From a virus, in the IMG/VR virus record IMGVR_UViG_3300034198_005192, positions 1-35,237 of that record: a stretch of DNA of 35,237 nt; one strand, written 5' to 3'. The notes under the pieces are model-generated. The model was given only the letters and a program-made list of their open reading frames with translations. It was not told the origin of the DNA and did not search any database. The first letter of the stretch is position 1. Every line of letters starts with the position of its first letter. Below are positions 1-35,237 of this stretch, piece after piece. The translations under genes were made by a program, and so were the position numbers.

Positions 1-87
1 GGGACGTAATCCCGCCAGGTAAGGGTAGGTTTTCTAAAGGGCCAAAAGGTGATCTTGAGTACTTAGACCGCATTCGAAACGGTCAAC
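1..87. repeat. Left copy of 87-bp terminal direct repeat
   Basis: Bases 1-87 are identical to bases 35151-35237. The two copies lie in the same reading frame of one gene that runs across the junction, so the repeat most likely marks where a circular (or circularly permuted) genome was cut open. The unit genome is then 35,150 bp. A real terminal redundancy is possible, but 87 is also a typical assembly k-mer length. Confidence 0.95.
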
Positions 88-977
88 GCTGTGGAATACC
101 GAGCATCCTTGAGTTGGTAAACTCTGAGCGATCCCAAGACTTCGACAAGCCCTCTGTGGTTTGCATCGTAGGGGGTGGCCCGAGCTTACAAGATACCGTT
201 GGCGAATTACGCCATTTGATTAAACGCGGGGCCAAGACGCTCGCCGTCAACAAAAGCCACGATTGGCTGTTGAAGCGCGGATTGCCCTGTCACTATTCGG
301 CCCTGCTCGATCCTAAAGATTGGGTTGCGGGCTACGTTGACCTGGCCCTGAACGCGGCAAAGAGCACACGTAAACGTGTTGGTAAGCTCTGGGCCGACAC
401 CAGGCATCTGATTGCCTCGCAATGCCATGACAACACGATAGCCAAATTCAAGGGCAACCCCAACGCCTACATTTGGCACGCCGGGGCAGGATTAGGAGAG
501 AGCGAAGTCCTCAAGACGGAGTTTGCTGGCGAGCCTTGGGTTATTTTGGCAGGAGCCTCGGTAATCGGTTTGAGAGGTGTGCCGCTCGGATACGGACTAG
601 GGTTTAGGGAATTTCACTTCTTTGGGCTGGACGGATCGGCCAAGGCACCTAAGCCGGGGACAGAAACCCCGCAGCTTTACTCCTACGACAAGCCGCACAT
701 TGACCCGACCTGGAAACAGTTTGAGGTCAAACTAAACACAGGCTGGAAGCGCCACTTCCTTGCAAATCACCACATGGCCCGCTCGGTCTATGAGTTTGAG
801 GACGCAATGAGGGAATGGGACCAGCAGATTAAAGACGGGCGCATGGAGCCTTTTTCCATTAAAGTCCACGGCAACCCCGAGCACTCAGCGATTGCTATGG
901 TAGCTGCGGGCATGGGCGTTCATGCCGAGCCTGAGATTAACGAGATTTACGGCAAACCACCGAAAGGAAACACCTAA
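1..977 (+). CDS. MptE/DUF115-like phage protein (main part; start lies across the circular junction at 35021)
   Basis: The reading frame is open from base 3 and is the continuation of the frame that begins with GTG at 35021. Joined, the protein has 368 residues. A TTG at 114 could start a shorter 287-residue form but has no need to. The segment after 114 carries a glycine-rich loop (CIVGGGPSL) and a following AVNKSHDWLL stretch, which resemble the nucleotide-binding start of the MptE-like/DUF115 family (6-hydroxymethylpterin diphosphokinase-like, also found in motility accessory factors and in phages). The C-terminus has an HGNPEHSA motif. Its role in the phage is unknown; sugar-nucleotide or pterin chemistry is only inferred from the fold family. 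It ends by a TAATG overlap with the mini-gene at 977. Confidence 0.75.
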   Translation, partial: DVIPPGKGRFSKGPKGDLEYLDRIRNGQRCGIPSILELVNSERSQDFDKPSVVCIVGGGPSLQDTVGELRHLIKRGAKTLAVNKSHDWLLKRGLPCHYSALLDPKDWVAGYVDLALNAAKSTRKRVGKLWADTRHLIASQCHDNTIAKFKGNPNAYIWHAGAGLGESEVLKTEFAGEPWVILAGASVIGLRGVPLGYGLGFREFHFFGLDGSAKAPKPGTETPQLYSYDKPHIDPTWKQFEVKLNTGWKRHFLANHHMARSVYEFEDAMREWDQQIKDGRMEPFSIKVHGNPEHSAIAMVAAGMGVHAEPEINEIYGKPPKGNT

Positions 978-1033
978 TGCCCAACGCCCCCCAGAAGCCC
1001 ACTAAGCGCAAACCCAAGAAGGGTGGCCGCTAA
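977..1033 (+). CDS. Tiny lysine/arginine-rich peptide, 18 aa
   Basis: ATG at 977 shares its A with the TAA stop of the preceding gene, which suggests translation by re-initiation. The product is 18 residues with seven Lys/Arg, proline near the start and a GGR end. No family is recognised. It is followed by a second peptide in the same arrangement. A charge-neutralising or nucleic-acid-binding role is possible but unproved; it could also be a coupling relic. Confidence 0.45.
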   Translation: MPNAPQKPTKRKPKKGGR

Positions 1034-1083
1034 TGGCTAAGAAAATGAAGCCCGCTAAAAAGGGCAAAGGCAAAGGCTATTAG
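1033..1083 (+). CDS. Second tiny lysine-rich peptide, 16 aa
   Basis: ATG at 1033 overlaps the stop of the previous mini-gene by one base (TAATG). The product is 16 residues with eight lysines alternating with Gly/Ala and a terminal Tyr. It resembles its neighbour in composition but not in order. The stop is at 1081-1083, nine bases before the TTG start of the methyltransferase gene, so it may serve to pass ribosomes to that poorly preceded start. Confidence 0.45.
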   Translation: MAKKMKPAKKGKGKGY

Positions 1084-1091
1084 TTATTCCC

Positions 1092-2336
1092 TTGCTTAAA
1101 ATAGAATATCTCGACCGCTCCGCGATTGTTCCCTACGCCCGGAACGCCAGAACGCACAGCGAAGAACAGGTTAATCAGATTGCTGCGTCAATACGGGAAT
1201 TTGGGTTTACTAACCCGATCCTGGTTGATGAGGACAACGGCCTTATAGCGGGCCACGGAAGGCTACAGGCTGCGATCAAGCTTGGGATGGATAAAGTCCC
1301 GGCCATCCGCATGGAAGGGCTGTCCGAGGCTAAGAAACGCGCCCTGGTGATAGCCGATAACAAGCTGGCATTGAACGCCGGCTGGGATTTGGACTTGCTC
1401 AAGGTCGAGCTATCCGACCTGGACGCTGCGGGTTTTGATTTGAGCATTACCGGCTTTAGCGACTTGGAACTCGGGGCGCTGCTTGCGGATAAGACCGAGG
1501 GCCTTACGGACCCCGATGACGTGCCAGACGTTGCCGATCCCGTGACGGAGTTGGGCGAGGTTTGGGTGCTAGGCAATCACCGGCTGGTATGCGGAGACTG
1601 CACGCAGGCTGACGTGGTTGATAAGGCGCTGGATGGCGTGAAGCCGCACCTGATGGTTACGGACCCGCCTTATGGGGTGGAATACGATGCGGCGTGGCGA
1701 AACAAAGCACTCCGCGCCGATGGCTCGCCCATTGGGGCCAGGGCCATCGGTGCGGTTATGAATGATGAAAGAGCCGATTGGACAGAAGCCTGGGCGCTAT
1801 TCCCAGGAGATGTTGCTTACGTTTGGCACGCGGGCAATATGGCTCATAAAGTAGCCGAGAGCCTACTAAACGCAGAACTAAACATCCGCGCTCAGATCAT
1901 ATGGGCTAAGAACCAATTTGTTATCGGGCGCGGCGACTACCACCCGCAGCATGAACCTTGCTGGTACGCTGTACGCAAGGGCAAGCCGGGACACTACGAT
2001 GGCGGTCGAAAGCAATCGACCATCTGGAACATCGACAAGCCGCGCAAATCCGAAACCGGCCACTCAACGCAAAAGCCCGTCGAGTGCATGAAGCGCCCTA
2101 TCGAGAACAACAGCAGCGCGGGGCAGGCGGTTTACGAACCTTTCTCTGGCAGCGGCACCACGATTATCGCAGCCGAGATGACGGGCCGCATGTGTCACGC
2201 TATCGAGTTGTCGCCACAGTACGTTGACGTTGCCGTGAAGCGATGGGAAGCGTTCACCGGCAAGGATGCCACGCTCGAGGGCGACGGCAGAACATTTAAG
2301 GAAATCGAACAGTGTCGGACGAAGAAGGCGGCGTAA
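1092..2336 (+). CDS. ParB-like nuclease domain fused to N4/N6 adenine-type DNA methyltransferase
   Basis: The protein has 414 residues with a TTG start. Residues 1-110 form a ParB/sulfiredoxin-type N-domain, with EQVNQIAASI, NPILVD and GHGRLQAA, the usual DNA-binding/nuclease-like half of this fusion. Residues 160-395 are a type beta methyltransferase: the catalytic DPPYG motif is at 191-195 and the SAM-binding PFSGSGTT motif at 350-357, the order expected of the beta class. TQKPVE lies between them. The fusion is common beside phage terminase genes, where it methylates phage DNA and may protect it from host restriction. The small terminase gene starts inside its last 25 bases. No strong ribosome site precedes the TTG, so translation is probably coupled to the upstream mini-genes. 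Confidence 0.93.
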   Translation: MLKIEYLDRSAIVPYARNARTHSEEQVNQIAASIREFGFTNPILVDEDNGLIAGHGRLQAAIKLGMDKVPAIRMEGLSEAKKRALVIADNKLALNAGWDLDLLKVELSDLDAAGFDLSITGFSDLELGALLADKTEGLTDPDDVPDVADPVTELGEVWVLGNHRLVCGDCTQADVVDKALDGVKPHLMVTDPPYGVEYDAAWRNKALRADGSPIGARAIGAVMNDERADWTEAWALFPGDVAYVWHAGNMAHKVAESLLNAELNIRAQIIWAKNQFVIGRGDYHPQHEPCWYAVRKGKPGHYDGGRKQSTIWNIDKPRKSETGHSTQKPVECMKRPIENNSSAGQAVYEPFSGSGTTIIAAEMTGRMCHAIELSPQYVDVAVKRWEAFTGKDATLEGDGRTFKEIEQCRTKKAA

Positions 2337-2686
2337 ACCAAGGTGGCCGGCCTGAGTGGTGCCCGACTGACGACCAGCTAAAGCAGATCGAAACTATGTC
2401 CGCGATGGGCATAACCCACGAACAGATGAGCGCCATTATAGGCGTTGATGCCAAGACGCTGCGGAAGCATTGCCGCAAGGAATTAGACCAAGGCTCGATT
2501 AAAGCCACGATGAAGGTAGCGCAAAACCTATTCAAACAGGCCACGGAAGAAGGCAACACCGCCGCCATGATATTCTGGATGAAGGCGCGGGCCGGATGGT
2601 CTGAAAAGACTAAGACTGAAGTTAGCGGCCCCGAGGGCGGTCCTGTTAAGAAGGTTATTGTTCACACCTTCGAGTCAGGGATTTGA
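2312..2686 (+). CDS. terS: Terminase small subunit
   Basis: The product has 124 residues from a GTG start within the 3' end of the methyltransferase gene. A helix-turn-helix is visible around residues 22-50 (MSAMGITHEQMSAIIGVDAKTLRKHCR), followed by a helical oligomerisation stretch (KATMKVAQNLFKQATEEGNTAAMIFWMKARAGW) and a C-terminal VKKVIVHTFE tail. The phrase FWMKARAGW is typical of small terminases of this type. It should recognise the packaging site and hand DNA to the large subunit, whose gene starts at its stop codon (TGATG). Confidence 0.88.
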   Translation: MSDEEGGVNQGGRPEWCPTDDQLKQIETMSAMGITHEQMSAIIGVDAKTLRKHCRKELDQGSIKATMKVAQNLFKQATEEGNTAAMIFWMKARAGWSEKTKTEVSGPEGGPVKKVIVHTFESGI

Positions 2687-3954
2687 TGCTTGATGACGAC
2701 AGTTCGCGGATGGTTTACACGCCGCGCCCGTTTCAGGCAGCGATACACAAGAAGCTCAAGCGGTTTAATGCGTTGGTATGCCATCGTCGTTTTGGCAAGA
2801 CAGTCCTCTGCATTAACCAGCTTATCAGCTCAGCCCTTCGGTGTGAGAAAGAGGCCCCACGCTTTGCCTACATCGCTCCACAGCTAAAGCAGGCCAAGAC
2901 GGTTAGTTGGGATTTCCTGTTGAGGTATTCGGAGCCGTTCAGGGCTTCGGCCAACATCGCGGAAACCCGAGTGGATTTGTTCAACGGGGCGAGAATATCG
3001 CTTTACGGCGCGGATAACCCAGACGCGCTACGAGGCATCTATCTGGACGGCGTTGTTATGGATGAATACGCCCAGATGGCTCCTAAGACCTGGACCGAAG
3101 TTGTCGGGCCAGCGCTTTCAGATCGAAAGGGCTGGGCCATATTCATCGGCACACCTAAAGGCCGAAATGCTTTCTTCGACCTGTACGATAAAGCCTTAAC
3201 CAATCCCGAGTGGTTCACCGCCATGTTTAAGGCGAGTGAGACGGGGGTTGTTGATGAGGAAGAACTAGCCAGGTGGAAAGCCACCATGAGCGCCGAGGAA
3301 TATGCTCAAGAGTTTGAGTGTTCATTCCAGGCTGCGAACATGGGCGCTTACTACGGCAAGCAGATGACCGACGCCGAGACTGAGAAGCGGATAACGCGGG
3401 TTCCTTGGGAGCCTACGATCCCCGTCACAACGGCTTGGGACTTGGGCATTGATGACGCAACGGCCATTTGGTTTGTCCAGCAAGTCGCCAGAGAGATACG
3501 AATTATTGATTATTACGAGACTTCGGGGGAAGGGCTGGCGCACTACGCCTCGGTCCTGAAGTCCAAGCCCTACGCCTATGGAGAGCATCTATTACCCCAT
3601 GACGCAGCGGTTAAAGAGTTGGGCACAGGTAAAAGCCGTGTTGAGGTTCTACAAAGCCTCGGCATACAACCAACCGTGGTCCCGGTTCAGAGGGTAGAGG
3701 ACGGCATTAACGCCGTTCGGATGTTGATACCGAGATGTTGGTTTGACGCTGAGAAGTGCGCTCAAGGGATTAAATCCTTGATGCAGTACCAACGTGAGTG
3801 GGTTGATAAGCTCGGCACATGGCGAGCAGCCCCAAGGCACGATTGGTCAAGCCATGCAGCAGATGCGTTTAGATACTTGGCGACAGGCCTGAATCCGCCG
3901 CCGAGTGAAAAGCTATTGGACTTAGCCAATTTCAGAATGCCAGGAGTAATATAA
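2686..3954 (+). CDS. terL: Terminase large subunit, ATPase and nuclease
   Basis: The ATG at 2686 overlaps the small-subunit stop; a TTG one codon earlier is also in frame. The protein has 422 residues. The ATPase domain has a Walker A-like CHRRFGKT at 32-39, Walker B LDGVVMDE at 120-127 and the coupling motif GTPKGRN at 155-161. The RNase H-like nuclease starts near residue 245 (TTAWDLGIDDAT), with HDWSSHAADAFRY near the C-terminus. It pumps DNA into the prohead and cuts the concatemer. The stop TAA sits inside ATAA, and the ATA of that overlap may be the true start of the portal gene. Confidence 0.96.
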   Translation: MLDDDSSRMVYTPRPFQAAIHKKLKRFNALVCHRRFGKTVLCINQLISSALRCEKEAPRFAYIAPQLKQAKTVSWDFLLRYSEPFRASANIAETRVDLFNGARISLYGADNPDALRGIYLDGVVMDEYAQMAPKTWTEVVGPALSDRKGWAIFIGTPKGRNAFFDLYDKALTNPEWFTAMFKASETGVVDEEELARWKATMSAEEYAQEFECSFQAANMGAYYGKQMTDAETEKRITRVPWEPTIPVTTAWDLGIDDATAIWFVQQVAREIRIIDYYETSGEGLAHYASVLKSKPYAYGEHLLPHDAAVKELGTGKSRVEVLQSLGIQPTVVPVQRVEDGINAVRMLIPRCWFDAEKCAQGIKSLMQYQREWVDKLGTWRAAPRHDWSSHAADAFRYLATGLNPPPSEKLLDLANFRMPGVI

Positions 3955-4013
3955 TCCTAGACGAATACGGCGGGGAAATCGAAGGCCAAGAGGTTGAGAC
4001 GCCCGAAACAGCC

Positions 4014-6119
4014 ATGCCTAAAGGTATGTCTGATATGGACTTTAAAACCCTGTTGGCGAGCGAGATCAAAGACGCGCTCTCCTACATCGATTCCGACATA
4101 GCCCCGGAACGGACGCTCAATTACCAATACTTCCTTGGGGAAATGAATGATGTGCCGGCCATCGAAGGCCGCTCATCTGTCGTTGTCCGAGTTGTGGCGG
4201 ATTACATCGGCTTCATTCTGCCGAGCCTACTCCGCACCATGATTAGCGGGCGCAAGATTATCGAATACTCTGCCAAGGGCGATATGGATGAGGCGGCTGC
4301 CAAGGCTGCGACCGAGTACGTCAATGACGTAGTGCTTCGCCTTGATAACAAGATTGAGCAGGAATGCTACGGCTGGGGCTTTGACGGGCTTGTGAACAAA
4401 GTCGGAGTGATGAAGGTCTGGTGGGAAGAAGAAAAAGAAACCGAGGACTTTGACCTTCCCGGCTTGGATGAAATGCGCCTGGTTATGGCGGTCATTCAGA
4501 TTGAACAGCAGGGCCTCGAGATTATCGCCCACGAGCAAGACGCGGTTACAGGCCTACACCGCATCCAGGCCCGCCGCATCATTGATAAATCGCATGTTAA
4601 GTTTGAAGTCCTGCCCCCCGAGGAATTTGTTATCAGCCGGGATGCGCGAAGCCTTGAAGGCGCAAGACTTAAATCCCACCGCTCGTACAAATACGTTGGG
4701 GAATTGATTGCCGAGGGCTACCCCGAAGAAGTCGTAATGAAGCTGCCGAGCTATGCGACCACTGGCGGAATGAACAACGAAGCCCAAATCCGCCAGCCTG
4801 ATATTAACAACTTCTCATCGTCCACGACCGACCCCATGCTCAAGAAGGTCGCGGTCCACTCGGGCACGATCCTCTGCGACAAAGACGGAACAGGGTTGAA
4901 GGAATGGTACTTCGTAGCGGGTGGTTGGGAATCTCAGATTGAGGTTCTCGAATGTAAGCCCTTTGAAGACGAGTGCTATTTCTGCGACTTCTGCCCCATT
5001 CCTTTGCCCCACCTGTTTTACGGGCGCTGCCCTGCTGACGACCTAATCGAGATTCAGCGGGTCCAGACGGTCCTAGCCCGTCAGGGTTTGGATAACGTGT
5101 ATTTGACCAACGCGCCTCAACAGGAAGTGCTGGTTAATCAGATTGTTGGGCAGCGGATTGAATACGTCCAGAACAAGTCTCCGGGTGGGATTATCCCCGT
5201 CACCGCTCTGGGCACTGTGAACAACGTCACCGTCCCGTTTATGGGCGATGCCGGCCTGAACATGATGCGTTATTGGGATATGCAGGCTGAGAACCGTACA
5301 GGTGCCTCACGCAATTCCCTCGGGCTTGACCCGGAAGTTTTACAGAACCAGAGCGCCACGGCTGCGAAGCTGCAAGACAGCTCATCCAAACTGAAGCTGG
5401 AAACCATTGCCCGCATTTGGGCGACGGGTGGGATGCGTAAGCTAGGCCGCGCCATTCTTCGCATTCTGAAGCGCCGGCAAGACTTCGTTCGCATCGTAAG
5501 GATGAACGGCCAACAGACCGAGATCAATCCCCAGGCTTGGGCTGAGTTGGAAGATTGGGACGTTACCGTGAATACCGGCCTTGGTACGGGCGACCGTATG
5601 AAGGACGTACAGGCTCTCGGATTGGTTATTGCGAAGATGGAGCAAGTCCTACAGACGACCGGACCGAATAACCCGGTTGTCTCTATGCCCATGCTCTCGG
5701 ATGCTTATCAGGATATGGCCGAAGCGTTGGGCATGGCTAACCCTGAGAAGTATTTCAAGTCTCTCCCTGCGGATTGGCAAGCGCCTCCCGCGCCTCCGCA
5801 AGAGAACCCGGAAGTGGTTAAGGTCAAAGGGCAGTTGGCGATCCAAGCCCAACAGGCCGAGTTCGACCGCCAGCAGAAGCGCGAACAGGCACAGCTTGAC
5901 GCCATGCTTGAGCAGCAGTCAGCACAGAACAAAGCCGAGATTGAACAGATACAGGCGGAAGCCGACATTGCCACGAAAGAACGTATGGCGATGATTGAGC
6001 TAGGGTTAAAACGCGCCGAGCATGAGCAGAAGCTAGAGCTTGCCGAGCGTGAAGCCGACTTGGCCGAGAAGATCAGAGTCAAGCAGGCGTCAAAGCCAAA
6101 GGCTCCATCAACTGAGTGA
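4014..6119 (+). CDS. Portal protein, P22-like
   Basis: The product is 701 residues from ATG 4014. It is a dodecameric portal subunit that forms the DNA gate at the capsid vertex and carries the head-tail connector. The family is shown by LASEIKDALSYIDSDIAPER and GRSSVVVRVVADYIGFILPSLLR near the N-terminus, PADDLIEIQRVQT in the middle, and the portal phrase TGASRNSLGLDPEVL near residue 430. Residues from about 595 to 690 are Gln/Glu/Lys/Ala-rich and coiled-coil-like, as in P22-type barrel regions. No ribosome site precedes ATG 4014. The frame is open back to ATA at 3951, with AGGAG at 3942-3946, so the protein may have 21 more residues (ILDEYGGEIEGQ...). ATG codons at 4026 and 4035 are further alternatives. 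Confidence 0.93.
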   Translation: MPKGMSDMDFKTLLASEIKDALSYIDSDIAPERTLNYQYFLGEMNDVPAIEGRSSVVVRVVADYIGFILPSLLRTMISGRKIIEYSAKGDMDEAAAKAATEYVNDVVLRLDNKIEQECYGWGFDGLVNKVGVMKVWWEEEKETEDFDLPGLDEMRLVMAVIQIEQQGLEIIAHEQDAVTGLHRIQARRIIDKSHVKFEVLPPEEFVISRDARSLEGARLKSHRSYKYVGELIAEGYPEEVVMKLPSYATTGGMNNEAQIRQPDINNFSSSTTDPMLKKVAVHSGTILCDKDGTGLKEWYFVAGGWESQIEVLECKPFEDECYFCDFCPIPLPHLFYGRCPADDLIEIQRVQTVLARQGLDNVYLTNAPQQEVLVNQIVGQRIEYVQNKSPGGIIPVTALGTVNNVTVPFMGDAGLNMMRYWDMQAENRTGASRNSLGLDPEVLQNQSATAAKLQDSSSKLKLETIARIWATGGMRKLGRAILRILKRRQDFVRIVRMNGQQTEINPQAWAELEDWDVTVNTGLGTGDRMKDVQALGLVIAKMEQVLQTTGPNNPVVSMPMLSDAYQDMAEALGMANPEKYFKSLPADWQAPPAPPQENPEVVKVKGQLAIQAQQAEFDRQQKREQAQLDAMLEQQSAQNKAEIEQIQAEADIATKERMAMIELGLKRAEHEQKLELAEREADLAEKIRVKQASKPKAPSTE

Positions 6120-6213
6120 CGATGAGATCGACCAGCCCGAGGCTGCGGAATACTACGACGCCCGCCGCAGACGCAGACGGGCGATCCTTCTACTGCTTAT
6201 GGGAAACCTATGA
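6112..6213 (+). CDS. Mini-protein with acidic head, Arg6 run and Leu-rich tail; probable CTG start
   Basis: The frame overlaps the end of the portal gene and ends with TGA that overlaps the ATG of the next gene (ATGA). Reading from CTG 6112, the 33 residues are an acidic head (LSDDEIDQPEAAEYYDA), six arginines in a row, then AILLLLMGNL. The AAAGG at 6098-6102 is nine bases before the CTG. No ATG exists in this frame; GTG 6049 and TTG 6040 would start deeper inside the portal gene. The unusual but ordered charge pattern and the tight coupling argue for a real gene. Function unknown; a membrane- or nucleic-acid-facing virion peptide is possible. Confidence 0.5.
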   Translation: MSDDEIDQPEAAEYYDARRRRRRAILLLLMGNL

Positions 6214-6488
6214 CGAGAGAACAACGCGCCGAGCGGGCGCTAGAGGTTCTAAACAACCCGATTTACAAAGAGAGCCTTGAGACACTTAAACAGACCTACG
6301 TTAAAGCGTTTCGGCAATGCAATTTCAAAGATGATGAGGGCCGCTGGAAATACCAAGTCGCCCTTGATGTTATTGATGGCGTTGAGAGCCATCTCACGGC
6401 TGTGCTGAACCTTGGGAAATTAGACCCCAAGCAAGGCCAGGAGTTTCAGACGGACACGATTGCAAAGCGCATCACCCGGATATTCTGA
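6210..6488 (+). CDS. Small head-region protein, unknown function
   Basis: The product has 92 residues and looks mostly helical and charged (TREQRAERALEVLNNPIYKESLETLKQTYVKAF, then KYQVALDVIDGVESHLTAVLNLGKL). The family is not recognised, but a short helical protein between portal and scaffold is common in podovirus head operons and may act in prohead assembly. The ATG overlaps the stop of the preceding mini-gene. Confidence 0.75.
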   Translation: MTREQRAERALEVLNNPIYKESLETLKQTYVKAFRQCNFKDDEGRWKYQVALDVIDGVESHLTAVLNLGKLDPKQGQEFQTDTIAKRITRIF

Positions 6489-6518
6489 GACTCTCCCCCT
6501 ACTGAAAGAGACACCTAA

Positions 6519-7475
6519 ATGGATACTCCCAACACGGCGCAAGCCACTGGGCCGCTGACGCTTGAGCAGGGCTTCGCGCAATTCAAAGCCAAGTTGGCTG
6601 AGAAAGGCACCCCAAACCCTGACCTAGTGATGACCGAAGAACCAATCGAGGGTGAAGACCCGATATTGGCCGAGACAGAAGAACCAGCTACTGAGGAAGC
6701 CGAAGCAGTCTCCGAGGGCGCATCTACAGCCGAAGAAGAAATCTTACCCGATACGGGCAAGATCATACTTCCAGACGGCTCCACGATCACCGCCGAGGAA
6801 GCACGTAAGGGTTATCTCCGACAGGCTGATTTCACGAAAAAGACCCAGGAAGTAGCGCGTGAGCGCGAAACCTTGGCTTTTGAAAAGCAGGCCGCTGTTC
6901 AACAGATCAGTGGTTTGTATCAGCAGTTAGCGTCACTTCAAGAGACGGAACCAAACTGGTTGCAGTTGGCTCAGACGGTTGAACCGTATGAGTACCAACG
7001 GCAACAAGCATACTGGACGCACAAGAATAACGTGATGGCCCAGACGCGCCAAATCATTCAGCAGACGGAGAACCAACGTCTCCAAGCTGAGAGAGCCAAG
7101 GCGTTTCAGGACTTGAACTCTGGCGAGTTTGAACCCGCGTGGAAAGATTCCAAGGTTCTGCAAGCCGGACTCACCACGGTATCCGAGTATCTTATTGACC
7201 AAGGGTTACCCGCTGAAATCCTCGACGGGATCACTAACACCAACGTCATTAAGATTGCCGAAAAAGCCCGGCGTTACGATGAACTGCAAAAGCAGAAGCC
7301 CAAAGCCGCTCTCGCGGTTAAGGGCAAGCCCGCGCCGTTCAAACCGGGTGCCAAATCCACGGCATCGCCTCAGTCTGAAAACATCCGTCTCCTACAAGAT
7401 ACGTTCCTTAAAAACCCCTCGCCGCAGAATGCTGCCGCCTTGCAAACAGCAAGGGACGCAGCCCGGCGTAAATAG
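6519..7475 (+). CDS. Capsid scaffolding protein
   Basis: The product has 318 residues. Residues 40-95 are very acidic (EEP, EGEDP, EEAEAVSEGAS), followed by GTTITAEEA-like and DFTKKTQEVARERE, a phrase typical of podovirus scaffolds. From about 110 to 200 it is a Gln-rich helical region, and the C-terminus is basic (RDAARRK). It should organise capsid subunits during prohead assembly and then leave. It lies directly before the major capsid gene. Starts at ATG 6519 after AAAGAGA. Confidence 0.82.
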   Translation: MDTPNTAQATGPLTLEQGFAQFKAKLAEKGTPNPDLVMTEEPIEGEDPILAETEEPATEEAEAVSEGASTAEEEILPDTGKIILPDGSTITAEEARKGYLRQADFTKKTQEVARERETLAFEKQAAVQQISGLYQQLASLQETEPNWLQLAQTVEPYEYQRQQAYWTHKNNVMAQTRQIIQQTENQRLQAERAKAFQDLNSGEFEPAWKDSKVLQAGLTTVSEYLIDQGLPAEILDGITNTNVIKIAEKARRYDELQKQKPKAALAVKGKPAPFKPGAKSTASPQSENIRLLQDTFLKNPSPQNAAALQTARDAARRK

Positions 7476-7488
7476 GAGATAACTTACT

Positions 7489-8469
7489 ATGGCTCAGATT
7501 GCAGTTAACACGACCGTCACCAACACTGGTGCCCGCGAGGACTTGGCCGATACGATCACGATCATCTCGCCCCAGGAAACCCCGCTGTACTCGAACATCG
7601 GCAAGAACCAGGCGACCGCCATCAACCACGAATGGCAGACCGACACCCTGGCGAATGCGACGATTAACTCCCACCAGGAAGGCGAGAGCATCGTCGTTTC
7701 CACGGCGGCTCAGACGACCCGCCTCGGGAACCTTTGCCAAATCTCGACCACCAGCTACGGTGTTTCCGGCACACTCCGCGCTATCACGAACGCCGGCACT
7801 CCCGACCGTTTGAACTTCCTCCGCATGAAAAAGGGCTTGGAACTGCGCCGCGATTGCGAAATCGTGCTGCATACCAACCAGGCGAAGGTTTCGGATACGG
7901 GCGGTTCTTCGACCCGTCAGCTTGGCGGCTTGCCGACCTGGATCACGAACAACGTTGGCGTGGATGTGTCGGCTGGTAACGGCGACGGCTCATCGGCCAT
8001 CCGTTCTTCGGGCGCGACGGCCATCACCTACGAACTGATCTCGTCTGCCCAGCAGCTTGCGTACGAAAAAGGCGGCAACCCTGATATTATCGAGTTGTCC
8101 CCCATCCTCAAGCGCAAGTGGTCGCTCCTGGCCTTTGGCACTGCGCCTTCGACGGCTCAGATTCGCTACAACATCGACAAGACCGGAATGTCTATCGCTT
8201 ACGGCGCTGTTGAAAAATGGCAGAGCGATTTCGGGATGCTCGACATTATCCCGAACCGTCACTTCAAGAACACGGCTGGCACGTTCCTTAATGGTGCCGC
8301 GTTCCTGCTTGAGACGGAAAAGCTGGCGGTTGCGACTCTGCCGGGCCGAAACTTCATCGTGCAGAAACTCGCTAAGACGGGTGACGGCGATCAGGAGTTT
8401 ATCCTGAACGAGTACACGCTTGAGGTTAAAGCCCCGACAGCCCACGCGGCTGCGTACGGCTTGACCTAG
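7489..8469 (+). CDS. Major capsid protein, SU10/DUF5309 family
   Basis: The product has 326 residues and a strong ribosome site (AGGAGAT at 7475-7481). Family marks are the N-terminal TGAREDLADTITIISPQETPLYSNIGK, HEWQTDTLA, the repeated Thr/Ser-rich strand region and the LRMKKGLELRRDCEIVLH helix, followed by the TRQLGGLPTWI loop. These match the SU10-type HK97-fold capsid proteins. The C-terminus (GRNFIVQKLAKTGDGDQEFILNEYTLEVKAP) is the usual closing strand. It is followed at once by an intrinsic terminator at 8483-8510, consistent with separate high-level expression. Confidence 0.93.
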   Translation: MAQIAVNTTVTNTGAREDLADTITIISPQETPLYSNIGKNQATAINHEWQTDTLANATINSHQEGESIVVSTAAQTTRLGNLCQISTTSYGVSGTLRAITNAGTPDRLNFLRMKKGLELRRDCEIVLHTNQAKVSDTGGSSTRQLGGLPTWITNNVGVDVSAGNGDGSSAIRSSGATAITYELISSAQQLAYEKGGNPDIIELSPILKRKWSLLAFGTAPSTAQIRYNIDKTGMSIAYGAVEKWQSDFGMLDIIPNRHFKNTAGTFLNGAAFLLETEKLAVATLPGRNFIVQKLAKTGDGDQEFILNEYTLEVKAPTAHAAAYGLT

Positions 8470-8482
8470 GCTTAATGGAAGC

Positions 8483-8513
8483 GGGCGGGGGAGCAATCCT
8501 CCGCCCATTTCTT
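8483..8513 (+). terminator. Intrinsic terminator after the major capsid gene
   Basis: A 10-bp stem with one G-U pair (8483-8492 with 8497-8506) encloses a GCAA tetraloop and is followed by ATTTCTTT. It lies between the capsid stop and the next gene's ATG, so it can reduce transcription of the downstream head-tail genes relative to capsid. Confidence 0.8.
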
Positions 8514-8523
8514 TAGAGGGCAC

Positions 8524-8946
8524 ATGAGATCAAAAACAGCCGGCGAAACGGATTGGGAACTGATGATCGACAATCCCATCACGCTGCAAAAAACCTACGC
8601 CAAATGGAACGGAAACAATCTGATTATCCGCGAAACCATCCCGGCTTGGCTTGCCCAGCAGATGCTTGATGAAAACAAGCTGCGGGCGAACAGCTGGACG
8701 GGCTGGAGCGGCAAGAGCGGGGCCGTGGTTGCTTCGATCCCCAACAATATCGACCAGGAACTCAAACGCGCCTCCGGGTATGACCCCACAAAAGGCGGCT
8801 GGTACGACAAAGACAAATATAACTCGCTCTTGGATGACTCGGACTATGCCTACCTCCGCACTGGTGGAGGGAAAATCGGCAAGAAGAAGGCGCAAGTCGC
8901 CGTCAACCAACAGAAGCTGAAGAAAATCATAGGAGTTACGCCCTAA
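8524..8946 (+). CDS. Head-region structural protein, unknown
   Basis: The product has 140 residues. It contains a Trp-rich middle (NSWTGWSGKSG), an IPNNIDQELKRASGYDPTKGGWYDKDKYNSLLDDSDYAYLRTGGGKIG segment, and a lysine-rich C-terminus. I do not recognise a named family. Its place between capsid and adaptor suggests a capsid decoration or completion role. It ends in a TAATG overlap with the adaptor gene. Confidence 0.75.
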   Translation: MRSKTAGETDWELMIDNPITLQKTYAKWNGNNLIIRETIPAWLAQQMLDENKLRANSWTGWSGKSGAVVASIPNNIDQELKRASGYDPTKGGWYDKDKYNSLLDDSDYAYLRTGGGKIGKKKAQVAVNQQKLKKIIGVTP

Positions 8947-9611
8947 TGGCTATCGACACCTATGCAAAACTTCAATCTGAAATCCTCGACACGCTCAACC
9001 GGACGGACTTGGTTAGTGACGTAACAGAATACAGCCCCGGAAGCATCGAAGGCGCTGTCCAGAGAGCCATTTCCAAGGCCGAAAAGCGCATTAACCGCCG
9101 CATTAGAACAAAGGCGTTTGAGACTTCGACCACGTTCTCAACGGTTGCGGGAACGGAGACTGTTGCAGTCCCCGCTGACTACACGGCGGTAAAGACGTTC
9201 AAAATTGAGAACAGCCCGAACGTGGTTTTGACCCAAAAAGACCTGACGACTCTCTACAACGATTACCCCTCGACAGCTACAGGGCTTCCGAACTCATTTT
9301 CAGCGTATGGGACCAGCTTTTACCTCCGCCCCATCCCTGACGTAGTTTATTCAATGAAGCTCTATTACTACAACGCGCCAACGCCGCTCAGCACGTCGAA
9401 CACATCCAACGCCCTGCTAGTCAATTACCCCGACTTGCTCTTGTACGGCGCTCTTATCGAATTGACGGCCCATATCGAAGATGATTCCCGCATTCAGTTG
9501 TGGAAGGGCGCGTTCGATGAAGGCATTAAGGACGTAACCGACGACAACACGTTGAACCGTTGGTCAGGTGTGCCGATCCGTTCCGCTGTTGATATTCGAA
9601 CGGTTATTTAA
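8946..9611 (+). CDS. Head-tail adaptor protein (SU10/gp6-like)
   Basis: The product has 221 residues. The N-terminal DTYAKLQSEILDTLNRTDL, the helix GAVQRAISKAEKRINRRIR, the beta part with VPADYTAVKTFKI, and the ending YPDLLLYGALIELTAHIEDDSRIQLWKGAFDEGIK are characteristic of the connector/adaptor protein that docks on the portal in SU10-like and other podoviruses. It forms the ring between portal and tail hub. The start overlaps the previous stop by one base, and its own stop overlaps the next ATG. Confidence 0.87.
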   Translation: MAIDTYAKLQSEILDTLNRTDLVSDVTEYSPGSIEGAVQRAISKAEKRINRRIRTKAFETSTTFSTVAGTETVAVPADYTAVKTFKIENSPNVVLTQKDLTTLYNDYPSTATGLPNSFSAYGTSFYLRPIPDVVYSMKLYYYNAPTPLSTSNTSNALLVNYPDLLLYGALIELTAHIEDDSRIQLWKGAFDEGIKDVTDDNTLNRWSGVPIRSAVDIRTVI

Positions 9612-9820
9612 TGGGCCTCGTGTCAAACCGCACCGATGATATTGAGCAATATGTTGGCGAGCAGCTTGCCGCGCCCCCTTACTTCCCGCCCTATACGGCG
9701 GCGACTAAGCCCACTTCGCTCAAATGGCGGAACCGGGCGATTTACATCAGCGACACCTCAAAACCAGCCTGGATGGATTCAACCGGCACATGGAAATACG
9801 CAGACGGGAGCGCGGTCTAA
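9611..9820 (+). CDS. Short virion-associated protein, 69 aa
   Basis: The product has 69 residues; after residue 35 it is beta-strand-like (LKWRNRAIYISDTSKPAWMDSTGTWKYADGSAV). Similar short proteins with a phrase of the type 'some strand, Trp, D-G-T, W-x-Y-x-D-G' are often encoded beside tail fibre genes. Specific role unknown. TAATG overlap at its start, and the next gene starts right after its stop. Confidence 0.68.
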   Translation: MGLVSNRTDDIEQYVGEQLAAPPYFPPYTAATKPTSLKWRNRAIYISDTSKPAWMDSTGTWKYADGSAV

Positions 9821-10726
9821 ATGACTGATACAGCGACCAATAGATACAAAGCCCGGCAGCAGTCCCAAGGCTCAAATACAAACACCTGGGGCGATGACAA
9901 GCTAAACGAAGTCCTGCGCCTTCTGGACCGTGGCTCCAAGGGCTATGAATCCATCGCCATGACCGGCGATACAACGCTCTCATGGTCAAACTACGTTGCG
10001 ACAAACAGCGGCCAGGTTGCCATTCTGAAGCTGACGGGTTCTCTGTCATCGGCAGCAAGCCTCACCGTTCCCTCCGCAGAGTGGAATTGGGACTTAATCT
10101 GGAACACGACAGGCCAGACCGTCACGGTCAAGACTTCTGCCGGCACAGGGGTGGCTATCCCTAATGGCCGGCAAGTCCAGGTGTTCTGTGATGGGACAGA
10201 CTGTTACTTCGCCACATCGAATTACCTTGGTTTGGGCATCACCGAGACAAACAACCTTGACCTGATGGACAAACTCGCGGTCGAGACTGCTATCGCAACG
10301 GCATCATTGCCGGCAACTGCCGGTACGGTCCTCGTATCAGCCACAGACACAACGGCGGGGTACCTTGGAGCAAAAGTAGCGGTTGCGGGCGACATTGCCC
10401 TCACGACGCAAAATCCTGGGGCCAATGAATCCGCGCTTTTCACCCACACCCCATATTGGAACACGCCGCGCAGCTTAACCTCTGCGTCCAGCCCGATTAC
10501 CGCACTTAACCGCGATGTGCTGCGCCTCAATACGTCAGGTGGGGCTATTACAGTTAACCTCCCGGCATCTGGGCGCGTGTGGGTTTACGATGCGTCGGGC
10601 AATGCGGTTTCAAACAACGTCACGCTGGTTCCGGCTGGGGCCGACACAATCACGTTTAACATTATCGACTCAGCGTACTTCGGCGCTCAGTGGATACGCA
10701 CAGGAACAGTCTGGGATTTGGCATAA
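9821..10726 (+). CDS. Tail fibre-like structural protein
   Basis: The product has 301 residues. The N-terminus NRYKARQQSQGSNTNTWGDDKLNEVLRLLDRGSKGYESIAMTGD matches the opening of tail proteins common in alphaproteobacterial phages. It is followed by strand-rich Thr/Ser/Ala sequence (VTVKTSAGTGVAIPNGRQVQVFCDGTDCYF and VTLVPAGADTITF). It probably forms part of the receptor-binding apparatus. The C-terminus repeats a shorter version of the same strand pattern. ATG follows the previous stop directly. Confidence 0.77.
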   Translation: MTDTATNRYKARQQSQGSNTNTWGDDKLNEVLRLLDRGSKGYESIAMTGDTTLSWSNYVATNSGQVAILKLTGSLSSAASLTVPSAEWNWDLIWNTTGQTVTVKTSAGTGVAIPNGRQVQVFCDGTDCYFATSNYLGLGITETNNLDLMDKLAVETAIATASLPATAGTVLVSATDTTAGYLGAKVAVAGDIALTTQNPGANESALFTHTPYWNTPRSLTSASSPITALNRDVLRLNTSGGAITVNLPASGRVWVYDASGNAVSNNVTLVPAGADTITFNIIDSAYFGAQWIRTGTVWDLA

Positions 10727-11352
10727 TGGCTAGAACAAGCACACTCGGCAGCAGCGGCGGCGTTCACTTCAAAGAGCCTCGCGAATTTATGCGCTCCAAT
10801 GTGGCGGCGACCATATTGGCGACCGTGGACGCGGCGGGGTCTGCGACCAATTCAGGCGTTGCCGGCTTCTTCACGGAAATGGGTAAACGCGGGCTCGCAG
10901 ACGACACGAACTGGACAGCCGACACCTACAAAACCGTTTTGTCTATTTCCAGCGGTTCGGGCCTTGTTGCTTACGTCATAGGCCCAACCGGGCTTTCGGG
11001 AACCCCAACCACCACATTTGAGATCACGGTGGATGGTGTGCTTTCGACTGTGGCTGTGGTCGCTACGACCACCGGCCAGCGTGCGGTATTGGGTCCGATA
11101 TTCCCCCACGCCTCAATGTTTACGACCACGCTCCTTTACCAAGTCGGCTCCAACTCAGTGAACGCCGGGAAGGATACGGGGGTTTATTCGACAAACGCAG
11201 CAACGGTTGGGTGGGGAGTGTTGAGGGGCATGGGGACGCCGTGTTTGTCATTCAAAACAAGCCTTCTGATCCGAATTAAATCATCTGAGAGCAACAGCAC
11301 TACCACCGCCCAAGAGCGTCAGTCAGCAGTCCAATATGTGAGCGCTTCATGA
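10726..11352 (+). CDS. Tail/virion structural protein, unknown
   Basis: The product has 208 residues from ATG 10726, which overlaps the previous stop (TAATG). A GTG at 10690 in the same frame lies inside the preceding gene and is less likely. The sequence is rich in Thr, Ser, Val and Gly and looks beta-stranded (TTFEITVDGVLSTVAVVATTTGQRAVLGPIF). Genomic position suggests a fibre-tip or receptor-binding part. No named family is recognised. Confidence 0.72.
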   Translation: MARTSTLGSSGGVHFKEPREFMRSNVAATILATVDAAGSATNSGVAGFFTEMGKRGLADDTNWTADTYKTVLSISSGSGLVAYVIGPTGLSGTPTTTFEITVDGVLSTVAVVATTTGQRAVLGPIFPHASMFTTTLLYQVGSNSVNAGKDTGVYSTNAATVGWGVLRGMGTPCLSFKTSLLIRIKSSESNSTTTAQERQSAVQYVSAS

Positions 11353-11753
11353 TTATAGAAAAAGTCACCTGTTTCCCGAATGAGGGGACGCCAGAGGTTA
11401 TCCCCGGCAATCCTCAGCAGGGCCATCTTGTCCGCATCACAACGGACAGCGGGGCCGTGATCTATGAGCGGTTTACAGTACAGACCCCTTTGCCTGCAGT
11501 TCCGATCACCATGACGGACAAGCAGTTCCGGGCTTATGCCGCGCAAAGGCTTGGCTCGGCCTCTGCCGTTGGGACCGTTTGGAAAGCTGCAAAGGACAGT
11601 ACCGACCCTGACGTTCAATACGCCTTCATGGCGTGGTCAAAGGCCCAGACTTACGACAAGGCCGATGTTGCACAACTCTGTTCCGCGTTGGTCCCGACTT
11701 GTATGACCTCGCAACAGCGCACAGCCCTTTTGGCAAACTGGCCCGAAGTCTAG
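11349..11753 (+). CDS. Small tail-region protein, possible fibre-associated factor
   Basis: The product has 134 residues from ATG 11349 (4-nt ATGA overlap). The first half is beta-like (HLVRITTDSGAVIYERFTV); the second half is helical (TDKQFRAYAAQRLGSASAVGTVWKAAKDSTDPDVQYAFMAWSKAQTYDKADVAQLCSALV). It could be a fibre assembly helper or a virion subunit. No family name can be given. Confidence 0.68.
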   Translation: MIIEKVTCFPNEGTPEVIPGNPQQGHLVRITTDSGAVIYERFTVQTPLPAVPITMTDKQFRAYAAQRLGSASAVGTVWKAAKDSTDPDVQYAFMAWSKAQTYDKADVAQLCSALVPTCMTSQQRTALLANWPEV

Positions 11754-13883
11754 ATGTTCGTAACCATCCCGCTCGCCCCACAGGTTGTCCGGGACGAGAG
11801 TGAACTCGCTGCCAAGCCGTACTATATCGACCAACTCAACATGCGTTCCGTCAACGGGAAGATGGAAACGCGGTACGGTCAAGAATTGGCCTGTAGCTCC
11901 GCCCTGACGGGCATTTGTCGCGGGGGTATGGCGTGGGCTGATTTGAACAGAACCGCATGGGCGGCGTTCGGAACGCATCTGCGGGTGCAGGTAATCGACC
12001 AGGACGGTATACTATACGGCATAACCCCGGTTATTGAACGCGGGGCGCTATCGAGTGCGTTCACGGTTTCAAGCGGCTCGGCCACGATTACGGTAACAGA
12101 CGACGCCCACGGGCTTGTTGCTGACCAGCTAATTACGTTTCCAGGTACGTCCTCGGCGGCAAACGTCACGATTAACGGGGATTATGTAGTCTCTACCGTA
12201 CAAAGCTCGTCGGTTTACGGGTTTTTGGCGACTTCGACGGCCAACCAATCGACCGCGGGGGTTGGACCCTCGGTTATTGACTACGAATACCACTTAAAGC
12301 CCGGCAACCAGTCCAATCTTGGCGGCTTGGGCTACGGAACGGGCGGATACGGCTCGGGCGGGTATGGTTCCCCAAGCTCAAGCCAGGATTTGAACGCTCG
12401 GACATTCTCATTCGCGCAATGGGGACAGAATTTAATCGTAAACCCGAATTGGGGTGGCGTTTATGAGTGGGCACCTAACGTAACGGCCACGGAACTTGTA
12501 ACGGGCGGGGATTTTTCGTCTACAAGCGTGTGGACGTTTGGGTCTGGATGGTCTTTAGGCTCTGGAACCTCGTCAGCCTCGGCAAATACGGGATCGCTTA
12601 GCCAATCCGTCACGCTAAGCCGCTCTGCCTGGCATCTTTTGGACTTCGACACGACCCGAAACACCGGGACCGTCAGCGCACTCATCAATAATTCTACCGT
12701 TGTATCGGTATCCTCAAGCCAAACGACTAAAATTGCGTTCTTCTCGCCTGTCCAAACCAGCCAAACCATCGCTTTCAAGAATGATGGGGCGTTTAATGGG
12801 CGCATTGATAACGTTTCGATTAAAGTCCTGACCACGGCGGAGAGAATTAACGGCGCACCCTCAAGCGTCGGCTCGCTCTTTGTCACGGCGGAACGTAACC
12901 TCGTGGCTTGCGGGACTGTAAACGTAAACACGGGCATCCTTGACCCCATGCTGGTCAGGTGGTCAGCGGCTGAGAATAACCAGGATTGGGTAGGCTCTGC
13001 GGCGAACGTGGCGGGGAGTTATTTGCTCTCCCACGGCTCGGAGATCGTCAGAGGCATCGCAGCTAATCGTGAGAACCTAATCTTTACCAATACCGCAGTT
13101 TACAGAATGCGGAGCGTTCCCGACCCCGGCACGATTTACGCCTTCGACCTGCTAGGCGAGGGCTGTGGGCTTATCGGGCCAAACGCTGTGGCTCAAGTCA
13201 ATGGCGCGGTGTTCTGGTGTTCGCCACAAGGACACTTCTACCAATACGCCGGAGGATTGCCGACGCCTCTTGAAAACCCATCGGGCAGAGACTTCCGCGA
13301 TAACCTCGCTGACGTTCAAGGGTCAAAGATTTACGCCGGACACCTTACGGCACTCTCGGAAGTCTCATGGTTCTACGCAGACGAACGCGACGGAATTGAG
13401 TGCTCAAGAGTGCAGACCTATGACTATATGAAAGCGACTTGGGTATCAGGTGCCTATCCTCGGACAACGTATATCGACGCGGGCGTGTTCCCGTTCCCTA
13501 TCGCTACAGACCCCAACGGCGCTATATTCTTTGAGGAAAAAGACTTCTCAAATGACGGCTCTGCCAGATCGACCATGCTTGAGACTTCTTACTTCAACGT
13601 AGGCCAAGGCTCGGGCAATAACTTCGCAACCATCATGGGTGTGCGTCCTGATTTCGACAACCTCCGTGGTGGGGCGCAGATCACTTTCTATTCTAAACTC
13701 TATCCCCAAGACGCCAGCCCTCGGACTTACGGGCCGTATAACATCACGGCAGCGACGAAGCGGATTAGCGTTCGCATTAAAGGCCGTCAGATCAAATACA
13801 AGATCGAGACTACCGACGCCCCCACATTTTACCGGGTGGGCGATATGACGTTTGACATAAACGAAAGCGGCCAGAAAAAGTGA
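11754..13883 (+). CDS. Tail hub/nozzle protein, P22 gp10-like, with inserted carbohydrate-binding-like domain
   Basis: The product has 709 residues. Family phrases are the N-terminal RSVNGKMETRYGQ, a Gly-Tyr-rich loop near 198-211, SFAQWGQNLIVNPNWGGVYEW, then SVGSLFVTAERNLVACG, GILDPMLVRWSAAENNQDW, SYLLSHGSEIVRGI, IFTNTAVYRMR and the HFYQYAGGLPTPL to FYADERDGIECSRVQTYDY part. This is the beta-propeller-like tail protein below the adaptor. Between YEWAPN (237-242) and AERING (about 362) lies an extra block of about 119 residues opening with ELVTGGDFSS and a W-x6-GSGW pattern. This resembles galactose/carbohydrate-binding (CBM4/9-like) modules and is absent from the core family pattern. It may bind a cell-surface glycan. 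Confidence 0.83.
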   Translation: MFVTIPLAPQVVRDESELAAKPYYIDQLNMRSVNGKMETRYGQELACSSALTGICRGGMAWADLNRTAWAAFGTHLRVQVIDQDGILYGITPVIERGALSSAFTVSSGSATITVTDDAHGLVADQLITFPGTSSAANVTINGDYVVSTVQSSSVYGFLATSTANQSTAGVGPSVIDYEYHLKPGNQSNLGGLGYGTGGYGSGGYGSPSSSQDLNARTFSFAQWGQNLIVNPNWGGVYEWAPNVTATELVTGGDFSSTSVWTFGSGWSLGSGTSSASANTGSLSQSVTLSRSAWHLLDFDTTRNTGTVSALINNSTVVSVSSSQTTKIAFFSPVQTSQTIAFKNDGAFNGRIDNVSIKVLTTAERINGAPSSVGSLFVTAERNLVACGTVNVNTGILDPMLVRWSAAENNQDWVGSAANVAGSYLLSHGSEIVRGIAANRENLIFTNTAVYRMRSVPDPGTIYAFDLLGEGCGLIGPNAVAQVNGAVFWCSPQGHFYQYAGGLPTPLENPSGRDFRDNLADVQGSKIYAGHLTALSEVSWFYADERDGIECSRVQTYDYMKATWVSGAYPRTTYIDAGVFPFPIATDPNGAIFFEEKDFSNDGSARSTMLETSYFNVGQGSGNNFATIMGVRPDFDNLRGGAQITFYSKLYPQDASPRTYGPYNITAATKRISVRIKGRQIKYKIETTDAPTFYRVGDMTFDINESGQKK

Positions 13884-14248
13884 TTTGGGAAGTTGTCCAA
13901 GAATGGGCGAAGTGCCGCGAGGCGCTTTTACCCGCCATTGAGATGACCGGCGGGACTCACACTGAGGATGACGTTCTGACAGCTTTGATCCAAGGCCGGA
14001 TGCTTCTGTGGAGAAACGGCAAGTCAGCACTCGTTACGGAGTTTAGCCAGTTTCCGAGAATGAAGGTTATCAACGTGTTCTTAGCTGGCGGCGAGTTAGA
14101 GGACATTATGCCATTGCAGAAAGACATTGAGAACTTCGGACGCAAGAACGGGTGCCAAAAGGCGACCATGCTTGCGGCAAGAGATGGATGGTTGAGAACG
14201 ATTGAAGGCGGCACAAAGGCCGGTATTTACATGACGAAGGATTTATAG
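13880..14248 (+). CDS. Small GNAT-like protein in the tail/ejection cassette
   Basis: The product has 122 residues from GTG 13880, overlapping the upstream stop (GTGA). The pattern EDDVLTALIQGRMLLWRNGKSALVTEF, RMKVINVFLAGGELEDIMPLQKDIENFGRKNGCQKATMLAARDGWLRTI and a final Tyr-Met-Thr-Lys resembles the GNAT-like proteins often encoded with internal virion proteins of podoviruses, comparable to T7 gp13. Acetyltransferase activity is not shown. A virion or assembly role is inferred from position. Confidence 0.7.
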   Translation: MIWEVVQEWAKCREALLPAIEMTGGTHTEDDVLTALIQGRMLLWRNGKSALVTEFSQFPRMKVINVFLAGGELEDIMPLQKDIENFGRKNGCQKATMLAARDGWLRTIEGGTKAGIYMTKDL

Positions 14249-14250
14249 AT

Positions 14251-15204
14251 ATGAGCGGCAACGCACCCAGCGGCAGTCTCAACGCCAATTATAGCAAGAG
14301 CAAGCAGTATAGCTCTGCAACGCAAAAACCCATTCTATCTGACCAATGGACCGGATCCTTTGACCGCGCAACCGGGAACATGAATGCCGGAGGTTATACA
14401 CCAGATCAGGCTACCGGGTCAGATTGGATCAGAAACAATCTCAACACTAATCCTGTGGGGACGCAGCGGGGCGTAACCAATCAATACATCAATGATGTTC
14501 AGGGCGCGATTGGCGACATTAACATGAACGGGCTTAATCAGTTCGCTACGGGTGCCGCGAGACAAGCCGACTACGCCGGGGACGTTACTGCAAAGACCGG
14601 CGCAGGCTTTATGGACGCCTACAAAAACCCCTACCAGACGGACGTAATCGACGCATCTATCGCAGACTACAACGCAGGCGCAGACCGGGCCTTGAGTGGT
14701 ATGAGGGCGGGTCGTGATGCTGCCGGGGCTTTCGGTGATCGTGCTGCTATCCAAGACGCGGTGTTTAATGCCGACGCCAACAGAGGCTTGGGTTCACTGG
14801 TGAGCGGGCTTCGTTCTCAAGGCTTCAACACCGCCGCAGGTTTCGGGATGCAGGACGCCAACCGAGACTTAACGGCTGGAATGTCTAACCAATCTGCCCG
14901 CGCCCAAAACAATCAATTCAACGTCAATGCTGGATACCAAGGCGATCAACAGCGCATCGGCGCTTACAACGATATCGTGAGAAACGGCATCAATGCTGCT
15001 GGGTTGTCTCAACAGCAAATGGACAATGTTGTGACTGAAAACGGCATCAATGCAGATGCCGCAAGAAACCTGTTCAACATGGGTAGTATTTCTCAAAGCC
15101 AGCTTAACCAGATTCTCCAACTTTCTGGCGAAGCCAACGGGAACCAGATCGACTCAAAAGGCGGCTCAAGCTCCAAATCCAAGGGCGGGAGCGTAGGAAC
15201 CTAA
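14251..15204 (+). CDS. Internal virion (DNA ejection) protein A
   Basis: The product has 317 residues. The segment DAYKNPYQTDVIDASIADYNAGADRALSGMRAGRDAAGAFGDRAAIQDAVFNADANRGL is the typical motif of podovirus internal/ejection proteins, where a NPY segment is followed by an Ala/Arg-rich helix with GAFG. The rest is Asn/Gln/Ala/Gly-rich. The C-terminus is a flexible Ser/Gly/Lys tail. It probably leaves the capsid with the DNA to build the channel through the cell envelope. It is first of three adjacent ejection genes. Confidence 0.78.
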   Translation: MSGNAPSGSLNANYSKSKQYSSATQKPILSDQWTGSFDRATGNMNAGGYTPDQATGSDWIRNNLNTNPVGTQRGVTNQYINDVQGAIGDINMNGLNQFATGAARQADYAGDVTAKTGAGFMDAYKNPYQTDVIDASIADYNAGADRALSGMRAGRDAAGAFGDRAAIQDAVFNADANRGLGSLVSGLRSQGFNTAAGFGMQDANRDLTAGMSNQSARAQNNQFNVNAGYQGDQQRIGAYNDIVRNGINAAGLSQQQMDNVVTENGINADAARNLFNMGSISQSQLNQILQLSGEANGNQIDSKGGSSSKSKGGSVGT

Positions 15205-15205
15205 C

Positions 15206-16354
15206 ATGGCAGGCGCATTACCTCTCGCTCTCGGTGCTGCGGGCATCGGGGCTAATCAATACCAGGGCATGAAGGCTAGGGAAGAAGGACAACGGCTGCT
15301 TAGCGGTGGTAACGCCGCGGCCGGTGCCTTGCTCCGTGGTGCCCAACTTTCACCACAAATGAACACGCCGCTGAAGGTTACGCGGTCTGAGGTTATGCCG
15401 CCGATGCTAAACGCGGGGGATGCTTCGTTCTCGTATAGTGGGGGGCAACCTCAAGCGCCAAAATCGCTCATGGACCCGCAAACCCGCCTTGGGCTTGAAA
15501 CGCAAGTTATGGGCGGTCCTTTACAGATGTACGCGGCGCAGCAAGCCCAGCAGGCGAAGGCGAACGAGCTGTACACATTGAATCCCGGTGACGTTCGAAT
15601 GCAGGGAAATAAGACAGTCGCCTCCGCGCCGTTCGCGCCTAAGGACCCTGAAGTTTTTAAGTTTACGAACATGCAGCGGCCCGGCACGAATGATGTCAAG
15701 ACCGCGCGTACACAAGCGGAAATGGACGACTTAATTGGGAAGGGCTACGCGCAGGCCGGGAATACTGTCCCGGGTGCGCCGGCACCGAAGGACCCAGAGA
15801 AGCCAGACTATAGCCGTGTTGATTACTGGCGCGGGCAGATCAAACCGGAATTACAGGCCGCCAACGAGGCGATGCTGTCTTACAACAAACTGAATAATTC
15901 GATCAACGAAGGTGGGGCAGGGCTAAGCACCGCGATTCAGCTTCTCCAAAAGATGATTGACGAAAAGGGCGTTGTTCGCGGTGAAGACGTTACGATGTAC
16001 CAGCAAGCGCAGCCTGTTCTCGACGCCCTTAAGCAGGAATTGCAGACAAGTAGCGATGGTAAGTTAACGGCGGAATCTAAGGTCAAGCTCTCCACGCTTG
16101 CGAAGTCTCTCGCAAAGACGAGAACGGATGCCTTCCAAAGTAACTACAGGGCGATGATCCCGAATATTAGAAGTGAGAAAGTGAACCCGAGCCAGGTTGT
16201 GCCTGATGAGGTTTTGTCAGGGTTTGCATTTAAGGATGCCGCCCCGGCGAACACTCTTAGCCAGCTTCCTCAGGACGCCGTGCAGGCTCAAGACGCTAAG
16301 GGCGTCTATTACACATCTCCGTCTATGCCCAACAAAAAGATTAGGCCTCAGTAA
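15206..16354 (+). CDS. Internal virion (ejection) protein B
   Basis: The product has 382 residues. The N-terminus is a hydrophobic Ala/Gly/Leu stretch (ALPLALGAAGIGANQYQ) that could be a membrane-active segment. A helical region QAANEAMLSYNKLNNSI to KMIDEKGVVRGEDVTMYQQAQPVLDALKQELQTSSDGKLTAESKVKLSTLAKSLAKT follows. This fits ejection proteins by size, composition and place. TAATG overlap with the next gene. Confidence 0.7.
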   Translation: MAGALPLALGAAGIGANQYQGMKAREEGQRLLSGGNAAAGALLRGAQLSPQMNTPLKVTRSEVMPPMLNAGDASFSYSGGQPQAPKSLMDPQTRLGLETQVMGGPLQMYAAQQAQQAKANELYTLNPGDVRMQGNKTVASAPFAPKDPEVFKFTNMQRPGTNDVKTARTQAEMDDLIGKGYAQAGNTVPGAPAPKDPEKPDYSRVDYWRGQIKPELQAANEAMLSYNKLNNSINEGGAGLSTAIQLLQKMIDEKGVVRGEDVTMYQQAQPVLDALKQELQTSSDGKLTAESKVKLSTLAKSLAKTRTDAFQSNYRAMIPNIRSEKVNPSQVVPDEVLSGFAFKDAAPANTLSQLPQDAVQAQDAKGVYYTSPSMPNKKIRPQ

Positions 16355-18171
16355 TGCCGTATGTGATCGAGGACGATATCCCGACAGTAAGCGACCAGAT
16401 TGGCCGGCAAACGGGCCTTATGGCCCGTACAGGCGTGAAGGCTATCACTGGTATTCCCGCGATGGTTGGCGATGCTGCAAACGCCGCTGTGAACTATGGG
16501 ATACGCGGTGTAAATTCTGTAGCCGGCTCAAAAATCCCCGAACTCGGGCTTGTCAGCACAGCCGTTGACCAGGGCTTGAATAAGATCGGCCTACCGCAAC
16601 CCGAAAACTTCATGGAGCGGCTGAACGAAGTCTCTGGTTCGGCTTTGGGCGGTGCTGGCTTAATGGGCGGCGTGTCGAAGCTGCTCAGCCAAACCCCGCA
16701 AGTCGCCGGGTTGCTCGGTGAATTTTCCAAGGCTCCTATTGCCCAGGCGGTCGGCGCTGGGACAGGTTTGCTTTCTACTGAAGGCGCTCAGAAACTGGGC
16801 ATTGAAAATCCATACGCCCTTATGGGCATTGGTATGCTCGGCAGTGTCGCTGGCTCAGGGCCTCAGGGGGCTGTTGGCGCAATTCGCGCCGCTTCCGCTC
16901 CGTTTAGACGGGTTGGTCAGGATGTGATTGTGGGCCGCGCCCTCAATAGCCTCTCCACCACACCAGAGGCTACCGCAGCACGCCTCGCGGAATCCCAACA
17001 AATTGTCCCAGGCTCGGCCCCTATGGTTTCGCAGGTATCGCGTGATCCTGGCCTAGCTGGGGCTGAATCCGCCCTGCGTGGGATGGATGAGCGCAATCTC
17101 ATCGGGAACAGGCTTTCTCAGCAAAATAGCGCGAGAATGAGCGAACTTAACCGAGTAGCACGCGACGAAGCGACAGTCACCCAGGCCACGGCTAAGCGGG
17201 ATAGCACGGTTGATGATATTCTAACCCCAGCCTTTGAAAATAAGACGCCAATTCCGTTAGGCAGAGAGTGGATAAATAACCCTGTCCGCCGTAGAATACA
17301 GAGTATTCGCGAAACCCCGGCTGGTGCGCGCAAGACCGTCCGAGACGCAATGGACGAGGCCGAGGCACTTCTAACTCAAGACGGCGTAGACATTACTGAT
17401 GCTGAGACTCTTTACGAAATTCGCAAAGATTTGGCTCTTGCCAGAGACGGCAAACTTGTCGGCACAGGAAGATCAGGCGCAGAGCTTGCCAACCTCCGAA
17501 CGGCCCGCACTCAGCTCAATGACGTTATTGCGGCTTTGGACGAGCAAATCGAAACCGGAGCGCCCGGTTATCGAAAATACCTTGACCTATACTCCAAGCG
17601 CAGCATTCCGCTGGACCAACTTGAAGCTATCCAGACGATACGCCAAAGAGCAATCCTCGCCACCCCGGACCCGGTAACCGGGGAGTCTGTTCTCTCCCAA
17701 GCCAAATTTACAACGTTACTGCGTAATAACCTTGATAACGGGCTTAACCTTCGCGGGCTCGGACCTGACGGGGCGAAACTCTCACAGCAGCAGATTTCTG
17801 CATTGGACCGCGTCGCTGCCGACCTTGATAGAGGCTCGGCCCCGAACGCCGCGACGGTAAGGGTGCCAGGGTCAGACACATTCAAGAACATGAGTGTGGC
17901 TGCTGTTATTGGGCGCATTCTTGGCGATACGGCGGCGGAACTTGCGAGCGATAACTCCACCGTAAAAACGTTGGTTCGTCCGCTCAACTTCCTTTACCGT
18001 GTCCCGGATCAGCAAATCCAACAGATGATGATCGAAGCTTGGCTAGATCCGCGCCTCGCATCCCAACTCATGCGCAGGGCGACCGAAGCGGACGTTCAAA
18101 GCGTTGCCAAACAACTTGGCGATAGCCTTGGCCGGCAAGCCACAGCAAACGCAATTTACGGATCAAGATAA
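16354..18171 (+). CDS. Internal virion (ejection) protein C, large
   Basis: The product has 605 residues. The N-terminal half is Gly/Ala-rich with hydrophobic patches (GSALGGAGLMGGVSKLL, GIGMLGSVAGSGPQGAVGAI). The C-terminal half is strongly helical and charged (TRTDA-like, RKTVRDAMDEAEALL, GRSGAELANLRTARTQLNDVIAALDEQIETGAPGYRKYLDLYSKRSIPLDQLEAIQTIRQRAI). The phrase on a linear list of helices with YLDLYSKRSIPLDQLE is shared with ejection proteins of alphaproteobacterial podoviruses. It probably forms part of the trans-envelope channel. Confidence 0.75.
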   Translation: MPYVIEDDIPTVSDQIGRQTGLMARTGVKAITGIPAMVGDAANAAVNYGIRGVNSVAGSKIPELGLVSTAVDQGLNKIGLPQPENFMERLNEVSGSALGGAGLMGGVSKLLSQTPQVAGLLGEFSKAPIAQAVGAGTGLLSTEGAQKLGIENPYALMGIGMLGSVAGSGPQGAVGAIRAASAPFRRVGQDVIVGRALNSLSTTPEATAARLAESQQIVPGSAPMVSQVSRDPGLAGAESALRGMDERNLIGNRLSQQNSARMSELNRVARDEATVTQATAKRDSTVDDILTPAFENKTPIPLGREWINNPVRRRIQSIRETPAGARKTVRDAMDEAEALLTQDGVDITDAETLYEIRKDLALARDGKLVGTGRSGAELANLRTARTQLNDVIAALDEQIETGAPGYRKYLDLYSKRSIPLDQLEAIQTIRQRAILATPDPVTGESVLSQAKFTTLLRNNLDNGLNLRGLGPDGAKLSQQQISALDRVAADLDRGSAPNAATVRVPGSDTFKNMSVAAVIGRILGDTAAELASDNSTVKTLVRPLNFLYRVPDQQIQQMMIEAWLDPRLASQLMRRATEADVQSVAKQLGDSLGRQATANAIYGSR

Positions 18172-18174
18172 CTG

Positions 18175-18237
18175 CGCCTCCGATCCCAGCGGTAACTAGG
18201 ACCGAGGGCTAACCCCGAAACACCTTTATTGGAGGCG
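18175..18237 (+). promoter_or_regulatory. Possible ribosome-site-sequestering stem before the holin-like gene
   Basis: CGCCTCC at 18175-18181 is the exact complement of GGAGGCG at 18231-18237, and one further G-U pair extends it to 8 bp. The right arm contains the GGAGG ribosome site of the lysis region. Folding of the leader could therefore hide the ribosome site and set the timing of lysis. The 49-base interior also has a small GGG/CCC hairpin. Inference from complementarity only. Confidence 0.4.
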
Positions 18238-18241
18238 TGCC

Positions 18242-18271
18242 GTGGCTACCACAATGATACCCCGGAAATGA
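18242..18271 (+). CDS. Nine-residue leader peptide coupled to the holin-like gene
   Basis: GTG 18242 has a good ribosome site (GGAGG 18231-18235). The frame reads nine codons (MATTMIPRK) and stops at TGA 18269-18271, overlapping the ATG 18268 of the next gene. This resembles a coupling leader. It may not make a functional product. Confidence 0.3.
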   Translation: MATTMIPRK

Positions 18272-18471
18272 TGGATGAAAACCCCGTCGCCACAGCCGCA
18301 AAGCTAGAATCCCATGAAAAGGTCTGTACCGAGCGGTACGGGGAAATAAAGCAAGCGTTCTTAGACGTTAACGCGAGGCTTGATAAGATTAATTACGGCA
18401 TCATCGGGCTGTTGATCGCACTAGTGGGTTGGTTGCTGATTAACGGACAACCCTGGACGCACGCAGGATAA
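18268..18471 (+). CDS. XhlA/holin-like protein with C-terminal membrane segment
   Basis: The product has 67 residues from ATG 18268; a TTG at 18229 would give 80. Residues 1-40 are hydrophilic and probably coiled-coil (KLESHEKVCTERYGEIKQAFLDVNARLDKI). A single membrane segment follows (YGIIGLLIALVGWLLI) with a short tail. This one-segment pattern resembles XhlA/haemolysin-like accessory lysis proteins. It opens the lysis-side block and may act with the membrane-anchored endolysin. TAATG overlap with the next gene. Confidence 0.68.
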   Translation: MMDENPVATAAKLESHEKVCTERYGEIKQAFLDVNARLDKINYGIIGLLIALVGWLLINGQPWTHAG

Positions 18472-19517
18472 TGGCAGGTCGCAAGGTCTCCACCGAAGCT
18501 CTACAGCAGTGTGTAGACGCGGTGGCGCTGACGCGAGGGAATAAAGCACAGGCAGCCGATAACATCGGCGTAAAGATAAATACGTTCAAACATAGATTAA
18601 AGCTTGGTGAGAAGCAGGGGCTTACGCCCCGTGAACTACCAAAGTCAGATGATACTGCGCTTCACCAGATTATCGAGAGTCTGCGGTCGGAGTTAGACCA
18701 GACCCGAGAGCAGCTTGCCAAATCCACTAAACCCCACTTCACCGTTCGCTCCGACACTTCCCATCGTTCTGGAAAAATCCGCGTGGTGTGTATCGGAGAC
18801 GCCCACGACTCCCCCGACATTCCTGATAAGTCCCGCTTTCGTTGGATGGCTGAATATATCCGCCAAGAAAAACCAGACATTGTTATTCAGATTGGCGACT
18901 TTGCCACGCTCGACAGCCTAAACTCCCACGTTGGGAACGAAACTTACGGCGGGAAATCAAAGCCAACATTCATGGCGGATATGGAGAGTTTCAATAACGC
19001 GCTAGGTGAAATGGACCTGGACGGGATTGAGCATCATGTGACGTTGGGCAACCACGAACGCCGTTTATTTCTCTTTGAGGAACGCGCCCCCGAGGCTTAC
19101 GGGATGATGCAATGCGAACTCCAAAAGGTATTTGAGCGGCACAAGTGGACGCAATCACCATATGGCGTCCCATATGTCGTTGGCGGTGTTTCATTCGTAC
19201 ATTGCGCCCTTAACTCTCTCGGGAAATCCTACGGCGGAAAGAACGCCGAGGGCACGATAGCCAACGATGCCGTGGGAGATTGGGTTATCGGCCACTCTCA
19301 CAGAGAACGGATGCACCGCGCTCCGAAGCTAGGCGGAAATAACTTCGTCAAGATCATCAATGTCGGCTGCGCACTTCCTGACCTGCATGTTGAAGCCTAC
19401 GCCCAGCACACCCTAACGGGTTGGTCGTTCGGCATCGCCGATATGATTATTCAGCACGCGCATGTGCAGGACTATCGCTTCGTAACGATGGAACACTTGG
19501 GCGAGACATATGGCTAA
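18471..19517 (+). CDS. HTH domain fused to calcineurin-type metallophosphoesterase
   Basis: The product has 348 residues. Residues 5-50 resemble a Fis/HTH-type DNA-binding unit (QQCVDAVALTRGNKAQAADNIGVKINTFKHRLKL). A coiled linker (SLRSELDQTREQLAK) leads to a metallophosphoesterase domain with all core motifs: D110-A-H112, GD at 142-143 (GDFATLDS), GNHE at 193-196, and GHSH at 274-277. The phosphoesterase could act on nucleic acid ends, nucleotides or phosphoproteins; the substrate is unknown. Placing a DNA-binding enzyme between lysis-type membrane proteins is odd and may reflect late-operon cargo. Confidence 0.85.
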   Translation: MAGRKVSTEALQQCVDAVALTRGNKAQAADNIGVKINTFKHRLKLGEKQGLTPRELPKSDDTALHQIIESLRSELDQTREQLAKSTKPHFTVRSDTSHRSGKIRVVCIGDAHDSPDIPDKSRFRWMAEYIRQEKPDIVIQIGDFATLDSLNSHVGNETYGGKSKPTFMADMESFNNALGEMDLDGIEHHVTLGNHERRLFLFEERAPEAYGMMQCELQKVFERHKWTQSPYGVPYVVGGVSFVHCALNSLGKSYGGKNAEGTIANDAVGDWVIGHSHRERMHRAPKLGGNNFVKIINVGCALPDLHVEAYAQHTLTGWSFGIADMIIQHAHVQDYRFVTMEHLGETYG

Positions 19518-19728
19518 GAGTCAAACCCCAGAACCCGTCAACCTCACCGTTATCAGGCTCGGAAAGTCGTTCTCCTACAGCCTTGCAACTGAAATGGATT
19601 GGGCTGTTGTGTTTGACGCCATCCTCGAAATCAAATCTGTGAAACCTGCCGGCAAGTTTTATTGGCCCCTAGATTCAATGACCTTCTGGAAGGTTGAACC
19701 CGTAACCTCAATGAGTCCTCACACATAA
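19510..19728 (+). CDS. Small unknown protein, 72 aa
   Basis: ATG 19510 overlaps the end of the phosphoesterase gene by 8 bases. The product (LTVIRLGKSFSYSLATEMDWAVVFDAILEIKSVKPAGKFYWPLDSMTFWKVEP) is strand-rich and has no recognised family. Its TAA stop lies within an ATAA overlap with the probable start of the following membrane protein. Confidence 0.6.
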   Translation: MAKSQTPEPVNLTVIRLGKSFSYSLATEMDWAVVFDAILEIKSVKPAGKFYWPLDSMTFWKVEPVTSMSPHT

Positions 19729-19751
19729 GCTACATCATAGTCTTTCTCCTT

Positions 19752-19961
19752 ATGACGCTTACCGATTTTGTCTGGGCACAATACACGGCAGCGATAGCCA
19801 AAGACAAAGCTTTCCCCGCGGGGCTTTGGTCGATTGGAATCATCCTGTTTGGGTCATACGTCACAAAATCATACGTTGATGACTACTGGATGATTATTCC
19901 AGCCTCAATCGGCGCATTCGCCGGGACGTTTCTATCAGTAAAATTAAAGGTTGGCCGCTAG
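19752..19961 (+). CDS. Small membrane protein of the lysis region
   Basis: From ATG 19752 the product has 69 residues with two membrane segments (GLWSIGIILFGSYV and WMIIPASIGAFAGTFLSV) and the phrase DFVWAQYTAAIAK. Related small phage membrane proteins carry another membrane segment immediately before D-x-x-WA-x-YT. Here that segment is encoded upstream in the same frame (SYIIVFLLMTLTD), beginning at an ATA codon at 19725 that overlaps the preceding stop (ATAA). The true gene is probably 19725-19961, with three segments and a near-cognate start. Holin function is possible but unproved. Confidence 0.7.
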   Translation: MTLTDFVWAQYTAAIAKDKAFPAGLWSIGIILFGSYVTKSYVDDYWMIIPASIGAFAGTFLSVKLKVGR

Positions 19962-20245
19962 TGAAAGCTCACGACCTCATAGAGCAAGCCGCAAAGCTTG
20001 TAGCCAATGACAGAGATAAATCCCACGGCAGCAAACAGCCCAACCATCAGAACATCGCAGACCTATGGAATGCTTACCTGGGGAGCCAACTTAAAGAACC
20101 CCTTAAGCCATCTCAGGTGGCAGCACTTATGTGCCTTTTGAAGATCGCCCGAACAAAAATGGGCACATTCAACTTAGACAACGCCGTCGATGCCGCAGGG
20201 TACGCCGGGATTATGGGTGAACTGATGATATTGGAGCAGGACTAA
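19961..20245 (+). CDS. DUF6378 family protein
   Basis: GTG 19961 shares its G with the upstream TAG. The product has 94 residues and fits the DUF6378 family: ANDRDKSHGSKQPNHQNIADLWNAYLG, then VAALMCLLKIARTKMGTFNLDNAVDAAGYAGIMGEL. The family is common in phages and prophages. Function is unknown; the conserved Asp/Asn and DAAGYA helix suggest a small helical enzyme or binding protein. Confidence 0.82.
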   Translation: MKAHDLIEQAAKLVANDRDKSHGSKQPNHQNIADLWNAYLGSQLKEPLKPSQVAALMCLLKIARTKMGTFNLDNAVDAAGYAGIMGELMILEQD

Positions 20246-20246
20246 A

Positions 20247-20459
20247 ATGGGCGACGTTATCCAAATGCCGATCAGAACCCCGGAGAGCGTTTTGCAACTC
20301 GCCATCAAAGAGAACTTAACCAACGTCATTGTCATTGGCGAAACCCAGGACGGGTCAACTCACATCTCAATGAGCAGTAACGACATTCCGCTTGCCGTGT
20401 TTCTTTTGGCCGTGGCGAAGAAAGCACTATTAGACGAAAGCCTTACAGGTGATGAATGA
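20247..20459 (+). CDS. Small unknown protein, 70 aa
   Basis: ATG at 20247 follows the preceding stop by one base. The product (NVIVIGETQDGSTHISMSSNDIPLAVFLLAVAKKALLDES) has an alpha/beta look and resembles small host-interaction proteins widely found in phages. Function unknown. The reverse HNH gene begins (as its 3' end) three bases after its stop. Confidence 0.65.
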   Translation: MGDVIQMPIRTPESVLQLAIKENLTNVIVIGETQDGSTHISMSSNDIPLAVFLLAVAKKALLDESLTGDE

Positions 20460-20461
20460 GG

Positions 20462-21001
20462 CTAGATGTGCGCCCAATTCTTTCGGTCTCTAATCTTATA
20501 AATTATGGCCGGGGAAACCCCTAACTTAAGCGCGATGGAATTGCAGGAAACTCCAGATTTGATCAATTTTCTAATTTCGATCACTTCGGGTTCTTTAAGT
20601 TTGTGACTAGGGTGGTTTTCACCGCGAAGATTAACCAACCCTATTTCCCATTGGTGTTGGGTATTTCTTGCAAGAGTTACCCACTCAAGGTTTCCCAACG
20701 AATTATTGAGTTTGTTGCCGTCAATGTGGTTGATCGAAAGATCAGGGGCATACCCTTCTATAAAGGCGCGGCCAATAAGTCTGTGAACTGTGTACTTAGT
20801 TCTCCGCCCGTTAGCCTTAAGCTGAATTGTGAGGTACCCGTTATGGGCAATGTACGGAGAAAAGATAACGCCCGTTCTGCGCTGGGTATTCTTAAGGCCT
20901 TCGCGGACACTTTCGGAAACAAAACTTGGTCTCCTAACGCGGCCTAAAGACGACGCCTCAATATGAGGTTCGACGCCTGGAACTTTGCGCCATTCTTCCA
21001 T
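20462..21001 (-). CDS. Free-standing HNH (homing-type) endonuclease with NUMOD4-like and HTH parts
   Basis: The product has 179 residues. The N-terminus (EEWRKVPGVEPHIEASSLGRVRR) is a NUMOD4-like motif. The HNH core runs from VHRLIGRAFIEGYAPDLSINHIDGNKLNNSLGNLEWVTLARNTQHQWEIG. The C-terminus (LKEPEVIEIRKLIKSGVSCNSIALKLGVSPAIIYKIRDRKNWAHI) is a DNA-binding HTH of the kind found in homing nucleases. It lies on the opposite strand within an otherwise plus-strand block, has its own GGAG ribosome site, and a promoter at 21028-21056. This is the usual look of a mobile homing gene. Confidence 0.9.
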   Translation of the reverse strand: MEEWRKVPGVEPHIEASSLGRVRRPSFVSESVREGLKNTQRRTGVIFSPYIAHNGYLTIQLKANGRRTKYTVHRLIGRAFIEGYAPDLSINHIDGNKLNNSLGNLEWVTLARNTQHQWEIGLVNLRGENHPSHKLKEPEVIEIRKLIKSGVSCNSIALKLGVSPAIIYKIRDRKNWAHI

Positions 21002-21027
21002 TTAAGTTCTCCAAAATGCTTTAATTT

Positions 21028-21056
21028 ATTATACATCGGGCCGCCTAAAATGAAAA
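21028..21056 (-). promoter_or_regulatory. Promoter of the reverse HNH gene
   Basis: On the minus strand a perfect TATAAT (21028-21033) lies 17 bases from TTTTCA (21051-21056), a 4/6 match to the -35 consensus. It reads toward the HNH start at 21001. The -35 overlaps the ATG of the endolysin on the plus strand, so expression of the two genes may interfere. Confidence 0.5.
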
Positions 21057-21757
21057 TATCCCAACAAGGCATAGACTTAATAAAATCGTCAGAAGGCTGT
21101 AAACTCAAAGCATACACCTGCCCTGCCGGGGTCTTAACGGTCGGGTTTGGCTCAACTGGTCCGCATGTTCACGAGGGCATGGAGATTACTCAAGCCGACG
21201 CTGACTTATTGCTTCGCATGGACTTGAACCGCTTTGAGAACGCAGTTAACAGAACATGCCCTAAAGCCTCGCAGCCGCAATACGACGCAATGGTGAGCCT
21301 TTGCTATAATATTGGGGAAGGCGCGTTTGCTAAATCATCGGTTGCTCGCCTCCACAACGCCGGGAAACCAGCCGAAGCCGGTCAAGCCTTCATGCTGTGG
21401 AATAAAGCCGCCAAGAAGGTCAGCCGAGGGCTTACGGCTCGCAGGGCGAAGGAATCAGCCCTTTATCTCTCAGACCAATTCCACGCTGATTATGTACCTC
21501 CTGCCGAAGCCGAGGGCGAAAAGCCGCTTTCATCGTCCAGGTCGATCAATGGACAGGTTGGCGCGGGCATTGCTACCGCAGGGACCGTCATTGCGGGCCA
21601 GATCGACACCACGACCATTACCGAAAACTCTGGCTTAATCATGCAATTCCTACCCTATCTCAAGGAATATTGGTGGGTTCTATGTGCCATAGGTGGGGCG
21701 TTCCTGATCTATGGTATGTGGGGACGTATTAGCGACCGTCTGAGCGGGAGGGCGTAA
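21050..21757 (+). CDS. Endolysin, T4-type lysozyme (GH24) with C-terminal membrane segment
   Basis: From ATG 21050 the product has 235 residues; a start at 20963 would add 29 unlikely residues and enter the HNH 5' end. The lysozyme domain (1-145) has the catalytic series E15-C24-T30 with E-x8-C-x5-T spacing, the variant with Cys known from P1 Lyz-type enzymes. Further marks are VGFGST, QYDAMVSLCYNIG and GLTARRAKE. Residues 165-184 are weakly hydrophobic, and a clear membrane segment occurs near 205-224 (WWVLCAIGGAFLIYGMW) with basic flank. It cuts the peptidoglycan sugar chain. Tethering by the tail may control release. Confidence 0.92.
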   Translation: MKISQQGIDLIKSSEGCKLKAYTCPAGVLTVGFGSTGPHVHEGMEITQADADLLLRMDLNRFENAVNRTCPKASQPQYDAMVSLCYNIGEGAFAKSSVARLHNAGKPAEAGQAFMLWNKAAKKVSRGLTARRAKESALYLSDQFHADYVPPAEAEGEKPLSSSRSINGQVGAGIATAGTVIAGQIDTTTITENSGLIMQFLPYLKEYWWVLCAIGGAFLIYGMWGRISDRLSGRA

Positions 21758-23559
21758 TGGCGTGGTGGGATAATCTTACAGCGTTGCTCGGCGGCCCCAA
21801 TAACCCCGAAATCAATAAAGCCCGTTTGCTTGCCCAAGACGACTACGCAAACCAAGTGGCTTCGACGGAAGGCCAAACGCCTTCAATGCTGTCACAGGTC
21901 ATGCTTGGCATGGTTCCCGGTATGGGCGTTGCGGGTGCGATGGGTTACGGCCCAACATACGCAGACAAAAACGATTTTATCCCGTCAGGCTTTGAGAAAA
22001 CCGGGGAGACTTTGCTAGGCAACGTAAAGCAGGGCAACTACGGCCAAGCATTATTGCAAGGTGTTGGCGTTGTCCCTGACGTTGGCTACACAGCGGGATT
22101 ATTGAAGGGCGTGAACCCCGCAATGAAGGCGATTGATAAGGCTACAGGCGTTCCGAGTACGTCTATGGAAAGGGGGATGTTCGCGGGAGTGAATGCGAAA
22201 ACCGCAGACACGGCGGCGCTAAAGGTGGCGGAAGAACTAGAAGCCGCAGGAACTAACGCAGACGACATTTGGAAGCAAACTGGCTGGGGCCGTGGCGCTG
22301 ACGGGAAGTGGCGGTTTGAGATTGATGATAGCGGGGTAAAGTATTTTGGAGCGCAGTTTGGTGGCGATCAGAATAATTTAGGTCGCGCTTTAAAACACGA
22401 CAACTTGTTTGGGGCATACCCAGATTTACAGAGCGTTCGTGTAAAGGGACCACCTGGGACCGGCGGGGAATATCAACCCATAAAATCTGGGAGAAACCAA
22501 GACGCTATAAGTGTTGGTCTGCATGAGGATAACCAAGCCTCAACGGCCTTACATGAAACGCAGCACGCCATACAGAAAAGAGAGGGATTTAGGGGCGGTG
22601 GTAATGCAGCGCAGTTTTCCAGCGGCCCAATGTTTGACAGGGTGGCCACTGATATGACCGCAGATTTCAGTAAGCTTATGACGGGGTCTGTCAATGGAAG
22701 GCCCGCAGAATGGATGGGGGCGCTAAAATATGGCGACCAGAATGCGTTATCTAACATAGCAAAAAACTACGGTTTCCCATCCGTAGACGACGCCATGAAG
22801 TTTATTAGCGAACAAGACGAAATGCGAACGCCTTTTGGGCAATATCGGCGTGTTGCCGGGGAAGTCGAAGCCCGTAACGTCCAGACCCGCATGGACTACA
22901 CACCGGAACAACGCCGCGCCGCGCCGCCGTGGACAACGGAGGACGTTGCAAGAGATAAGCAGATTGTGCGGCTGTTGGGCGGGAAGTCCGCTGCTAGTGA
23001 GCCGCCCGGATTATTGGGGGCTGCGTCGGTGGAAAGGGGCGGGGTTGGGGGGAAGTTAGTTTTAGACGAAAAGCAAGCGGCTCAGGCGTATAAAGATTAT
23101 GTCGTTCCCGAAGGCTGGATGGTTCATGGCCGACATGGACAGCAAACATTAAGAGACGATGTTGTTTCCCAAGTGACTCAAAACTTTGATGTCGCCGACC
23201 AATATGCCGGGAAAAACGGCTCGGTCTGGCTGATGCGTCCGAATAAAGACACAGTAACCTTGGATTTAAGCCATCAAGGCAATGGTATTTCTAAGATTGA
23301 ATCGGCATTTAAGGATTCGTTCAAAAAAGGGCAGTTTCCAGAGGAACTTGATCTCCCAGATAATGCTGACGAAGCGTGGAATATTATCAAAGGAGATTTC
23401 CAACCCGAGGACATTGTAAACAGCGCCGGAGCTTACGATAGCCCTAAAATTATTGAATGGCTTTATGATAAAACCGGCGCGGATTACATCATTACTCCAA
23501 ACGGCGGAGTCGTTCTTAATCATAGTGCGCTCGATAAAATTAAAGTCCCGAGAAACTAA
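21757..23559 (+). CDS. Polyvalent protein: zincin metallopeptidase with LPD23-like part and possible ADP-ribosyltransferase-like C-terminus
   Basis: The product has 600 residues. Residues 1-140 are a Gly/Ala/Met-rich lead with phage internal-protein character. At 176-192 there is GWGRGADGKWRFEIDDS, a signature of the LPD23-type domain of phage polyvalent proteins. A metallopeptidase motif HETQH is at 266-270 (ALHETQHAIQKREGF), followed by AGEVEARNVQTRMDYTPEQRR. From about 445 the C-terminal region (GWMVHGRHGQ, FDVADQYAGKNGSVWLM, a YDSPKIIEWLYDKTGADYIITPNGGVVLNHSAL end) has the order expected of an ADP-ribosyltransferase-like domain. Such proteins are thought to be co-injected and to act on host defence. 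It sits between endolysin and spanin. Confidence 0.78.
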   Translation: MAWWDNLTALLGGPNNPEINKARLLAQDDYANQVASTEGQTPSMLSQVMLGMVPGMGVAGAMGYGPTYADKNDFIPSGFEKTGETLLGNVKQGNYGQALLQGVGVVPDVGYTAGLLKGVNPAMKAIDKATGVPSTSMERGMFAGVNAKTADTAALKVAEELEAAGTNADDIWKQTGWGRGADGKWRFEIDDSGVKYFGAQFGGDQNNLGRALKHDNLFGAYPDLQSVRVKGPPGTGGEYQPIKSGRNQDAISVGLHEDNQASTALHETQHAIQKREGFRGGGNAAQFSSGPMFDRVATDMTADFSKLMTGSVNGRPAEWMGALKYGDQNALSNIAKNYGFPSVDDAMKFISEQDEMRTPFGQYRRVAGEVEARNVQTRMDYTPEQRRAAPPWTTEDVARDKQIVRLLGGKSAASEPPGLLGAASVERGGVGGKLVLDEKQAAQAYKDYVVPEGWMVHGRHGQQTLRDDVVSQVTQNFDVADQYAGKNGSVWLMRPNKDTVTLDLSHQGNGISKIESAFKDSFKKGQFPEELDLPDNADEAWNIIKGDFQPEDIVNSAGAYDSPKIIEWLYDKTGADYIITPNGGVVLNHSALDKIKVPRN

Positions 23560-23561
23560 TA

Positions 23562-24047
23562 ATGCCCACCCCATTCTCCCTCGCCCCATACCTAGCCCTC
23601 GGTGGGATTCTGTTAGCCGCTATGTCCTACAGTGTTGGTTCCTACAACGGCCATAAGGCCGAGAGGATTAAATGGGAGGCCGTCAGGGCTACCGAGCGGG
23701 CCGACGCGGCTACCATACTAGCCAAAGCCGAGGCGGCTGCCAGAGAGGCGGAAAACCGGGCCAGCGTGGCCGCAATGAAGATAGGTGAAACCCATGCCAA
23801 AGCTTTGCAAGACATTGAGCGTTCTCGCGCTGATTTCTCTCGCCGGCTGCACATCGCGACCGGATCGCGCTGTCCCAACGCCTTGCCCACTCCCGCCGCT
23901 GATACCGGGGCCGCTGCGGACACTACCGCCCGCCGCGACGATGGACCTGGAGGGGTTAATTCTGGATTTAGCCTCCGGGACGCAGCCCTAGAGCTTCAAG
24001 CGTATGCCAAAAGCTGCAATGCTTGGGCTATGCAGATTGGCCGGTAG
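23562..24047 (+). CDS. Rz: i-spanin (Rz-like)
   Basis: The product has 161 residues with one N-terminal membrane segment (LAPYLALGGILLAAMSYSVGSY) and a long Ala/Glu/Arg/Lys coiled coil (ERIKWEAVRATERADAATILAKAEAAAREAENRASVAAMK). The rest is a Pro/Ala/Gly linker and a short helix. This is the architecture of an inner-membrane spanin, which fuses inner and outer membranes at the last lysis step. A second gene with a lipobox is nested in another frame, which makes the call firm. Its stop overlaps the end of the convergent gene at 24028. Confidence 0.88.
   Translation: MPTPFSLAPYLALGGILLAAMSYSVGSYNGHKAERIKWEAVRATERADAATILAKAEAAAREAENRASVAAMKIGETHAKALQDIERSRADFSRRLHIATGSRCPNALPTPAADTGAAADTTARRDDGPGGVNSGFSLRDAALELQAYAKSCNAWAMQIGR
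23785..23991 (+). CDS. Rz1: o-spanin lipoprotein (Rz1-like), fully nested in the i-spanin gene
   Basis: GTG 23785 starts a 68-residue frame inside the i-spanin gene. It has a lipoprotein signal (KLCKTLSVLALISLAGC) with lipobox LAGC and a proline-rich mature part (PTPCPLPPLIPGPLRTLPP). A nested lipoprotein with proline-rich body is the classical Rz/Rz1 pattern of Gram-negative phages. It should sit in the outer membrane and bind the i-spanin coil. Confidence 0.85.
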   Translation: MKPMPKLCKTLSVLALISLAGCTSRPDRAVPTPCPLPPLIPGPLRTLPPAATMDLEGLILDLASGTQP

Positions 24048-24617
24048 CAGTCCTTTCGTAGACGGTTAAGCGCGGAACCGCGTTGTCCGCCATCACCGCG
24101 CCGAAACCCACCCGCTTTAGTTCTCCGTCAAATACATAGTGGTACACCGTCATTCCCGGCGCGTCGGGTTGCTCTATGAGCGTGGTGCGCGTTTCATTGG
24201 CGTCGGCGTAGTCGGTGCAATACCATGTGTTGAACGGGAAGTCGGGGCCGTTGGGCTGTTTAACGCGGTTTGGCGTGGTGATGACCGACCCTAGCCACGT
24301 GTTGATTTCCAGAACAGGCTCTCCGGGCCATATGTCCAGGCATCCCGCATTGGCAACTTCACGGATTGCGCCGAGTTTGGTTTGTTGAACGAGCGTATTG
24401 ACCAGCCCTGCCGGGACTTCGGTTTGCTCCACACCGACCGGGCCATACACTCTGGCGATGGCTGGCCGTCCGTTGTGCGCATAGCGCAGATTTGTGATGC
24501 GGAAGGACTGCACCTGCTCGACTTCTTCTCCGTCCCATCCGAGCCGCTTGGCCTCCGGGTCATAAAAACCCGTCCCACGTTCTTCCGCTGTTCTTCCTCG
24601 CTCAATGTCGGGGTCAT
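24028..24617 (-). CDS. Unknown protein, apparently frameshifted near its 5' end
   Basis: The well-formed coding frame ends at 24028 and reads FYDPEAKRLGWDGEEVEQVQSFRITNLRYAHNGRPAIARVYGPVGVEQ, followed by LEINTWLGSVITTPNRVKQPNGPDFPFNTWYCTDYADANETRTTLIEQPDAPGMTVYHYVF. In that frame the only ATG is at 24714, inside the upstream gene and across its terminator. The likely ribosome site and start are GAAGGA plus ATG 24617 in the other frame (MTPTLSEEEQRKNVGRVF). The two frames join at a run of five T (24568-24564), where a -1 shift would give one protein of about 196 residues. This is either a real -1 frameshift or a one-base sequence error. Function unknown. Confidence 0.5.
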
Positions 24618-24630
24618 GGCTTGGTCCTTC

Positions 24631-24662
24631 AAAAGAAACGGGGTGAGCCGAAGCCCACCCCG
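24631..24662 (-). terminator. Intrinsic terminator with UUCG loop
   Basis: On the minus strand a 10-bp stem with one G-U pair (24662-24653 with 24648-24639) closes a UUCG tetraloop and is followed by TTTCTTTT (24638-24631). It comes six bases after the stop of the gene at 24668. Confidence 0.85.
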
Positions 24663-24667
24663 ATAGG

Positions 24668-25006
24668 TTATGCGTAAGTTTTGTCAACGTGCTTCGGTGG
24701 CTTGCCAGCGCCATCGTGGACTAGCCCGACATAGCGAACTAGTTTTAGTTTGGCGTTGGTGTTGTGTTCAAATACGCCTTCATGGTCTGCCCACCATTCC
24801 GTTGCACCCTCTAAGGCGTAGATACGGACATTGGGGTTTTCCTTAAAGTCAAACAGGTGGCCCCAATCTCTGTGGACCTGTTTGTGCAGCGCCTTTATCA
24901 TCTTGTCTTGGTCATCACCTTCTACCCACGATGAACCGCCGCCGATTATAGAGATGGCGAGGTAAGTGCGGGCCGCCGTCTTGTCGTTCACCTTGGCTTG
25001 TGCCAT
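24668..25006 (-). CDS. Unknown phage protein, 112 aa
   Basis: ATG 25006 follows GGAGAA and starts a 112-residue protein (AQAKVNDKTAARTYLAISIIGGGSSWVEGDDQDKMIKALHKQVHRDWGHLFDFKENPNVRIYALEGATEWWADHEGVFEHNTNAKLKLVRYVGLVHDGAG). A longer frame back to 25228 would cross the promoter and hairpin and is not credible. The family is not recognised. It is transcribed from the extended -10 promoter at 25091 and ended by the terminator at 24631. Confidence 0.72.
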   Translation of the reverse strand: MAQAKVNDKTAARTYLAISIIGGGSSWVEGDDQDKMIKALHKQVHRDWGHLFDFKENPNVRIYALEGATEWWADHEGVFEHNTNAKLKLVRYVGLVHDGAGKPPKHVDKTYA

Positions 25007-25040
25007 GATGTCTGTTCTCCGATTAACGATGTCAAAGAGC

Positions 25041-25060
25041 CCCGGCGTTTCAGCGCCGGG
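25041..25060 (-). other. Perfect 7-bp GC stem-loop in the 5' leader
   Basis: CCCGGCG (25041-25047) and CGCCGGG (25054-25060) pair around a six-base loop. It lies between the promoter at 25091 and the start at 25006. No U-run follows, so it is more likely a leader structure or a protein-binding site than a terminator. Confidence 0.55.
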
Positions 25061-25090
25061 TGCCTCACACTTCATGTGCGCGACAACGCC

Positions 25091-25099
25091 ATTATAGCA
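25091..25099 (-). promoter_or_regulatory. Extended -10 promoter for the minus-strand gene at 25006
   Basis: On the minus strand the -10 is a perfect TATAAT (25096-25091) preceded by TGC (25099-25097), the extended -10 form. No good -35 is seen at 17-18 bp (an A-rich tract is there). The stretch 25007-25288 holds no convincing gene; it contains this promoter, the stem-loop at 25041 and AT-rich tracts. Confidence 0.6.
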
Positions 25100-25288
25100 A
25101 ATCGACTTTTGTGTTTTTTGCATCTCGCTCATTTTTGCGCTTGCAAACCCACACCCGCTTGAACATCTCGCGCTAAAAAGTATTTGTTGACGCGATAGAA
25201 TGTGAACAAGTCGCGCACTTTTCGGCAAGCCAGAGTGAAGTAGTGCCGATGTTTGCGATGTAACAATTCGTGATAATTGCCATTCTCC

Positions 25289-25576
25289 CTACTCCTTCAC
25301 TTCCGAGGTTCTGAGGGGGCAGTCAGCCACGCGGCAATGTTTTGTGTCCATGATGCTATCGGAGTGGTCATAACAGCCTCGTTTGCTATTGTGGCCGACA
25401 CACACCGCCACGCACCCAGCCGGTATCTGGTTCTTCACCGCCGCGTCACGCTCTGCGGTTAGGGTGGCGATGGTGGTACACAACTTGATAACTGTTGTAG
25501 ATGTGTCCCTGTAAAACTCTCTCGACAACTGACCATCAGGTGCAGTGATAGCACATAGACCTTGCAGCAAATCCAT
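25289..25576 (-). CDS. Cys-rich small protein, 95 aa
   Basis: ATG 25576 (a GTG one codon earlier is possible). The N-terminal half is helical (STTVIKLCTTIATLTAERDAAVKN); the second half is rich in Cys and His (CVAVCVGHNSKRGCYDHSDSIMDTKHCRVADCPL), suggesting metal binding. No named family. It is the last gene of the long minus-strand early operon. Confidence 0.6.
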   Translation of the reverse strand: MDLLQGLCAITAPDGQLSREFYRDTSTTVIKLCTTIATLTAERDAAVKNQIPAGCVAVCVGHNSKRGCYDHSDSIMDTKHCRVADCPLRTSEVKE

Positions 25577-25604
25577 CACGCCTGGAAATGCGTCTAACTG
25601 TTCA

Positions 25605-25970
25605 TTACCTCATGGCTGTATCATGTTCCCGCCTGTATTTAATGCCATGCGGGGAGGCTTTCCAATAGTCTGCAGCAAGCTGCGTTAAGTCCACCTTGAA
25701 GGTATAACCCCCATGAACCTGTGTATGCCCAAGGGCGCATAGTGGAACCTGTTGGTCATCACCCCCGCCAGCCCCGCGAGTTGTGTCGTGGTGTGCTTCC
25801 ATCCGGCCCGTACATTCATGCTTCATTGGCGAACCTAACGGAGTGAACCCGTCAACGTCCACAAGGGCGCAGACGCAGCCGCGTAACCATTTCCCATGCC
25901 CGGGGCATAGAATAGGCGCGTCCTCTTTGCGAGGCATCATGCGGACCTTGGGCTTACGTTTGGGGATCAT
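25605..25970 (-). CDS. HNH-like nuclease (DUF968-type)
   Basis: The product has 121 residues with a zinc/HNH-like arrangement: CPGHGKWLRGCVCALVD, CTGRMEAHHDTTRGAGGGDDQQVPLCALGHTQVHG. The EAHH, GGGDD, VPLC and final H are typical of the DUF968 and related phage recombination nucleases. It could resolve or process recombination intermediates together with Erf and SSB encoded upstream. ATGA overlap with the preceding gene. Confidence 0.77.
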   Translation of the reverse strand: MIPKRKPKVRMMPRKEDAPILCPGHGKWLRGCVCALVDVDGFTPLGSPMKHECTGRMEAHHDTTRGAGGGDDQQVPLCALGHTQVHGGYTFKVDLTQLAADYWKASPHGIKYRREHDTAMR

Positions 25971-26305
25971 GTTAAATTAACCAACGCCCTTTGGGTTGAT
26001 GCGTTCGACCGCATAAGTTCAACATACGTCCGATATACATCGTAAGACACCCGCGCTCTGTTAGCTTCCTGCCGAGCCTTGGCAATGGCTCCCAGGTGTT
26101 CCATGAACGCGGGGCTTATACGGGCTTTGGCCTCACGTTCGGCAACGCTTCCGTCTGTAGCCACAAATGAGTTTGCAAGCACTGACTTCTGGACTTCTTC
26201 CAGGGCTTTGTATGCTGCGTCTTTGTCGGCCCAATCGTCACCACGCTTGCGGAGTTCGCCGGCAAGGCGTTCGGCTTCGATAACTAGCCCGTCATGGTTA
26301 CTCAT
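25967..26305 (-). CDS. Unknown helical protein of the recombination operon
   Basis: The product has 112 residues from ATG 26305 (a TTG one codon earlier also exists). It is nearly all helical and charged (IEAERLAGELRKRGDDWADKDAAYKALEEVQKSVLANSF ... SVAEREAKARISPAFMEHLGAIAKARQEANRARVSYDVYRTYVELMRSNASTQRALVNL). Similar proteins lie beside SSB or Erf genes in phages of alphaproteobacteria. Function unknown. Confidence 0.7.
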   Translation of the reverse strand: MSNHDGLVIEAERLAGELRKRGDDWADKDAAYKALEEVQKSVLANSFVATDGSVAEREAKARISPAFMEHLGAIAKARQEANRARVSYDVYRTYVELMRSNASTQRALVNLT

Positions 26306-26492
26306 CAACGTCCTCTTTCATTCTTAAAACAGCCTCAGCATCAGCCTTGTGAGCCTGGTAGGTTTCCACTAACGCCGCAATAAATTCAGCGTTCTCGCTA
26401 TATGAAACGAGATTGTTATTTGCGTCCCTAAGCTGCCACGATGTGGTGGTGCGGACCTTGCGCCAGGGGAGTGGGGATACTGGTTCGATCAT
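26298..26492 (-). CDS. Small unknown protein, 64 aa
   Basis: ATG 26492 overlaps the SSB stop (TAATG). The product begins PVSPLPWRKV and has WQLRDANNNLVSYSENAEFIAALVETYQAHKADAEAVLRM. The 'PLPW ... D-A-N-x-N' pattern is frequent in small early phage proteins of unknown function. Confidence 0.65.
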   Translation of the reverse strand: MIEPVSPLPWRKVRTTTSWQLRDANNNLVSYSENAEFIAALVETYQAHKADAEAVLRMKEDVDE

Positions 26493-26926
26493 TAGAAAGG
26501 CACGTCATCATCAAAGCCAACACCCTGTACCGCCGTAGCCCGTCCCTTATCGGCTACAGGCCCAGCGTCGCGCTCGCCTTTGCCGTCCAAGAGAACCAAC
26601 TCGCCGCCGAATTGTTGTAAGACCACTTCGGTCGAGTACTTCTCAGCCCCGTTCTGGTCCGTCCATTTGCGGGTTTGGAGTGATCCGCAGACATAAACCT
26701 TCGATCCCTTGCGCGTGTACTTCTCCGCAATCTCGGCAAGGTTCCCGAAAATAACCACGCGGTGCCATTCGGTGCGCTCTTTGCGTTCGCCCGAGCCTTT
26801 GTCTTTCCATGCCTCGGATGTGGCAATGGTGAGGTTGCAAACCTTACTCCCGTTCTGCATGGTTTTAACTTCGGGGTCTTTCCCGAGGTTGCCGATAAGA
26901 ATGACTTTATTGACTGAGCCCGCCAT
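26492..26926 (-). CDS. ssb: Single-stranded DNA-binding protein
   Basis: The product has 144 residues. The OB fold (1-105) shows [73 protein letters not shown] flexible linker ends in DDDVPF, the acidic tail that binds partner proteins. It protects single strands in replication and recombination and lies just downstream of the Erf gene. Confidence 0.95.
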
Positions 26927-27667
26927 CTATTGTGCCGCCTGTGCTGGTTGTTGAAAATCACGCGCCGTCGCTTCGATCTGCTTCACGAAAGCATCAAACT
27001 CAGCGCGGCATTGGAAGATTGTTGAAAGCCGCTTGCCTTCGCCCAATAACCCGCCGCCGTCCGGTCCCTGCCAGAGTGCAGGATAAACACCGCAGACCTT
27101 CGCCCAACGTGGTGTAATCGCGGCTACGGTCGTCATGAAGTGTGCGCCATCTTCCGAGTTCTCAAGTTCTCTGATGTGTTCACGGACCCACGTTCTGGCT
27201 TCTGAAATGCCAGGGGCAGATTTGGCCGGCGCGGGTTCGGGTTTGTGTTCCACGTTCGTGCCGTCGTCAGCATCTTCGCCGGTTTCCAGACCGAGGGCTT
27301 TCAACAGCGCCATTTTGACGGCGTATGATACAGCTTTTCCTGGGCCTTTGTCCGAGGCGTCAATGCCGTAGCCGAACGAGGGGACCGCGATTCTATCGGC
27401 TGGCTCGTCCACGTTCACGAACACAATATCCAAATGGACTTCGGTGCGGTTGCCGTTTTGCTCATGGGTCATGTTTTGTGGGTAGTAGATCACGCCATGC
27501 TTTACGAGAACCGGACGGACCTTCGCGGTCACTGCGTCATGTGAGACAACCTTGTAGTTGCCAACATTGCGGTCTTTTTGAATATACGAAACATCGCCCA
27601 TCACAGCATGAAGGCGCTGGTGAAGGTTGAGCGGCAGAGTGTCTTTTTTGTCTTTGGCTTCAGCCAT
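26927..27667 (-). CDS. erf: Erf-family single-strand annealing recombinase
   Basis: ATG 27667 has a good ribosome site (AGGAG eight bases before) and gives 246 residues; the longer GTG start at 27700 is not needed. Family marks are LHQRLHAVMGDVSYIQKDRNVGNYKVVSHDAVTAKVRPVLVKHGVIYYP, GIDASDKGPGKAVSYAVKMALLKALGLETGEDAD. It anneals homologous single strands, useful for circularising terminally redundant DNA. This fits the circular map of the genome. Confidence 0.92.
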   Translation of the reverse strand: MAEAKDKKDTLPLNLHQRLHAVMGDVSYIQKDRNVGNYKVVSHDAVTAKVRPVLVKHGVIYYPQNMTHEQNGNRTEVHLDIVFVNVDEPADRIAVPSFGYGIDASDKGPGKAVSYAVKMALLKALGLETGEDADDGTNVEHKPEPAPAKSAPGISEARTWVREHIRELENSEDGAHFMTTVAAITPRWAKVCGVYPALWQGPDGGGLLGEGKRLSTIFQCRAEFDAFVKQIEATARDFQQPAQAAQ

Positions 27668-27681
27668 ATCAAATGCTCCTG

Positions 27682-27765
27682 TTAAAGCCCCAGCAGACAA
27701 CGCAAGGGCAATGGAAATAACTTGTTAGCCAATCTGATTAGAAACCGGCGCTCTCTGGCAGTCAT
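27682..27765 (-). CDS. Mini-protein, 27 aa, basic and Leu-rich
   Basis: ATG 27765 overlaps the stop of the mini-gene before it (TGATG). The product reads MTARERRFLIRLANKLF then a Pro/Leu-rich end. The Erf ribosome site lies just after its stop. It could be a coupling device or a small host-directed peptide. No family. Confidence 0.35.
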   Translation of the reverse strand: MTARERRFLIRLANKLFPLPLRCLLGL

Positions 27766-27812
27766 CAAAACACCTGACAAGCTAGAGCCACAACTAAAGC
27801 CCAAAGGCTCAT
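27765..27812 (-). CDS. Mini-protein, 15 aa, hydrophobic
   Basis: ATG 27812, 15 residues (MSLWALVVALACQVF), short membrane-segment-like, with TGATG coupling to the next mini-gene. No strong ribosome site is seen. The region 27668-27829 holds nothing else. Confidence 0.3.
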   Translation of the reverse strand: MSLWALVVALACQVF

Positions 27813-27829
27813 ATCGAATATTGCTCGGC

Positions 27830-28135
27830 TCACTTGCCTTCCTCCCTTATGCGCTTGCGTTCCATATCAGCGCGGTCAATGCAGTCCTCTAGGCGATCCC
27901 GCGTCCATTCCTTCGGAACGGTAAGCCGGTTTTCTCCGCGCCAATCAGCTGCGGCCTGGTCAATCATGGCTTCGTATTTGTATTCCGCCGCCAACACGTA
28001 ACCTTCAGCCATGTGCGCTGCCTCACATGCATCGCAGAAGTATTGGCCTTCCGCATCGGTGGGGTTCATTTCCTCGTCCACAAGAGCGGTACAGTTTTGG
28101 CCGTCGCATTTGTGCATGAATGAAAGTTTACTCAT
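27830..28135 (-). CDS. Small protein with CxxxxC/CxxC zinc-binding pattern
   Basis: The product has 101 residues. The N-terminus has CDGQNC and CDAC spaced for a zinc ribbon. The rest is helical (EYKYEAMIDQAAADWRGENRLTVPKEWTRDRLEDCIDRADMERKRIREEGK). Probably a nucleic-acid or protein-binding early protein. Overlaps its neighbour by 8 bases. Confidence 0.65.
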   Translation of the reverse strand: MSKLSFMHKCDGQNCTALVDEEMNPTDAEGQYFCDACEAAHMAEGYVLAAEYKYEAMIDQAAADWRGENRLTVPKEWTRDRLEDCIDRADMERKRIREEGK

Positions 28136-28349
28136 GACGGCCCCGCGCCATTTTCAAAACGGTCTTTGCCCGCGTGATGGTGCAATCCCGCCAGTGGTAA
28201 AATTCATGGGCATCCATGTCGGGGCACTCCAAGTCCTCGCTGGAGTTGATCAGTTCAACCAACTCTTTGAGAGCGGCGAGAGGCAACGGGCCGGCAGCGT
28301 GCGCGGTTTCTTGGCGCTCAAGTTCAGCGATATACAATGCTTTGCTCAT
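28128..28349 (-). CDS. Small unknown early protein, 73 aa
   Basis: The product is helical (LAALKELVELINSSEDLECPDMDAHEFYHWRDCTITRAKTVLKMARGR). ATGA overlap with the upstream gene and an 8-base overlap with the downstream one place it firmly in the operon. No family is recognised. Confidence 0.62.
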   Translation of the reverse strand: MSKALYIAELERQETAHAAGPLPLAALKELVELINSSEDLECPDMDAHEFYHWRDCTITRAKTVLKMARGRHE

Positions 28350-28609
28350 GCTTCACCTTTTGCTTTAGCTATGGCTGCGCGGGCGTTTTTGGCGGCAAAC
28401 TCTTCTGCCTCAATCTCACGCTGTTCCAAGGCTCGTTCGCATAATTTTAAAGCCGCGAGTAAGTCGGGCGCGGAGGCCATAAGCGCGGCAATGCGTGCGC
28501 CTTCGGCGGGGTCGGCGGCTGGGTTGTGGACGATGGCGACCATATGGCCTTTATCGTCGCGGATATCGTGGCCGCTGTGCATTGTCGCGGGGGTTGCGGT
28601 GTAGGTCAT
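28346..28609 (-). CDS. Small unknown early protein with the ALMASAPDLLAAL motif
   Basis: ATG 28609 follows AAGGAACC and gives 87 residues; the frame extends to 28663 but the ribosome site and neighbours favour 28609. The C-terminal part ARIAALMASAPDLLAALKLCERALEQREIEAEEFAAKNARAAIAKAKGE is the common 'APDLLAAL' helix of phage proteins of unknown role. The first half holds HDIRDDKGHMVAIVHNP. Its leader is a copy of the 21-bp repeat. Confidence 0.72.
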   Translation of the reverse strand: MTYTATPATMHSGHDIRDDKGHMVAIVHNPAADPAEGARIAALMASAPDLLAALKLCERALEQREIEAEEFAAKNARAAIAKAKGEA

Positions 28610-28616
28610 GGGTTCG

Positions 28617-28637
28617 GGTTCCTTGTTGGGGTGTTTA
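28617..28637 (-). repeat. 21-bp leader repeat, copy 1
   Basis: Identical to 28825-28845. On the minus strand it carries the AAGGAACC ribosome site just before the ATG at 28609. Two genes with the same start-region suggests duplication of a translation signal or common control. Confidence 0.8.
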
Positions 28638-28644
28638 AACGGGT

Positions 28645-28818
28645 CTAGTGGATTAAGACGCAAGGCGCGGTTTTTATTTCTTTAGTGCGTCCAAGCGGCA
28701 AGATCAGGCGGATCATGTAGCCGTCAATGTCGTGCCGGATGTCGCCAACAAACAACGCACCTTCGCGCTTCACAATGTCGGCCAGCCAAATGGAGGGGAG
28801 GCGGCGGGTTGGTTTCAT
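28645..28818 (-). CDS. Small unknown early protein, 57 aa
   Basis: ATG 28818 follows a copy of the repeated AAGGAACC leader. The product is MKPTRRLPSIWLADIVKREGALFVGDIRHDIDGYMIRLIL then a lysine-rich end. It has a compact alpha/beta look. No family is recognised. Its stop is at 28645-28647. Confidence 0.65.
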   Translation of the reverse strand: MKPTRRLPSIWLADIVKREGALFVGDIRHDIDGYMIRLILPLGRTKEIKTAPCVLIH

Positions 28819-28824
28819 GGTTGC

Positions 28825-28845
28825 GGTTCCTTGTTGGGGTGTTTA
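28825..28845 (-). repeat. 21-bp leader repeat, copy 2
   Basis: Identical to 28617-28637. It includes the stop codon of the upstream gene and the ribosome site for the ATG at 28818. Confidence 0.8.
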
Positions 28846-29016
28846 CACGAAAGTTTCAGCGTAGGCGTTGACGGCTTGCAATTGCGGTTCAAGGTTCGTC
28901 GTGTAGTCTGTGATTACCGTCTCGCCGTTGTCGTTGCCGTCAGCGTCCCAAACCATGTAATGCCGTGTGGAGTAGTTGGCGCTGCAAGTCCAAGGCCCAG
29001 GCGTGTGCTGTGTCAT
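28843..29016 (-). CDS. Small phage protein of the HTPGPW type, 57 aa
   Basis: ATG 29016 follows GGAG and opens with MTQHTPGPWTCSANYS, the HTPGPW phrase that marks a widespread family of small phage proteins. Then YMVWDADGNDNGETVITDYTT and a helical end LEPQLQAVNAYAETFV. Function unknown. Confidence 0.75.
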   Translation of the reverse strand: MTQHTPGPWTCSANYSTRHYMVWDADGNDNGETVITDYTTNLEPQLQAVNAYAETFV

Positions 29017-29020
29017 GGCC

Positions 29021-29362
29021 CTACTCCACCACGCCGCTTGGCAGCGTCTTGTGCCGAGCGATAGGCTCTAACCCCGCGTCCTTAAGCTGGCAAACCGCCG
29101 CATGGAACCCGTTTACAAAGCAATCTTGGATAGCCGCTTGCGCTTCGATGGGGTCAAATTCCGCCCGTAGGTCCGTCATAAGCTGGTCAGGGTCCACCGT
29201 GTTCAAGTCCCGAGACAATGCCGAGCATTCGATCAGGGCCGCGCTCAGGTGCCGCGCAATGGCCTGCTTAATGTCCATGAGCGTGTACCAATCGGCCTTT
29301 TGGTTTAAGCCGCCGAAGTGGGTCTTAAAGATTTCGTCAAAGATTGGGTGAGTGTTGGTCAT
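29021..29362 (-). CDS. Unknown early protein, 113 aa
   Basis: The product is mainly helical (IFDEIFKTHFGGLNQKADWYTLMDIKQAIARHLSAALIECSALSRDLNTV, DQLMTDLRAEFDPIEAQAAIQDCFVNGFHAAVCQLKDAGL). No recognised family. It belongs to the minus-strand early operon. Confidence 0.65.
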   Translation of the reverse strand: MTNTHPIFDEIFKTHFGGLNQKADWYTLMDIKQAIARHLSAALIECSALSRDLNTVDPDQLMTDLRAEFDPIEAQAAIQDCFVNGFHAAVCQLKDAGLEPIARHKTLPSGVVE

Positions 29363-29364
29363 GG

Positions 29365-29637
29365 CTAGTACACCGCGCTCGGGTCGGTAAGCGAACCTTT
29401 TAACATATGGGCGCGGCGTTCTTGGTGTTCAGCAATCTCAACGCGGTCGCGAGCGATGTACGCCCAGCCGGTATTTACAACGCTGCTGGACTTGCGCTCG
29501 TGCTGCTGGGTTTTGGCGGTCACTACGCCGCGCTTCGGGACATCGAAGCCAAATGAATTGCCGACCTTGTGGTTCTTGTCGATGGCGTAGGTCTGGTCGT
29601 GCGCTGGGCCGGTGCTGGCGATCAAGGTTTTCATCAT
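29365..29637 (-). CDS. First gene of the leftward early operon, 90 aa, unknown
   Basis: The product begins MMKTLIASTGPAHDQTYAIDKNHKVGNSFGFDVPKRGVVTAKT and ends with a basic helix (ARDRVEIAEHQERRAHMLKGSL). No family. It is the promoter-proximal gene next to the divergent control region, a position often used for host-takeover or anti-repressor proteins. AGGGGAGA precedes the ATG. Confidence 0.65.
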   Translation of the reverse strand: MMKTLIASTGPAHDQTYAIDKNHKVGNSFGFDVPKRGVVTAKTQQHERKSSSVVNTGWAYIARDRVEIAEHQERRAHMLKGSLTDPSAVY

Positions 29638-29755
29638 TTTCTGTCTCCCCTAGATAGGCGTTGTTGATAGGGGCCATCCTATAGATATTTACATGCCTTG
29701 CAAGCACATCTTTGGCTAATCCGTAAAATTATTTGCTTGCACCCCGCCCCAAGAT
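29638..29755. promoter_or_regulatory. Divergent control region between leftward and rightward early genes
   Basis: The 118-bp gap lies between genes facing away from each other. It holds an 8-bp palindrome CTTGCAAG (29697-29704), an inverted repeat TGCAAGC (29699-29705) with GCTTGCA (29735-29741), and a plus-strand -10-like TAAAAT (29723-29728) with TTGCAA 19 bp upstream. The Cro-like protein encoded at 29771 is the natural candidate to bind here. Confidence 0.6.
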
Positions 29756-29770
29756 ATGCAAAAAGGGGGT

Positions 29771-29968
29771 ATGAAACTGGAAGAATACCTTTACATAAAC
29801 CGCATCCGCCCCGTCGATTTCGCAAAGGAAATCGGGGTTAACTTCGTGACGATCTACCGCACAATGAACGGTAGCTCGATCCCCCGCCCGAAGCTCATGC
29901 AAGCGATACATGCCAAGACTGAGGGCAAGGTCGGTCCTGCAGACTTCTACGCGCTTGGAGAGCCTTAA
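29771..29968 (+). CDS. Cro/CI-type helix-turn-helix regulator
   Basis: ATG 29771 (after AAAGGGGG) gives 65 residues; ATG 29756 is an alternative. The HTH is visible as VDFAKEIGVNFVTIYRTMNGSSIPRPKLMQAIHAKTEGKVGPADFY, the usual XRE recognition-helix pattern. It is short, like Cro. It faces away from the minus-strand early operon and likely controls the divergent region upstream. Confidence 0.85.
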   Translation: MKLEEYLYINRIRPVDFAKEIGVNFVTIYRTMNGSSIPRPKLMQAIHAKTEGKVGPADFYALGEP

Positions 29969-29969
29969 A

Positions 29970-30240
29970 ATGGCTTCTAGGGGGTATTTATACACAGACT
30001 GCGCTGCTCCCCCAGCGCATAGCCGCCGGTTGGCCCGCCTTGTCCCCACACAAGGTTCGAGCAACACAGCAGCCGGCGGCACCCTTTTCGACCCCGACGA
30101 CCAGGCGGGTATTGAAGCCCTGGTTATGAGGCCTCAACTTTACAATCCTGTTCGAAGTGTGAGGGAGAGTTTTGCTAAACCCTATATCCGCAAACTCACT
30201 CGACCTGGCGTAAAAACCGGGTCGGGCTTTTTTTTGCCAT
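29970..30240 (+). ncRNA. Hairpin-rich putative non-coding RNA ending in an intrinsic terminator
   Basis: This 270-base stretch has four stem-loops: GCGCTG/CAGCGC (30001-30018, loop CTCCCC); a long stem GCCGCCGG/CCGGCGGC (30022-30029 with 30073-30080) enclosing CCTTGT/ACAAGG (30038-30055, loop CCCCAC); CCTCA-ACTT with AAGT-G-TGAGG (30132-30164); and the terminator at 30199-30235. A 90-codon frame reads through it, but it would translate the terminator itself and gives no recognisable protein. C-rich loops could pair with ribosome sites. A regulatory RNA is inferred; a leader structure is the alternative. Confidence 0.45.
30199..30235 (+). terminator. Strong intrinsic terminator
   Basis: A stem of 8-10 bp (30199-30208 with 30217-30226) with an eight-base loop is followed by C and eight T (30228-30235). 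It closes the Cro-like/putative RNA unit. Confidence 0.9.
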
Positions 30241-30262
30241 AATCCAGAATTGGGGGGTTAAT

Positions 30263-30454
30263 GTGGGGAAAGTTCTAAGCTACTTCAAACGCCTTCTAAA
30301 GCTGTGGTTAGTACGCAGAGAGACAGCCCGCCTTAAAAGGTTTGAGCAAGCTGCGTTGGGAATTAAGCCGCAGTCCGGGACCAACAAATTACAGAACCGA
30401 AAAGCAAGCCAGAAGTTGCGCCATCCCATAACATATTATTCGCGGAAGCCATGA
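30263..30454 (+). CDS. Small basic protein, 63 aa
   Basis: GTG 30263 starts a highly basic protein (VLSYFKRLLKLWLVRRETARLKRFEQAALGIKP ... NRKASQKLRHPITYYSRKP) with an amphipathic N-terminal helix. Possible membrane or nucleic-acid contact. No family. A 4-nt overlap (ATGA) joins it to the next gene. Confidence 0.6.
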   Translation: MGKVLSYFKRLLKLWLVRRETARLKRFEQAALGIKPQSGTNKLQNRKASQKLRHPITYYSRKP

Positions 30455-30798
30455 AGCGCAGAAGATCAAAATATAACGCGGTTCGGACGGTCATTGGAAA
30501 CGTGGCCTTTCACTCAAAAGGCGAAGCGCATAGGTGGGTTGAGTTGAAGCACCTCGAAAACGCCGGACTGATTTTAGACCTCCGCCGCCAGGTTCCGTTC
30601 AAACTTTACGCCTGGGCACCCGAGGGCGAGAAGGTTCAAATTGGAATTTACAAGGCGGATTTTTGTTATCGGGACGCCAAGACCAACGAAGAAATTACAG
30701 AAGATTTTAAAGGGGTGGTAACGCCCCATTATCGCCGCACAGCCAAAATCATGGAAGCCAACTACGGCATCAAGATCAAGGAAACTAGGCGCACATGA
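30451..30798 (+). CDS. DUF1064 nuclease-like protein
   Basis: The product has 115 residues with the DUF1064 pattern: KYNAVRTVIGNVAFHSKGEAHRWVELKHLENAGLILDLRRQVPFKLY, then YKADFCYRD, EDFKGVVTPHYRRTAKIMEANYGIKIKE. The E-A-R...ELK and D-F-x-Y...E-D-x-K residues follow the restriction-endonuclease-like (Holliday-junction resolvase-like) fold. It may cut branched DNA during recombination or replication. Confidence 0.85.
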   Translation: MKRRRSKYNAVRTVIGNVAFHSKGEAHRWVELKHLENAGLILDLRRQVPFKLYAWAPEGEKVQIGIYKADFCYRDAKTNEEITEDFKGVVTPHYRRTAKIMEANYGIKIKETRRT

Positions 30799-31085
30799 AT
30801 GACGCAAGCCAGACCGGCATAACCCTTGAGTCTAGCGTGTATTTTTTAGATGTAAGCCCTAGAACTGAACGCGCTATCGAAAACGAGGGGCTTAAGACAA
30901 TCGGTGATGTTGTTGCCATCCCGGCTAAAGAATGGCTACGCGTTCCAAATTTTGGAACCAAGTCACTCAAAAACCTTTCGCGGGAGTTGGCGCGGCATGG
31001 GTTCAAATTAAGGGATATGCCAAGCCGCCGCACCCGCTGTCCTACATGCGACGGTCTTGGGCATATTTTAGGGGACACTCTATGA
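30795..31085 (+). CDS. Stand-alone RNA polymerase alpha-CTD-like protein with a CxxCxGxG zinc-type tail
   Basis: The product has 96 residues. Residues 17-73 (YFLDVSPRTERAIENEGLKTIGDVVAIPAKEWLRVPNFGTKSLKNLSREL) follow the RNA polymerase alpha C-terminal domain, including the helix-hairpin-helix PNFGTKSL at 51-58. The tail CPTCDGLGH (82-90) resembles half of a DnaJ-type zinc motif. The protein could compete with or replace the host alpha-CTD at UP elements or activators. The 4-nt ATGA overlaps on both sides place it in the rightward early operon. Confidence 0.85.
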   Translation: MNDASQTGITLESSVYFLDVSPRTERAIENEGLKTIGDVVAIPAKEWLRVPNFGTKSLKNLSRELARHGFKLRDMPSRRTRCPTCDGLGHILGDTL

Positions 31086-31234
31086 CCCAACGCTTGTCAA
31101 CTCAATACGCCAAGATGCTGAAGGACGTAAAATACTGCGTCCGCACTCACAAAATGACCAAAGCAAAGCGCAAAGAATTTGAAAAGCTGACGCTGCGCTG
31201 TTTGAAAAATGAGATCAGAAAGGGGATGCAATGA
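31082..31234 (+). CDS. Small basic protein, 50 aa
   Basis: ATG 31082 overlaps the previous stop. The 50 residues are lysine/arginine-rich (KMLKDVKYCVRTHKMTKAKRKEFEKLTLRCLKNEIRKGM). Two cysteines. No family. ATGA overlap with the next mini-gene. Confidence 0.58.
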   Translation: MTQRLSTQYAKMLKDVKYCVRTHKMTKAKRKEFEKLTLRCLKNEIRKGMQ

Positions 31235-31326
31235 CTGACGTTCTTTTATTCGCCCTGTCCATGTTCTGCTTTTCCATAGGCGCTGGGGTGATGATTATTA
31301 ACTGGTATTTGGGACGCGAAGAATAA
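31231..31326 (+). CDS. Single-span membrane mini-protein, 31 aa
   Basis: ATG 31231 (ATGA overlap, AGGGGA just upstream) gives 31 residues with one membrane segment (DVLLFALSMFCFSIGAGVMIINWYL) and a charged end GREE. Small membrane proteins like this in early operons may act in superinfection exclusion or host-membrane functions; this is not shown. Confidence 0.6.
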   Translation: MTDVLLFALSMFCFSIGAGVMIINWYLGREE

Positions 31327-31346
31327 CTTTAACGAGGGGCAACATC

Positions 31347-31715
31347 ATGTGGACAAGTGACAACGTATATTCAGACCAAGAGAACGCGATTTTGCTAAAG
31401 GGGCTGGCAGAGGGTAAAACCATGCTCGAGATATGTGCGGATTTACCCCACAGAACGTTCCCCTCCATCCGGGGCAGATGCACTAAACTCAAGCTGAAAG
31501 AGCAGGACAAAAAGATCGACGCCTACTTCAACCGGCCTATCGACAGCCAGCCGCAGCCGAAGCGGGTTAAATGGACCGCGATTTGGTTTGAGAACGTGAC
31601 GAAGGAAGAAGCCCGCCAAGCAAGCTTTGGAGCGCCTAAGTCTAAGACCTTCACTAAAGGCCCGTCGCATCCAGGCTCGCAATACGGATGTTCTACAGGG
31701 GATCTTTCAGCGTGA
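31347..31715 (+). CDS. Myb/GcrA-like DNA-binding protein
   Basis: ATG 31347 follows GAGGGG. The N-terminus YSDQENAILLKGLAEGKTMLEICADLPHRTFPSIRGRCTKLKL is a Myb/SANT-like three-helix motif of the GcrA type, with the R-x-x-R-K/C helix that reads DNA. The remainder is basic and low in complexity. A transcription regulator role is likely. Overlaps the next gene by 4 bases at GTGA. Confidence 0.72.
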   Translation: MWTSDNVYSDQENAILLKGLAEGKTMLEICADLPHRTFPSIRGRCTKLKLKEQDKKIDAYFNRPIDSQPQPKRVKWTAIWFENVTKEEARQASFGAPKSKTFTKGPSHPGSQYGCSTGDLSA

Positions 31716-32149
31716 ACGCATACAAGAAGGTTACTAAATTTAGCGAGTACAGAGACAACCAGATCATCGACCCGGCTGAAAACAAAGCTCTATTGCATAC
31801 GCTTAAAAGGCGCATTGAGGTACAGGCCGCATCCATCACTAGACTTTGGGAAGCGTTGGAGGCTCAGAAAGAGATTTTGTCGCGTGTGGCAACGCCCGAG
31901 CGGTTGAATATTATCATCACCGAGGTATCAAAAAAACACGGCTTTGAGCCGTTAGATATAATTGGGCCGAGACAGCAAGCCCCCCTCGTAAGAGCTAGGC
32001 AGGAAGCTTATTGGCGCTGCGTAAAAGAAACCAAACTAAGCTACCCGGCGATTGGCAGAGCCTTTGGGAACAGGGACCACACGACAATTATGTGGGGGGC
32101 CAAACGCCACGAAGCCCGCATGAAACAGGTGAATAATGGCGCGACCTGA
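31712..32149 (+). CDS. DnaA domain IV-like replication protein
   Basis: GTG 31712 has an AGGGGA ribosome site and overlaps the previous stop; ATG 31688 is also possible. The product has 145 residues. A coiled N-part (ALLHTLKRRIEVQAASITRLWEALEAQKEIL) is followed by a DnaA C-terminal DNA-binding domain: LVRARQEAYWRCVKETKLSYPAIGRAFGNRDHTTIMWGAKRHEARM, with the GRDHTT signature that contacts DnaA boxes. There is no ATPase domain. It may bind an origin in the next gene or compete with host DnaA. Confidence 0.88.
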   Translation: MNAYKKVTKFSEYRDNQIIDPAENKALLHTLKRRIEVQAASITRLWEALEAQKEILSRVATPERLNIIITEVSKKHGFEPLDIIGPRQQAPLVRARQEAYWRCVKETKLSYPAIGRAFGNRDHTTIMWGAKRHEARMKQVNNGAT

Positions 32150-33077
32150 TTCATGGATGCCGTTCTACATTAGCGATTGGATGGTCAAGACGGGCGATTT
32201 GACGGCGGAAGCCAGGGGCGCTTATGTCGAGCTTATTTTTGCCTATTGGCGGACAGGTAGGCCATTACCCGATAACGACGAGAAGCTTCAGAGGCTTTCC
32301 AGGTGTACGGATAAGGAATGGCAACGCTGCCGAGCCGAGGTAATGGCGTTTTTTAATCTTGGCGCGGGCGGTTGGCAGCACAATCGGATTGATGAGGAGC
32401 TTGCCAAAGCCAATGCCAAGTACGATGCCAAGGTTAAGGCAGGGCAAAAGGGATCACATAAGCGATGGCAAAAGCATATCACAGCTATAGCAGAACCATT
32501 GGCAGAAGCATTGGCAACACCATTAACAAACGGATGCACAACTCACAACTCACATACTCCTTACGGAGTAACAGTATCTAAAGATACTGTTCGCAAAACA
32601 CGGAGGACACGCCTTGCAAACGATTGGAAGCCTAGCGAAGCAGATCACGCCGTTGCAATCGGGGAAGGACTCAGCCCCGACGAAATTGCCGCAGACCTTG
32701 CAGAATGGCGGGAATACTGGACAGGGCCAGAACCTCGAGACCCCCTCAAAACCGATTGGTCGCGGACTTACCGCAAGCACGTTAAGCAATTTGCCTCCGG
32801 TATCATTGCCCGCCGCGCTCGCCAAGGACAATCCAAAGCAAACGCTGGAGTGCGTCAAAGCCTCACTGCCGCCACAGATTCGATCCTCGCTAAAGCCGGT
32901 TTTCGACAAGCTGCAAGCGATAACCCACTACGACCTGACCGGAACACATGGCCCGAGGGAGATAACCCAGGCGCGGGATATTCTGGCCCAATCCTTGACG
33001 CCGATCACTGGGACGGAGGCGCTTGGACTGTTGAAAGAACTGAAGGCGACGACAAGGCCGACGCCGGGCACAACTGA
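32136..33077 (+). CDS. DUF1376 replication-initiation-like protein
   Basis: The product has 313 residues. The N-terminal DUF1376 domain shows WMPFYISDWMVKTGDLTAEARGAYVELIFAYWRTGRPLPDNDEKLQRLSRCTDKEWQRCRAEVMAFF. A low-complexity linker carries tandem repeats and inverted repeats at DNA level (32490-32591). A second helical domain (NDWKPSEADHAVAIGEGLSPDEIAADLAEWREYW) follows, as in phage replication proteins. It likely initiates replication together with the DnaA-like protein. The gene overlaps the next one in another frame. Confidence 0.82.
   Translation: MARPDSWMPFYISDWMVKTGDLTAEARGAYVELIFAYWRTGRPLPDNDEKLQRLSRCTDKEWQRCRAEVMAFFNLGAGGWQHNRIDEELAKANAKYDAKVKAGQKGSHKRWQKHITAIAEPLAEALATPLTNGCTTHNSHTPYGVTVSKDTVRKTRRTRLANDWKPSEADHAVAIGEGLSPDEIAADLAEWREYWTGPEPRDPLKTDWSRTYRKHVKQFASGIIARRARQGQSKANAGVRQSLTAATDSILAKAGFRQAASDNPLRPDRNTWPEGDNPGAGYSGPILDADHWDGGAWTVERTEGDDKADAGHN
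32490..32591. other. Candidate replication origin inside the DUF1376 gene
   Basis: Three tandem 12-bp units (GCAGAACCATTG-type) lie at 32490-32525, then CACAACT twice with a third variant at 32537-32558. Two perfect hairpins follow: TACTCC/GGAGTA (32555-32570) and AACAGTATC/GATACTGTT (32570-32591, loop TAAA). The cluster falls in a flexible linker region. Lambda has its origin iterons inside gene O, so the layout is comparable. Inference. Confidence 0.5.
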
Positions 33078-33303
33078 TGACCTGGAAGCGGTTTTAGTGG
33101 CCTATCTTAAGCGGCTGAAGGACTACCCAGCGGACGTAATTCGTCACGTTTTGACAACGCACGACAGCCCATGGTGGCCGGCATGGCACGAACTGAAGGA
33201 ACGACTGGAGATGCACACTTACCGGAGACGGATGATGCTGAAGGCTTTGAATGTCCGCCATACCGCAAGAGGGCATGACCTAACGATTTTAAATGCAGGA
33301 TGA
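33031..33303 (+). CDS. Replication-associated protein; start uncertain, long frame overlaps the DUF1376 gene
   Basis: Reading from TTG 33031 (GGAGG at 33015-33019) the product has 90 residues. The well-formed part is DDLEAVLVAYLKRLKDYPADVIRHVLTTHDSPWWPAWHELKERLEMHTYRRRMMLKAL, a pattern known from phage replication operons where 'YPAD...V...WWPAW.EL' recurs. The frame is open upstream to 32614 and reads SLPPQIRSSLKPVFDKLQ and GTEALGLLKELKATTRP inside the DUF1376 gene. The start may therefore be TTG 32995 or even 32614. Confidence 0.68.
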   Translation: MKELKATTRPTPGTTDDLEAVLVAYLKRLKDYPADVIRHVLTTHDSPWWPAWHELKERLEMHTYRRRMMLKALNVRHTARGHDLTILNAG

Positions 33304-33398
33304 AGTGCGATTTATGCAGCGCCAACGCTGGCGTCCTGACTTGGACTAACGAGCAACTGTTTCACGGGAAAATTCCCCAACTAAGTAACGGAAAATAA
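33300..33398 (+). CDS. CxxC mini-protein, 32 aa
   Basis: ATG 33300 overlaps the previous stop (ATGA), and its own TAA is followed directly by the next ATG. The product begins MKCDLCSANAGVLTWTNEQLFHGKIPQ. One CxxC pair suggests a small metal-binding or redox knuckle. Too short to place in a family. Confidence 0.5.
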   Translation: MKCDLCSANAGVLTWTNEQLFHGKIPQLSNGK

Positions 33399-33905
33399 AT
33401 GACAAAAAAGCACACCCGCCGTGGGTACGAGAAAAAAGACCGGCCTAAATTCGATATGGGAACGCCCGAATTGGTCAAAAAGCGCCTCATGGCTCTAGGT
33501 CCGCGCCGCCTTGGCTGGCCAGAGCCTAACCCATCAGACGCTGAATCCGCTTTGGGGGTATTGTTCTGGCAAGGTGCCCTAGGATTGGATTACGACCGCG
33601 CCAAGCGCCTTCACGATGCCGGCGTAGCCTTTGCTGGGTGGTGGACGCTTGTGCATCCCAAGAGCCACACCCAAGGCACCTTGGGGCAATTTGCGCCTAA
33701 GACTTCCTCGGGTGAGGTGGACACGGCGGAAGCTGAGGCCAATCTGCGTAGCGCCTCGGTTTGCCTTAAGCGGGAACGCCACGTTTACGACGCGGTGGTG
33801 AATACTTGCGTTTACCAGCAGTTAAACTACGGGACCGTGGCTAAATTGAAGGCTGGACTTGGGTGGCTGCTTGAATGGCAGCGGGAGCAGAGGGAAGCGG
33901 CGTGA
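33399..33905 (+). CDS. Unknown phage protein, 168 aa
   Basis: The product has 168 residues. The N-terminus is basic; the body (NPSDAESALGVLFWQGALGLDYDRAKRLHDAGVAFAGWWTLVHPKS) matches a pattern seen in many proteins of alphaproteobacterial phages, where a conserved 'A-x-S-x-LG-x-L...YDAG-x-x-FA' helix occurs. Function unknown. ATG follows the previous stop directly. Confidence 0.7.
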   Translation: MTKKHTRRGYEKKDRPKFDMGTPELVKKRLMALGPRRLGWPEPNPSDAESALGVLFWQGALGLDYDRAKRLHDAGVAFAGWWTLVHPKSHTQGTLGQFAPKTSSGEVDTAEAEANLRSASVCLKRERHVYDAVVNTCVYQQLNYGTVAKLKAGLGWLLEWQREQREAA

Positions 33906-34495
33906 TTTATTCTGGTTCTGGTCAGTTACCCCACCACCTTTACGCTTGGGTGGATACCAAGTTTATTGCGCGGCCAGGAATGGAAAGCGGTTTTGTGCCT
34001 GTGGTGTGGTTTGGCCTTACCTCGCGGTTTGGAGAGATGTGGGGCTGCAATGTCATGTTGGAGTGCGGCGGGGTGTACCGAAACCTTCCACCGCACTCCT
34101 TGGCCTTTAAAACTGATCCTGAGCCTATCTGGACGGAACAAGACGCCCAAGCTTGGGACTGTTATGGCCCACAATTCAGCACAATCGAGTATAATTACCT
34201 CGTAAATGTTGGCTGCGAGATTAAGGACGTAAAGACTAAAACTCCATTGATGGGTAAATATCTCTTTACCGCCATTCCACTGTTTGACGGCTACACCCGC
34301 CATCCTGGGCAGAGCAAAGAGTTTATGTTTCTCGAAATGGACAATGGACGCCTAGCGATCAAATCAACAGATATGGTTTTGTTCCATGATAAATCATTTG
34401 CGAACCCGCATTGGCCCACTAATTTGCGGAGGCAGTCTAAGACGTATCATTGCGAGGCTAACATTTTGCCGGACCGGGCTAGTAATGGGGGTTGA
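33902..34495 (+). CDS. Unknown phage protein, 197 aa
   Basis: GTG 33902 has an AGAGGGA ribosome site and overlaps the upstream stop. ATG 33875 lies inside the previous gene and is less likely. The sequence (LYAWVDTKFIARPGMESGFVPVVWFGLTSRFGEMWGCNVMLECGGVYRNLPPHSLAF and DCYGPQFSTIEYNYLVNVGCEIKD) looks beta-rich. No family is recognised. A promoter (TTGACA at 34492) overlaps its stop. Confidence 0.7.
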   Translation: MIYSGSGQLPHHLYAWVDTKFIARPGMESGFVPVVWFGLTSRFGEMWGCNVMLECGGVYRNLPPHSLAFKTDPEPIWTEQDAQAWDCYGPQFSTIEYNYLVNVGCEIKDVKTKTPLMGKYLFTAIPLFDGYTRHPGQSKEFMFLEMDNGRLAIKSTDMVLFHDKSFANPHWPTNLRRQSKTYHCEANILPDRASNGG

Positions 34496-34520
34496 CAAGT
34501 TAATTCATATCAAGTATTGC
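34492..34520 (+). promoter_or_regulatory. Candidate late promoter
   Basis: A perfect -35 TTGACA (34492-34497) is followed after 17 bases by TATTGC (34515-34520), a weak -10. It precedes a terminator (34549) and then the packaging genes. Weak -10 plus early terminator resembles lambdoid late promoters that depend on antitermination. Inference. Confidence 0.45.
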
Positions 34521-34548
34521 GATGGTATCTAGTCCATTATTGCGTCTA

Positions 34549-34577
34549 AACCCCGCCAGGAAACTGCGCGGGGTTTT
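34549..34577 (+). terminator. Intrinsic terminator between replication arm and packaging genes
   Basis: AACCCCGC (34549-34556) pairs perfectly with GCGGGGTT (34568-34575), followed by TT and CTATT. It lies about 20-50 bases downstream of the candidate late promoter. Confidence 0.82.
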
Positions 34578-34591
34578 CTATTGAGGGCTAA

Positions 34592-34972
34592 ATGCTTCCA
34601 GAGCAGCGCCTATTCATCGCCGTGATTACGCAGAGTTTTCTTGACGCTTGCCAGCCCAAACCTGAGTTGAGAGACTTCGACAAATGGGTGGTAAAGCGCC
34701 GCAAACGCAGAGCGAAACGTGGTGAGCATATCGAAAGCCCGCCGGCAGAACGCGCCGCCTATGACGCCTACTTTGATTCGATGCAGGAAGTTCTTGGCAG
34801 TTGGGAAACCAACCGAAACAGCGCCCGTAGGTGGCTTTTAGGCGTGGAATCTGGCTTAGAAACTATTGCCCGCCTTGCAGAGTTTGAGATCGAATACATC
34901 ACCCGCAAGGCCAAACAACTTGAGCGGGCGAAATGGGTAGCGCCTTACGACCTGCCGTATTTCGTCGCATAG
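34592..34972 (+). CDS. Unknown protein before the packaging genes, 126 aa
   Basis: The product has 126 residues. It opens MLPEQRLFIAVITQSFLDACQ and has a basic patch KWVVKRRKRRAKRGEH and a C-terminal helix set SARRWLLGVESGLETIARLAEFEIEYITRKAKQLERAKWV. The 'R-x-W-L-x-S...A-L-A-x-x-x-E-x-x-R' pattern recurs in small phage proteins near terminases and resembles an HTH-like fold. It could be a late regulator. Function not assigned. Confidence 0.68.
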   Translation: MLPEQRLFIAVITQSFLDACQPKPELRDFDKWVVKRRKRRAKRGEHIESPPAERAAYDAYFDSMQEVLGSWETNRNSARRWLLGVESGLETIARLAEFEIEYITRKAKQLERAKWVAPYDLPYFVA

Positions 34973-34979
34973 AGGCTCA

Positions 34980-35024
34980 ATGCTAACCATCAAGTTTCAC
35001 TCTTTTAAGGCAGCGCCTGAGTGA
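34980..35024 (+). CDS. Leader peptide, 14 aa, coupled to the MptE-like gene
   Basis: ATG 34980 follows AGAGG by four bases. The frame reads 14 residues (MLTIKFHSFKAAPE) and ends with TGA 35022-35024, overlapping the GTG at 35021. The layout suggests translational coupling; the peptide may have no function of its own. Confidence 0.35.
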   Translation: MLTIKFHSFKAAPE

Positions 35025-35237
35025 GTGATCTTGCGCTGTCACTTGTCAGCGAACAGATCGAGCAGCCCAAGTCTGGATTTATCTTTGAGCCTTTCACATG
35101 GGGAAATGACAAGGTTCTTCACCCACAACGGAAGGGACCGCGTAATCTCAGGGACGTAATCCCGCCAGGTAAGGGTAGGTTTTCTAAAGGGCCAAAAGGT
35201 GATCTTGAGTACTTAGACCGCATTCGAAACGGTCAAC
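35021..35237 (+). CDS. 5' part of the MptE/DUF115-like gene (continues at base 88 through the circular junction)
   Basis: GTG 35021 follows a TGA in the same frame, so no earlier start exists. The frame runs to the window end (VSDLALSLVSEQIEQPKSGFIFEPFTWGNDKVLHPQRKGP, then RDVIPPGKGRFSKGPKGDLEYLDRI) and continues at base 88 of the window to 977. The joined product has 368 residues. AAGG at 35007-35010 is a modest ribosome site; coupling to the 14-residue leader may help. Confidence 0.8.
   Translation, partial: MSDLALSLVSEQIEQPKSGFIFEPFTWGNDKVLHPQRKGPRNLRDVIPPGKGRFSKGPKGDLEYLDRIRNGQ
35151..35237. repeat. Right copy of 87-bp terminal direct repeat
   Basis: Identical to bases 1-87, base for base. 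See the left copy for the reading-frame argument that the genome is circular or circularly permuted. Confidence 0.95.

Follow-up and report, generated by a model that had tools for sequence, protein, structure and literature searches.

Bacterial activators and UP elements converge on the C-terminal domain of the RNA polymerase alpha subunit (alpha-CTD). T4, through Alt and ModA, and phiKMV-like phages, through Rac, modify or cleave host alpha; these proteins are not copies of the subunit, unlike the 96-aa protein described here. In E. coli, the alpha-CTD contacts DNA through R265 and N268 (PMC11434276; PMC3828302), and replacement of N268 by T, A, W or D impairs activation (PMC11434276). Two further papers present Alt/ModA and Rac as phage proteins concerned with host RNA polymerase alpha (PMC2988021, PMC7552054). 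Closer in kind are three proteins of cultured phages that carry an alpha-CTD without the N-terminal domain (alpha-NTD), as the 96-aa protein does, but with other appendages and in other phage families: QDP42789.1 of Bacillus phage Goe8 ('RNA polymerase subunit alpha', 210 aa), gp24 of Microbacterium phage Morrill ('DNA binding protein') and gp23 of Ruegeria phage V16 ('HTH-domain containing protein' or 'pyrophosphatase'). These proteins are annotated but unstudied; a literature search that included few subscription journals returned no paper on free phage alpha-CTD proteins, and the terms alpha-CTD and helix-hairpin-helix are absent from a review of jumbo phages (PMC7824862). V16 gp23 (L089:4911-5777, 288 aa) has its alpha-CTD at the N-terminal end and bears the RefSeq name pyrophosphatase; no MazG match was found in it by Pfam at an E-value of 0.1. 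Among cellular proteins, the uncharacterised PRK07758 (NF005841, a model of ~95 aa) is likewise a stand-alone alpha-CTD-like protein, however the 96-aa protein scores only 19.0 bits against this model, whose cut-off is 115.

The window, meaning the whole 35,237-nucleotide stretch analysed, is IMG/VR record IMGVR_UViG_3300034198_005192. The features that surround the alpha-CTD gene are as follows:

29756..29968, + strand: Cro/C1-type HTH-like gene at the start of the rightward arm (HTH_3 E=0.013, below cut-off; weak matches to several PHROG HTH families)
30199..30236, + strand: intrinsic-terminator-like hairpin and T run between the first HTH gene and the operon (10-pair stem, TTTTTTTT); the total count of terminator-like hairpin sites is no higher than in shuffles
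30263..30454, + strand: first ORF of the operon, 63 aa, without a family
30451..30798, + strand: upstream, coupled DUF1064 / phage Holliday-junction-resolvase-like gene (PF06356 E=1e-14; phrog_190 E=6e-27)
30795..31085, + strand: stand-alone alpha-CTD gene, 96 aa, ATG start (Pfam PF03118, AF2 model, ATGA overlaps on both sides)
30822..31013, + strand: alpha-CTD domain, residues 10-73 (alignment with 61 distinct phage and six RpoA sequences; pLDDT)
31038..31064, + strand: single C-terminal zinc-knuckle-like motif CPTCDGLGH, residues 82-90 (direct reading; low pLDDT)
31082..31234, + strand: next coupled ORF, 50 aa, its start overlapping the alpha-CTD gene stop
31688..32149, + strand: downstream DnaA C-terminal-like replication gene (PF08299 E=2e-15)
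32136..33077, + strand: downstream DUF1376 / primosomal-like replication gene (PF07120 E=5e-23; phrog_3992 E=6e-38)

ATGA overlaps join the alpha-CTD gene to both neighbours, as in translationally coupled genes: the ATGA at 30795 combines its start with the stop codon of the DUF1064 gene, and the one at 31082 combines its own stop with the start of the next ORF. The ORF is a real gene, and neither it nor its domain match is attributable to chance. Following the HTH gene at 29756 and the hairpin at 30199-30236, the coupled chain runs into the DnaA-C-like and primosomal-like genes and looks like an early rightward operon. The ORF at 31347-31715 (122 aa) resembles GcrA/SANT proteins by eye over its first 50 residues; it was rejected as a GcrA-like partner, Pfam giving no such match in the window and a GcrA-like gene near the alpha-CTD gene being found only in L016 (4936-5202, ~0.7 kb upstream). 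Further along, the ORF at 33875-34495 matches phrog_3704 ('ferredoxin', moron category; E=1e-10) and has a 47% identical relative in L020, which also bears an alpha-CTD.

The record ends in an exact 87-bp direct repeat (1-87 = 35151-35237), and a separate contig, L171, 95-99% identical to it, crosses its end directly into its start. On these grounds the record, though classed as linear, represents a complete map that closes into a circle of 35,150 bp. On it, the alpha-CTD gene precedes the gene for the terminase large subunit by ~6.9 kb, on the same strand. The large terminase protein is ~50% identical to those of HTVC010P-type Pelagibacter phages and a Methylophilales phage. The alpha-CTD gene is accessory: the 29 records whose terminase is related all lack it (many of these records being fragments). 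Immediately before the terminase genes comes a gene with ParB-N and N6/N4 DNA methylase domains (1092-2336). Its 41% identical counterpart in L070, another phage with an alpha-CTD gene, likewise precedes the terminase.

The 96-aa protein is a genuine free-standing alpha-CTD homologue in a virus of bacteria. Pfam RNA_pol_A_CTD (PF03118) matches residues 10-65 above its gathering threshold (E=7.2e-9, 35.7 bits vs. a cut-off of 23.8), and the generic HHH_5 model falls under its cut-off (E=0.048). The RpoA models of NCBIfam match residues 10-77, with cut-offs of 227-523 bits that are far from reached, and alpha-CTDs lead the phmmer matches among PDB sequences. A profile built from 57 phage homologues retrieves RpoA chains down to 2e-5, followed by one weak helicase HhH at 3e-4. 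Identity to the RpoA CTD is 28-38% within the aligned domain. The AF2 model has a pLDDT of ~90 over residues 11-70 and low confidence in the tail; the best 50 matches listed for it by Foldseek, and likewise by VIA, are all RNA polymerase alpha chains, with VIA Z-scores up to 13.0 over 67 residues and the Caulobacter alpha-CTD on AT-rich DNA (9zum) among the matches. No HhH DNA-repair family of the RuvA/UvrC type appears among the structural matches listed by either program. The sequence-only reading had taken the protein for a stand-alone alpha-CTD and not for another helix-hairpin-helix protein, and both the homology searches and the structure comparison, in which the matches listed are alpha-CTD and not another such family, bear this out. 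The ORF and the two motifs on which that reading was built are present, PNFGTKSL at residues 51-58 and CPTCDGLGH at residues 82-90; the alpha-CTD pattern placed at residues 17-73 is there as well, however the match begins at about residue 10 and the positions of N268 and E302 are occupied by R and N.

Compared with bacterial RNA polymerase alpha-CTD (PF03118; Caulobacter 9zum, E. coli 1lb2 and 3n97), the protein shares the fold, the HMM match and the residues R265, N294, G296, K298 and S299, which the alignment places at R23, N52, G54, K56 and S57. It differs from RpoA in lacking the alpha-NTD, in the changes N268R and E302N, in the loss of most of the sigma and activator surfaces and in an additional Cys-Cys-His tail; the N-terminal dimerisation and assembly domain has no place in a 96-aa ORF with coupled neighbours at both ends. 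Its net charge of +2 is unremarkable against -3 to +1 in host alpha-CTDs. Of the DNA-contact positions of alpha-CTD, which meet the minor groove (R265, N268, N294, G296, K298 and S299, with E302 as a further one), the protein thus keeps five. Changes on the DNA face are N268R and E302N, and C269 is replaced by A; those at the sigma-contact positions (258-261) are D258Y, D259F and E261D, and those at the activator-contact positions (285-288 and 315-318) are T285P, E286A, V287K and R317M. Every one of the 61 distinct phage homologues has R265, and 48 of them have N268; both residues fall outside the two search patterns used to collect these sequences, whereas the high conservation of positions 286-302 is not taken as evidence because those patterns partly created it. 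A small number of the other phage sequences likewise have arginine at position 268; one of them is L048, apart from this a very near match to host RpoA. A largely kept DNA face combined with largely lost sigma and activator surfaces fits a part that binds DNA better than it fits a copy intended for recognition by host activators.

The tail motif CPTCDGLGH is a single CxxCxGxG-type knuckle with a Cys-Cys-His set. The zinc-type tail, which the sequence-only reading proposed might be the phage-specific binding part, is real as a sequence motif. A DnaJ-type zinc finger has at least two CxxCxGxG motifs, and the 96-aa protein has one. None of the other alpha-CTD homologues compared carries the CPTCDGLGH tail; CxxC motifs are present in the appendages of L027, L032, L036 and L077, but none of these has a tail of this type. 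A search of viral contigs identified single RCPxCxGxGH knuckles in other, unrelated small phage ORFs, all of which lack an alpha-CTD. The tail may act as a zinc-linked dimer or partner-binding part.

Scanning viral contigs with two short patterns yielded 70 IMG/VR loci encoding 61 distinct proteins, and by this survey the 96-aa protein belongs to a broad, little-studied set of phage alpha-CTDs. The 70 ORFs span 81-273 aa, all of them short, with no complete rpoA among them; PF03118 matches every one of the 52 full-length proteins scanned, and an appendage of at least 30 aa on one side is present in 53 of 57 complete proteins. Partner domains include Sigma70_r4 (two proteins), DUF551 (three), HTH types, a Mor-like HTH and RHH. 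Sigma-70 region 4 is fused to alpha-CTD in L036:5581-6201 (Sigma70_r4 E=5e-10) and L076:4821-5483 (7e-6), HTH or Mor-like domains in L022, L030, L032 and L042, and RHH in L074. Free alpha-CTDs were also found in the cultured phages Goe8, Morrill and V16 introduced above. In the tree, the 96-aa protein groups with the phage sequences L017 and L011 (local support 0.82-0.85). All six RpoA sequences are nested within the phage diversity, which is what repeated capture would produce, a suggestive pattern drawn from 66 aligned columns and only six RpoA sequences. Judged from close pairs, phage alpha-CTD genes are under purifying selection, with dN/dS of 0.10-0.48 in 13 of 14 informative pairs and 0.94 in the remaining one. 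Plasmid tblastn matches were discarded as kin, those annotated or read being full-length RpoA, and two scans of genome contigs found no prophage copies.

Late regulators are often located just upstream of terminase genes. In six of the 12 records with a clear terminase (L016, L017, L036, L038, L042 and L070), the alpha-CTD gene precedes the terminase by 0.1-3.3 kb on the same strand. Random placement gives this arrangement a probability of ~1e-4, but the distance limit was set post hoc and the independence of the phages is incomplete. The record analysed here is not among these six. DUF1064 has one match among 77 loci and was therefore rejected as a constant partner; DnaA-C has three.

The best reading of the 96-aa protein, on which confidence and doubt are evenly divided, is a DNA-binding promoter adaptor or regulator, a function that we infer. 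The captured free alpha-CTD would work as a small DNA-binding module, its R265-type face binding A/T-rich DNA upstream of promoters, while the Cys-Cys-His tail would pair with a second copy or a partner protein and so supply the tether normally given by the alpha-subunit linker; transcription by host RNA polymerase at the phage's own promoters would thereby be set or strengthened. Relatives could be tethered instead by extra helical sequence, by helix-turn-helix domains or by sigma region 4. An adaptor role had been one of two functions suggested by the sequence-only reading, and it gains indirect support from relatives in which the alpha-CTD is joined to sigma region 4 or to a helix-turn-helix domain, and from the invariant R265. 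The appendages of most complete relatives, the purifying selection and the position shortly before the terminase in six records also speak for the adaptor or regulator. Counting against it are N268R, E302N and the change of C269 to A, the poorly modelled tail, the location among replication and recombination genes instead of near the terminase, the accessory nature of the gene, and the weak DNA binding of isolated alpha-CTD. The other suggested function, a decoy or competitor that would lower early host transcription by occupying UP elements or host activators, is weakened and now appears improbable. It would suit the position in an early operon and the precedent of T4 and phiKMV-like phages in targeting host alpha, and the kept R265, K298 and S299 could compete at UP elements; however, the activator (T285P, E286A, V287K, R317M) and sigma (D258Y, D259F) residues are not kept, and the variable appendages of the relatives would be superfluous in a pure decoy. 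The adaptor or regulator is favoured over the decoy because most of the DNA residues are kept and most of the surface for sigma and activators is gone.

The same combination of surfaces would also suit a helper in replication or recombination, in which the alpha-CTD fold serves the neighbouring genes, and not transcription, as a non-specific helix-hairpin-helix DNA clamp. The gene lies between a DUF1064/resolvase-like gene and the DnaA-C-like and primosomal-like genes, as such a clamp might, but the scarcity of DUF1064 and DnaA-C matches indicates that these neighbours do not travel with alpha-CTD, and the domains fused to alpha-CTD in relatives include sigma region 4 and HTHs of the transcription type; we regard this role as rather unlikely. 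Very improbable is an antitermination or anti-sigma type factor, whose zinc-like tail would act on RNA polymerase with the alpha-CTD only as a DNA anchor: the operon does come after the terminator-like site at 30199-30236 and single RCPxCxGxGH knuckles do occur in other small phage proteins, but the tail is on no other alpha-CTD homologue compared. Extending the adaptor or regulator reading to the whole set, it is tentatively proposed that phages repeatedly captured alpha-CTD as a plug-in promoter module, tethered by sigma region 4, HTH, helical or zinc-knuckle parts, to give miniature initiation factors through which host RNA polymerase would come to prefer phage promoters; the 96-aa protein would be this module in minimal form, with a tail that dimerises through zinc.

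The occurrence of free alpha-CTDs with other small parts in many unrelated phages suggests a little-studied way to steer transcription. If phage alpha-CTDs are indeed free and re-tethered, this would be a distinct strategy of transcription takeover beside the modification or cleavage of host alpha, and the alpha-CTD/sigma-4 fusions would offer natural compact proteins for dissecting promoter recognition. These proteins constitute an annotation blind spot, as PHROGs has almost no family for them: only three of 57 match one, of unassigned function. Two phages have more than one alpha-CTD domain: G023 (the record of L054) has two matches ~0.4 kb apart, and in G010 (the record of L025) two partial matches fall in a second ORF. 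In L014, L021, L061 and L065, the alpha-CTD is preceded or followed by a common unnamed segment resembling DxFAxxAMxxxL...AYxxADAMLxxR. Non-RpoA models of NCBIfam are also matched by the phage proteins, namely PglW (NF033442) by 12 of 52, PRK14906 (beta') by 24 and PRK07758 by 16, which suggests that a BREX kinase, some beta' subunits and an uncharacterised small protein also make use of alpha-CTD-like domains.
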